A DNA stretch of 39,141 nucleotides from Myxococcaceae bacterium (lineage in GTDB: Bacteria; Myxococcota; Myxococcia; Myxococcales; Myxococcaceae). Shown piece by piece: positions 1 to 39,141 of the stretch (positions are counted from its first letter, which is position 1; every line of letters starts with the position of its first letter). The stretch lies in assembly GCA_016793725.1 (NCBI GenBank), contig JAEUJP010000241.1, forward strand, positions 1 through 39,141. The letters are read 5' to 3'. Made by a program: the position numbers and the translations under genes. Under the pieces are notes generated by a model. The model was not told where the DNA came from and ran no database searches. It worked only from the letters and a program-made list of their open reading frames with translations.

Positions 1-45
1 GGGAGCTCTCCGCCATGTGGACCGAGGACCGTGAGCTTCACAAAG

Positions 46-696
46 TCAGAAGTCTCCGAACTTCCACTTCATCTCGAGGTACCGCAAGAAGTCGAAGAGG
101 CGCGCGGTGTCGCGCACCGTGACACGGTCGCCGGCGACGTCGATGAGGCCCGAGCGCTCGAGGCGGTGCAGCATGTACCGAATGGCAGGCTCACCGACGG
201 CGAGCTCGCGGGGCAGATCGCGCACGGGGAAGTCGATCTCGATGCCCTCTTCGCCGGCGCGGCCGCGCGTCTGACAGACGTGCAGCATGTGCTGAATGAC
301 GCGGCTCGACGGGTCGGCCATCAGCAGGTTTTCGATCTGCGCGTCGGCGTCAGAGAGGCGCTCGGCGAGCTTCTTGATCATGCGCACCGCGATCTCGGAG
401 TTGCCGCGGATCATGCCCTCGAACGTCTTGGGGTCGATGACCAGGAGCCGCGCGTCTTGCTCGACGATGGCGCTCGCGTTGCGGGGCTTGTTCGAGATGA
501 TCGCCATCTCGCCGAAGAACTCGCCCGGCCCCAGAATCGCGAGCACCTTCTCGACGTCGCGCACCTTCTTCGAGATGGCGATCTTGCCCGACTGCAGCAC
601 GAACATCTCTTTGCCGGGCTCCCCCTCACGGAACAGCACCGTGCCTTTCGGCAGCTCTTTGCCGAACTTGTTGAAGAGGGTTTCTTCTGCGCCCAT
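46..696 (-). CDS. Crp/Fnr-family cyclic-nucleotide-binding regulator
   Basis: This 216-residue protein has the usual Crp/Fnr length and layout. A cyclic-nucleotide-binding beta-roll covers about residues 15-110, with GEFFGEMAII forming the phosphate-binding-cassette region. A dimerisation helix follows (about 110-135), then a C-terminal winged helix (about 145-200). It probably activates or represses transcription in response to cAMP or a related ligand; the ligand is inferred, not read. It lies 82 bp downstream of, and on the same strand as, an adenylate cyclase, so the pair may be co-transcribed and work as producer and sensor. The start is ATG with no strong Shine-Dalgarno sequence. The cassette Arg of E. 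coli Crp (RSA) is not obvious: the matching stretch reads KPRNASAIV, so a changed ligand preference is possible. Just downstream an ATG on the same strand (bases 16-14) could begin the next gene, cut by the window edge. Confidence 0.9.
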   Translation of the reverse strand: MGAEETLFNKFGKELPKGTVLFREGEPGKEMFVLQSGKIAISKKVRDVEKVLAILGPGEFFGEMAIISNKPRNASAIVEQDARLLVIDPKTFEGMIRGNSEIAVRMIKKLAERLSDADAQIENLLMADPSSRVIQHMLHVCQTRGRAGEEGIEIDFPVRDLPRELAVGEPAIRYMLHRLERSGLIDVAGDRVTVRDTARLFDFLRYLEMKWKFGDF

Positions 697-778
697 GTGG
701 AGTGGTGACCTTGTCGACGAGTTAGCTACAGGTGTTGGATCGGGTCAATTTAAGGCACGAAATGGGCTGTAGCGCCCG

Positions 779-3094
779 CTACTTGTGCGTTGCGGTGTAC
801 ACGCCGTCCCACCCCGGCCCTGGCGGGTACTGGCGCAGCTGCACCAGCTCTTCGAGGTAGCGGCGGCTCGGGGCGTCGTCGGGCCACAGCTCGAGCACCT
901 TCTTGAACGAGGCCTCGGCCGCGTCCCAGCTCTGCGCCGTGTAGTCGTCGAGGCCCTTCTCGAACGCGGCGATCGCCTCGGCCTCTCTGCCCGCCGGCTG
1001 CCCGATGCCGCGCAGCTCGTAGATCTTCACCGGCTTGCGCTTGCCCTTCACCCGAACGGCGCCGAGGCGCCGGGTGACGACGTGATCTTTCACGAGCGGG
1101 TACGTGCCCTCGCCCAAGATGATCTGGGTGTCGTATTCCTTGTTCGTGCCCTCGAGGCGGGACCCCAAGTTCACCGCGTCGCCCATCACCGTGTAGTCGA
1201 CGCGCACGTCGGAGCCGATGTTGCCCACGATCATCGTGCCCGTGTTGATGCCGATGCCGATGTCGAACTCGGGGTAGCTCTCGCTGCGCCACTTCGCCTT
1301 CAGCTCCTCGAGCTTCTGCAGCATGGCGATGGCGGCGCGGCAGGCGCGCACGGCGTGGTCGGCCTGCTCGACGGGCGCGTTCCAGAACGCCATCACGGCG
1401 TCGCCGATGTACTTGTCCAGCGTGCCCTTCTCGTCGAAGACGATGCGCGTCATCGGCGAGAGGTACTCGTTCATGAACGCCGCGAGCTTCTCGGGCAGCA
1501 TGCGCTCTGACAGGGTCGTGAAGCCGCGAATGTCGCTGAACAGCACCGTCATCTCGCGCTTCTCGCCGCGGTTCAGCTTGTCGGGGTGCTGGAGCGCCTC
1601 TTCCATCACCTCTTCGCCGAGGTAGCGCGTGAACGTGCTGCGCAGCTTCACCTTCTCGCGGTCGACGCTGAGGTACCCGAGAAAGATGACGCTGAACGAG
1701 GCGGCGACGACGTTCGCGAGCGGCATGACGGTGGCGAGCAGCACCCCGCTGCCGAACAGCAGCTGGGCGAGCGCGCCCCACACGACGGCGATGCCGAAGA
1801 TGAGGGCGCCCTTCGCTGCGAACGAGGCGACGCGGGGGATCAGCGCGCCCAGCACCAGCGCGATCACGAGCATCGCGCCGAGCTCGAACCAGGTGAGGCT
1901 CCTCGGCCGCTCCATGAAGTCGCCCTGAAGCAGGTTCGAGGCGATCGACGCGTGGCCGTAGATGCCCGGCTCGGCCTCTTTGAACGGGGTCACGCGCTGG
2001 TCGCCGCTGCTGCCGGTCAGCGTGACGCCGACGAGCACGAGCTTGCCGGCGACGTCTTCGGGCTCGAACGTGCCGTCGATGACGTCGGCGATCGAGACCG
2101 TCTTGAACGTCTGGCCCGGGCCCACGTGGTTGATGAGCGCGAACGGCTCGTTGTCTTCGACCGGCCACGTCACCGACCCGCCCTGCCCTTTCAGCTCGAG
2201 CCCGGTGAGCTGAAGGTGTTCGGGGTCCCACTTCGGGATCACGGCGGCCTCACGCCAGATGGCCGCCGCCTGCACCGGCATGCTGGCGATGAAGCCCTTC
2301 GGGCCGCTCAGCTTCACGACCGGCGGCGACCGGCGCGTCGTGCCGTCGACGTCGGGCACGTAGTTCAGGTGGCCGAGGCGGTTGCCCAGGTCTTCGAACA
2401 CCTTCAGCGGCGTCTGCGCCGAGCGCTGCAGGTACGCCTCGATCTTCTCGACCGGCAGCGTCTTCGTGGTGTCGCCCGGCCCCGGCACGTCTCGAATCAC
2501 CGCCCGCTCGAGCGCCCGGTTCTGCTCGGCGATCGTCTCGGGCGAGAAGTCTTTCGCCTCGGCCTCGGAGTACGTGAAGACGCCCTGCACGAGGCTCTTG
2601 CCCGCGCGCTCGAACGCCTTGGCGAGCGCCGCGTCGCTCGAGCTCGCCGCCCGCTGCTCGAGCAGGGCGCGGAACTCGGGGTCACCCCCTTTTACGTCGA
2701 ACTTCTCGAGCAGGTCTCTGAACAGGGCCGCGTCGTCTTGCGACGCGTCGGTGTACGTGATGTCGAGGCCGATCGCCTTCGCCTTCGCGTCGACGAGGTG
2801 CTCGATGGCCGTCGCCATGCGGTGCCGCGGCCACGGCGGCAGCCCGAACTTCTGCGCGCTCTTCTCGTCGATCGCGACCACCGTGATGGCCGGGTGCGGC
2901 TCGACCGGCCCCCGAATGCGGAAGCGCAGGTCTGAGGCGCGCGCCTCGAGCAGCTGAATGCTCCGCACGATGGGGTCTGCCCCCTCGGTGAGCCCGATGG
3001 CGCGGACGGAGGTGGCCCGCAGGTGGAGCAGTGCGCAGACGAGCGCGACTGCCAGGGCGACCAGCTCGTAGCGCCGCCGTGAGAGCAGACTCAA
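779..3094 (-). CDS. Membrane adenylate cyclase with extracytoplasmic CHASE2 sensor
   Basis: The 771-residue protein has an N-terminal membrane anchor (about 10-25), a CHASE2 sensor facing outwards (about 35-390), three membrane helices (about 401-474) and a cytoplasmic class III nucleotide cyclase domain (about 510-695). All catalytic positions are visible: metal Asp521 (FSDIRGFT) and Asp565 (KYIGDAV), adenine-selecting Lys561 and Asp633 (VDYTVMGD), and Asn642/Arg646. This predicts an active adenylate, not guanylate, cyclase making cAMP from ATP. A C-terminal TPR-like helical stretch follows (about 705-760). The only usable start that keeps the first helix is a TTG, four codons after an in-frame stop; TTG and a weak ribosome site suggest low expression. 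The downstream gene encodes a Crp-type protein, the likely cAMP receptor. Confidence 0.93.
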   Translation of the reverse strand: MSLLSRRRYELVALAVALVCALLHLRATSVRAIGLTEGADPIVRSIQLLEARASDLRFRIRGPVEPHPAITVVAIDEKSAQKFGLPPWPRHRMATAIEHLVDAKAKAIGLDITYTDASQDDAALFRDLLEKFDVKGGDPEFRALLEQRAASSSDAALAKAFERAGKSLVQGVFTYSEAEAKDFSPETIAEQNRALERAVIRDVPGPGDTTKTLPVEKIEAYLQRSAQTPLKVFEDLGNRLGHLNYVPDVDGTTRRSPPVVKLSGPKGFIASMPVQAAAIWREAAVIPKWDPEHLQLTGLELKGQGGSVTWPVEDNEPFALINHVGPGQTFKTVSIADVIDGTFEPEDVAGKLVLVGVTLTGSSGDQRVTPFKEAEPGIYGHASIASNLLQGDFMERPRSLTWFELGAMLVIALVLGALIPRVASFAAKGALIFGIAVVWGALAQLLFGSGVLLATVMPLANVVAASFSVIFLGYLSVDREKVKLRSTFTRYLGEEVMEEALQHPDKLNRGEKREMTVLFSDIRGFTTLSERMLPEKLAAFMNEYLSPMTRIVFDEKGTLDKYIGDAVMAFWNAPVEQADHAVRACRAAIAMLQKLEELKAKWRSESYPEFDIGIGINTGTMIVGNIGSDVRVDYTVMGDAVNLGSRLEGTNKEYDTQIILGEGTYPLVKDHVVTRRLGAVRVKGKRKPVKIYELRGIGQPAGREAEAIAAFEKGLDDYTAQSWDAAEASFKKVLELWPDDAPSRRYLEELVQLRQYPPGPGWDGVYTATHK

Positions 3095-3239
3095 GCGGGC
3101 CCGAGGTTAGTCTCGATCGGCCGGGTGGCCTCGTAAAAAGCCGGGAGGGCGAGGGCAAATGGGCGCTCTTCGGCGGCCGGGCTTTGCGGGGCTTGGGGCC
3201 GGGCCCAGGTGCTGTGGTACAGCCGCGCCCCTCTCGTTC

Positions 3240-4532
3240 ATGGCTCGCCGTTCACTGCTCCTGCTGCTCGCTGCGTGCTCTTCGCCCGGAGCGCCTCCCG
3301 TCGTCGGCGACCCGGACGCCGGTGTGCCTGCCCGGGATGCGGGCGCGCTGTTCGACGCAGGCATCGATGCGGGCATCGATGCGGGTGTCGATGCGGGTGT
3401 CGACGCAGGCGTCGTCTTCGATGCGGGGTTCGACGCCGGTGCGCCGTACGTCGATGCCGGGTTCGATGCCGGGCACTCGGAAGACGCCGGCTTCGACGCA
3501 GGCCTCGACGCCGGAGTCGAGGTTCCCGACGCCGGCCCGGTGGTGCCGTTCGACATCGAAGGGTTCGGCCGCGCCACCCGCGGCGGCTGGCAGCCCGGCG
3601 GCGACGAGGTGCTCGTCACGTCGCTCTCGAACGACGGCCCCGGCAGCCTGCGCGAGGCCTTGGGCACGGCGACTGGCCCCCGCGTCATACGCTTCGCGCT
3701 CGACGGCACCATCGCGCTGACCGCGCCGCTGCTCGTGCCGTCGAACGTGAGCATCGACGGCCGCGGCCGGCAGATCACCCTCGCCGGCAAGGGCCTCATT
3801 CTCGCCGGCAGCGACGACGTCATTCTGACGAACTTCGCCATCGGCAACGTCGCGCCGAGCAGCGAAGACGGCCTGCGCATCGGCGACCCGTCGGGCCCGA
3901 GCGAGCGCGTGGTGGTCGACCACGTGAGGTTCTTCCACACGGGCAACGGCGGCGACAGCGCGAACGTCGACGAGGCCATCTCGGTCGTGTTCGGCAGCCG
4001 TGAGATCACGCTCGCGTGGCTGCGCTTCGATGCGTGGGAAAAGGTGCTGCTCGCCGGCAACGGCGACGCCCCCGCAGCCGTCGACGCTCAGATCACGTTG
4101 TCGATGCACCACTGCTGGGCGAAGCACACCGGGCGCCGTCACCCGCAGGCCCGCTACGGCACCTACGACGTGTGGAACGTGTTCCTCGACGACTGGCGCA
4201 TGTACGACTGGTTCTACCTCGAGCCTTTTCGCGAGTCGTTCGGCGCCCAGTCTCAAGACGGCGCGCGCGTGCGCGTCGAGGCCTCGCTGTTCAAGCGTAC
4301 CCCTCAGCTCAAAGACGGGTTCAGCCAGGCCAACGATGCCACCCGGTGCGAGAGCGGCGGCCGGCTCGACGGCGTCGCCAACGTGACGACCGCCGACAGC
4401 ACGGCGCCGCTGGTGTTCGGAGCGGGCTGCTCGGGCGCGACGGGCTGGTCGCGGCCCTACCCCGCGACGGTCGACGCCGCCGATTCGAGCCTGCGAACGC
4501 GGCTCGAGACACAGACCGGCAACACGCTGTGA
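3240..4532 (+). CDS. Secreted pectate-lyase-like lipoprotein (PL1-type beta-helix)
   Basis: The 430-residue product starts at ATG 3240, which gives a clean lipoprotein signal (lipobox LAAC, Cys13). Frames extending upstream add no signal. Residues about 25-100 form a low-complexity linker of repeated Asp-Ala-Gly units. The rest resembles family 1 pectate lyases: the opening GFGRATRGG, a parallel beta-helix region with VVVDHVRF (the family's v-x-DH strand), and RRHPQARYG, matching the R-x-P-x-x-R-x-G segment that carries the catalytic Arg and is normally followed by a His/Asn strand (here TYDVWN). It likely cleaves pectate or a related polyuronate by beta-elimination at the cell surface. The substrate is inferred. 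The gene diverges from the adenylate cyclase and is followed 21 bp later by purM. Confidence 0.82.
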   Translation: MARRSLLLLLAACSSPGAPPVVGDPDAGVPARDAGALFDAGIDAGIDAGVDAGVDAGVVFDAGFDAGAPYVDAGFDAGHSEDAGFDAGLDAGVEVPDAGPVVPFDIEGFGRATRGGWQPGGDEVLVTSLSNDGPGSLREALGTATGPRVIRFALDGTIALTAPLLVPSNVSIDGRGRQITLAGKGLILAGSDDVILTNFAIGNVAPSSEDGLRIGDPSGPSERVVVDHVRFFHTGNGGDSANVDEAISVVFGSREITLAWLRFDAWEKVLLAGNGDAPAAVDAQITLSMHHCWAKHTGRRHPQARYGTYDVWNVFLDDWRMYDWFYLEPFRESFGAQSQDGARVRVEASLFKRTPQLKDGFSQANDATRCESGGRLDGVANVTTADSTAPLVFGAGCSGATGWSRPYPATVDAADSSLRTRLETQTGNTL

Positions 4533-4553
4533 TCTGGTAAGAGGGGCCGCATC

Positions 4554-5546
4554 GTGGGCGCCAGCTACAAAGACGCAGGGGTCGACATCGAGGCCGGCGA
4601 CGCGCTCGTCGAGCGCATCAAGCCGCACGCCGCCAAGACGCGCAGGCCCGAGCTGCTCTCGGGCGTCGGCGGGTTCGGCGGGCTGTTCGCGATTCCCCCC
4701 GGCAAATACAGAGAGCCCGTGCTGGTGAGCGGCACCGACGGCGTCGGCACCAAGCTCAAGCTCGCGTTCGCGCTCGATCGGCACGACACCGTCGGCATCG
4801 ACCTCGTCGCGATGAGCGTGAACGACGTGCTCACCTGCGGCGCCGAGCCGCTCTTCTTCCTCGACTACTTCGCCACGTCGAAGCTCGACGTCGACCGCGC
4901 CGAGAAGGTGATCGCCGGCATCGCGCGCGGCTGTGAGCTCGCGGGCTGCTCGCTGCTCGGCGGCGAGACGGCCGAGCTGCCGGGCTTCTACGCGCCGGGC
5001 GACTACGAGCTCGCCGGGTTCGCGGTCGGCATCGTCGAGCGATCAGAGATCATCGACGGCAAGAGCATCGTGCCCGGCGACGCGATCATCGGCCTCGCCT
5101 CGAGCGGCATTCACAGCAACGGCTTCTCGCTGGTACGAAAGATCTACGAGGGCCGCCCGCTCGACCCCACGCTGCTCGAGCCGACCCGCATCTACGTGAA
5201 GCAGGTGCTCGCGCTGAACAAGCAGGTGAAGGTGAAGGGGCTCGCGCACATCACCGGCTCGGGGCTGCCCGGCAACGTGCCGCGCTGCCTGCCCGACGGC
5301 ACCCGCGCGCGCCTGTTCGAGCGCTCGTGGCAGCGCCCCGACGTGTTCGACCGCCTGCAGGCGTGGGGTCAGGTCGAGCGCGCCGAGATGTTCTCGACCT
5401 TCAACATGGGCCTCGGCATGATCGCGGTGGTCTCGCGGTCAGACGTCTCGGCGGCGCTGAAGCACCTCGGCGAAGGCGCATGGGAGGTCGGCGTCATCGA
5501 GGCCGGTACGCCGGGCCAGGAGGCCGAGGCGATCATCGAGCCATGA
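4554..5546 (+). CDS. purM: Phosphoribosylformylglycinamidine cyclo-ligase (AIR synthetase)
   Basis: PurM converts FGAM to AIR with ATP in step five of purine synthesis, in the cytoplasm. The 330 residues, starting at GTG, are close to the family's usual ~345. Recognisable segments in order are YKDAGVDI near the N-terminus, the nucleotide-binding [46 protein letters not shown] and the C-terminal [10 protein letters not shown]. All are diagnostic of PurM rather than other PurM/PurL superfamily members such as SelD or ThiL. purN follows after 79 bp, so two purine steps are encoded together. Confidence 0.97.
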
Positions 5547-5625
5547 CGACCCGAGGTGAGCAGCGACCGCGACTGTGGGTGACGCGCGGCAGTTCGTGCG
5601 GCGCCCCGATGAGCAGCGAAACGCC

Positions 5626-6240
5626 ATGACGATGCGGGTCGGCGTGCTCGCTTCGGGGAGCGGGTCGAACTTCTCGGCGCTCGTCGACGCCCTGAACGTC
5701 TCGGGCTCGCCGGCCCGGGTCGAGGTGCTGCTGTGCAACGTGCCCGGCGCGCGCGCGGTTCAACGGGCGCAGGCGGCCGGCGTCGCGGTCGAGCTCGTCG
5801 ATCACCGGCCGTTCGGCAAAGACCGGGCAGCCTATGACGCGGCGATCGTCGAGGCGCTGCGCAAGCACCAGGTCGAGCTGGTCTGCCTCGCCGGCTTCAT
5901 GCGGCTGGTCGGCGAGACGCTGCTGTCGGCGTTTCCGTCGCGGGTGCTGAACATTCACCCTGCCCTGCTGCCGTCGTTTCCCGGCATGCACGCGCCGCGG
6001 CAGGCGGTCGAGTACGGCGTGAAGGTGAGCGGCGTCACGGTGCACTTCGTCGACGAGGGTACGGACACCGGGCCCGTGATCGCGCAGACTGCCGTGCCGG
6101 TGATGGAGGGTGACGACGAGGCGGCGCTCGCAGCCCGCATTCTGGTGGAAGAGCACCGGCTCTACCCGCAGGTCGTGCGCGCGATCGCCGAGGGCCGCGT
6201 GAAGGCCACGGGCCGAAAGGTCTCGGTGACGGCGCGGTGA
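5626..6240 (+). CDS. purN: Phosphoribosylglycinamide formyltransferase
   Basis: PurN transfers a formyl group from 10-formyl-tetrahydrofolate to GAR, step three of purine synthesis. The start at ATG 5626 puts the family N-terminus (RVGVLASGSGSNF, phosphate-binding loop) at residue 4; a second ATG lies two codons later. The catalytic Asn and His are in NIHPALLPSFPG and the catalytic Asp in DEGTDTGPVI. Length (204 residues) is normal. The stop codon overlaps the GTG start of the following FAD oxidoreductase by 4 bp, implying translational coupling. The open frame runs further upstream to a GTG at 5575, but the added residues match nothing in the family. Confidence 0.97.
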   Translation: MTMRVGVLASGSGSNFSALVDALNVSGSPARVEVLLCNVPGARAVQRAQAAGVAVELVDHRPFGKDRAAYDAAIVEALRKHQVELVCLAGFMRLVGETLLSAFPSRVLNIHPALLPSFPGMHAPRQAVEYGVKVSGVTVHFVDEGTDTGPVIAQTAVPVMEGDDEAALAARILVEEHRLYPQVVRAIAEGRVKATGRKVSVTAR

Positions 6241-7742
6241 GCACGGTGAAACACTCGCGCACGTCGGCGGCTCCGACCCGGCACGTCTACGACGTCGTCG
6301 TCATCGGCAGCCACCTCGGCGGCGCGATCTGCGCGGGCCTCTTGCAGCGCCGCGGCCTGCACGTGCTGTACGTCGAGCACGACGGTACGAGCCAGGGCTA
6401 CGTGCACGGCGGCTGGCTGTTGCCCTACGCGCCGTTCGTGCTGCCGGCGCTGAAGGCCTGCCCGTCGCTCGAAGAGGCGCTCACCGAGCTCGGCCTCAAC
6501 ACCGCCTACACGCGCACCACCCACCTGCCCCAGCCGATGCTGCAGCTCGCCCTGCCGCACACGCGGCTCGACCTCTCGCTCGACCCGAAGCACCGGGCGA
6601 AAGAGGCGCAGCGCGCGCTCGGGCCCGAGAGCGCCACCTTCACGAAGCTGTGGGAAGACGCGGCCTCGCGCCTCGAGCGCACCGAGCCGTTCTTCAAAGA
6701 GAAGCCCGAGCTGCCGCCCGAGGGCATGATCGCGACCTGGTCGTTCAAGCGCGTCATCGGCCGCCACGCGGCGATCACCGAGCAGCTCGAGGTGCCAAAA
6801 GACGGGGCCGCAGCGCTGCTCGCGTCGCTGGCCGACTTCACCGTGAACGTCGCCGAGCGCAACGCGCTGGCGTCGACGCGGCCGTTCTCGATGTTGCTGC
6901 AGGGCGTGCACAGCTGGCCCGGCGGCCGCGACGGCCTGCGCGAGCTCGTGTTGAACCGCCTCTCGGAGCTCGGCGGCGACGTGCTCGCCCACGACGCCTC
7001 GACCGTCGTCGAAGAGATCGCGTTCGACGGCAGCCGCATCGCCGGCATCAAGCTGGTGAAGTCTGACACCATCTACAAGACGAGCTGTGTGGTGGGCGCC
7101 TCTGACGCGGCGGCGCTGCGGCGCCTCGTGCCCGACAAGAAGAAGCACCGCGAGCTCGCCGAGCTGCTCGACGGCCCGACCGCGAAGCGCGTGCTGTTCT
7201 CGGTGAACTGGGTGGTGCCCGAGAGCGCCCTGCCGCGCGGCATGGGCGAGATGGTGCTGCTTGCGCCGCGCGACACGACGCTCGGCCCGATTCTCGTGCA
7301 GGTGTCGCCGTCGCGGCGCGCGCCTGGCGAGCCAACGGCCCCCGAAGACGACCGCACGGTCTGTGCGGGCCTGTTCGTCGACGCGAACCTGCGCGAGCAG
7401 GGCGAAGAGCAGCTCCAAGAGCTCGCCGATCGCGTCAACGTCGAGCTCGACCTGCTGATGCCGTTCACGCGCCAGCGGGCGCGGCTCGTCTCGGCGCCGT
7501 ACCTGCACGCGAGCGGCGTGCGCGGCAGCCGCCTGATGCCGCACCCGCTGCTCAAGCTCGAAGACCCGGCGCTGCTCGGCATCACGGGCCTGCCGGTGAA
7601 GGCGCCGGTGAAGCACCTCTTCCTCGCGAGCCGCGAGGTGCTGCCGGGGCTCGGGCTCGAGGGTGAGATCATCGCGGCGCTGCGGGCCGCGAAGCTGATT
7701 CAAGAGACGCTGAAGAAGTCGAACCCGCTGGCGAAACAATGA
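6237..7742 (+). CDS. FAD-dependent oxidoreductase, phytoene-desaturase-like
   Basis: The 501-residue protein begins with an FAD-binding Rossmann fold: YDVVVIGSHLGGAICAG, a beta-alpha-beta motif with the third Gly shifted, then a Glu-rich strand end (LYVEHD) that would bind the ribose. The C-terminus (LPGLGLEGEIIAALRAAKLI) is the second FAD contact typical of the phytoene desaturase/amine oxidase-like superfamily. The substrate cannot be read. No phytoene synthase or other carotenoid gene is near, so a carotenoid role is only one option. It starts at GTG overlapping purN by 4 bp and ends overlapping murQ by 4 bp, so it sits in the middle of a coupled run. Confidence 0.78.
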   Translation: MSTVKHSRTSAAPTRHVYDVVVIGSHLGGAICAGLLQRRGLHVLYVEHDGTSQGYVHGGWLLPYAPFVLPALKACPSLEEALTELGLNTAYTRTTHLPQPMLQLALPHTRLDLSLDPKHRAKEAQRALGPESATFTKLWEDAASRLERTEPFFKEKPELPPEGMIATWSFKRVIGRHAAITEQLEVPKDGAAALLASLADFTVNVAERNALASTRPFSMLLQGVHSWPGGRDGLRELVLNRLSELGGDVLAHDASTVVEEIAFDGSRIAGIKLVKSDTIYKTSCVVGASDAAALRRLVPDKKKHRELAELLDGPTAKRVLFSVNWVVPESALPRGMGEMVLLAPRDTTLGPILVQVSPSRRAPGEPTAPEDDRTVCAGLFVDANLREQGEEQLQELADRVNVELDLLMPFTRQRARLVSAPYLHASGVRGSRLMPHPLLKLEDPALLGITGLPVKAPVKHLFLASREVLPGLGLEGEIIAALRAAKLIQETLKKSNPLAKQ

Positions 7743-8467
7743 AGTACGCGCAGCTGCCCACCGAGGCAGTGCACCCGCGCGCCGACGAGCTGGACGGTGC
7801 CTCGACGCGCGCCCTCGTGCGCGCGCTGAACCGTGAAGACGCGGTCGCGGTGAGGGCCGTCGGCGAGGCCGGAGCCGCCGTCGCCGCGCTGGCCGACGCT
7901 CTGGTCGAGACGATTCGACGTAGAGGCAGGCTCTACTACGTCGGAGCAGGCACGAGCGGCCGCCTCGGGGCGCTCGACGCCGCCGAGTGGCCGCCCACGT
8001 TCGGCACGCCGCGCACGCTCGCAGTGGCCGTGCTCGCCGGCGGCCCCAGGGCGATGCGCACCGCGATCGAAGAGGTCGAGGCGCAGCCGGCGGCGGGGGC
8101 CCGCGCGATGCGGGCCGTGCGCCCGGTCGATCTCGTCGTCGGCATCACGGCGAGCGGCACGACCCCCTTCGTGCTCGGCGCGCTGGCCGAAGCGCGGCGC
8201 CGCGGCGCGACGACGGCGCTCGTGACGAGCAACCCTCACGCGAAGACCAGAGTCGATCACCGGGTGACCGCCGACACCGGCGCCGAGCTCGTGGCCGGCT
8301 CGACGCGATTGAAGGCCGGCACGGCGACGAAGCTGATTCTCAACGCCGTCTCGACGGCCGCGATGATTCGCCTCGGGCGGGTGAAGCGCGGGCGCATGGC
8401 CTTCTTGCAGCCGCTGAACCCGAAGCTGCGGGCGCGGGCGAAGCGAATCGCGCGAGACCTGGGCTAG
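7739..8467 (+). CDS. murQ: N-acetylmuramic acid 6-phosphate etherase, short form
   Basis: MurQ cleaves the lactyl ether of MurNAc-6-phosphate to GlcNAc-6-phosphate and D-lactate during peptidoglycan recycling. The SIS-fold core is clear: YVGAGTSGRLG, DAAEWPPTFG (general-acid Glu region), AIEEVEAQ (second catalytic Glu), GITASGTTPFV and GSTRLKAGTATKL. At 242 residues it is about 55 shorter than E. coli MurQ (298). The missing part is the C-terminal helical (UBA-like) region, since the protein stops soon after the LGRVKRGRM segment. Start is ATG inside an ATGA overlap with the upstream gene; the 3' end overlaps the convergent ROK gene by 4 bp. With anmK 700 bp away this points to anhydroMurNAc recycling. 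Confidence 0.9.
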   Translation: MKYAQLPTEAVHPRADELDGASTRALVRALNREDAVAVRAVGEAGAAVAALADALVETIRRRGRLYYVGAGTSGRLGALDAAEWPPTFGTPRTLAVAVLAGGPRAMRTAIEEVEAQPAAGARAMRAVRPVDLVVGITASGTTPFVLGALAEARRRGATTALVTSNPHAKTRVDHRVTADTGAELVAGSTRLKAGTATKLILNAVSTAAMIRLGRVKRGRMAFLQPLNPKLRARAKRIARDLG

Positions 8468-9114
8468 GCCGAGCGCGACCACATGCGCAGGCCGCCCAGA
8501 AACGCGCGGTCGTTGTCGCCCTCACGAATCGCGCGGTGCGGAAAGTGTTTTCGAAACGGCTGGAGCTGCTTCACGCCACCCCCGCCGATCACGATCTCGT
8601 CGGGGTGCAGGTTGCGATCGAAGTCGTCGATCGCCGACTTCACCGCCGCGATCCACCTCTTCGGGCCGTCGCGCTTGCGCGCTTTCTTGTTCACCAGCTC
8701 GACGTGCGCCTCGCCGAGCTCGGTCGGCACCACGTGCCCCTCGACCACCAGCGCGACCCCGAGGCCCGTGCCGAGCCCGAGGAACAGCGAGATGCCCGCC
8801 TTGTGCGCGCTCCCGAGCGCCTGCATCGCCGCGTCGTTCATCACCCGCGTGCGCTTCTTGAGCGCCTTCGCGAAGTCGAAGCCGACCCAGCCCGGGCCCA
8901 GGTTCTCGGGCTCGATCAGCACCCGGTTGTGCTTCACGACCCCGGGGAACCCGATGCTGACGCGGTCGTAATTCCACCCGTCGGTCAAGAGCTTGAGCTC
9001 CCAGATGAAGCGTTCGGGCGTGAGCTTCTTGCCGGTACGAAACTTGAGCGGCTCGCGCCCCTGCAGCTTGATCTTGGCGCTGCTGCCGCCAATGTCGACG
9101 ACGAGAACCTTCAC
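8464..9114 (-). CDS. ROK-family sugar kinase, polyphosphate-glucokinase-like
   Basis: The 216-residue protein (GTG start) shows the ROK/ASKHA actin-like fold: phosphate-1 loop DIGGSSAK (7-14), GFPGVV, catalytic-base Asp94 in MNDAAMQALG, phosphate-2 loop GLGTGLG (113-119) and adenosine motif IGGGGV near the C-terminus. The layout is closest to polyphosphate/ATP glucokinases. The sugar-binding E-x-G-H signature is recognisable as TELGEAHVE, but the usual Cys-rich zinc site is absent. It probably phosphorylates glucose or an amino sugar. Its position between murQ and anmK makes a role in recycled cell-wall sugars possible. It converges on murQ with a 4-bp overlap. Confidence 0.85.
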   Translation of the reverse strand: MKVLVVDIGGSSAKIKLQGREPLKFRTGKKLTPERFIWELKLLTDGWNYDRVSIGFPGVVKHNRVLIEPENLGPGWVGFDFAKALKKRTRVMNDAAMQALGSAHKAGISLFLGLGTGLGVALVVEGHVVPTELGEAHVELVNKKARKRDGPKRWIAAVKSAIDDFDRNLHPDEIVIGGGGVKQLQPFRKHFPHRAIREGDNDRAFLGGLRMWSRSA

Positions 9115-9184
9115 CCACCGGTGCCCATAACGGCCTCGCCGTCAGAAAGCTTACCGACAGCGCGGGCCGGGCTAAGAAGGGCTC

Positions 9185-10324
9185 ATGCCGCTCCCCGGGC
9201 GACTCAGTCGCGCCGCGCAGAAGACCGAGCGCATCGTCGTCGGGCTCATCTCGGGCACCAGCGTCGACGCCATCGAGGCCGTCGCGTGCGGCATCAGCGG
9301 CACCGGGGCCGACGCCGCGCTCGACCTGTTGAGCCACGTGAGCGTGCCCTTCCCCGCCGCGTTCGCCCGAAGGGTGATCGCCATCGGCGACGTGCGCGAC
9401 GTGTGTGCCCTCAACTTCGAGCTCGGCCACCGCTTCGGGCGCGCGGCGCTCAAGGCGATCGACGTCGCGGGCCTGAGGCCCGAAGACGTCGACCTCATCG
9501 GCAGCCACGGCCAGACCGTCGCCCACCTGCCCGGCTCGACGCTGCAGATCGGCGAAGCCAGCGTGATCGCCGAGCTCACCGGCGCCCCCGTGGTGTGCGA
9601 CTTCCGCACGCGCGACGTCGCGGCCGGCGGTGAAGGCGCTCCGCTCGTGCCGTACGCCGACTGGGTGCTGTTTCGAAAGCCGGGTGAGACCCGCGCGCTG
9701 CAGAACATCGGTGGCATCGCGAACGTGAGCGTCGTGAGCGACCGCCTCGAAGACACCATCGCGTTCGACACGGGGCCGGGCAACATGCTGCTCGACGCCG
9801 TAACGCGGCTCGCGACGCGCGACAAGAAGGCCTACGACGACGGAGCGAAGCTGGCGCTGCAGGGTGAGATCATGCCGGCGCTGCTGCGCGAGCTGCTCAC
9901 GCACCCCTTCTTGAAGAAGCGGCCGCCGCGCAGCGCGGGCCGCGACCAGTTCGGCGAGGCCCTGTCGACGAAGCTGTGGCAGCGGTTCAAGCGGCGGCCG
10001 AACGATCTGCTCGCGACGCTGACGGCGTTCACCATCGAAGCGACGGTGCGCGCGTACGAGCGCTTCGTGCTGCCGAAGCGAGAGCTCGAGGCGGTGTACC
10101 TCTCGGGCGGCGGCAGCCGAAACCCGTTCATCGTCGAGGGGCTCGAGCGCAGGTTGGCTCCGATACCGGTGCGGCCGCTCGATGCGCTGGGTTTCCCCGA
10201 GGGGGCCAAAGAGGCGGCGTGCTTCGCGCTGCTCGCCAGCGAGTGGCTGTCGGGCACCGAGCAGAACGTGACTTCAGCGACGGGCGCGAAGGCCCGCGTC
10301 ATCTTGGGAAAGGTGGTGCCATGA
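9185..10324 (+). CDS. anmK: Anhydro-N-acetylmuramic acid kinase
   Basis: AnmK hydrolyses the 1,6-anhydro ring of anhydroMurNAc and phosphorylates O6 with ATP, giving MurNAc-6-phosphate, the substrate of MurQ. The 379-residue length is normal. Motifs in order are GLISGTSVDAIEA (phosphate-1 loop), GSHGQTVAH, LQIGEASVIAE, DFRTRDVAAGGEGAPLVP, QNIGGIANVS, FDTGPGNMLLD and RSAGRDQFG, all characteristic of the family. The start is ATG with AAGAAGG upstream. The stop overlaps the ATG of the MglA-like GTPase by 4 bp, so the two are probably translated together. Confidence 0.96.
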   Translation: MPLPGRLSRAAQKTERIVVGLISGTSVDAIEAVACGISGTGADAALDLLSHVSVPFPAAFARRVIAIGDVRDVCALNFELGHRFGRAALKAIDVAGLRPEDVDLIGSHGQTVAHLPGSTLQIGEASVIAELTGAPVVCDFRTRDVAAGGEGAPLVPYADWVLFRKPGETRALQNIGGIANVSVVSDRLEDTIAFDTGPGNMLLDAVTRLATRDKKAYDDGAKLALQGEIMPALLRELLTHPFLKKRPPRSAGRDQFGEALSTKLWQRFKRRPNDLLATLTAFTIEATVRAYERFVLPKRELEAVYLSGGGSRNPFIVEGLERRLAPIPVRPLDALGFPEGAKEAACFALLASEWLSGTEQNVTSATGAKARVILGKVVP

Positions 10325-11439
10325 GCACGGTGAACGTTCTCGCGCGCGAGATCGCCGCGAAGGTGGTCTTCTATGGGCCCGGCCTGTCGGGCAAGACGAC
10401 GACGCTGAAGAAGATCTACGAGTCGGTGAAGCCCGCCCACCGCGGCGAGCTGATGTCGCTGCCGACCGAGGCCGACCGCACCCTGTTCTTCGACTTTCTG
10501 CCGGTGAAGGTCGAGCGCGTCGGCGAATATTCGGTGCGGCTCGCGCTGTACACGGTGCCGGGCCAGGTCTTCTACAACGCGACGCGCAAGCTCGTGCTGC
10601 AGGGCGCCGACGGCGTGGTGTTCGTCTCCGACTCGCAAGAGGCGGCCGAAGACGCGAACCGCGAGTCGCTGGTGAACCTCGAAGAGAACCTCGCCGAGCA
10701 GGGCATTCGCCTCGAGCGCTTTCCCCTCGTGATTCAGTACAACAAGCGCGACCTGCCGGGCGTGGTGCCGGTCGAGCGCATGCGCACGGTGCTGAACACG
10801 CGGGGCGTGCCCGACTTCGAGACCTGCGCGACCTCGGGCCAGGGCGTGCTCGACACGCTGAAGTCGGTGATGCGGCTGGTGATTCGCGACCTGCGCCAGA
10901 AGCGGGTCGTGCCGCCGGTGCGCGGTGAGACCACCGAAGGGCCCGACCTCGAGGGCCAGCTGCGGCAGCACCTGCCGGCGCAGCCCGCGACTGCACCAGC
11001 GACGAACCCGGGACGGCCGGCGATCGGCCAGCTGCCCCCCCTCGCGACGCCGGCGCGGGGGCACCCGGCGGTGGCGAAGATGGCGGCGGCGGTGTCGAGC
11101 CCGCCGAAGCGGGCGATGGGCAGCGCGGCGGCGCTCGCGCCCGGAGCGCTGCTCGACCCGGCGCGCGTGGCCGACGCGGCGTTCGCGGCGGGCGACTACG
11201 ACGCGTGCGTGAAGACGTGCCACGAGGCAGTGCGGCGCGCGCTCGCGTACGCGGGCACGGGCAACGACGCGGCGTCGCAGGCGCTGCTGCTCAGGGTCGA
11301 CGGGCCCGATCTGCTCAAGCTCGAGCTGATGGCGGGCGGCTCACACCTGCGCGTCGACGACGCGGCGTTCGCGCTCTACGTGCTCATGCAGTCGTTCGTG
11401 CGCCTGCAGGCCGCGGGGCTGCCGCCTCACGCCGACTGA
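10321..11439 (+). CDS. MglA-like small GTPase with C-terminal extension
   Basis: The first ~195 of 372 residues closely resemble MglA, the Ras-like polarity switch of Myxococcus. The P-loop is GPGLSGKTT (19-27). TVPGQVFY (78-85) replaces the Ras D-x-x-G motif and is an MglA-family hallmark. The G4 motif is NKRD (141-144), and LFFDFLP marks the switch region. An additional ~175 residues follow: a Pro/Ala-rich linker (about 200-275) and a predicted helical domain (about 278-372) that I do not recognise. Canonical MglA ends near residue 195. No Roadblock partner (mglB) is in the window. Start is ATG in a 4-bp overlap with anmK; the end overlaps the convergent DUF4388 gene by 13 bp. It is probably a paralogue rather than MglA itself. 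Confidence 0.88.
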   Translation: MSTVNVLAREIAAKVVFYGPGLSGKTTTLKKIYESVKPAHRGELMSLPTEADRTLFFDFLPVKVERVGEYSVRLALYTVPGQVFYNATRKLVLQGADGVVFVSDSQEAAEDANRESLVNLEENLAEQGIRLERFPLVIQYNKRDLPGVVPVERMRTVLNTRGVPDFETCATSGQGVLDTLKSVMRLVIRDLRQKRVVPPVRGETTEGPDLEGQLRQHLPAQPATAPATNPGRPAIGQLPPLATPARGHPAVAKMAAAVSSPPKRAMGSAAALAPGALLDPARVADAAFAAGDYDACVKTCHEAVRRALAYAGTGNDAASQALLLRVDGPDLLKLELMAGGSHLRVDDAAFALYVLMQSFVRLQAAGLPPHAD

Positions 11440-12515
11440 GGCGGCCGGTCGGCGATGAGGCCCATGCGGCGCAGCTTGAACAGGGTCTTCAGGGTGTCGA
11501 GCTCGCGCAGCTGACCGGCGAGCACGATGGCGCTCACGTCCCACCGGCCGTTCACCATCGAGGCGATCTGACGCTCATCGGGGCGCAGGGCCGCGAGGGC
11601 CTCGGGGTCATCGACGGGGTCGAGCACCGAGACCGGCGGCAGCTCGCGGTAGAGCGACGCGACGTGCTCGCGCTCGACCATGCGCAAGAACTCGCGCACG
11701 CGGCGATCAGAGGGGTCTGAGATGAGCAGCGCCGAGAACACCATCGCGGCGGCTTCGAACTGGCGCTCGCGGAGCAGAATGGCGCCCTTCTCGAGCATGT
11801 CGGCGACCGGGTCGGGCTCGAGCTCGACGGTGCCCTCGACCTGTACCTTCTTGGCGCGCCACAGGTCGTGAACCGCGCGCAAGACGAGCCCACGCTGAAC
11901 GCCGAGCAAGAGCCGCAGGCGCCCGAGGTTCAGCGGGCCGTGGGCCTGGCACGCGTGCAGAATGGCGCGCTGCACGACGGGCTGGCCGCTCTTGGCGTGG
12001 TGCGCGCCGAGCACGGTCATGGTGTCGTGCGGCAGCGCGCGCTCGATGTCGGGCAGCTCGTCGACCCAGCGCAGGCTCTCGAAGAGCAGGTGGCGCAGGG
12101 GCACCGAGAGGGGCACCCACTCGTCGTTGCCGCGGTCGGGGTCTTCGCTCCAGTGAAAGCGGCCGGCCTGAACCTGGGTGAGATCGGCGATCGAGGCGAT
12201 CAGCTCGTCGGCGGCGAGCTCGCGCACGAGCGCCTCGACCTCGGGAGCGAGGTCGAGCGTCTGGGTGGTGCCCTGGTTCGTCTCGAGCGCGGTGAGCACG
12301 CGCTGGCCCGACGCCATGCCGCCCTGCTCGAGGGCGCGGGCGAGGTGCTCCCAGAGGCCGGGGGCGGCGGTGGCGACGATCTGGCCGGTGAGCAAGAAGA
12401 CCTTTCGCTCGCCGGCGTCCCACTGCACGTGCAGGGCGCCGGTCTTTCGCGACCCGTCGAGCCACTGGAGCAGCTCGGGCAGCGGGTAGCTGGAAAAGTC
12501 GCCGTGGAAGGCCAT
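11427..12515 (-). CDS. DUF4388 (PatA N-terminal-like) protein
   Basis: I chose ATG 12515 because it begins MAFHGDFSSYPLPELLQWL, the typical opening of DUF4388, and leaves 34 bp to the divergent gene at 12550. The open frame continues upstream but would overlap that gene. The 362-residue product has the DUF4388 domain (about 1-100, with GSRKTGALHV), a helical middle and a C-terminal part with a TPR-like segment (LLRERQFEAAAMVFSALL) and a winged-helix-like end (GQLRELDTLKTLFKLRRMGLI). Such proteins occur in signalling and gliding-motility contexts in Myxococcota; the function here is unknown. It faces the MglA-like GTPase tail to tail, which is suggestive but not proof of a link. Confidence 0.8.
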   Translation of the reverse strand: MAFHGDFSSYPLPELLQWLDGSRKTGALHVQWDAGERKVFLLTGQIVATAAPGLWEHLARALEQGGMASGQRVLTALETNQGTTQTLDLAPEVEALVRELAADELIASIADLTQVQAGRFHWSEDPDRGNDEWVPLSVPLRHLLFESLRWVDELPDIERALPHDTMTVLGAHHAKSGQPVVQRAILHACQAHGPLNLGRLRLLLGVQRGLVLRAVHDLWRAKKVQVEGTVELEPDPVADMLEKGAILLRERQFEAAAMVFSALLISDPSDRRVREFLRMVEREHVASLYRELPPVSVLDPVDDPEALAALRPDERQIASMVNGRWDVSAIVLAGQLRELDTLKTLFKLRRMGLIADRPPQSA

Positions 12516-12549
12516 CGGAACCTGGCGCCCGAGGTTACAGTGCCCTTCC

Positions 12550-13410
12550 GTGCGCGTCGCGCTCCTGTTCATCGACGGTGTCGGCATCGGCCGGCGAGAC
12601 ACGAGCACCAACCCCCTCGCGCGCGCCGACCTGTTGCTCTCGCAGTTCGACGACGGGAGCGGCACCCCCCTGCCCCACGGCGGGCAGCTCGCCGCGCTCG
12701 ACGCCACGTTCGGGGTCGAGGGTCGCCCGCAGTCGGCGACCAACCAGACCGCGCTCTACACGGGCGAGCCGGCGCCGAAGCTGATCGGCGCGCACAAGCT
12801 CGGCTACCCCAACGCAGCGCTGACCGAGATCATCGAGCGGCGCTCGATCGTGAAGCGGCTGAAGCAGCACGGCGCGACGGCGAGCTTCGTGAACGCGTTT
12901 CCGGCGATCTACTTCGAGCTCGTGGGCAAGGTGCGGCACTTCAAGCCGTCGGCGAGCACGCTGGCGTTTCGGGCGGGCGACGTGGCGCTGAAGCTGTTGC
13001 CCGAAGGGCTGCCCGCCGACATCGACGGGTCGCGGGCGCGGCAGCGGGGCTTCGAGGTGCCGTCGCGCACGGCGGCCGAGGCCGCGCAGGTGTTCTGGAG
13101 CTGCGCCGCCGACTTCACGCTCTTCGAGCACTTCGCCGCCGACGAGGCCGCGCACGAGCGCGACGCGCCGGCCGTCGAGCGGGCGCTGGCGACGTTCGAC
13201 GGGTTCGTGCGCGCGGTGCTCGAGACGCGACCGCCCGACGTGCAGGTGCTGGTGACGTCAGATCACGGCAACGCAGAAGATCTGTCGCACCGCTCGCACA
13301 CGCTGGCGAAGGTGCCGCTGCTCGCGTTCGGCGCGCCGAAGCTGCCGGCGGTCGAGAACGTGGCCGACGTCGGGCGCTACGTGCTGCAGGCGTTGGGGGT
13401 CGGCGCGTGA
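12550..13410 (+). CDS. Alkaline-phosphatase-superfamily metalloenzyme
   Basis: The 286-residue protein (GTG start) belongs to the metalloenzyme clan of phosphopentomutase and cofactor-independent phosphoglycerate mutase. LLFIDGVGIG gives the first metal Asp. VTSDHGNAEDL supplies the Asp-His metal pair, and HTLAKVPLLAFG a further His. The whole is shorter than iPGM (~510) and lacks its inserted domain. The mid-part ATNQTALYTG would hold the Ser/Thr nucleophile. Substrate unknown. Its stop overlaps the next gene by 4 bp. Confidence 0.78.
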   Translation: MRVALLFIDGVGIGRRDTSTNPLARADLLLSQFDDGSGTPLPHGGQLAALDATFGVEGRPQSATNQTALYTGEPAPKLIGAHKLGYPNAALTEIIERRSIVKRLKQHGATASFVNAFPAIYFELVGKVRHFKPSASTLAFRAGDVALKLLPEGLPADIDGSRARQRGFEVPSRTAAEAAQVFWSCAADFTLFEHFAADEAAHERDAPAVERALATFDGFVRAVLETRPPDVQVLVTSDHGNAEDLSHRSHTLAKVPLLAFGAPKLPAVENVADVGRYVLQALGVGA

Positions 13411-14210
13411 GGGCGTTGTACCTGACGTTGGTGATGACCGGCTGTGCGACGCCGCTCACGGCGCTGACGGCGCATCGGCAGGTGACGACACCGCTCGGGC
13501 CGATCATCATTCGTTCGGCGCCGTCGGCCTCGCACGCGGGCGACCCGGCGATCGTGGCGAAGGCGCTCGAGGCCGCGGGGCCCAAGCTCTCGCGCTGGGG
13601 GCCGCTCGACCAGGCCGTCGATCTCTACCTGATGCCGACGCACGCCGACCTCGAGAGCGCGGTGCGCCGCTACGGCTACGACTGGCTGCGCGCGTGGGCG
13701 CAGTACGACGACGTGCTGTTGCAGACCCCCTCGACGTGGACGACCGACGAGCGCGACGTCGCCGAGCTGCTCGCGCACGAGCTGACCCACTGCGTGATGT
13801 ACCAGAAGGCCGCTACCGCGCGAGACTGGCCGAAGAAGGGCATACCGCTGTGGTTCCGCGAGGGCATGGCGACGTTCACGGCCGAGCAGGGCTACCGGTG
13901 GCTGACGCTCGAAGATCTCGCGCATGCCTACGAGCTCGGCGACGACCCGATTGTTCAGGCCGAAGAGCTGTACCAGTCGAAGAGCGGCGCCGTGTATGCG
14001 GCGGCCCACCACGCGTTCACGTTCTTGATGCGGCGCTACGGCGCCGAGGGCGTCGAGCGGGTGCTGTACGGCATGTCGAAGGGCATGCAGTTCGACCCCG
14101 CGTTCAAGGCGGGCATCGGCATCGAGACCTCCCAGTTCACTGCCGAGTTTCGACGGTACGTCGTCTGGCGCGCGTTTCGCGGAGCCCGGCGGCCAGCGGT
14201 GACGCGCTAG
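13407..14210 (+). CDS. Peptidase-MA-like (HELTH gluzincin) lipoprotein
   Basis: The start is GTG 13407 (GTGA overlap with the upstream stop), giving 267 residues with a short signal and lipobox MTGC (Cys13). The zinc-protease motif HELTH (His124, Glu125, His128) and a downstream Glu152 in WFREGMATF form the gluzincin metal and catalytic set of the peptidase MA family. It is expected at the envelope as a lipid-anchored metallopeptidase; the substrate is unknown. The last residues and stop codon lie inside the first copy of a 61-bp direct repeat, so the C-terminus (GARRPAVTR) was shaped by, or gave rise to, that duplication. Confidence 0.8.
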   Translation: MRALYLTLVMTGCATPLTALTAHRQVTTPLGPIIIRSAPSASHAGDPAIVAKALEAAGPKLSRWGPLDQAVDLYLMPTHADLESAVRRYGYDWLRAWAQYDDVLLQTPSTWTTDERDVAELLAHELTHCVMYQKAATARDWPKKGIPLWFREGMATFTAEQGYRWLTLEDLAHAYELGDDPIVQAEELYQSKSGAVYAAAHHAFTFLMRRYGAEGVERVLYGMSKGMQFDPAFKAGIGIETSQFTAEFRRYVVWRAFRGARRPAVTR

Positions 14211-14323
14211 CGTCACAGCGGGCGTCAGACCCGGTCACTGGCCGGCCGGGCGACCCAGGTCACGGAGCCCGGCGGCCAGCGGTGACGCGCTAGCGTCACA
14301 GCGGGCGTCAGACCCGGTCACTG
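14180..14323. repeat. Perfect 61-bp direct repeat with internal hairpin
   Basis: The two identical copies are 14180-14240 and 14263-14323, offset by 83 bp and separated by 22 bp. Copy one covers the 3' end of the metallopeptidase gene; copy two is intergenic. Each contains a 7-bp inverted repeat, GTGACGC-GCTA-GCGTCAC (14199-14216 and 14282-14299). The first TAG stop sits in the loop of copy one. The hairpins could weakly terminate or protect the transcript; no T-tract follows. The gap to the convergent TldD gene (14211-14338) holds nothing else I can recognise. Confidence 0.85.
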
Positions 14324-14338
14324 CCTGGCGCGCCGCCG

Positions 14339-16021
14339 TCACTTCGCTGAGCCCGGCGGCGGCAACAGCGGAGGCCGGTCTTTGCCCTCGACGACGCGCT
14401 GCAGCTCGATCTCTTGCAGCAGCATCGGCGGCGAGACCGTCGACACGGGCACCATGCCGCTCTCGGCGCCGCAGAACCCGTTGAACGTGCCGCTCGTCTT
14501 GCCGCTGGCCATGATCTTGTTGATCGACGACAGGGGCGTGCCGACGATCTCGACGCCGCGCACGAGCGTCTCTCTGCCGTCGCGCACGTCGACCCGGTAC
14601 ACCATGCGCGGCACGCCCTTGAACGCCTGGTAGCCGAACGACGACGTGTTCGTGTTGCCGCCGGTGATGTCTTTGATGATGAGCCCGTACGGCTTGCCCT
14701 GCCGCTTGGCCTCGGCGATCAGCATCGCCTTCAGCTGCTTGTCATCGACCTGCTTCTTCGACTCGACGATCAGGTTCGCCATGCGCGCGACCGGCTTGTG
14801 GTTCGACTGTGCGCGACCGTGCCCGTTGCTCTTCGAGAAGCCCTCGATCGGCTTGCGCGACAAGAGAAAGTTCTTGAGCACCCCACCCTCGACGAGCGGC
14901 ACGCGCTGGGCCTTCACGCCCTCGTCGTCGTACAGGTACCAGCCGTTCAGCTGCTTGCCCGCCGCCTCGCGCACCGTCGGGTCGTCGTAGATCGAGACGA
15001 AGCCCGCGATGACGTTCTTGCCGACCTGGCCGCGAAACGTCTTGCCCTCGGCGTCGCTGCCCTGGCGCTCGCCCTCGAGGCGGTGGCCGACGGCCTCGTG
15101 AAACAGCACGCCGGCCGCGTCAGACTCGAGAATCGCCGGCCCGGTGTACGGGTCGATCGACGGCGCCGCGCGCAGCGCCGAGATCTCTTCGACGAGCTTC
15201 TTCGCCGCCTCGCGCACCTGCGCATCGGTCGGCAGCTGTTCTTCGGTCGGCGCGTACCAGTCTCGCGAGTCGTCGAGCAGCTGCCCGTCGTCGGCGCGCG
15301 CCCACACCGACAGGTGCACGGCGTAGAGCGCCTCTTCGGTCACGATGCGCGTGCCCTCGGTGTTCACCAGGTACCGCACCACCTTGTCGCCCGCGATGCG
15401 CACCTCGGAGTCGAGCAGCTGCGGCGCCGCCCCGAACGTACCCGACACGTCGCGCGCGAGCGCCGCCCAGCGGTCGTGCGACCACGAGAACGGCAGGCGG
15501 TTGCCGAGGTAGACGACGGGCTCTTCGCGCGTGAACGAGGCCGGCCGCTTCGGGTCGTCGACCGCGTACACGTCTTCACCCTTCTTCTTGAGGAAGTTGA
15601 AGAGCGCGGCCTTGTACTGCTGGTCGCTGACCAGCCACAGCGACGTGCGCAGCGCGAGCGGGTGCTCGTCGAGCGGAGCGTTCTTGCGCGGAATGAAGCT
15701 GTTGCCCTTCAGCGAGAACGTGAAGTCGATCTCGTCGTCGATCGAGCTGTCGAACGTGTAGTCGCCCACCCGCGCGTCGACGTACAGCTTGCGGTCGCGG
15801 TAGGTGTCGTCTTGGTAGATGGCGCCGTAGCGGGCCGAGATCTCGCGCTGCTCGAAGTCTTTCATCGAGTACGCGAGAAAGTACGGCGGCGCGTTCTCTT
15901 TGAGCTTCAGGGTCTTGAAGTTGCGATCGAGCTCGATGACCATCGCGTCGAGCAGATCTTGCCGTGCGTCGGGTGGCGGCTTCGCCCCCAGCACGGCAGC
16001 GCACACCAACGTCACGAGCAT
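14339..16021 (-). CDS. TldD/PmbA-family metalloprotease, exported
   Basis: The product of about 560 residues has a hydrophobic N-terminus (LVTLVCAAVLGA) that looks like a signal peptide, unlike cytoplasmic TldD. The TldD zinc motif H-E-x-x-x-H is present as HEAVGH (about residues 309-314), preceded by DAAGVLF. The conserved C-terminal half includes YLYDDEGV, NTNTSSFGY and SGTFNGFCGAESGMVPVS, which carries the family Cys. TldD/TldE pairs act on peptides such as microcins; a lone exported form is probably a peptidase of unknown substrate. ATG 16021 is preceded directly by an in-frame GTG at 16024, which is equally possible. Confidence 0.87.
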   Translation of the reverse strand: MLVTLVCAAVLGAKPPPDARQDLLDAMVIELDRNFKTLKLKENAPPYFLAYSMKDFEQREISARYGAIYQDDTYRDRKLYVDARVGDYTFDSSIDDEIDFTFSLKGNSFIPRKNAPLDEHPLALRTSLWLVSDQQYKAALFNFLKKKGEDVYAVDDPKRPASFTREEPVVYLGNRLPFSWSHDRWAALARDVSGTFGAAPQLLDSEVRIAGDKVVRYLVNTEGTRIVTEEALYAVHLSVWARADDGQLLDDSRDWYAPTEEQLPTDAQVREAAKKLVEEISALRAAPSIDPYTGPAILESDAAGVLFHEAVGHRLEGERQGSDAEGKTFRGQVGKNVIAGFVSIYDDPTVREAAGKQLNGWYLYDDEGVKAQRVPLVEGGVLKNFLLSRKPIEGFSKSNGHGRAQSNHKPVARMANLIVESKKQVDDKQLKAMLIAEAKRQGKPYGLIIKDITGGNTNTSSFGYQAFKGVPRMVYRVDVRDGRETLVRGVEIVGTPLSSINKIMASGKTSGTFNGFCGAESGMVPVSTVSPPMLLQEIELQRVVEGKDRPPLLPPPGSAK

Positions 16022-16037
16022 CACGGGCTCCCCCGGG

Positions 16038-16697
16038 TCACGGCGTACCCCAGTCGACGACTTCCCAACCGCGCTTCTTCGCGAGGCGCGACAGGCGCGG
16101 GTCGGGGTTCACGGCGACGGCGCGGCCGACGTGCTCCATCACGGGCAGGTCGGCGAACGAGTCGGTGAAGAACGAGCAGTCGGCGAGCTTGACGCCGTGC
16201 GCGTCGGCCTCTGCGCGCGCGTGCTCGAGCTTGCCGGCCCCGAAGCAGATGGGCCCGACGGTGCGGCCCGTGTGAAAGCCGGCGGCGTCGACCTCGAGGT
16301 GGTTGCAGAGCAGCCCGTCGAGCCTCAGCTCGGCCTGCACGAGCTCGCCGATGTAGTTCGACGACGACGTGAGCAGCACGAGGCGATCATGGCTCTGGCG
16401 GCGGGTCTCGAGCTCGGCCATGGCGCCAGGGCGAAACAGGGGGCGCACCTGGCGCTCGTAGAAGCTGATGGTGCGCTCACGAATGTCGGCAGAGCGGGTG
16501 CCGGCGAGCGCCGCGATGGCCCGGCCGACGGCCTCTTCGACCGAGGCGAGGCCGAGCTCGTACCGAATCAGCCAGGCGCCGGCGCGCAGGGCCTGGGTCT
16601 TGGTGAGCTGCCCGAGGGCGACCTCGCGCCGAATCCACAAGCGGGCCGAGTTGACGGCGATCAAGGTCTGGTCGAGGTCGAAGAACGCAATGCGCAT
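16038..16697 (-). CDS. HAD hydrolase, subfamily IB (SerB-like phosphatase)
   Basis: Starting at ATG 16697, the 219-residue protein opens with FFDLDQTL, HAD motif I with nucleophile Asp7 and acid Asp9. Motif II is LLTSSSN and motif IV DSFADLPVME, with the spacing of the phosphoserine-phosphatase-like IB group. An upstream in-frame ATG at 16751 adds 18 residues with no domain role. It is predicted to remove phosphate from a small molecule or lipid head group; substrate unknown. The gap to TldD is 16 bp on the same strand, so the two may share a transcript. Confidence 0.85.
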   Translation of the reverse strand: MRIAFFDLDQTLIAVNSARLWIRREVALGQLTKTQALRAGAWLIRYELGLASVEEAVGRAIAALAGTRSADIRERTISFYERQVRPLFRPGAMAELETRRQSHDRLVLLTSSSNYIGELVQAELRLDGLLCNHLEVDAAGFHTGRTVGPICFGAGKLEHARAEADAHGVKLADCSFFTDSFADLPVMEHVGRAVAVNPDPRLSRLAKKRGWEVVDWGTP

Positions 16698-16776
16698 TTG
16701 ATGGGGCCGAGGTCTCGGTGATACTGCATAGCCCAAAGGGGCCGTCAGCATCGCAGCGCCGACTCATTAGGAAGCC

Positions 16777-17751
16777 ATGAAGCGAGCCCTCATCGTCATC
16801 GTGCCCCTGGCAGTCTTCGCCCTCGTCGAGGCTTGCAGCGGCTCCGCGCCGCGGTGCCTCGCCTCGAACTGTTCGGGCTGCTGCGACATCAACGGCGAGT
16901 GCCAGTCGGGCACCGAGCGCTTCGCGTGCGGCAGCCGGGCGGGCGTCTGCTCGTCGTGCGCGCAGAACGAGGTGTGCGCGATCGGCATCTGTGTGGTGAG
17001 CGACGGCGGCACCATGGGCACGGGCGGCGGCTCGGCGACGGCCGGGGGCAGCGCGACGGGCGGCTCGGGCGGCGGCACGGCCGGAGCGGGCACGTGCTCG
17101 GCAGCGACCTGCTCGGGCTGCTGCGCGAACGGCGCCTGTCAGGGCGGAGGCATGAACATGCAGTGTGGCAGCCGCGGCGTCGCGTGTATGGCGTGCCCCA
17201 GCGGCCAGGCGTGCCTGGCGAGCGACGCGGGCACGAACGCGTGTCTGCCCTTCACGTGCACGGGCTGCGTGTCGATGTCGGGCAACTGCCTGCTGGGCAC
17301 GAGCGTGAGCGCGTGCGGCAGCGCGGGCGGGCAGTGCCGGGCGTGCCTGTCGGGCATGAGCTGCGTGAACGGCGTGTGTCAGGCTGCAGCGGGCTGCAAC
17401 GCGACGACGTGCGCGGGCGGCTGCTGCGACGGCACGACGTGCATCGACCCTCCGACGGCGTCGAAGTGTGGGCGCATGGGCGGCGCGTGCTCGACGTGCA
17501 CGGGCACCCAGGTGTGCAGCGCGGGCTCGTGCGTGAACGGCGGCACGGCGGGCGGCAGCGGCGGCACGGCGGGCGGCAGCGGGTCGGGGCTGTGCGGGCC
17601 GATGAGCTGCGCGTCGGGGTGCTGCGACCCGCTCACCGAGGCCATCTGCCTGCCGGGCACCGACGGCCTGTCGTGCGGGCGCGGCGGGGGCATCTGCAAG
17701 GTCTGCTTCCCGGGCCTGCAGACGTGCACGAACCAGCAGTGCGTCTTCTAG
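16777..17751 (+). CDS. Cys-rich modular lipoprotein (five C..GCC modules)
   Basis: The 324-residue protein has a signal peptide with a lipobox-like VEAC (Cys20). It then carries five copies of a ~46-50-residue module at about 27-72, 107-156, 156-201, 207-252 and 273-322. Each runs roughly C-x4-C-x-G-C-C, a G-x-C, a CG-x-x-G-x-x-C-x-x-C, then C-x4-C. Cysteines are numerous and spaced for disulphides, so the protein should fold outside the cytoplasm. Gly-Gly-Ser/Thr linkers follow module 1 and precede module 5; the second linker is an exact tandem 21-bp DNA duplication (17539-17580). The start is ATG preceded by AGGA. The function is unknown. The same module occurs once in the lipoprotein at 27388-27885. 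Confidence 0.85.
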   Translation: MKRALIVIVPLAVFALVEACSGSAPRCLASNCSGCCDINGECQSGTERFACGSRAGVCSSCAQNEVCAIGICVVSDGGTMGTGGGSATAGGSATGGSGGGTAGAGTCSAATCSGCCANGACQGGGMNMQCGSRGVACMACPSGQACLASDAGTNACLPFTCTGCVSMSGNCLLGTSVSACGSAGGQCRACLSGMSCVNGVCQAAAGCNATTCAGGCCDGTTCIDPPTASKCGRMGGACSTCTGTQVCSAGSCVNGGTAGGSGGTAGGSGSGLCGPMSCASGCCDPLTEAICLPGTDGLSCGRGGGICKVCFPGLQTCTNQQCVF

Positions 17752-17755
17752 AGCT

Positions 17756-17878
17756 CTAACGAACCCAGCGCCACGGTGACTGCGACGAGGTCGAGGTCGC
17801 GGTGGCCGGTGCGGGCTGCGTGCGGTCGGTCGACCGCTGGTCGGTCATGTAGAAGTACGTCGCGTTGGTCGGCGCCAT
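17756..17878 (-). CDS. Possible 40-residue small protein
   Basis: In the 171-bp gap between the Cys-rich lipoprotein and the VWA gene, a minus-strand frame from ATG 17878 (or GTG 17887) to TAG encodes a peptide starting MAPTNATYFYMTDQRS and ending SPWRWVR, with a Thr/Ala/Pro/Ser-rich middle. Third codon positions are almost all G or C, as in real genes here. It would be the gene downstream of the VWA lipoprotein on the same strand. I recognise no family, and 40 codons is too short for composition to be decisive. Confidence 0.35.
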   Translation of the reverse strand: MAPTNATYFYMTDQRSTDRTQPAPATATSTSSQSPWRWVR

Positions 17879-17922
17879 GCGACGCACAATGATCTCGTTC
17901 GATCGCCGCGCAAGTTTTCAGC

Positions 17923-19215
17923 TCAGAAGATGCAGAGCCGCTCGATCTTGAGCTCGAGATCATCGAGCCGGCGCAGGCAGCTGGGGGTGAAGGTGGCCCT
18001 GCCCACGGGGGCCGCCTCGGTGGGCGCCTGCCAGGTGAAGCCGCCGTTGTCGATGGTGCACGACTGCAGGGTGTCGTCGGCTCGCCTGATGATGAGCTGG
18101 AGCACGCCCGGGTCGGGCACCCCCTCGATCTCGAGCGTCTGCTGAATGCCGGCGAGCGAGGCGATGTCGATGAGGGTCTGCGCGTACGACGCCTGGCAGA
18201 TCGAAGCCAGGTTCTCGAGCTTGGGGTCGAACAGCTCGGTCATCGCGCGGTGGCGGAAGCCGGGCTGAATCGAGGTGGGGCAGTCGATGTTGCGCACCTG
18301 CTGGTACGTGCCGGCGTCGGTCACGACGGGCGTGAGCACCTTCATGGCGGCCTTGTTGACGGTGCTGACGGGCCCGATGGTGGTGTAGACGACGTCGCGC
18401 TTCGAGCCGTCGGGGTTCTTGAGCCCGTTCAAGATGTCGAAGTACTCGGCCACCGAGGTGAGCTGCATGCCCTTGTCGCCGCAGTAGTCGACCTCGGGCT
18501 GCCGGCCGACCGTGACCGTCGGAGGCCGCACCTTCTCGCTGCAGTCGTCTTCGTCGGTCAAGACGACGATGAGCAGCCGAGCGCCATCGCGCAAGAAGCC
18601 GCCGTTGCCGCCCTGCTCGAGGGGCCGGGCCATCTCGTCGACGAGGGCGATGCGGAGGGCCTCGAACGGGGTCTCTTGGCCGCTGTTGAAGTCGACGCCC
18701 TGCTGAACGAGGCGGGCGAACTTGTCGACGAGCTCGGGATCATCGGCGTCGATCTTGCGCTGCGAGCCGGTGCCGGGCACGAAGCCGCCGTCGGGCAGGC
18801 GGTCGGGCACGGGCTGCAGCTTGCCCGACTGGGGGCAGTAGAAGCCCGTGCCGTTGCTGCAGATCTTGAGGAAGGGGGGCGCCCCACCCTCGGCGAAGTT
18901 CTCGTAGACGGTGGTGGTGATGGCGCCGACCCGAATGTCCTGCTGAACGCCGCCGGCCATGCGGAGCTTCGACACGAAGGTCGTCAGCTCGCGGGCGACA
19001 CCTTCTTGCTCTTCACGCATCGAGCTCGAGTTGTCGATGACGAACAAGATGTCGAGCTGCTGGGGTTTGACGATGGGCTGCTCTTCGTCGCACGACTTCG
19101 AGAGGGTCGAGCCCGGCCGATCGGGGGGTGCCTTACAGCCGAAGCACCCGTTACACGCGGTACAGATGGCCCAGACCGCGACCACGACGCTGATTCGAAG
19201 GTGTTTCGAGTGCAT
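17923..19215 (-). CDS. VWA-domain lipoprotein
   Basis: The 430-residue protein has a signal peptide ending at a lipobox (CTAC, Cys21), a short Cys-rich stretch and a von Willebrand factor A domain from about residue 53. LFVIDNSSSM supplies the MIDAS D-x-S-x-S metal site. VLTDEDDCSE lies further on, matching the MIDAS Asp loop. VWA proteins bind partners through a divalent metal; the partner is unknown. The C-terminal ~90 residues contain conserved-looking Cys pairs (SCTIDNGGF, SCLRRL). Similar lipoproteins are common in Myxococcota surfaces. It is transcribed away from lon, with a 155-bp shared upstream region. Confidence 0.85.
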   Translation of the reverse strand: MHSKHLRISVVVAVWAICTACNGCFGCKAPPDRPGSTLSKSCDEEQPIVKPQQLDILFVIDNSSSMREEQEGVARELTTFVSKLRMAGGVQQDIRVGAITTTVYENFAEGGAPPFLKICSNGTGFYCPQSGKLQPVPDRLPDGGFVPGTGSQRKIDADDPELVDKFARLVQQGVDFNSGQETPFEALRIALVDEMARPLEQGGNGGFLRDGARLLIVVLTDEDDCSEKVRPPTVTVGRQPEVDYCGDKGMQLTSVAEYFDILNGLKNPDGSKRDVVYTTIGPVSTVNKAAMKVLTPVVTDAGTYQQVRNIDCPTSIQPGFRHRAMTELFDPKLENLASICQASYAQTLIDIASLAGIQQTLEIEGVPDPGVLQLIIRRADDTLQSCTIDNGGFTWQAPTEAAPVGRATFTPSCLRRLDDLELKIERLCIF

Positions 19216-19370
19216 GGGAGTTAACCGAACCGGTAGTTACCGAATTGCCTTCGGCCAGCGCCCATTCTGCCCGAAGCTCCACCTCAAGGCGAAAAGACAT
19301 CAGCGCACCTTGCCGCTGCTCAACGGATTGCTACCCTAAGTCGTTACTCCCACCTCGAAAGCGAACCTCA

Positions 19371-21815
<2,445 letters not shown>

Positions 21816-21839
21816 GGGTCTGAGATCGATGGCGCAGTG

Positions 21840-21865
21840 CTACGGGCTCCTTCGGGGGCCCGTAG
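21840..21865 (+). terminator. UUCG-capped hairpin terminator after lon
   Basis: CTACGGGCTCC, then TTCG, then GGGGCCCGTAG, form an 11-bp stem (one G-U pair) with a C(UUCG)G tetraloop, one of the most stable RNA hairpins. It lies 25 bp after the lon stop, between convergent genes. A run of seven T follows about 18 bp later (near 21885-21891), so it is not the textbook stem-then-U-tract. The stem is symmetric and could act on both strands. Confidence 0.8.
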
Positions 21866-21910
21866 TCGTCTGGGGGCGTCACGTCTTTTTTTGGGAGTGC
21901 CCGAGGGCCG

Positions 21911-22852
21911 TCAGACGACGGTGCGGAAGTACGCGATGGTCTTCGCGAGCCCCTCGTCGAGGCTGACTCTGGGCTCCCAGCCGAGCAGGGTGCGGGCGCG
22001 GGTGATGTCGGGCTTGCGCTGCTTGGGGTCGTCTTTGGGCAGCGGCGAAAACGAGATCTGGCCGCCGCCGCCGGCTGCCCTGCGTACGGCCTCGGCGAAC
22101 TCGAGCATCGTCAGCTCGACGGGGTTGCCGATGTTCACCGGGTCGCTCACGTCAGAGAGCATGAGCTTCACGATGCCGTCGATCTCGTCGTCGACGTAGC
22201 AGAACGAGCGTGTCTGCGTGCCGTCGCCGAAGACGGTGAAGTTCTGGCCCTTCAAGGCCTGGCCGACGAACGCGGGCACGACGCGGCCGTCGTTCAGCCG
22301 CATGCGGGGCCCGTAGGTGTTGAAGATGCGCACCATGCGGGTCTGTACCCCGAGCCGATCGCGGTAGGCGGTGACGATGGCCTCGCCGTAGCGCTTGGCC
22401 TCGTCGTAGACGGCGCGGGGCCCGACGCTGTTGACGTTGCCGAGGTAGGTCTCGGGCTGGGGCGAGACCGAGGGGTCGCCGTAGATCTCTGACGTCGAGG
22501 CCTGCAGCATGCGGGCGCCCTTCGCGCGGGCGAGGTCGAGCGCGTTCTGCGTGCCGAGCGAGCCGACGCGCAGGGTCTCGAGCCAGAGCCGGTCGTAGTC
22601 GAACGGCGAGGCGGGCGAGGCCAGGTTGAAGACGAAGTCGACGGGGCCCTCGATCGAGATCGGTTTGCAGACGTCGTGCAACAGAAGACCGATGCGCGGG
22701 TCGACGAGGTTGTTCTTCGAGCCGGTCGAGAGATCATCGACCGCGAGCACCGAAGCGGCGCCGTCCGAGAGGCAACGCTCACACAGGTGCGAGCCCAGAA
22801 AGCCGGCGCCCCCGAGCACGACGACGTGTTTGCCCTGCAGCGAGGCCGGCAC
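21911..22852 (-). CDS. NAD-dependent epimerase, UDP-glucuronate-decarboxylase-like
   Basis: The 313-residue short-chain dehydrogenase/epimerase (GTG start) has the NAD motif GGAGFLG (14-20), an acidic strand-2 end (AVDDLSTG) and catalytic Ser-Tyr-Lys, with STSEIYGDP upstream and Y-D-E-A-K as the Tyr-x-x-x-Lys. The flanking [14 protein letters not shown] and [11 protein letters not shown] closely match UDP-glucuronate decarboxylase (UXS), which makes UDP-xylose from UDP-glucuronate. UDP-xylose would feed exopolysaccharide or LPS synthesis. No glycosyltransferases adjoin it, so the assignment rests on motif similarity. Other UXS/RmlB-like epimerases remain possible. Confidence 0.83.
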
Positions 22853-22880
22853 GGTGTGCGGCTATACCGCTCACACGCGG

Positions 22881-23060
22881 CTAGATCTCGTCGAAAGTCG
22901 CCTGGCCCGGCAGCACGCCCTTGTACTTCTCGAGCACGAGGTCGATGCCCTGGCGAATGTACTCAGCGACGGGAACCTTGGTCTTCTGGTTCAGCAGCTT
23001 GAGCAATTCGTTCTGCTCTGGCGTGATGTAGATCGTCGTGGAGATCTTCTTGCGCGCCAT
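22881..23060 (-). CDS. Small ribbon-helix-helix DNA-binding protein
   Basis: A 59-residue protein starts MARKKISTTIYITPEQ. The basic N-terminus and alternating beta-strand (KISTTIYIT) are followed by two helices (PEQNELLKLLNQKT and VAEYIRQGIDLVLEKYK), the ribbon-helix-helix fold that dimerises and reads DNA through the strand. A short tail ends ATFDEI. It lies 28 bp downstream of the start of the epimerase and is divergent from the lipoprotein at 23103; the 42-bp gap holds a direct repeat that may be its operator. The phylum contains an RHH nucleoid protein that binds c-di-GMP (CdbA of M. xanthus). Whether this is its orthologue needs alignment. No clear ribosome site precedes the ATG. Confidence 0.88.
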   Translation of the reverse strand: MARKKISTTIYITPEQNELLKLLNQKTKVPVAEYIRQGIDLVLEKYKGVLPGQATFDEI

Positions 23061-23061
23061 T

Positions 23062-23080
23062 GACGTATGTGACGGTATGT
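23062..23080. promoter_or_regulatory. Tandem GAC(G)GTATGT repeat, candidate RHH operator
   Basis: GACGTATGT (23062-23070) is followed directly by GACGGTATGT (23071-23080) in the 42-bp gap between the divergent RHH gene and lipoprotein gene. RHH proteins commonly autoregulate through short tandem or inverted repeats next to their own start. The repeats sit right at the RHH start codon and about 20 bp before the lipoprotein start. A good Shine-Dalgarno GGAGG (23091-23095) lies 7 nt before the lipoprotein ATG and fixes that start. Confidence 0.4.
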
Positions 23081-23102
23081 CGACCTACTTGGAGGGTCAA
23101 AA

Positions 23103-23723
23103 ATGAGGCCAGTAGTCGTTGCGACATGCCTGTTGGTGGCTGCCGGTTCGACGACTGCCTGTTCGACCACCAAAGACGCGAAGTCGGGCGACGGCTCGTC
23201 GTCGGGCGGCGCCGAGAAGCTCTCTGAGAACATTCGCCAGAAGCAGTCGGGCAACGAGAAGGTGACCGAGTTCGATCTGAACGGCGACAAGAAGCCCGAC
23301 GTGTGGACGTACACGGCCCCCGGGAAGAGCGCCGACGGCAAAGACATCGAGAAGCTCGTTCGCAAAGAGCTCGACATCAACTGGGACGGGCGCGTCGACA
23401 TCGCGCGCAACTACGACGACCGCGAGCAGGTCGAGCGCGAGGCGTTGGACCTCGACTTCGACGGCAAGGTCGACCAGGTGAACTACTACGAGAAGTCGAT
23501 CATCGTGCGCAAAGAGCGCGACCTGTCGTCTGCGGGGCGCCCTTCGCTGTGGCTCTTCTACGAGAAGGGCAAGCTGGTGCGAAAAGAGCGCGACACGAAC
23601 GCCGACGGCAAGGTCGACTACTGGGAGTACTGGGAAGGCGACCAGGTCGACCGCGTCGGTGAAGATCTCGACGGCGACGGCAATGTCGACAAGTGGACCA
23701 AGAACCCGAACTCCGAGGGCTGA
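23103..23723 (+). CDS. Lipoprotein with 24-residue calcium-loop-like repeats
   Basis: The 206-residue protein has a signal peptide with a lipobox-like TTAC (Cys20) and a Ser/Gly-rich linker. The rest is built of repeats whose core is D-x-N/D-x-D-G-x-x-D, an EF-hand/dockerin-type metal loop: DLNGDKKPD (58), DINWDGRVD (91), DLDFDGKVD (116), a degenerate DLSSAGRPS (140), DTNADGKVD (164) and DLDGDGNVD (188). From residue 91 the period is 24-25. Between loops, aromatic strands (WTY, YYE, WLFYEKG, YWEYWEG) recur with LVRKE-like segments. It probably binds calcium at the outer surface; its role is unknown. A GGAGG ribosome site fixes the ATG. Its end overlaps the next gene's start by 41 bp. Confidence 0.85.
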   Translation: MRPVVVATCLLVAAGSTTACSTTKDAKSGDGSSSGGAEKLSENIRQKQSGNEKVTEFDLNGDKKPDVWTYTAPGKSADGKDIEKLVRKELDINWDGRVDIARNYDDREQVEREALDLDFDGKVDQVNYYEKSIIVRKERDLSSAGRPSLWLFYEKGKLVRKERDTNADGKVDYWEYWEGDQVDRVGEDLDGDGNVDKWTKNPNSEG

Positions 23724-24306
23724 GCGCTTCGGGGCGCTGGCGCTGGCGCTGGCGCTGACGCTGGCGGGGTGTCAGTGCCTGCCACCGTCGATCGACGGGC
23801 CCGACGGCAGCACGGGGCTCGACGGAGGGAGCGACGCCGGGCCGATGTTGCAGGCATGCCCTGCCCTCGACTGCCCGGTGCCCGACTCGGGCATCGCGTG
23901 TGCTCCGAGCTGCATCGGCGGTGAGTGTGTCGGCGAGTGCTCGGGCGGGCGCGACTGTCAGGTGCTCGACGCCGGGCGTTGCCTGTCGTGTGCGGGTGAG
24001 ACGCGCTGCGCCGAGGCGAGCTGCACGCCGGGCCCGCGCTGCACGTTTACGGTCGAGAACAGCTCGTGTGCGGGGCTCGTCGACGACGGCTTCAGGGGCA
24101 GCATCGCGACCGAGGCCGACTGCCGCGGGGTGATCTCGGGCGACGCCGGGGTGCTCGGCACCTGGTACGAGCTCGACGTGGGCGAGGCCGTGGCGAACAT
24201 TCCCCGGTTGGGCGGCACGTGTGTGGCGAAAGACCAGTTCACCGGCGCGCAGCGCACGCGGTTCTTCTGCCCGTTCTGCGCGTTCACCGCGTTCGGCTGC
24301 GACTGA
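23683..24306 (+). CDS. Cys-rich lipoprotein of unknown function
   Basis: From ATG 23683 (one of two in-frame ATGs, the other at 23659) the 207-residue product has a basic n-region and a repeated Leu-Ala core (ALALALALTLAGC) ending in a lipobox. A short Asp/Gly linker (DGPDGSTGLDGGSDAG) follows, then about eighteen cysteines in C-x-x-C-like spacing up to residue ~120. The C-terminal half (TFTVENSSCAGL to the end) looks like a small beta domain and ends with FCPFCAFTAFGC. I recognise no family. Overlap with the preceding lipoprotein gene implies co-translation. Confidence 0.7.
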   Translation: MSTSGPRTRTPRAERFGALALALALTLAGCQCLPPSIDGPDGSTGLDGGSDAGPMLQACPALDCPVPDSGIACAPSCIGGECVGECSGGRDCQVLDAGRCLSCAGETRCAEASCTPGPRCTFTVENSSCAGLVDDGFRGSIATEADCRGVISGDAGVLGTWYELDVGEAVANIPRLGGTCVAKDQFTGAQRTRFFCPFCAFTAFGCD

Positions 24307-24352
24307 GCTTCTCGTCGCTGCGCTCCCGTTTCGGCGTCAGAGGCGCGAAGCT

Positions 24353-25042
24353 TCAGTTCGCGTTCGTGACGATGGCCTGAATCGACGTCTCGCGCTGAAA
24401 GTCGCTCAAGTAGCGCGCGGCGGCGTCTTTCGAGGGGAAGCGGCCCATGCGCACGCGGTGCCAGGTGCCCTTGCCGGCGATGTGGGCCTCGACGACATAG
24501 GGCGCGTAGCCCTTGCCGCGCAGATCGGCGGCGAACCGATCGGCCTCGGCCTTGTCTTGATAGGCGCTGAGCTGAAGGGTCCAGCTCCCGTCGGCCGAGG
24601 CCTCGGCGGGCTTCTGGGCACGGGCGATGGCCTCTTTCAGGTCGCCGGCGTCGCGCTCGACGGTGCGCGTGGGCACGGCGACGGGCTCGGGCTTCGGCTC
24701 TTCTGCGGCAGGGGCTGGCGGCGGAGGCGCGGGCGCCGGCTTCGGCTCTTCGGGCGGCGCGACGACGGCGACGGGCGCAGGCGGAGGGGGCTTGGGCTTC
24801 GGGGCGTCTTTGGTGAGCTCGTCTTGATAGGTGAGCCTGGGCTCGGCCGACTTCGCGTCGAGCTGCGAGAGCAGATCGGCCGGCTGGCTGATGGCGTCTT
24901 CGCTCGCGAGCTTCTTGCCGACGGCGACGCCGAGCACGAAGACGCCGCCCAGGGCGATGACTCCGACGAAGGTGAGCGTGAGAATCTGGCGGGTGTCGAG
25001 CGAGAGCTCGTACTTCTCTTTCAGCTTGTGAACGTCGCGCAC
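24353..25042 (-). CDS. SPOR-domain membrane protein
   Basis: The 229-residue protein (GTG start) has a short cytoplasmic N-terminus, one membrane helix (about 20-42), a Pro/Ala/Lys-rich periplasmic spacer (about 75-130) and a C-terminal SPOR domain (about 150-225, starting WTLQLSAYQDKAEA). SPOR domains bind denuded peptidoglycan strands at division septa, and this architecture is like FtsN or DedD. It likely localises to the septum; a division role is inferred. It lies 112 bp downstream of sppA on the same strand. That gap shows no feature I can name. Confidence 0.88.
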   Translation of the reverse strand: MRDVHKLKEKYELSLDTRQILTLTFVGVIALGGVFVLGVAVGKKLASEDAISQPADLLSQLDAKSAEPRLTYQDELTKDAPKPKPPPPAPVAVVAPPEEPKPAPAPPPPAPAAEEPKPEPVAVPTRTVERDAGDLKEAIARAQKPAEASADGSWTLQLSAYQDKAEADRFAADLRGKGYAPYVVEAHIAGKGTWHRVRMGRFPSKDAAARYLSDFQRETSIQAIVTNAN

Positions 25043-25154
25043 TGTGTGTCGAACGGTACCGCGACTCGCACCTGGGTCAAGCTACTGGCCTGATCAGCGA
25101 TGAAGCATGCGCAGCGATGGAAGCCGAACGCGGAGGCCGGCGGCCGGAGCAAGA

Positions 25155-26057
25155 CTACGGCGCCATTCGGTACTGCATGCTGACGCCGGCGAGCTTGCCG
25201 AGCACCTCGCTCGCGTAGCTGGCGGCCTCTTCTTCGTCGCCCATGAGCTCGCGGAGGAACTTTTTGTCTTTCTTCGGGTACTCGGTCTTCGGCTCGCCGG
25301 TGATGCCGCCGAGCTTGCCGGCCTCGGCGATGGCGGCCTCGATGCCGCCGAGCTCGTCGACGAGCTTCACCTCTTTCGCCTGGCGCCCGCTGAACACGCG
25401 GCCATCGGCGAGCGGCGTCACCTCTTCGACCGTGAGCTTGCGACCCTGCGCGACGGCCTCGATGAACTGCGCGTGAACGTCGGCGAGCATGCCCTCGAAG
25501 TACGCGCGCTCTTCGGGCGTCATCTCGCGAAACGGCGAGCCCGAGTCTTTCATCTTGCCGGCCTTGATCGTGTTCATGTCGACGCCGGCCCACTTCAAGA
25601 GGCCCTGAACGTTGGGCATCTCCATGATGACGCCGATGCTGCCGGTGAGGGTGCCGGGGTTCGCGTAGATCTTGTCTGTGGCGCAGGCGATGTAATAGCC
25701 ACCGCTCGCGGCGAGCGAGCCCATCGAGGCGACGATCTTCTTCTTCGCCTTGATGCGCTTGATGGCGTCGTAGATCTCTTGCGAGGGGCCGACCGCGCCG
25801 CCGGGCGAGTCGATGCGCAGCACGATGGCCTTGATGTGCTCGGCCTCGGCGAACTTGTTGAGCTCTTTCAAGGTGCGCTTGCTGTCCATGATCGTGCCGC
25901 TGACCTCGATCACGCCGACCTTGTCGGAGCCACCGCCGCCGTCGCTGTCTGACGCGTCGCTCTTCACCGCGAAGTACATGACGAGCAGGAAGCCGAAGAG
26001 GCTGATGAACATGCCTCCGAAGACGATGCCCAACACCCACGCGGCGCGTCGATCCAT
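25155..26057 (-). CDS. sppA: Signal peptide peptidase SppA
   Basis: SppA degrades cleaved signal peptides in the membrane. The 300-residue, single-domain form (as in Bacillus) has an N-terminal membrane helix (about 8-31), VIEVSGTI, LRIDSPGG, the nucleophile Ser118 in LAASGGYYIA and the general base Lys170 in AGKMKDSGS. The 52-residue spacing equals that of B. subtilis SppA (147/199). The C-terminal FSGRQAKEVKLVDELGG is also typical. ATG start; 34 bp separate it from the divergent zinc-finger gene. Confidence 0.94.
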   Translation of the reverse strand: MDRRAAWVLGIVFGGMFISLFGFLLVMYFAVKSDASDSDGGGGSDKVGVIEVSGTIMDSKRTLKELNKFAEAEHIKAIVLRIDSPGGAVGPSQEIYDAIKRIKAKKKIVASMGSLAASGGYYIACATDKIYANPGTLTGSIGVIMEMPNVQGLLKWAGVDMNTIKAGKMKDSGSPFREMTPEERAYFEGMLADVHAQFIEAVAQGRKLTVEEVTPLADGRVFSGRQAKEVKLVDELGGIEAAIAEAGKLGGITGEPKTEYPKKDKKFLRELMGDEEEAASYASEVLGKLAGVSMQYRMAP

Positions 26058-26091
26058 GAGCGGGGGGATATCACTGCGCTACGCTCGCGCA

Positions 26092-27276
26092 ATGGCCGGC
26101 GAGCGCATGATCGAGATGACGTGGACCTGCACCAGCTGCAGCCACAAGAACCTCGGTCGCTACAAGCAGTGCCAGAACTGCAGGAACCCCAAAGACGGCA
26201 GCGAGCCGTACGAGATGCCCGCCGACACCACGAAGGCGGTCACCGTCACCGAAGAGGCGCTGTTGCGCATGGCGAGCGCCGGCCCCGACTGGCGCTGTGC
26301 GTACTGCGGCAGTGATCAGCGCCGCTCCGACCAGGGCTGCGCGAACTGCGGCGCGTCGGCGGTCGAGGGTGAAGAGGCGAGCGACGGCCCGCCGGCTCCG
26401 CCGAAGGGGCCCCGCCCTGCCCCGCCCGACTTCGGCTCGACGTGGAAGCTGGTGCTCGGCTGCTTCGGCTTCGTGGTGCTGCTCGCGGGCATGGGCGGCG
26501 CGATGTACTGGTGGAAGAACCGTGCCCGCGACTTCACGGCGAACGTCGTCTCGGTGAAGTGGCAGCGCAACGTCGCCGTCGAGCGCTGGCAGGTGGTGGC
26601 GCACGAAGGCTTCAAAGAGAACCTGCCGAAGACGGCGTTCGAGGTGAGGTCGATGGGGCAGAAGCACCACCACGACGAGCAGGTGCTCGATGGCTACGAC
26701 ACCGAGTACTACTCGGTCGACGTGCCCGACGGGTACCGCACCGAGTCGTACACCGAGCGCGTGTCGTGCGGTCAGGAGTGCACGTCGAGCCCGAAGAGCT
26801 GCCACGAGGAGTGCAAGAGCAACAAGAACGGCTTCGCCTCGTGCCGGCAGGTGTGCACGGGCGGCGGCCAGACGTGCCGCACGAAGTACTGCAACGAGCA
26901 CCGCACGCGGCAGGTGCCGAAGACGCGGAGCGAGCGCAGATCTCGCCAGGTGCCGCGCTACCGCGCCGAGCCGCGCTACGCCGAGGGCTTCGCGTACAAG
27001 AACTGGGAGTGGCAGCACGACCGCGACGTGCCGACCGAGGGGCAAGACGTGAACTGCCGCTGGGGCTCGGGCGGCGGCAAGGCGCTCGCCGAGGGTGAAA
27101 AAGAGCGCGAGTCACGCACCGAGTCGTACGAGGTGACGCTGAGCTACGACGACGGCAAGGAGCTCACGATTCGGCCGAAAGACGAAGAGACGTTCGCGAA
27201 GTTCGCGCCGCAGTCGAAGCACGTCGTGCACACCGAGAAGGGGCAGCTGCTGCTCGACGGTGCGCCGCCACCGTAA
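26092..27276 (+). CDS. Membrane protein with two RanBP2-type zinc fingers
   Basis: ATG 26092 is the first start after the divergent sppA; earlier in-frame codons run antisense into sppA. The 394-residue protein begins with two zinc fingers. W11-x-C13-x2-C16-x3-N20-x6-C27-x2-C30 fits the RanBP2 pattern exactly. W67-x-C69-x2-C72 ... C83-x2-C86 is a looser second copy. One membrane helix follows a Pro-rich hinge (about 118-141). The outer part (about 145-394) has a Cys cluster (CGQEC, CHEEC, CRQVC, CRTKYC) and repeated charged Arg/Gln/Val-Pro segments. Zinc fingers should face the cytoplasm and the Cys cluster the periplasm. I know no function for this architecture. Confidence 0.8.
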   Translation: MAGERMIEMTWTCTSCSHKNLGRYKQCQNCRNPKDGSEPYEMPADTTKAVTVTEEALLRMASAGPDWRCAYCGSDQRRSDQGCANCGASAVEGEEASDGPPAPPKGPRPAPPDFGSTWKLVLGCFGFVVLLAGMGGAMYWWKNRARDFTANVVSVKWQRNVAVERWQVVAHEGFKENLPKTAFEVRSMGQKHHHDEQVLDGYDTEYYSVDVPDGYRTESYTERVSCGQECTSSPKSCHEECKSNKNGFASCRQVCTGGGQTCRTKYCNEHRTRQVPKTRSERRSRQVPRYRAEPRYAEGFAYKNWEWQHDRDVPTEGQDVNCRWGSGGGKALAEGEKERESRTESYEVTLSYDDGKELTIRPKDEETFAKFAPQSKHVVHTEKGQLLLDGAPPP

Positions 27277-27338
27277 CCCAGGCTCGCTTCCGCCGAGCTG
27301 CAGGGCTTGGCCGGGCATTGCGTCTGCCGAGCTCGACT

Positions 27339-27373
27339 GCCGGAGCCGGCTCGCCTCACCGCTCGGCTCCGGC
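27339..27373. terminator. Candidate bidirectional hairpin terminator
   Basis: GCCGGAGCCG (27339-27348) and CGGCTCCGGC (27364-27373) form a perfect 10-bp stem with a 15-nt loop. It sits in the 111-bp gap between the convergent zinc-finger gene and the DAG lipoprotein gene, where a bidirectional terminator is expected. No T-tract follows on either strand, so its strength is uncertain. Confidence 0.5.
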
Positions 27374-27387
27374 CTGTTCAGCGGTCG

Positions 27388-27885
27388 TCAGCCGCCGTCG
27401 CCGCCGTCGTCGGCGCCCGCGTCGCTGCCGGCGTCGACGCCCGCGTCGCGACCTGCGTCGACGCCCGCGTCGAAGCCCGCATCGACGCGCCCGGCGTCGA
27501 CCCCTGCGTCTACCCTGCCCGCATCGATGCCTGCATCGACCCGACCGGCGTCGACCCCGCCGTCGCGGCCGGCGTCGGCGACGCTCGCGTCGGGGCGGCT
27601 GGCGTCGTACACGCCGGCGTCGAGGTTGTAGTTGCCGTCGGGATCCATCGGGAACGCGGCGTCGTAGCCACCGTCGAACAAGAGGCACGCGCCGCCGCCG
27701 CACAGCTCGTTCGCCGCGCAGGCGACACACCTGCCGCCGCCTGCGCCACACTCGAAGAGGTTGGTGCCGGCGAGGCACTCACCGGCCTCGTCGCAGCAGC
27801 CCATGCAGGTGCTCGGGTCACACGGCTTCGTCGAGCCGCTGCAGGAGCCGACGAAGAGGGCGACGATGGCGATGGCTCGGCGCAT
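27388..27885 (-). CDS. Lipoprotein: one Cys module plus Asp-Ala-Gly tail
   Basis: From ATG 27885 the 165-residue product has a signal peptide and lipobox (VGSC, Cys15). It then has one Cys module (about 22-67: C-x4-C-x-GCC, GEC, ECGAGGGRC-x-x-C, C-x4-C), the same as in the five-module protein at 16777-17751. The last ~80 residues are a low-complexity run of Asp-Ala-Gly and Val/Arg-Asp-Ala-Gly units. The DNA of that run is a degenerate 6-18-bp tandem repeat and may vary in length between strains. The open frame extends upstream to 28098 but overlaps the next gene. Function unknown. Confidence 0.8.
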   Translation of the reverse strand: MRRAIAIVALFVGSCSGSTKPCDPSTCMGCCDEAGECLAGTNLFECGAGGGRCVACAANELCGGGACLLFDGGYDAAFPMDPDGNYNLDAGVYDASRPDASVADAGRDGGVDAGRVDAGIDAGRVDAGVDAGRVDAGFDAGVDAGRDAGVDAGSDAGADDGGDGG

Positions 27886-28650
27886 GTGGGCCTGAGGTTT
27901 TATCACCGGAGCTTCAGATCCATCGGGCCATCGAGCTCGATCTGCTTGCCGTCGATGGTGAGCTCGGCCTCGGCACCGTCGGGCAGCAGGAGCCGCACCG
28001 TTCGCCCGAGCTCGTAGGTCTTGCCCTCGACCAGTGCGGCGGTCGCGAGATCGTCGGTCTCGGCGAACACGGCGTCGTCTTCGACCTCGAGAAGCCACTC
28101 ACCCTCGCCGAGATCGCCGGCGTGAATGTAGGGCACCTTGGTTCGAAACGCGGGCGCGGGCAGGTTGCGCGGGCCCTCGAGCGGCGGGCCGTCGTGGCCG
28201 AGCTTGTCGAAGCCGTTTGGGGTGAAGAAGGCCTTGAAGTAGTCGCCGCTGGTGAGCTCCTTCGGGGCGAGCGCGCTCTCGGGGGTGAACTTGTTGGTCG
28301 AGTAGCGGGCGGCGATCGTGCGCGCGAGCGCCTCGACCTCGACGACCTTGCCGCCCTGCAGGGCGCGGCGCGGCAGCGTCGCGGCCTCGACGGTCGCCTC
28401 GGGCAGATCGCGCACGTCGACCGAGGTCTTGTGCAGCACCCTGAGCGCGCCGCCGAAGCACTCGAGCACGGCCCACTCTTGCACCTTGAGGTGATCGCCG
28501 GGCAGCAGCTTGGCGCCCACGCCGAGCGTGCGCGTCACGTTGCCGTCGTCGACGGTGACCGGGGCCGAGGCCGAGTGGAGGCCACAGACGGGGCCCACCG
28601 GCTCTTTTTTGCAGGCGGCGACGAGCAGCAGCGCGAGCGCTGCCGCTGAC

Positions 28651-29700
<1,050 letters not shown>

Positions 29701-29742
29701 GGCCTGTAGATGCCACCCTCCGAGACTTCCTGAAAGTGGACG

Positions 29743-29875
29743 TTTTCCACAGGGCCTACATGGTGGGTACCCCGTTGCCGCGCAGCGACAAACGTCTTTA
29801 ATTACATGAACTTACGCGACTCCCTGTTCAACGGCTCAGAGCGCGAGAAACGCCTGTGGGAAAGCCTGTGGACAA
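29743..29875. other. Three DnaA-box-like 9-mers in an AT-richer gap
   Basis: The 175-bp gap between mnmA and the end of cca is one of the AT-richer spots in the window. It holds TTTTCCACA (29743-29751), TGTGGGAAA (29855-29863, reverse of TTTCCCACA) and TGTGGACAA (29867-29875, reverse of TTGTCCACA, a perfect high-GC-type DnaA box). The last abuts the cca stop codon. They could bind DnaA as a regulatory or titration site. Nothing else here suggests an origin. Confidence 0.3.
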
Positions 29876-31006
29876 TCAGGGCTTCCACCCGGCGAGAAGT
29901 GCGCGAAGTTCTTCAGGAGTATTGAGCTCGGGCCGCTGGAGTACCTGGTCGAGGAGGAAGCGCTGGGCCTTGCCGACGGCGGGGCCGGGGCCGGTGCCGA
30001 GGGCGGCCATGAGGTCGGGGCCCTTGAGGGCGAGATCTTTGAGGGTGAGCGGGTGCGTCGCGAGCAGGTCGAGACGGGCTCCGAGCTCTGGAGCGTCGAG
30101 GGTGGCGAGATCTCTCGCGACGGCGGTACCGATGCGCGAGAGCCAGCGGCGAAGGCCGACATCGTCGCGCTCGGCGGGCACGCGCTCGGCGAGCAGGCGG
30201 GCGAGGTGCTCGGTCTCGGCGCTGCTGAGCTTGAGGCGATCGGGCTTCGCCTTCAGCTGGCGGAGCAGCACGGCGAGGCGCAACGAGGCAGGAGCGCGCG
30301 CGACGGCGTCGGGGTCGACGTCTTCGGCGCCGAAGATCTCGCGCAGCAGGCCGGTGCGCTTCAAGAGCTCGAGGCCACGGGCAACGTGGGGCGAGCCCAA
30401 GGTTTTGAGGAGCTCGTCGCGCACGCGCTCCATGGCGACCTTCGTGAAGACGTCGAGGCGCGCGGGAATGGCGGCGAGGGTCTGTGGCTCGATCTCGAAG
30501 TCGAGAATGGTGGCGAAGCGCACGGCGCGCATGCAGCGCAGGCCGTCTTCGCCGAAGCGCTCGAGGGGGTCTCTCACGCAGCGAACGAGCTTCGCCTTCA
30601 GATCATCGCGGCCGCCGAACGGGTCGACGAGCTCGCCGGTGGCGGGGTCTTCGGCCATGGCGTTGATGGTGAAGTCGCGGCGGGCGAGGTCGGCTTCGAC
30701 GTCGGTGTGAAACGAGACGGTCGCGGGGCGGCGACCGTCGACGTAGTCACCCTCGGAGCGAAACGTGGTGACCTCGACGTGGTGCCCCTGCATGAGCACG
30801 GTGACGGTGCCGTGCTGAATGCCGGTGGGTATGACCTTCTTGAAGACGGCGATGACCTGGTCGGGCTTGGCGCTGGTGGCGAGGTCGAAGTCTTTGGGCT
30901 GCTTGCCCAGCACGTGATCGCGCACGCAGCCGCCGACGAGGTACGCGCGGTAGCCGGCGCCCTTCAGGCACTGGTGAACTTCGAGAACGGCGGGCGGAAT
31001 CTGCAT
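29876..31006 (-). CDS. cca: CCA-adding enzyme / poly(A) polymerase family tRNA nucleotidyltransferase
   Basis: This class II nucleotidyltransferase adds or repairs the 3' CCA of tRNAs. The 376 residues carry the head-domain motif LVGGCVRDHVLG with metal Asp39/Asp41 (KDFDLAT), the RRDFTINAMA segment (109-118) and DPFGGRDDL. The neck follows with ERFGEDGLRCMRAVRFA. The body and tail are helical; no HD phosphohydrolase domain is visible. CCA-adding, A-adding and poly(A) forms cannot be told apart by eye. The ATG start coincides with the discriminator base of the upstream tRNA, and no later start keeps the catalytic motif. The tRNA lacks an encoded CCA, so it is itself a substrate. Confidence 0.92.
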   Translation of the reverse strand: MQIPPAVLEVHQCLKGAGYRAYLVGGCVRDHVLGKQPKDFDLATSAKPDQVIAVFKKVIPTGIQHGTVTVLMQGHHVEVTTFRSEGDYVDGRRPATVSFHTDVEADLARRDFTINAMAEDPATGELVDPFGGRDDLKAKLVRCVRDPLERFGEDGLRCMRAVRFATILDFEIEPQTLAAIPARLDVFTKVAMERVRDELLKTLGSPHVARGLELLKRTGLLREIFGAEDVDPDAVARAPASLRLAVLLRQLKAKPDRLKLSSAETEHLARLLAERVPAERDDVGLRRWLSRIGTAVARDLATLDAPELGARLDLLATHPLTLKDLALKGPDLMAALGTGPGPAVGKAQRFLLDQVLQRPELNTPEELRALLAGWKP

Positions 31007-31079
31007 GACCCCGGCAAGAATCGAACTTGCGACCTTCGGTTTAGGAAACCAACGCTCTATCCAACTGAGCTACGGGGCC
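31006..31079 (-). tRNA. tRNA-Arg (anticodon CCT)
   Basis: A 74-nt cloverleaf reads on the minus strand. The acceptor stem is GGCCCCG/CGGGGTC with one G-U pair, the D arm GCTC/GAGC, the anticodon stem TTGGT/ACCGA, and the loop TTCCTAA gives anticodon CCT. The T arm is GCAAG/CTTGC with TTCGATT, and the discriminator is A. CCT reads the AGG arginine codon, rare in such a GC-rich genome. CCA is not encoded; TGC follows the discriminator. The 3' end overlaps the cca start codon by one base. Confidence 0.95.
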
Positions 31080-31164
31080 TCGTCTGGCTTCGAACAGCCT
31101 GACGCAGATACCACCGGAAACTCGACAGCGCATCAGCGTACGCGAGCGTGCTACTGCTTCGCGG

Positions 31165-32292
31165 ATGTGGCGCCTCGCCCTCGTGCTGCTCGTGGCCGCC
31201 TGCGCCTCGCCGGTGACCCAGCCGGTCTTCGACCCGGGCACCCACGGGGTCGTCAGGCTCCCCGATGCCGGGCCGCCCGACGCGGGCCCGTTCGATGCCG
31301 GGGTGCCGTACTGGCTCACCGTCTTCGACGACGTGCGCATTCAGAGCCCGAACGGCACGGGCGTGCGACCCGACGCCGGCCAGAACCTGCACGTCGCGGC
31401 CGCCTCCTTCTCGCTCACCGGCACGTCGTTCGAGCGCGTGACGCTGGTGGTCGAGCTCGCGACCACGTGCTTCCCCTTCGAGTCGTGGTCGTCGAACCCG
31501 CCGCCGATGGGCCACCGCTGGCCGGCCGACTGTGACGCGTTCGATCGCAACTTCGAGCTCGAGCTGCTTTCGATCGACGGCGGCGTCGACCACGAGCTCA
31601 TTCGCGCCATCACGCCGTTCGGCGGGCCGCTGCGCATCGAAGAAGACGTCACGCACGCGCTCAACTTCGGGCCGACCGGCCGCACGCTGCAGGTGACGAT
31701 ACCGACGTGGTCAGACGGCGCGGGCCAGGTGAGCGGCGCGAACGGCGGGTGGAACGTGACGGCGCGTCTGTACGTCGTGCCCGGCCGCCCTGCGCAGCGC
31801 GTGCTCGCGGTGGTGCCGCTCGTCGACGCCAATGACGGCCCCGATGCGGGTCGCACGGTCTCGTTCACGGTGCCGACCGGGGCGACGAGCGCGCGCCTCG
31901 AGTACCGCGTCACCGGGCACGGCGGTGGCCCGATCGACCCGGCGTGCATCGGGCCGGCCGAAGAGTTCTGCCAGCGCGCGCACCACCTCTTCATCGACGG
32001 CGCGAAGGTGAGGCAGCTGACGCCGTGGCGCAGCGACTGCGCGAGCCTCTGCACGGTGGCGCACTACGGCAACCCCGGCTTCGACTACTGCGTCGAGAAC
32101 CCGTGCGGGGCGATGCAGAGCGTGCGGGCGCCGCGCGCGAACTGGTGCCCTGGCAGCGTGACCGAGGCGATCGTGCTCAATGAAGCGGCGCTCGCGACGC
32201 CGGGGCCACACTCGTTCGGCTACGTGATCGACAACGTCGCGCCCGGCGGGTCGTGGCGGGTGTCGGCCGTGCTGTACGTGCTCGGCGACTGA
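31165..32292 (+). CDS. PNGase F-like peptide:N-glycosidase lipoprotein
   Basis: The 375-residue protein has a lipoprotein signal (LVAAC, Cys13) and a short Asp-Ala-Gly linker (34-46), then two beta domains that follow PNGase F of Elizabethkingia. The first has CDAFDR (123-128), matching CDEWDR, with Asp127 at the position of catalytic Asp60. The second has AEEFCQRAHHLFIDG, matching CAEWCFRTH, with Glu267 at Glu206, and NWCPGSVTE, matching GWCPGM. The third important residue, Glu118 in TETW, is Pro180 here (IPTW). PNGase F removes N-glycans from glycoproteins. This one would act at the cell surface, perhaps on prey or host glycoproteins; activity is uncertain given the substitution. It diverges from the tRNA. 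Confidence 0.8.
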   Translation: MWRLALVLLVAACASPVTQPVFDPGTHGVVRLPDAGPPDAGPFDAGVPYWLTVFDDVRIQSPNGTGVRPDAGQNLHVAAASFSLTGTSFERVTLVVELATTCFPFESWSSNPPPMGHRWPADCDAFDRNFELELLSIDGGVDHELIRAITPFGGPLRIEEDVTHALNFGPTGRTLQVTIPTWSDGAGQVSGANGGWNVTARLYVVPGRPAQRVLAVVPLVDANDGPDAGRTVSFTVPTGATSARLEYRVTGHGGGPIDPACIGPAEEFCQRAHHLFIDGAKVRQLTPWRSDCASLCTVAHYGNPGFDYCVENPCGAMQSVRAPRANWCPGSVTEAIVLNEAALATPGPHSFGYVIDNVAPGGSWRVSAVLYVLGD

Positions 32293-32305
32293 GCGTCGCT
32301 CAGCG

Positions 32306-32731
32306 TCACGGCTTCAGGCGCCGAATCAGGTGCTGCCGCTCGGCCGAGATTTCTTTCGCCGTGCGGAAGCCGAGACGCCGGAACAGCGCGGCGGGCGGGC
32401 ACCAGCCGACGACCGAGTGCAGCAGCAAGAACAGCTGCTGCGCGCCGAACAGGTACAGCCAGCGCCGGTCTTTCAGCTGGCCGAGCAGCAGCGTCAGCGA
32501 GCCCGAGACGGCGAAGTTCGTCATCAGGGCGCGGTCGACGTCCCACTCCCGGTCGAGCGCGTCGATGCGGGCGATGATCGCCTCGCGGCCCTTCTTCACG
32601 GTGCTCGCGACCGCGGCCTGGGTGGCCACGTCGATCTGATGGTTGACCGTCTCCGACGAGTGCTCGCGTACGCGGTCGTGATGGCGGGGGTCCAAGTAGC
32701 TGGTGAAGGCGTCGTTCGCTGCACGTGCCAT
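32306..32731 (-). CDS. Small membrane protein, DUF2892-like
   Basis: The 141-residue protein has a polar N-terminal half (about 1-60) and two hydrophobic segments (about 70-85 and 92-112) around KDRRWLYLF. It ends with GWCPPAALFRRLGFRTAKEI. A GWCPP-x-x-x-x-RRLG-x-RT-x-x-E ending follows the inner-membrane DUF2892/YgaP-tail type proteins as I know them. Function unknown. ATG start; the 3' end is 13 bp from the convergent PNGase-like gene. Confidence 0.7.
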   Translation of the reverse strand: MARAANDAFTSYLDPRHHDRVREHSSETVNHQIDVATQAAVASTVKKGREAIIARIDALDREWDVDRALMTNFAVSGSLTLLLGQLKDRRWLYLFGAQQLFLLLHSVVGWCPPAALFRRLGFRTAKEISAERQHLIRRLKP

Positions 32732-32809
32732 TGGGGCGGTTCGGTTGCAGCGGTCAGGCCAGCACGAGCCCCTGCGCGGTTACGCCGCGAACGGCGTGGC
32801 GAAATGGCC

Positions 32810-32878
32810 CGCATGGTCATTCTTGCGCATGGTCATTTATGCATCGGAGGCCGAGGGTCGACGGGGCGCCGATATAGT
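32810..32878 (+). promoter_or_regulatory. 12-bp direct repeat and -10-like box before the LuxR-type gene
   Basis: CGCATGGTCATT occurs at 32810-32821 and 32826-32837, offset by 16 bp, followed by ATGCAT. TATAGT (32873-32878) sits 10 bp before the GTG start at 32888, close enough that the mRNA would be leaderless or nearly so. No convincing -35 is seen. The repeat may be an operator, possibly for the regulator itself. If the true start is instead ATG 32804 or 32813, the repeat is coding. Confidence 0.35.
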
Positions 32879-32887
32879 GACCGGCGC

Positions 32888-33961
32888 GTGTCATCTTTGA
32901 TTCGTCGTCGAGCGGACCTGAGGCCGCTGTACGAAGCAGCCGTTCAGCCGGGCAGCCCGAGGGAGCTCCTCGCGGGCCTGAGCACGGCGGCAGAAAGAGT
33001 GCTCGAGGGCACGGTCGGTCTCGGCATTCAGCTGCTCGAGGTCGTCGACGGCGTGATCCACTCGGGCGAGATGCTCGGGGTGGGCAGCGTGGGAACCCCG
33101 CACCGCTTCGACGACGCCGTCGAGGTCTCGAACCAGCTCGGGTTCGTGGTGCAGGCGCTGTACGGGACGCCGGGCGCGAAGATGGGCTCCGAGCGGCTCG
33201 AGCGCATGGGCGTCTCCGCGAGCGACGTCTTCAGCCGATGGGGCGGCATCGACGTCGGCGGCATCACCGCGCGCGTTTCGGAGCACGATCACATCGCGTT
33301 CATCTTCGAGCTCGACCGGCGCTACCGGTTCAGCCCTCACGAAGAGCGCGTGCTGAACCGGGCGAGCCTCTACCTGCAGCTGGGGGCGCAGGCTCGGGCC
33401 GCCGGCGAGGTCGGCGGCGCGCTGTCTTCTCGCGGCGAGCTGCTCGAAGGCGTCGCACCCCTGCGACCGGCCGCAGTGTGGCCGGCGCTGTGCTCGGGCC
33501 GGTACAGCCTGGCGGCCCGCGGCCGCGGCGAGACCCTGCACTATCGGCTCGTCGAGAACCCGCGCGACGTGTGGCCGCGCCGCGCGCTGTCGCCGATCGA
33601 GCGCAAGGTGATGGAGCTCTCGGCCCGCGGCTTGTCGGGCAAGCAGCAGGCGGCCCAGCTCGGGCTGCGGCAGACGGTCGTGTCGGCGAGACTGGCGGAG
33701 GCCACCGCGAAGCTCGGGCCAACCTCGGTGCTCGCGGCGATTCGGGTGGTGGGCGGGCTGCTCGAGGCGCCACGCCGGCATGTGCTCGAGCGCGTGACGA
33801 CCGCCGAGCGCGACGTGCTCGACCTCGTGTGCCAGGGCCTGTCGAACGTCGAGATCGCCGAGGCGCGCGAAACGTCGGTGCGCACGATCGCGAACCAGGT
33901 CGCCGCGCTGCTGCGCAAGCTCGACCAGCCGAGCCGTCGCGGGTTGCTCGCGTTCGGTTGA
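32888..33961 (+). CDS. Regulator with two tandem LuxR-type HTH domains
   Basis: The 357-residue protein has an N-terminal sensor-like region (about 1-200) with no recognised domain. Two consecutive LuxR-type helix-turn-helix domains follow. HTH1 is 234-280 (LSPIERKVMELSARGLSGKQQA); HTH2 is 303-352 (TTAERDVLDLVCQGLSNVEIA, SVRTIANQVAALLRKL). HTH2 keeps the classical LuxR pattern better. GTG 32888 is chosen because the following region reads as a plausible sensor. In-frame ATGs at 32804 and 32813 would add about 25-28 low-complexity residues. No N-terminal phosphoacceptor Asp is visible. A tandem HTH is unusual; most LuxR regulators have one. Confidence 0.75.
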   Translation: MSSLIRRRADLRPLYEAAVQPGSPRELLAGLSTAAERVLEGTVGLGIQLLEVVDGVIHSGEMLGVGSVGTPHRFDDAVEVSNQLGFVVQALYGTPGAKMGSERLERMGVSASDVFSRWGGIDVGGITARVSEHDHIAFIFELDRRYRFSPHEERVLNRASLYLQLGAQARAAGEVGGALSSRGELLEGVAPLRPAAVWPALCSGRYSLAARGRGETLHYRLVENPRDVWPRRALSPIERKVMELSARGLSGKQQAAQLGLRQTVVSARLAEATAKLGPTSVLAAIRVVGGLLEAPRRHVLERVTTAERDVLDLVCQGLSNVEIAEARETSVRTIANQVAALLRKLDQPSRRGLLAFG

Positions 33962-33976
33962 AGTTGAGCCGGCGGC

Positions 33977-34753
33977 TCAGCGGCGCCACTCGAGCGGCAC
34001 CGACGCGTTCGCGGCGCGGCGCTCGAGATCGGCGAGCTCTTCTTTCGCGCGGGCGAGCGACGCCTTCGTGCGGTCGATGCGGTCGCGCATGCGGCCGTAG
34101 TCGTCGCTGGGGTTCAGGTAGCAGCCGCCGTAGCCGCCATAGCCGTAGCCGTAGCCATAGCCGACGAACGGCGCGACCCCCGTCGTACCGACCGTCGTGC
34201 TGCCCTGACTGACGACCGAGCCGGCGCTGCCTTGAACGCCGAGCGTGGCGCCGTTGCCGAGGGGAATGTTCGCCGACGCGCTGAGGCCCCCCTGCACCAC
34301 CTGCCCCGAACGAAAGCCGAAGCCGGGCTGAAAGTAGCTGGGGCCGTAGAACGCGGGCGGGCAGATGAAGTTCGGGCCGCCGGGGGTGCGGCTGGGGTCT
34401 TCGAAGCGGCGCAGGTCGGTGGCGAGCTCGTCTTCGAGCGTGCGAATCTTCTCGCGCACCGTGCGGAACTGCCCACGCCAGTACGTCTCTTCGGCGCGCG
34501 GGTCTGCCGGAGCCTGTGGAGGGGCTGGCGCTCGTGCCTGGGCCTGCGGCTCGGGGCTCGCCGGCGACGCGCCGGTGTTGCTCAGCTCGGCGCCCTCGGT
34601 GGTGGTGGCCTTCACCTTCGGCGGAATCGTCGACGGGTCGTCGGTGTAGTGCACCGTGCCGCGTGAGTCCGTCCACGTGTAGATGGTCTGGGCCTGGGCC
34701 GGGAGCCCGAGGGCCAGACAGGCTGCAAGCACCACGCGCCGCATGGAGTGCAT
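33977..34753 (-). CDS. Secreted DUF4124 protein with Gly/Tyr-rich region
   Basis: The 258-residue product has a signal peptide (MRRVVLAACLALGLPAQA, cleavage likely AQA-Q), starting at either ATG 34753 or 34744. A DUF4124 domain follows (IYTWTDSRGTVHYTDDP, about 22-40), then a Pro/Ala linker, a coiled segment (about 85-115), a Gly-rich region (about 140-205, VGYGYGYGYGGYGG) and a C-terminal charged coiled coil (RMRDRIDRTKASLARAKEEL). DUF4124 is a small envelope domain of unknown function. The 3' end is 15 bp from the convergent regulator. Confidence 0.78.
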   Translation of the reverse strand: MHSMRRVVLAACLALGLPAQAQTIYTWTDSRGTVHYTDDPSTIPPKVKATTTEGAELSNTGASPASPEPQAQARAPAPPQAPADPRAEETYWRGQFRTVREKIRTLEDELATDLRRFEDPSRTPGGPNFICPPAFYGPSYFQPGFGFRSGQVVQGGLSASANIPLGNGATLGVQGSAGSVVSQGSTTVGTTGVAPFVGYGYGYGYGGYGGCYLNPSDDYGRMRDRIDRTKASLARAKEELADLERRAANASVPLEWRR

Positions 34754-34790
34754 TGTAAGGAAGTCAGACCCCCGACGCCCACCGAACGGC

Positions 34791-35756
34791 TCACCGCATC
34801 GGGTTCGCGTCGAAGAAGTCGGCGAAGACGCGGGTCGCTCCGGGGTTGCCGTTGCCGGGCTGGAACCAGGTGTGGAGCCCGCCGTTCACGCTGTGCAGCA
34901 CCACGCTGCCGCCTTCGGGGCACGGCCAGGTGTCGACGTCGACGGCGGCGCTGGGTGACGTGCGCACCGGCGTCGTGCTGCTGCAGCCGTTGCGCATCGC
35001 CCAGCCCTTCAGCGTGTCGCTCGCCGAGGGGTACCAGATGCCGGTGTAGGGCACGATCGGGTCTGAGGTGCCGTGCATCTGAATGACGGGCACCTTGCGC
35101 GACGGTGTGCACGGGGTGCGCTGCAGCTGACCGGCGCACGACGCGACCGACGCGACCACGTCGCTGAGCTCACACGCGAGGCGATGGGTCATGAAGCCGC
35201 CGTTGCTCATGCCCGTCACGTGCACGCGCTTTGCGTCGACGCAGTATTCGGCCGACAGCTTCGCGATGAGCTGGCGAATGAAGCCGACGTCGTCGACGTT
35301 CGTGCTGGCTGCCGTGCCACAGCAGGTGCCCCCGCCATTCCAGCTGCTGCCGACGCCCTGCGGGTAGACCGTGAGGTAGCCGCGCTGGTTCGCGACCGCA
35401 TCGAAGCCGGTCTGGAGCTGAATGATCGACGCCGTCTCGGTGTAGCCGTGCAGCACGAGCACGAGCGGCGTCGGCTGGTTGGCGTACGTCGACGGCACGT
35501 GCAGGCGGTAGCTGCGCTCGACGCCGCCGTGCGTGAGTGTGCGCGTGAAGTCGCCCGAGGTGTCGCTGCGGCCGGCGCAGGTGGGAGGGCTGGTCGAACC
35601 GCCCGCAGTCGCAGCGCCGCCTCCTGCGGTCGCCTCGCTGCCTCCCGCAGTCGCGCTGCCCCCCGCGGTTGCAGTTCCGCCGCCGGCTGCGGCAATCGGC
35701 GTGGTCACGGGCGCCGAGCCACACGCGACGAGAACGAGAACGGTGAAGAAGCGCAT
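34791..35756 (-). CDS. PHB-depolymerase/feruloyl-esterase-type lipoprotein
   Basis: The 321-residue alpha/beta hydrolase has a lipobox (LVAC, Cys12) and a linker of Thr-Ala-Gly-Gly-Ser repeats (about 24-55). The LpqC/PHB-depolymerase-type domain shows HGYTET (oxyanion region), nucleophile Ser184 in GMSNGG, Asp232 in HGTSDPIVPY and His295 in GGLHTW. A likely disulphide (CC at 145-146) is also seen. It should hydrolyse extracellular esters such as hydroxyalkanoates or feruloylated polysaccharides; the substrate is not readable. It is 37 bp upstream of the DUF4124 gene on the same strand. Confidence 0.87.
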   Translation of the reverse strand: MRFFTVLVLVACGSAPVTTPIAAAGGGTATAGGSATAGGSEATAGGGAATAGGSTSPPTCAGRSDTSGDFTRTLTHGGVERSYRLHVPSTYANQPTPLVLVLHGYTETASIIQLQTGFDAVANQRGYLTVYPQGVGSSWNGGGTCCGTAASTNVDDVGFIRQLIAKLSAEYCVDAKRVHVTGMSNGGFMTHRLACELSDVVASVASCAGQLQRTPCTPSRKVPVIQMHGTSDPIVPYTGIWYPSASDTLKGWAMRNGCSSTTPVRTSPSAAVDVDTWPCPEGGSVVLHSVNGGLHTWFQPGNGNPGATRVFADFFDANPMR

Positions 35757-35813
35757 CGCTGCTCCAAATGCCTGCGGCGCTTCCCCTGCCGTCGCGAGGG
35801 GCGGTGTACCACC

Positions 35814-36995
35814 TCAGTGGTGATCGGCGGTAGCCGCCGAGGTCGCGACACACGTCATGCCCTGGCCGCCGAACAGCGCCTGCCCGTTCGACAGCAGCCG
35901 CGCGAAGATCGCGTCGTCTTCGGGCACGCGCGCCGGCGAGTCGAGGTTCGGCTGAAGGGTGCCGCCGATGACGATGTCGTCTTGCCGGCAGAACGTGTAC
36001 GCGATGACGCCGTTCTCGCAGCCGCCGCTGAAGAAGTAGAACTGCTTGTCGTCGGTCTTCTTGAGCACGACGTTGTGGCCGCGCTGCGCGATCAACGTCT
36101 CGTCGCCGAACAGCTTCTTCGAGCCGTAGCCGGTGCAGTTCACGATGATGCTCTGGGGCAGCTTCGCGACGTCGTCGGGGGTCTCGAACGCGCGCTCTTC
36201 GAGCTTCACGTTGGCGGCGCGCAGATCTTCGACGAGCTTCGGCATGATGATCGCCGGCGTCATCAGGTACGTCTGGTACTCGCGCCCTGCCCCGTTCAGC
36301 TTCGCGAACGGCAGCTTGCCCTTCTTCGGCGCGGCGATGACGTCTCTGGGCGTGACGACGTCGAGCGCGGGCACCTCACGATCGACGGTGTAGTTGTTTC
36401 GCACGGCGACGCCATACTGCTGCCGCTTGCCGCCGTTCTGGATCTCGACGATGCGATCGCGCGCGCGCCGCAGGTAGTCGCCGACGACCTTCTTCTGCTC
36501 GGGCGTCGTGTAGCAGCGCTGCATGCCCGACGGCTCGAACTGCCCGCCGGCGACCCACGACACGGTCGTGCTCAGATCCAACGACTTTGCGTAGACGGTG
36601 ATCGGCACCTTGGGGAGCTTGCGCTGCAGCTCGGTCGCCGCGGTGAGCCCCACCATGCCGGTGCCGAGCACGGCGATGCCGGTCGTGTCTTTCGTCACCA
36701 GCGGCTGAACGAGATCGCACACCACGCTCGCGCAGCCCCAGCTCAGCGTGATGCCCGCGCCGCCGTGGCCGTAGTTGTGAACGAGGCGCTTGCCGTTGAG
36801 CGGCTCGGGCACGAGCTCGAGGCGCACGCCGGTCGGGCGGTAGGGGCGCACTCCGATCAGGTACGGGTTCTTGTCGCGCAGCTGCGTGAAGTCGGGGTCG
36901 GGCAGTATCTCGCCGTTGCGCAGCGCGGCGGACTTTGCGTTCGCGTGGGCGACGAGCGCGGCGACGCCGGTGACGAGCTCGCGGCGCGAGATCAT
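35814..36995 (-). CDS. Circularly permuted D-amino-acid-oxidase-like flavoprotein, Tat-exported
   Basis: From ATG 36995 (overlapping the ThDP enzyme stop by 4 bp) the 393-residue protein starts with a Tat-type signal (SRRELV). The canonical D-amino-acid oxidase has an N-terminal FAD fold and a C-terminal RP-x-R-x-x-x-RLE ... HNYGHGG-x-x-x-T-x-x-WGCA. Here the order is reversed. GVRPYRPTGVRLE (48-60, with Arg50 at the substrate-binding Arg283 position of human DAAO) and HNYGHGGAG ... SWGCA (73-89) come first. The FAD motif AVLGTGMVGL (108-117) comes next. VNCTGYGSKKLFGD, the FAD/substrate strand, follows (285-298), and GGTLQ near the end. It likely oxidises D-amino acids to 2-oxo acids, ammonia and H2O2 in the periplasm. 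Downstream of a ThDP 2-oxoacid enzyme, it may feed it. Confidence 0.85.
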   Translation of the reverse strand: MISRRELVTGVAALVAHANAKSAALRNGEILPDPDFTQLRDKNPYLIGVRPYRPTGVRLELVPEPLNGKRLVHNYGHGGAGITLSWGCASVVCDLVQPLVTKDTTGIAVLGTGMVGLTAATELQRKLPKVPITVYAKSLDLSTTVSWVAGGQFEPSGMQRCYTTPEQKKVVGDYLRRARDRIVEIQNGGKRQQYGVAVRNNYTVDREVPALDVVTPRDVIAAPKKGKLPFAKLNGAGREYQTYLMTPAIIMPKLVEDLRAANVKLEERAFETPDDVAKLPQSIIVNCTGYGSKKLFGDETLIAQRGHNVVLKKTDDKQFYFFSGGCENGVIAYTFCRQDDIVIGGTLQPNLDSPARVPEDDAIFARLLSNGQALFGGQGMTCVATSAATADHH

Positions 36996-38704
36996 GACGC
37001 CCCCTTCTGCAGCTGCGACGGCAGATCTCGCTTCGGCACGTTCACGCTGATGAGCACCGGGCCGGCCGCGCCGCGTGCGGCGTCGAGCGCGGCTTTCAGC
37101 TCTGCGGCCGAGCTCACGGCCGAGGCCTGCTTGAAGCCGAGGGCCTTCGCGAGGCCGGGGTAGTCCCACCGGGCGAGCGCGAGGTAGGGGTGCTCGGCGG
37201 CGCCCTCTTTCGCGAAGAAGCCCGGCTCGAGCAGCCACTGCTCGATGCCGTAGAGGCCGTTGTCGAGCACGATGACGATGCTCTTGAGCTGAGCGCGCGC
37301 CATCGACGACAGCGACTGGGCGGTCATCTGAAAGCCGCCGTCGCCGCAGACGACGAGCGGGCGCTTGCCGTTCGCGAGCGCAGCACCGATCGCCGCGCCG
37401 GCCGAGAAGCCGATGGCCTGCCACACGGCGTTGCAGATGAACGGGCCCTTCACGTCGAGGTCGGCGGCCGGGTACATCGACAGGCTGGTGTCGGTGAGCA
37501 CGGTGAACGAGTCGTCGAGAAAGGCGCTGACGGTGCCGAGCACCTGATCATAGAGGCTCGGGCTCGCCGCGACCGACTTGCGGCGCGCGGCGAAGTCGCG
37601 GCCGGCGAGCGGGTTGGTGGCGGCGTGCTCGGGCTTCGGCGTGTACGCCGCCTTGTTCAGCTCTTCGAGCAGCGCCGGCAGTGAGACCTGCCCGGCCGAC
37701 GCAGAGACGAGCGCCTTGCTCGTGGCGACGTCGCGGTACTGCCGGCCGAAGACGACGCCCAGCGCGATGACCGCGTCGGACTTCTCGACGAGCTCGCGCA
37801 CCGCGGGCACCGAGTTGAGGCCGATGTAGACACCGGCGAAGCCCTCGGTCGCCTCGGCGATCTGCCCCTTGCCGAGCATCGTCGTGACCCACGGCACGCC
37901 GAGCTTGCGCACGAGGGCGGCGACCTGGGCGCCGAGGCCATGGCGCTGGAGCTCGACCCCGAGCAGCAGCACCGGCCGCTTCGCGTCACCGAGCCGGGCG
38001 ACGATCTTCTCGGCGAGCGCGCCCTCTTTGCCGCTGGCCTTCGGCGTGCCCGGCAGCGCCGCCCCGGGTGCCGCGACCGGCAGCGACCACACGTCTTTGG
38101 GGATCTCGACGTACGCGGGCCGCCGCTCGCTCAAGGCTGCGCTGATCGCGGCGTCGACGATGCGGGCGACGTCGTCTTTCGTCTCGGCGCGGCCCGCGAA
38201 CGCGGTGACCTCGCGAAACATCGTGAGGTCGACCTGGTCTTTGCCGGTCGAGTGCGAGAACAGCGTCTGGCTCTCGCGCTGGAGCTTCAAGTCGAGCTTC
38301 GTGGGGCCGCCGTTGACGACGACGATGGGGCTCTTCTCGGCGTAGGCGCCTGCGATGACGCTCATCAGGCTCATGGTGCCGACGCCGTAGGTGACCGAGA
38401 CGGCGCCGAGGCCGCGGGCGCGCGCGAAGCCGTCGGCGGCGTAGCCGGCCTCGAGATCGCTGCTGGTGACGACGACCTTGCCCGCGGCGGCGGCGGCGGC
38501 GAAGAGCGGGTCACAGGTGGCGCCGGGGACGCCGAAGAGCACGTCGGCGCCGTGCTGGGCGAGGCGCTTGACGATGTAGTCGGCGGCGGTGGGGCCTGCG
38601 GGCGCCTTCGCGGCGGCGAGCGCGCCCGGCGAGACGAGCACGCCGGCAGCAGACGCGAGCAGAAATTCACGGCGCGAGACGAAGGCGAAGTCCGTGTCGT
38701 CCAT
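36992..38704 (-). CDS. Tat-exported ThDP-dependent 2-oxoacid decarboxylase/carboligase-like enzyme
   Basis: The 570 residues begin with a model twin-arginine signal (SRREFLLASAAGVLV). A full three-domain thiamine-diphosphate enzyme follows. The N-terminal Pyr domain (about 38-205) holds DLEAGYAADGFAR, the middle domain about 225-370, and the PP domain about 385-560 with GDG (454-456) and the paired DN (481-482) completing the metal/ThDP signature. The position of the catalytic Glu that activates ThDP (Glu51 in yeast pyruvate decarboxylase) is Asp83 here, with a Glu two residues on. The FSHSTGK segment (149-155) matches the His-containing loop of 2-oxoacid decarboxylases. Folded export with cofactor fits Tat. 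It precedes and overlaps the D-amino-acid-oxidase-like gene by 4 bp. Confidence 0.85.
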   Translation of the reverse strand: MDDTDFAFVSRREFLLASAAGVLVSPGALAAAKAPAGPTAADYIVKRLAQHGADVLFGVPGATCDPLFAAAAAAGKVVVTSSDLEAGYAADGFARARGLGAVSVTYGVGTMSLMSVIAGAYAEKSPIVVVNGGPTKLDLKLQRESQTLFSHSTGKDQVDLTMFREVTAFAGRAETKDDVARIVDAAISAALSERRPAYVEIPKDVWSLPVAAPGAALPGTPKASGKEGALAEKIVARLGDAKRPVLLLGVELQRHGLGAQVAALVRKLGVPWVTTMLGKGQIAEATEGFAGVYIGLNSVPAVRELVEKSDAVIALGVVFGRQYRDVATSKALVSASAGQVSLPALLEELNKAAYTPKPEHAATNPLAGRDFAARRKSVAASPSLYDQVLGTVSAFLDDSFTVLTDTSLSMYPAADLDVKGPFICNAVWQAIGFSAGAAIGAALANGKRPLVVCGDGGFQMTAQSLSSMARAQLKSIVIVLDNGLYGIEQWLLEPGFFAKEGAAEHPYLALARWDYPGLAKALGFKQASAVSSAAELKAALDAARGAAGPVLISVNVPKRDLPSQLQKGAS

Positions 38705-38731
38705 TGCTCTGCGACGCTAGCATCGCGGCAC

Positions 38732-39141
38732 ATGGCCGAAACCGAGAAGGTCGCGAAGCACCTCGAGGCAGCGGCGAAGGGAAAGCCGGCCGAGTCGTTC
38801 GCAGCGCTGCTGAGAGCGTGGGAGCTGCACAAGTCTGAGGCGCTGCGCGAGACGATCTTGGCGGCCGACGCCGCAGAGGGCCTGCCGGCGTTCGAGGGGG
38901 CGACGGTCGAGTGGCTGAAGGGGCTGACGAAGGCGCGCGCGCACGAGCGCGGGCCCTACTTCGCGACGCTCAAGGGGCCGAAGGTGGCCGACACGCTTCG
39001 CCGCCTGAACGAGGCCGCGAGCTTCGGTCAAGACCCGCGGCGCCCCCCCGGCGGCGCGGCGCGGGGGGCCGAGGGGCCCGACGCGGCCCCCGCGGCGACG
39101 CCCCCGGGGACGGCGGCGGGCAGCCTCGGCCCGGCCACGGG
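38732..39141 (+). CDS. Hypothetical protein, 3' partial
   Basis: An ATG 27 bp from the divergent ThDP-enzyme gene begins a frame that runs off the right end (136 complete codons). The visible part is helical and rich in Ala, Glu and Lys: a repeat-like opening MAETEKVAKHLEAA, then FAALLRAWELHKSEALRETIL, which resembles helical leader segments of Myxococcota repeat proteins in a general way only. From about residue 102 the sequence becomes Pro/Gly/Ala-rich and the DNA nearly pure G/C; this stretch may be sequencing or assembly error. No family assigned. Confidence 0.5.
   Translation, partial: MAETEKVAKHLEAAAKGKPAESFAALLRAWELHKSEALRETILAADAAEGLPAFEGATVEWLKGLTKARAHERGPYFATLKGPKVADTLRRLNEAASFGQDPRRPPGGAARGAEGPDAAPAATPPGTAAGSLGPAT

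Follow-up and report, generated by a model that had tools for sequence, protein, structure and literature searches.

A tRNA-Arg(CCT) gene shares its discriminator base with the start codon of cca in a Myxococcaceae bacterium

The stretch of DNA analysed here, called the window, is the 39-kb contig C926 (39,141 nt) of G000, a draft genome of the Myxococcaceae (9.75 Mb, 939 contigs, 90% complete). Its reverse strand carries cca, the gene for a CCA-adding tRNA nucleotidyltransferase (29876-31006, 376 aa, ATG at 31006-31004), assigned from the ORF call and the domain content, and directly upstream on the same strand a tRNA-Arg(CCT) of 74 nt (31006-31079), called by ARAGORN and matching RF00005 with 68.2 bits. 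The next gene downstream, 175 nt past cca, is mnmA (tRNA 2-thiouridylase, 28651-29700, reverse strand; NF001138, 422.9 bits, over the cut-off); an mnmA-like start likewise lies 3' of cca at locus L094, as judged by eye. According to the ORF map, 85 nt (31080-31164, reverse strand) separate the 5' end of the tRNA from a divergent ORF (31165-32292) with a PNGase F C-terminal domain (PF09113). This region is presumed to hold the tRNA promoter, and its single TANNNT is located 61 nt upstream of the tRNA. Several relatives have the end of a same-strand reading frame, Trp-Arg-Arg-stop, in front of the tRNA (by eye). A forward-strand ORF of 176 aa (31005-31535) runs antisense across the entire tRNA; it is likely spurious, and we take it to be of the kind that is read off tRNA complements.

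The cca product scores above the cut-offs of PF01743 (poly A polymerase head domain, 136.4 bits, cut-off 23) and PF12627 (RNA-binding domain, 57.5 bits, cut-off 22). Its best NCBIfam model is NF009814 (CCA tRNA nucleotidyltransferase) with 273.5 bits, below the cut-off of 290, and the solved CCA-adding enzymes 6ibp and 1miv are among its best matches in the PDB. A separate poly(A) polymerase gene on contig C440 reaches 327.6 on TIGR01942 (pcnB, cut-off 305.65), a model on which the window protein scores 183. From these matches the window gene looks like cca rather than the PcnB gene of this genome, short of proof. The ATG at 31006-31004 is probably the true start, because query residue 8 aligns with residue 9 of 1miv and matches in relatives mostly run from query residue 2 or 3 onward; the N-termini in relatives are mostly longer, by three residues in G002 and by seven in G017. 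As had been predicted originally, no later standard start would preserve the catalytic motif: downstream of the ATG, no in-frame ATG, GTG or TTG occurs before the GTG inside GGCVRD. The non-standard codons ATT (codon 3) and CTG (codon 14) are found in frame ahead of the motif. Upstream of the ATG, the frame contains no ATG, GTG or TTG and stays open until it meets a TAG at positions 8-10 of the tRNA.

The acceptor stem of the tRNA is fully paired (7 of 7 pairs), which leaves A73 at 31006 as the discriminator, and the bases after it are TGCAGATT. Two structural claims of the original prediction are thereby borne out, namely that the tRNA lacks an encoded CCA and that the A of the cca ATG is also position 73 of the upstream same-strand tRNA, the ARAGORN call and the ORF call meeting at 31006. 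The U that follows the discriminator (31005, reverse strand) is the second base of the AUG, and a cleavage 3' of the discriminator would fall between 31006 and 31005.

We placed the best tRNA-Arg match of each genome relative to cca in the family, where 94 of 96 genomes had a cca match. Tight pairs, defined as a tRNA-Arg(CCT) at most 150 nt upstream of cca on the same strand, were present in 23 of these 94 genomes and 15 of 26 genera, and ARAGORN called all 23 tRNAs as Arg(CCT). Beyond these, the tRNA lies on the same strand within 2.5 kb in three genomes and at 6.5-125 kb in 23; it is on the opposite strand in another 23 (0.2-130 kb off, on the upstream side of cca) and on a different contig in 20, and two genomes gave no tRNA match. 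For the order outside the family we covered the 39 genomes with a cca match, seven of which have the tRNA within 150 nt, four more within 600 nt, and one close by on the other strand. Outside the order 33 genomes of the phylum matched, and we examined 19 of the 20 with listed places (G152, with its match 69 bases from a contig end, was omitted); among these listed matches the distance is at most 150 nt in one and at most 800 nt in eight more, and one tRNA is close on the other strand. In family f11 outside the order (L240, L242, L243, L245, L246, L250, L253), the tRNA-Arg(CCT) is found about 370-460 nt upstream of cca. None of 80 pattern-chosen loci from other phyla had a same-strand tRNA in the DNA upstream of cca (up to 3 kb, less in some); L017 and L036 among them have a tRNA-Glu there on the opposite strand.

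On a cca tree of 47 chosen rows, adjacency needs 8 changes compared with 15.9 for shuffled labels, on a topology in which the G000 branch is unresolved and some rows counted as not adjacent have short upstream sequence (L091, L140). From these sequence comparisons we read the tRNA-Arg(CCT)-cca linkage as ancestral in Myxococcota and lost repeatedly. Insertion of a mobile element at the tRNA 3' end was considered as the cause of separation and dismissed: tyrosine integrases were sought in 12 genomes that have the two genes on one strand but far apart, and among the places listed an integrase lay between them only in G063. At 28 loci (L089 and L209 being one place), the 700 nt in front of cca were scanned for a copy of the 3' end of the tRNA, and only L099 exceeded shuffled sequences (18/26 versus 17).

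Comparison of 31 tight pairs, with the start chosen by us where several in-frame start codons exist, gave spacings from discriminator to start of -1, 1, 1, 2, 8, 10, 13, 16 nt and up. The value of -1 belongs to the window, followed by G031 (GTG at 1 nt), G066 (TTG at 1 nt, with a GTG at 28 nt in frame as well) and G002 (TTG at 2 nt), and the spacing is at least 8 nt in 27 of the 31 pairs. In G001, where the cca start lies 8 nt past the tRNA, the tRNA shares 92% identity with that of the window. Thus, among the genomes examined, the overlap is confined to the source genome (1 of 31 tight pairs), which rules out a conserved overlap; moreover, in 46 of the 94 family genomes the best tRNA match is either more than 2.5 kb off on the same strand (23) or on the opposite strand (23). 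Separation of the two genes in relatives was named in the original prediction as a finding that would speak against it, and as regards the overlap this has come true. The family search covered no other genome of the genus, and the overlap state is that of one unreplicated draft. Present in a single genome, the overlap shows no sign of selection. A U occurs at most 2 nt after the discriminator in 25 of the 31 pairs, and all 25 are among the 27 pairs whose tRNA lacks an encoded CCA.

How readily such an overlap may arise can be seen from the other tRNAs of the same genome. ARAGORN gave 49 distinct tRNA calls, a few possibly false, from stretches around 48 Rfam matches. Of these, 47 allowed the acceptor stem to be placed and lack a CCA behind it, so that they appear to need Cca; in the remaining two, Ser(TGA) and Asn(GTT), CCA seems to be encoded. 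Within two bases past the discriminator a U is found in 31 of the 47 tRNAs with a placed stem, and an ATG arises at the discriminator itself in three of them (Arg-CCT, Glu-TTC and Phe-GAA), only that of Arg-CCT opening an ORF of at least 80 aa. With the genes touching and a discriminator ATG in 3 of 47 tRNAs, no special cause has to be invoked for the exact overlap. The overlap of exactly 1 nt is therefore not clearly beyond chance; the adjacency is, since it is conserved. Two other loci of this genome have a start codon just behind a tRNA. At L150 (contig C552, ~1500-2097), an ATG 3 nt past the discriminator of a tRNA-Thr(CGT) opens a zinc-ribbon protein (PF13453) of 174 aa, with an in-frame GTG also within the 3' end of the tRNA. 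At L146 (contig C70, ~1700-3073), the tRNA-Glu(TTC) is followed at 5 nt by the ATG of a kinase/PEGA-domain ORF, and the ATG at its discriminator has no long ORF.

We found no sigma70-like or terminator-like site between 29700 and 31400, where shuffled sequences average 0.2 and 0.8 such sites, so that this absence says little. The promoter inside the tRNA that the original prediction had proposed to look for did not turn up in this search or as a TANNNT within the 74 nt, the latter a consensus-only test and equally weak as an absence. As tRNA and cca lie on the same strand and touch, there is no room for a terminator between them. In the absence of terminator-like or promoter-like sites in this region, and of a TANNNT in the tRNA, the tRNA transcript probably runs into cca. 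An RNase Z gene is present in the source genome on contig C314 (306 bits, cut-off 293). In the seven genomes searched RNase Z exceeded the cut-off in all but G031, a 1260-contig draft with near-zero spacing, where the best score was 45.9 bits. RNase Z is described as cutting in most cases directly downstream of the discriminator (PMC10673834), and for the B. subtilis enzyme a stimulation of about 200-fold by a U just past the discriminator is given (PMC10100781).

The possible ribosome binding site of cca, GGGGU (pairing to 16S rRNA at -5.7 kcal/mol), is part of the tRNA acceptor stem. Initiation on the folded precursor thus looks poor, at least from the sequence, and the yield would be low. 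The pairing score itself separates little: for the 25 nt upstream of cca in 24 relatives, it is -7.7 kcal/mol or lower in nine and weaker than -3 in seven. In the predicted precursor, the leader could pair with the trailer (ATCTGC with GCAGAT), and 16 of 18 loci have less of such a stem than the window. However, 9% of shuffled leaders reach it, and we make no claim for this stem.

The simplest reading of the overlap is the compaction of an old tRNA-mRNA dicistron, and we give about an even chance to the full proposal, in which the RNase Z cut and the cca message would exclude each other on every precursor molecule. According to this proposal, tRNA-Arg(CCU) and cca would be an old, presumably co-transcribed pair of the Myxococcota. 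The source lineage would have lost the spacer and with it, probably, the opening codons of cca, so that the discriminator A and the following UG became the cca start codon. RNase Z, if it cuts after A73 in this organism as expected, would split A|UG and leave the product UGCAGAUU, which has no start codon. Since such a cut removes the start, translation from the AUG would need the uncut precursor, and each precursor could end up as mature tRNA or as a cca message fit for translation, never as both. A minority of the precursors, those not yet or never processed at the 3' end, would then serve as the template for Cca, and a low yield may be tolerable if little enzyme is needed. The shared base, the RNase Z gene, the conserved linkage, the clustering of adjacency on the cca tree, the stepwise decrease of the spacing to -1, the frequent U within 2 nt of the discriminator and the lack of a TANNNT inside the tRNA speak for this proposal. 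On the other hand, tRNA and cca are far apart in many members of the family, so that cca can in general be expressed without being co-transcribed with the tRNA, and the near-zero relative G031 shows no RNase Z above the cut-off. The mutual exclusion of tRNA maturation and cca expression put forward in the original prediction thus follows logically if the two are co-transcribed, and the RNase Z gene is at hand; the part that found no support is the selected loop.

That loop would require low Cca to slow down the maturation of the tRNA 3' end, so that more precursor stays uncut and more Cca is made. It is a logical outcome of the overlap, given a shared precursor and a tRNA without CCA, yet the RNase Z cut precedes the addition of CCA, so that low Cca alone would not preserve the uncut precursor. 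In addition, a single tRNA would be a poor sensor of the need for Cca when 47 of 49 ARAGORN tRNAs appear to lack CCA, and neither the solitary overlap nor the predominance of spacings of 8 nt and more lends support beyond this logic; we regard evolved feedback as very unlikely. A related idea, to which we assign a slightly better though still small chance, is that the AUG would act as start codon and RNase Z site at once, its A being the discriminator and its U the stimulating base, with tRNA 3' maturation as an irreversible off-switch of cca, whose output would report the uncut precursor, i.e. the RNase Z capacity. Another way to obtain cca would be a leaderless message, transcribed from a tRNA-internal promoter, that starts at or near the AUG and is independent of tRNA processing. 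Leaderless messages are reported to be frequent in some high-GC bacteria (PMC3848588, PMC4681348), and this mode of initiation would go well with an AUG at the very start of the message and would render tRNA folding irrelevant. The missing sigma70-like site (a weak test) and TANNNT motif stand against it, as does the close similarity of the tRNA to that of G001 with its start 8 nt downstream, and we consider a leaderless cca possible, if unlikely.

An AUG-first cca could also be freed by a cut before A73, with A73 and CCA restored on the tRNA afterwards, as in the punctuation of mitochondrial transcripts. Some reports have cleavage leaving human mt-tRNATyr, which shares one A with mt-tRNACys, without its discriminator (PMC5544427); the shared base of the window is an A as well, and in G031, G066 and G002, with gaps of 1, 1 and 2 nt, a normal cut would release a near-leaderless cca. 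But the source lineage would need a non-standard cut, the U at +1 agrees with the normal one, and this route appears improbable. The junction might further be an error of sequence or assembly, the true genome having a short spacer like its relatives. The fragmented, 90% complete draft, alone in its genus, and the mostly longer N-termini of relatives (G002, G017) leave some room for this, but we judge it highly unlikely, as the contig spans 39 kb, tRNA and ORF are intact, the N-terminus is in line with a solved enzyme, and spacings of 1-2 nt already exist in relatives. Finally, translation of the RNase Z product could begin at the ATT or CTG ahead of the motif, which would make the ATG irrelevant; such codons rarely serve as starts, here they would do so without a leader, and a start at the CTG would lose residues, from query residue 8 onward, that align to solved enzymes, so that this appears extremely improbable.

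If the two genes share a transcript, the locus would be an example from nature of a single RNA cleavage that has to decide between tRNA and message. The old linkage of tRNA-Arg(CCT) and cca uncovered here in Myxococcota, in which the spacer ranges from -1 to hundreds of bases, could provide a series for testing how the 3' processing of a tRNA and the translation of the gene next to it affect each other. Gene callers that forbid overlaps of tRNAs and coding sequences may miss or shorten such starts. In the literature searched, with subscription papers mostly outside its scope, we found no bacterial overlap of a tRNA with a start codon and no cca feedback. A known bacterial tRNA-mRNA dicistron is thrT-tufB, in which, as in tRNA-cca, a tRNA directly precedes a same-strand gene related to translation. 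The Thr(GGT)-tuf pair of the source genome has a spacing of 37 nt; in the tuf arrangement the spacer keeps the start codon whole, whereas in tRNA-cca the cut is expected inside it. The leaderless mRNAs described for actinobacteria (PMC3848588, PMC4681348) have the start codon at or near a 5' end, as a leaderless cca message would, but they were mapped to transcription starts, whereas cca has a tRNA upstream and no promoter was found. The closest likeness in the shared base itself is with human mt-tRNATyr and mt-tRNACys as described in PMC5544427: in both cases one A belongs to the 3' end of a tRNA and also to the gene that follows, and a single cut cannot serve both genes. The mitochondrial pair, however, consists of two tRNAs in an organelle, where the lost base is thought to be restored, whereas in the window a tRNA shares its base with a start codon.

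What the first reader, a model, noticed from the sequence alone, without database searches (positions are those of the whole stretch)
31165..32292. Bacterial lipid-anchored PNGase F homologue missing Glu118
Two of three key PNGase F residues are conserved (Asp127 = Asp60, Glu267 = Glu206). The flanking C-D-x-x-D-R, A-E-x-x-C-x-R-x-H and N-W-C-P-G motifs also agree. The Glu118 position (T-E-T-W) is Pro180 (I-P-T-W). Known: PNGase F deglycosylates eukaryotic-type N-glycoproteins. A surface-tethered version in a soil or predatory bacterium raises the question of its glycan targets.
Basis: partly seen in the sequence, partly recalled or inferred. Interest (0 to 1): 0.6.

Follow-up and report, generated by a model that had tools for sequence, protein, structure and literature searches.

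The report
Myxobacterial lipoprotein PNGase, PNGase F superfamily
The gene encodes a lipid-anchored enzyme of the PNGase F family, which cuts sugar chains off glycoproteins; the "missing" glutamate is missing in almost all of its relatives, including proven active ones, so this is a sound but largely ordinary find: a conserved, untested myxobacterial branch of a known enzyme family.

Summary
ORF 31165-32292 (+, 375 aa) is a lipoprotein with a PNGase F-type amidase domain: Pfam N-glycanase_C E=2.2e-18; hhalign against PNGase F 98.5%, E=2e-15; the AlphaFold model (pLDDT 89) matches PNGase structures in its first 18 Foldseek hits (TM 0.73-0.74 to PNGase F). Asp127=Asp60, Glu267=Glu206 and Pro180 at the Glu118 position are confirmed. 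The emphasis on "missing Glu118" does not hold. The gene has at least 46 orthologues, mostly named Myxococcota (Sorangium, Polyangium, Nannocystis and others). In all 47 sequences Asp60, Arg61, Glu206, Arg248, Trp251, the His of GHG and the lipobox Cys are invariant. The Glu118 column is P/T/S/N/A/D/G and never Glu. Active enzymes also lack this Glu: PNGF-II has Gly and fish Ngly2 has Ala. A myxobacterial PNGase (Labilithrix) has already been expressed and assayed. New here: a myxobacterial lipoprotein subfamily with its own loop, T[WY]xDGxGxVSGxxGGW, whose invariant Asp184 could take the place of Glu118 (inference). The genome has no STT3-type oligosaccharyltransferase, so substrates are probably foreign glycoproteins. 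Likely active PNGase; new member of a known kind.

The parts
31165..32292 (+). PNGase F-superfamily lipoprotein gene, 375 aa
31165..31203 (+). signal peptide and lipobox VAA-C13 (Cys13 at 31201-31203)
   Evidence: sequence; the Cys aligns in 47 of 47 orthologues
31204..31311 (+). low-complexity Pro/Asp/Ala/Gly linker (residues 14-49), a tether between anchor and domain
   Evidence: 36 aa here; median 37, range 10-101 in orthologues
31531..31548 (+). C-D-A-F-D-R motif; Asp127 (31543-31545) = catalytic Asp60, Arg128 = Arg61
   Evidence: Asp and Arg 47 of 47
31699..31752 (+). subfamily loop I-P-T-W-S-D-G-A-G-Q-V-S-G-A-N-G-G-W: Pro180 (31702-31704) in the Glu118 column, Trp182 = Trp120, invariant Asp184 (31714-31716)
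31852..32274 (+). PF09113 N-glycanase_C domain
31918..31920 (+). His252 of the T-G-H-G-G motif (counterpart of the His on the beta-face of GlcNAc-1 described in PMC12381499)
31963..31965 (+). Glu267 = catalytic Glu206
   Evidence: 47 of 47
32134..32154 (+). R-A-N-W-C-P-G motif (Arg324 = Arg248, Trp327 = Trp251)
   Evidence: 47 of 47

Best explanation
The protein is an exported lipoprotein whose catalytic domain is a PNGase F-type peptide:N-glycanase (amidase). Asp127 is the primary catalytic residue at the GlcNAc-Asn amide, with Glu267, Arg128, His252 and Trp182/Trp327 holding the core chitobiose. It releases whole N-glycans and turns the Asn into Asp. [quoted passage not shown] the conserved loop after it, with invariant Asp184, probably takes over whatever stabilising role is needed. 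The enzyme most likely acts on N-glycoproteins of other organisms (fungi, protists, plants, invertebrates) met during saprotrophic or predatory growth. Shown: homology, fold, active-site residues, lipobox, conservation, no STT3 in the host genome. Inferred: catalysis, the Asp184 role, surface display, substrate class.
For: PF09113 E=2.2e-18, and in all 47 members. Profile alignment to PNGase F across both domains, E=2e-15. AlphaFold pLDDT 89, pTM 0.88. Foldseek hits 1-18 are all PNGases, E 3.8e-19 to 5.6e-12, TM 0.73-0.74 to PNGase F, with a large drop after that. Asp60, Arg61, Glu206, Arg248, Trp251, His252 and nine of ten Cys invariant in 47 sequences, the other 46 only 43-57% identical to this one, so the active site is under strong selection. 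The three substrate-contact features in PMC12381499 (aromatic-Asp-positive; His plus Glu; Trp/Tyr over the second GlcNAc) are all present: F126-D127-R128; H252 and E267; W182. In fish Ngly2 the Asp60 and Glu206 equivalents are essential (PMC12753239) while the Glu118 position aligns with Ala. No STT3 in the own genome. One GH92 alpha-mannosidase with a lipobox-like leader is in the own genome.
Against: No activity has been shown for any member of this exact subfamily; whether the assayed Labilithrix PNGaseLl belongs to it could not be checked. From memory (not found in the held papers), E118Q mutants of PNGase F itself lose most activity, so losing this acid needs compensation. PF09112 is not recognised. 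No N-glycan gene cluster surrounds the gene. GH20 is absent and GH92 does not track with PNGase genes across the order.
Confidence: 0.8

Rival explanations
1. Active PNGase whose open site at C3 of the core GlcNAc makes it tolerant of, or selective for, core alpha1,3-fucosylated (plant or invertebrate) N-glycans, like PNGF-II or PNGaseL. This is a more specific version of the best explanation.
For: Non-acidic residues at the Glu118 position in 46 of 47 members, as Gly380 in PNGF-II (PMC9522356); six non-type-I PNGases have open space there and act on plant or invertebrate substrates in various degrees (PMC12381499).
Against: The compensating Glu419 loop of PNGF-II is not recognisable here. The subfamily's longer loop with Asp184 could fill the same space. 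PMC12381499 notes that much of the honeybee substrate carries no core fucose, so that activity is weak evidence.
Confidence: 0.35
2. Pseudoenzyme: a lipoprotein lectin that binds chitobiose or N-glycan cores without cleaving, because the third acid is gone.
For: Glu118 absent in all 47.
Against: The catalytic Asp and Glu with their partners are invariant in 47 of 47; a lectin would not be expected to keep all of them. Active PNGF-II and Ngly2 lack Glu118 as well (PMC9522356, PMC12753239).
Confidence: 0.07
3. Housekeeping amidase acting on the bacterium's own N-glycosylated envelope proteins.
For: Lipoprotein location; wide occurrence across Myxococcota with no linked catabolic genes.
Against: No STT3/PglB-type oligosaccharyltransferase in the own genome, which is about 90% complete; patchy distribution, 6 of 195 genomes of the phylum held.
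Confidence: 0.07

Closest known systems
PNGase F (EMTypeI, Elizabethkingia meningoseptica; 1PNF, 1PGS)
   Same: two-domain jelly-roll fold; Asp60, Arg61, Glu206, Arg248, Trp120, Trp251
   Different: Glu118 replaced by Pro; longer loop after Trp120 with invariant Asp; lipobox and linker; extra invariant Cys296 and Cys309; longer insert between the first two Cys; His252 where PNGase F has Trp
PNGF-II (4R4X) and B035DRAFT_03341 PNGase (7ZGN), type II
   Same: best Foldseek hits include both; no Glu at the 118 position; GHGG motif
   Different: no N-terminal bowl domain; no visible Glu419 equivalent; 18-19% identity in the structural alignment
PNGaseLl, Labilithrix luteola (PMC12381499)
   Same: myxobacterial, catalytic module plus flexible linker only; most genes of that study were described as orphans
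   Different: sequence not available here, so membership of the same subfamily was not tested
Fish acid PNGase Ngly2 (9LWG)
   Same: shared PNGase domain and catalytic pair; Ala in the Glu118 column
   Different: thioredoxin-like and PA domains; Asp followed by His instead of Arg
Bacteroides group 1 PNGase BF0811 (3KS7)
   Same: best sequence match in the PDB
   Different: Asp at the 118 position, type I activity (PMC9522356)

Membership tests
PNGase F superfamily (PF09113 / IPR015197) | C-domain profile match above the curated cut-off | tested here: met
   66.8 bits against 25; 47 of 47 orthologues match at E <= 0.01
PNGase F superfamily (PF09113 / IPR015197) | catalytic Asp (D60) and Glu (E206) in the right register | tested here: met
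PNGase F superfamily (PF09113 / IPR015197) | two-domain jelly-roll fold | tested here: met
PNGase F superfamily (PF09113 / IPR015197) | N-domain profile PF09112 (accessory; not used to define the superfamily) | tested here: not met
   no hit; hhalign and fold nevertheless cover the N-domain
PNGase F superfamily (PF09113 / IPR015197) | release of N-glycan with Asn to Asp conversion | not testable with these tools
   needs an assay
Type I PNGase (PNGase F, BF0811) | Glu or Asp at position 118 | tested here: not met
   Pro180; 1 of 47 orthologues has Asp, none Glu
Type II PNGase (PNGF-II) | Gly at position 118 with compensating Glu419 | tested here: not met
   Pro here and no Glu recognisable at the matching loop
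Type II PNGase (PNGF-II) | N-terminal bowl-like domain (most members) | tested here: not met
   only a short low-complexity linker before the catalytic domain
Ngly2-like acid PNGase | thioredoxin-like N-terminal domain | tested here: not met
   only a linker precedes the catalytic domain; long Ngly2-like proteins exist elsewhere in Myxococcales
PNGase A superfamily | PNGase A profile match | tested here: not met
   no Pfam hit above cut-off besides N-glycanase_C
Bacterial lipoproteins | signal peptide with lipobox ending in Cys | tested here: met
   VAAC here; Cys aligned in 47 of 47

The most novel reading that the evidence does not exclude
A myxobacterial, cell-surface PNGase subfamily in which the third acidic residue of PNGase F has moved to an invariant Asp (Asp184) four residues along in a new loop, opening the site to core-modified (for example alpha1,3-fucosylated) or fungal N-glycans of prey.
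Probability: 0.25. Interest if true: 0.5.

Novelty: new member of a known kind. Interest (0 to 1): 0.3.

Why it matters
It shows that Glu118, often listed among three key PNGase F residues, is not a family-wide requirement. It also names about 47 single-domain myxobacterial PNGases with an invariant alternative Asp as enzymes to test for plant, insect or fungal N-glycan release. Predatory myxobacteria are rarely considered as consumers of N-glycoproteins.

Tried and rejected
A single-sequence scan of genome contigs found no relatives; the five-sequence alignment found 46. NCBIfam gave nothing. No conserved gene neighbourhood: the family recurring most often beyond the gene itself is a Ser/Thr kinase in 11 loci, a common myxobacterial gene. 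GH92 is present in the own genome but does not co-occur clearly with PF09113: 6 of 19 genomes with it, 21 of 126 without, and it was not found in the other three genomes of the order that hold this subfamily. GH20 and STT3 were not found. No paper giving Glu118 mutant activities was found. Model coordinates are not exposed, so Asp184-to-active-site distances could not be measured. The quick tree puts the subfamily on one side of a branch with only 70% support and joins three short divergent sequences (L005, L023, L025) to it; long branches make that join unsure.

Full report
Observation. The ORF at 31165-32292 (+) encodes 375 aa with a short hydrophobic signal peptide and lipobox (VAA-C13), a 36-residue low-complexity linker and a catalytic domain. 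Pfam N-glycanase_C matches with E=2.2e-18. Sequence searches of the PDB find PNGases 3KS7, 4R4Z/4R4X (PNGF-II), 7ZGN and 4QHB, and the subfamily profile also reaches PNGase F itself. Profile-profile comparison with PNGase F aligns both domains at 98.5% probability, E=2e-15. It sets Asp127=Asp60, Arg128=Arg61, Pro180=Glu118, Trp182=Trp120, Glu267=Glu206, Arg324=Arg248 and Trp327=Trp251. The PNGase F reference sequence was checked against the PDB chain at full length.

Fold. AlphaFold2 on residues 46-375 with 46 orthologues gives pLDDT 89 and pTM 0.88. Foldseek against the PDB returns PNGases in the first 18 places (E 3.8e-19 to 5.6e-12), with TM 0.73-0.74 to PNGase F; the next hits, PHM monooxygenases and others, start at 3e-6 with TM of about 0.3.

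Distribution. The own genome has one PF09113 gene. A scan of 84,980 species genomes with a five-member alignment found 46 orthologues, 43-57% identical to this one. Record titles name Sorangium, Polyangium, Nannocystis, Myxococcaceae, Polyangiaceae and other Myxococcota, besides some MAGs labelled only Deltaproteobacteria, Proteobacteria or bacterium. G023, from the same family as the window's genome, carries the same protein as the Myxococcaceae MAG HOG29, which places the window near Myxococcaceae. Within the phylum set of the genome search it is patchy: 6 of 195 genomes at E <= 1e-8, one of them (G045) a different, type I-like form. The gene stands alone, between a divergent tRNA-Arg and CCA-adding enzyme gene and a convergent small membrane-protein gene. 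Orthologue neighbourhoods share nothing of note.

What Glu118 means. In 47 sequences the column holds P14 T13 S8 N6 A4 D1 G1. In the wider superfamily alignment it is equally variable, with Asp in the type I-like L010 and L085. PMC9522356 reports Gly380 in PNGF-II, a pocket for core alpha1,3-fucose, and another Glu (418 or 419) doing the work of Glu118. PMC12753239 shows fish Ngly2 to be active, with the Asp60 and Glu206 equivalents essential, and its sequence aligns Ala with Glu118. PMC12381499 expressed six diverse PNGases, including one from the myxobacterium Labilithrix luteola described as a catalytic module with a flexible linker, and describes open space near C3 of the core GlcNAc in all six models, with activity most often on high-mannose and insect glycoproteins. 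Missing Glu118 is thus the usual state of the superfamily outside type I.

What is specific to this subfamily. Directly after the Glu118 column lies a loop longer than in PNGase F, T-[WY]-x-D-x-x-G-x-V-[ST]-G-x-x-G-G-W, in which Asp184, Gly187, Gly191 and Trp196 are invariant. Asp184 is the only acid in this loop present in all 47 and is my candidate for the role of Glu118; this is inference from conservation alone. Nine of ten Cys are invariant, one of them the lipobox Cys; Cys102/Cys123, Cys261/Cys269 and Cys292/Cys328 match the PNGase F disulphides by position, and Cys296/Cys309 look like an extra pair (inference; the PNGase F pairing is from memory).

Biology. All 47 proteins have an aligned lipobox Cys and a variable tether of 10 to 101 residues; the residue after the Cys is Asp in only 3 of 47, which under the E. 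coli sorting rule would favour the outer membrane, although the rule in myxobacteria may differ. STT3 was not found in the genome, so own N-glycoproteins of the PglB type are unlikely and the substrate is probably foreign. A GH92 alpha-mannosidase with a lipobox-like leader is encoded elsewhere in the genome, which would fit use of high-mannose glycans, but it does not track with PNGase genes across the order, so I give it little weight.

Verdict. A real, very probably functional PNGase F-superfamily lipoprotein, belonging to a conserved myxobacterial subfamily whose members have not, as far as the held literature shows, been characterised as such. New member of a known kind; interest 0.3.

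Noticed in passing
L011-L021, L076, L077, L080 and others (e.g. L013): Many Myxococcota carry a second, longer PNGase (about 580-640 aa) whose PNGase domain is far closer to fish acid PNGase Ngly2 (9LWG, E=7e-46) than to PNGase F (E=1e-4), with an N-terminal region that looks thioredoxin-like by eye; in a quick tree Ngly2 falls inside this group (SH-aLRT 95). It could bear on the origin of the animal enzyme.
   Followed up: partly
L005, L023, L025: A third, short and divergent PNGase-like group (GDxVDR, CEEFC, REGWCPG) that has lost the Trp120 region.
   Followed up: partly
G000:C42:7404-8774 (L119): GH92 alpha-mannosidase with a lipobox-like leader (AAAC) in the window's genome.
   Followed up: partly
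27388-28098 (-): ORF ending in a long run of D-A-G repeats (GVDAGRVDAGIDAG...), the same low-complexity style as the PNGase linker.
   Followed up: no
32306-32731 (-) and 32330-33961 (+): The listed LuxR-type ORF overlaps the small membrane-protein ORF on the other strand, so its true start is probably further downstream.
   Followed up: no
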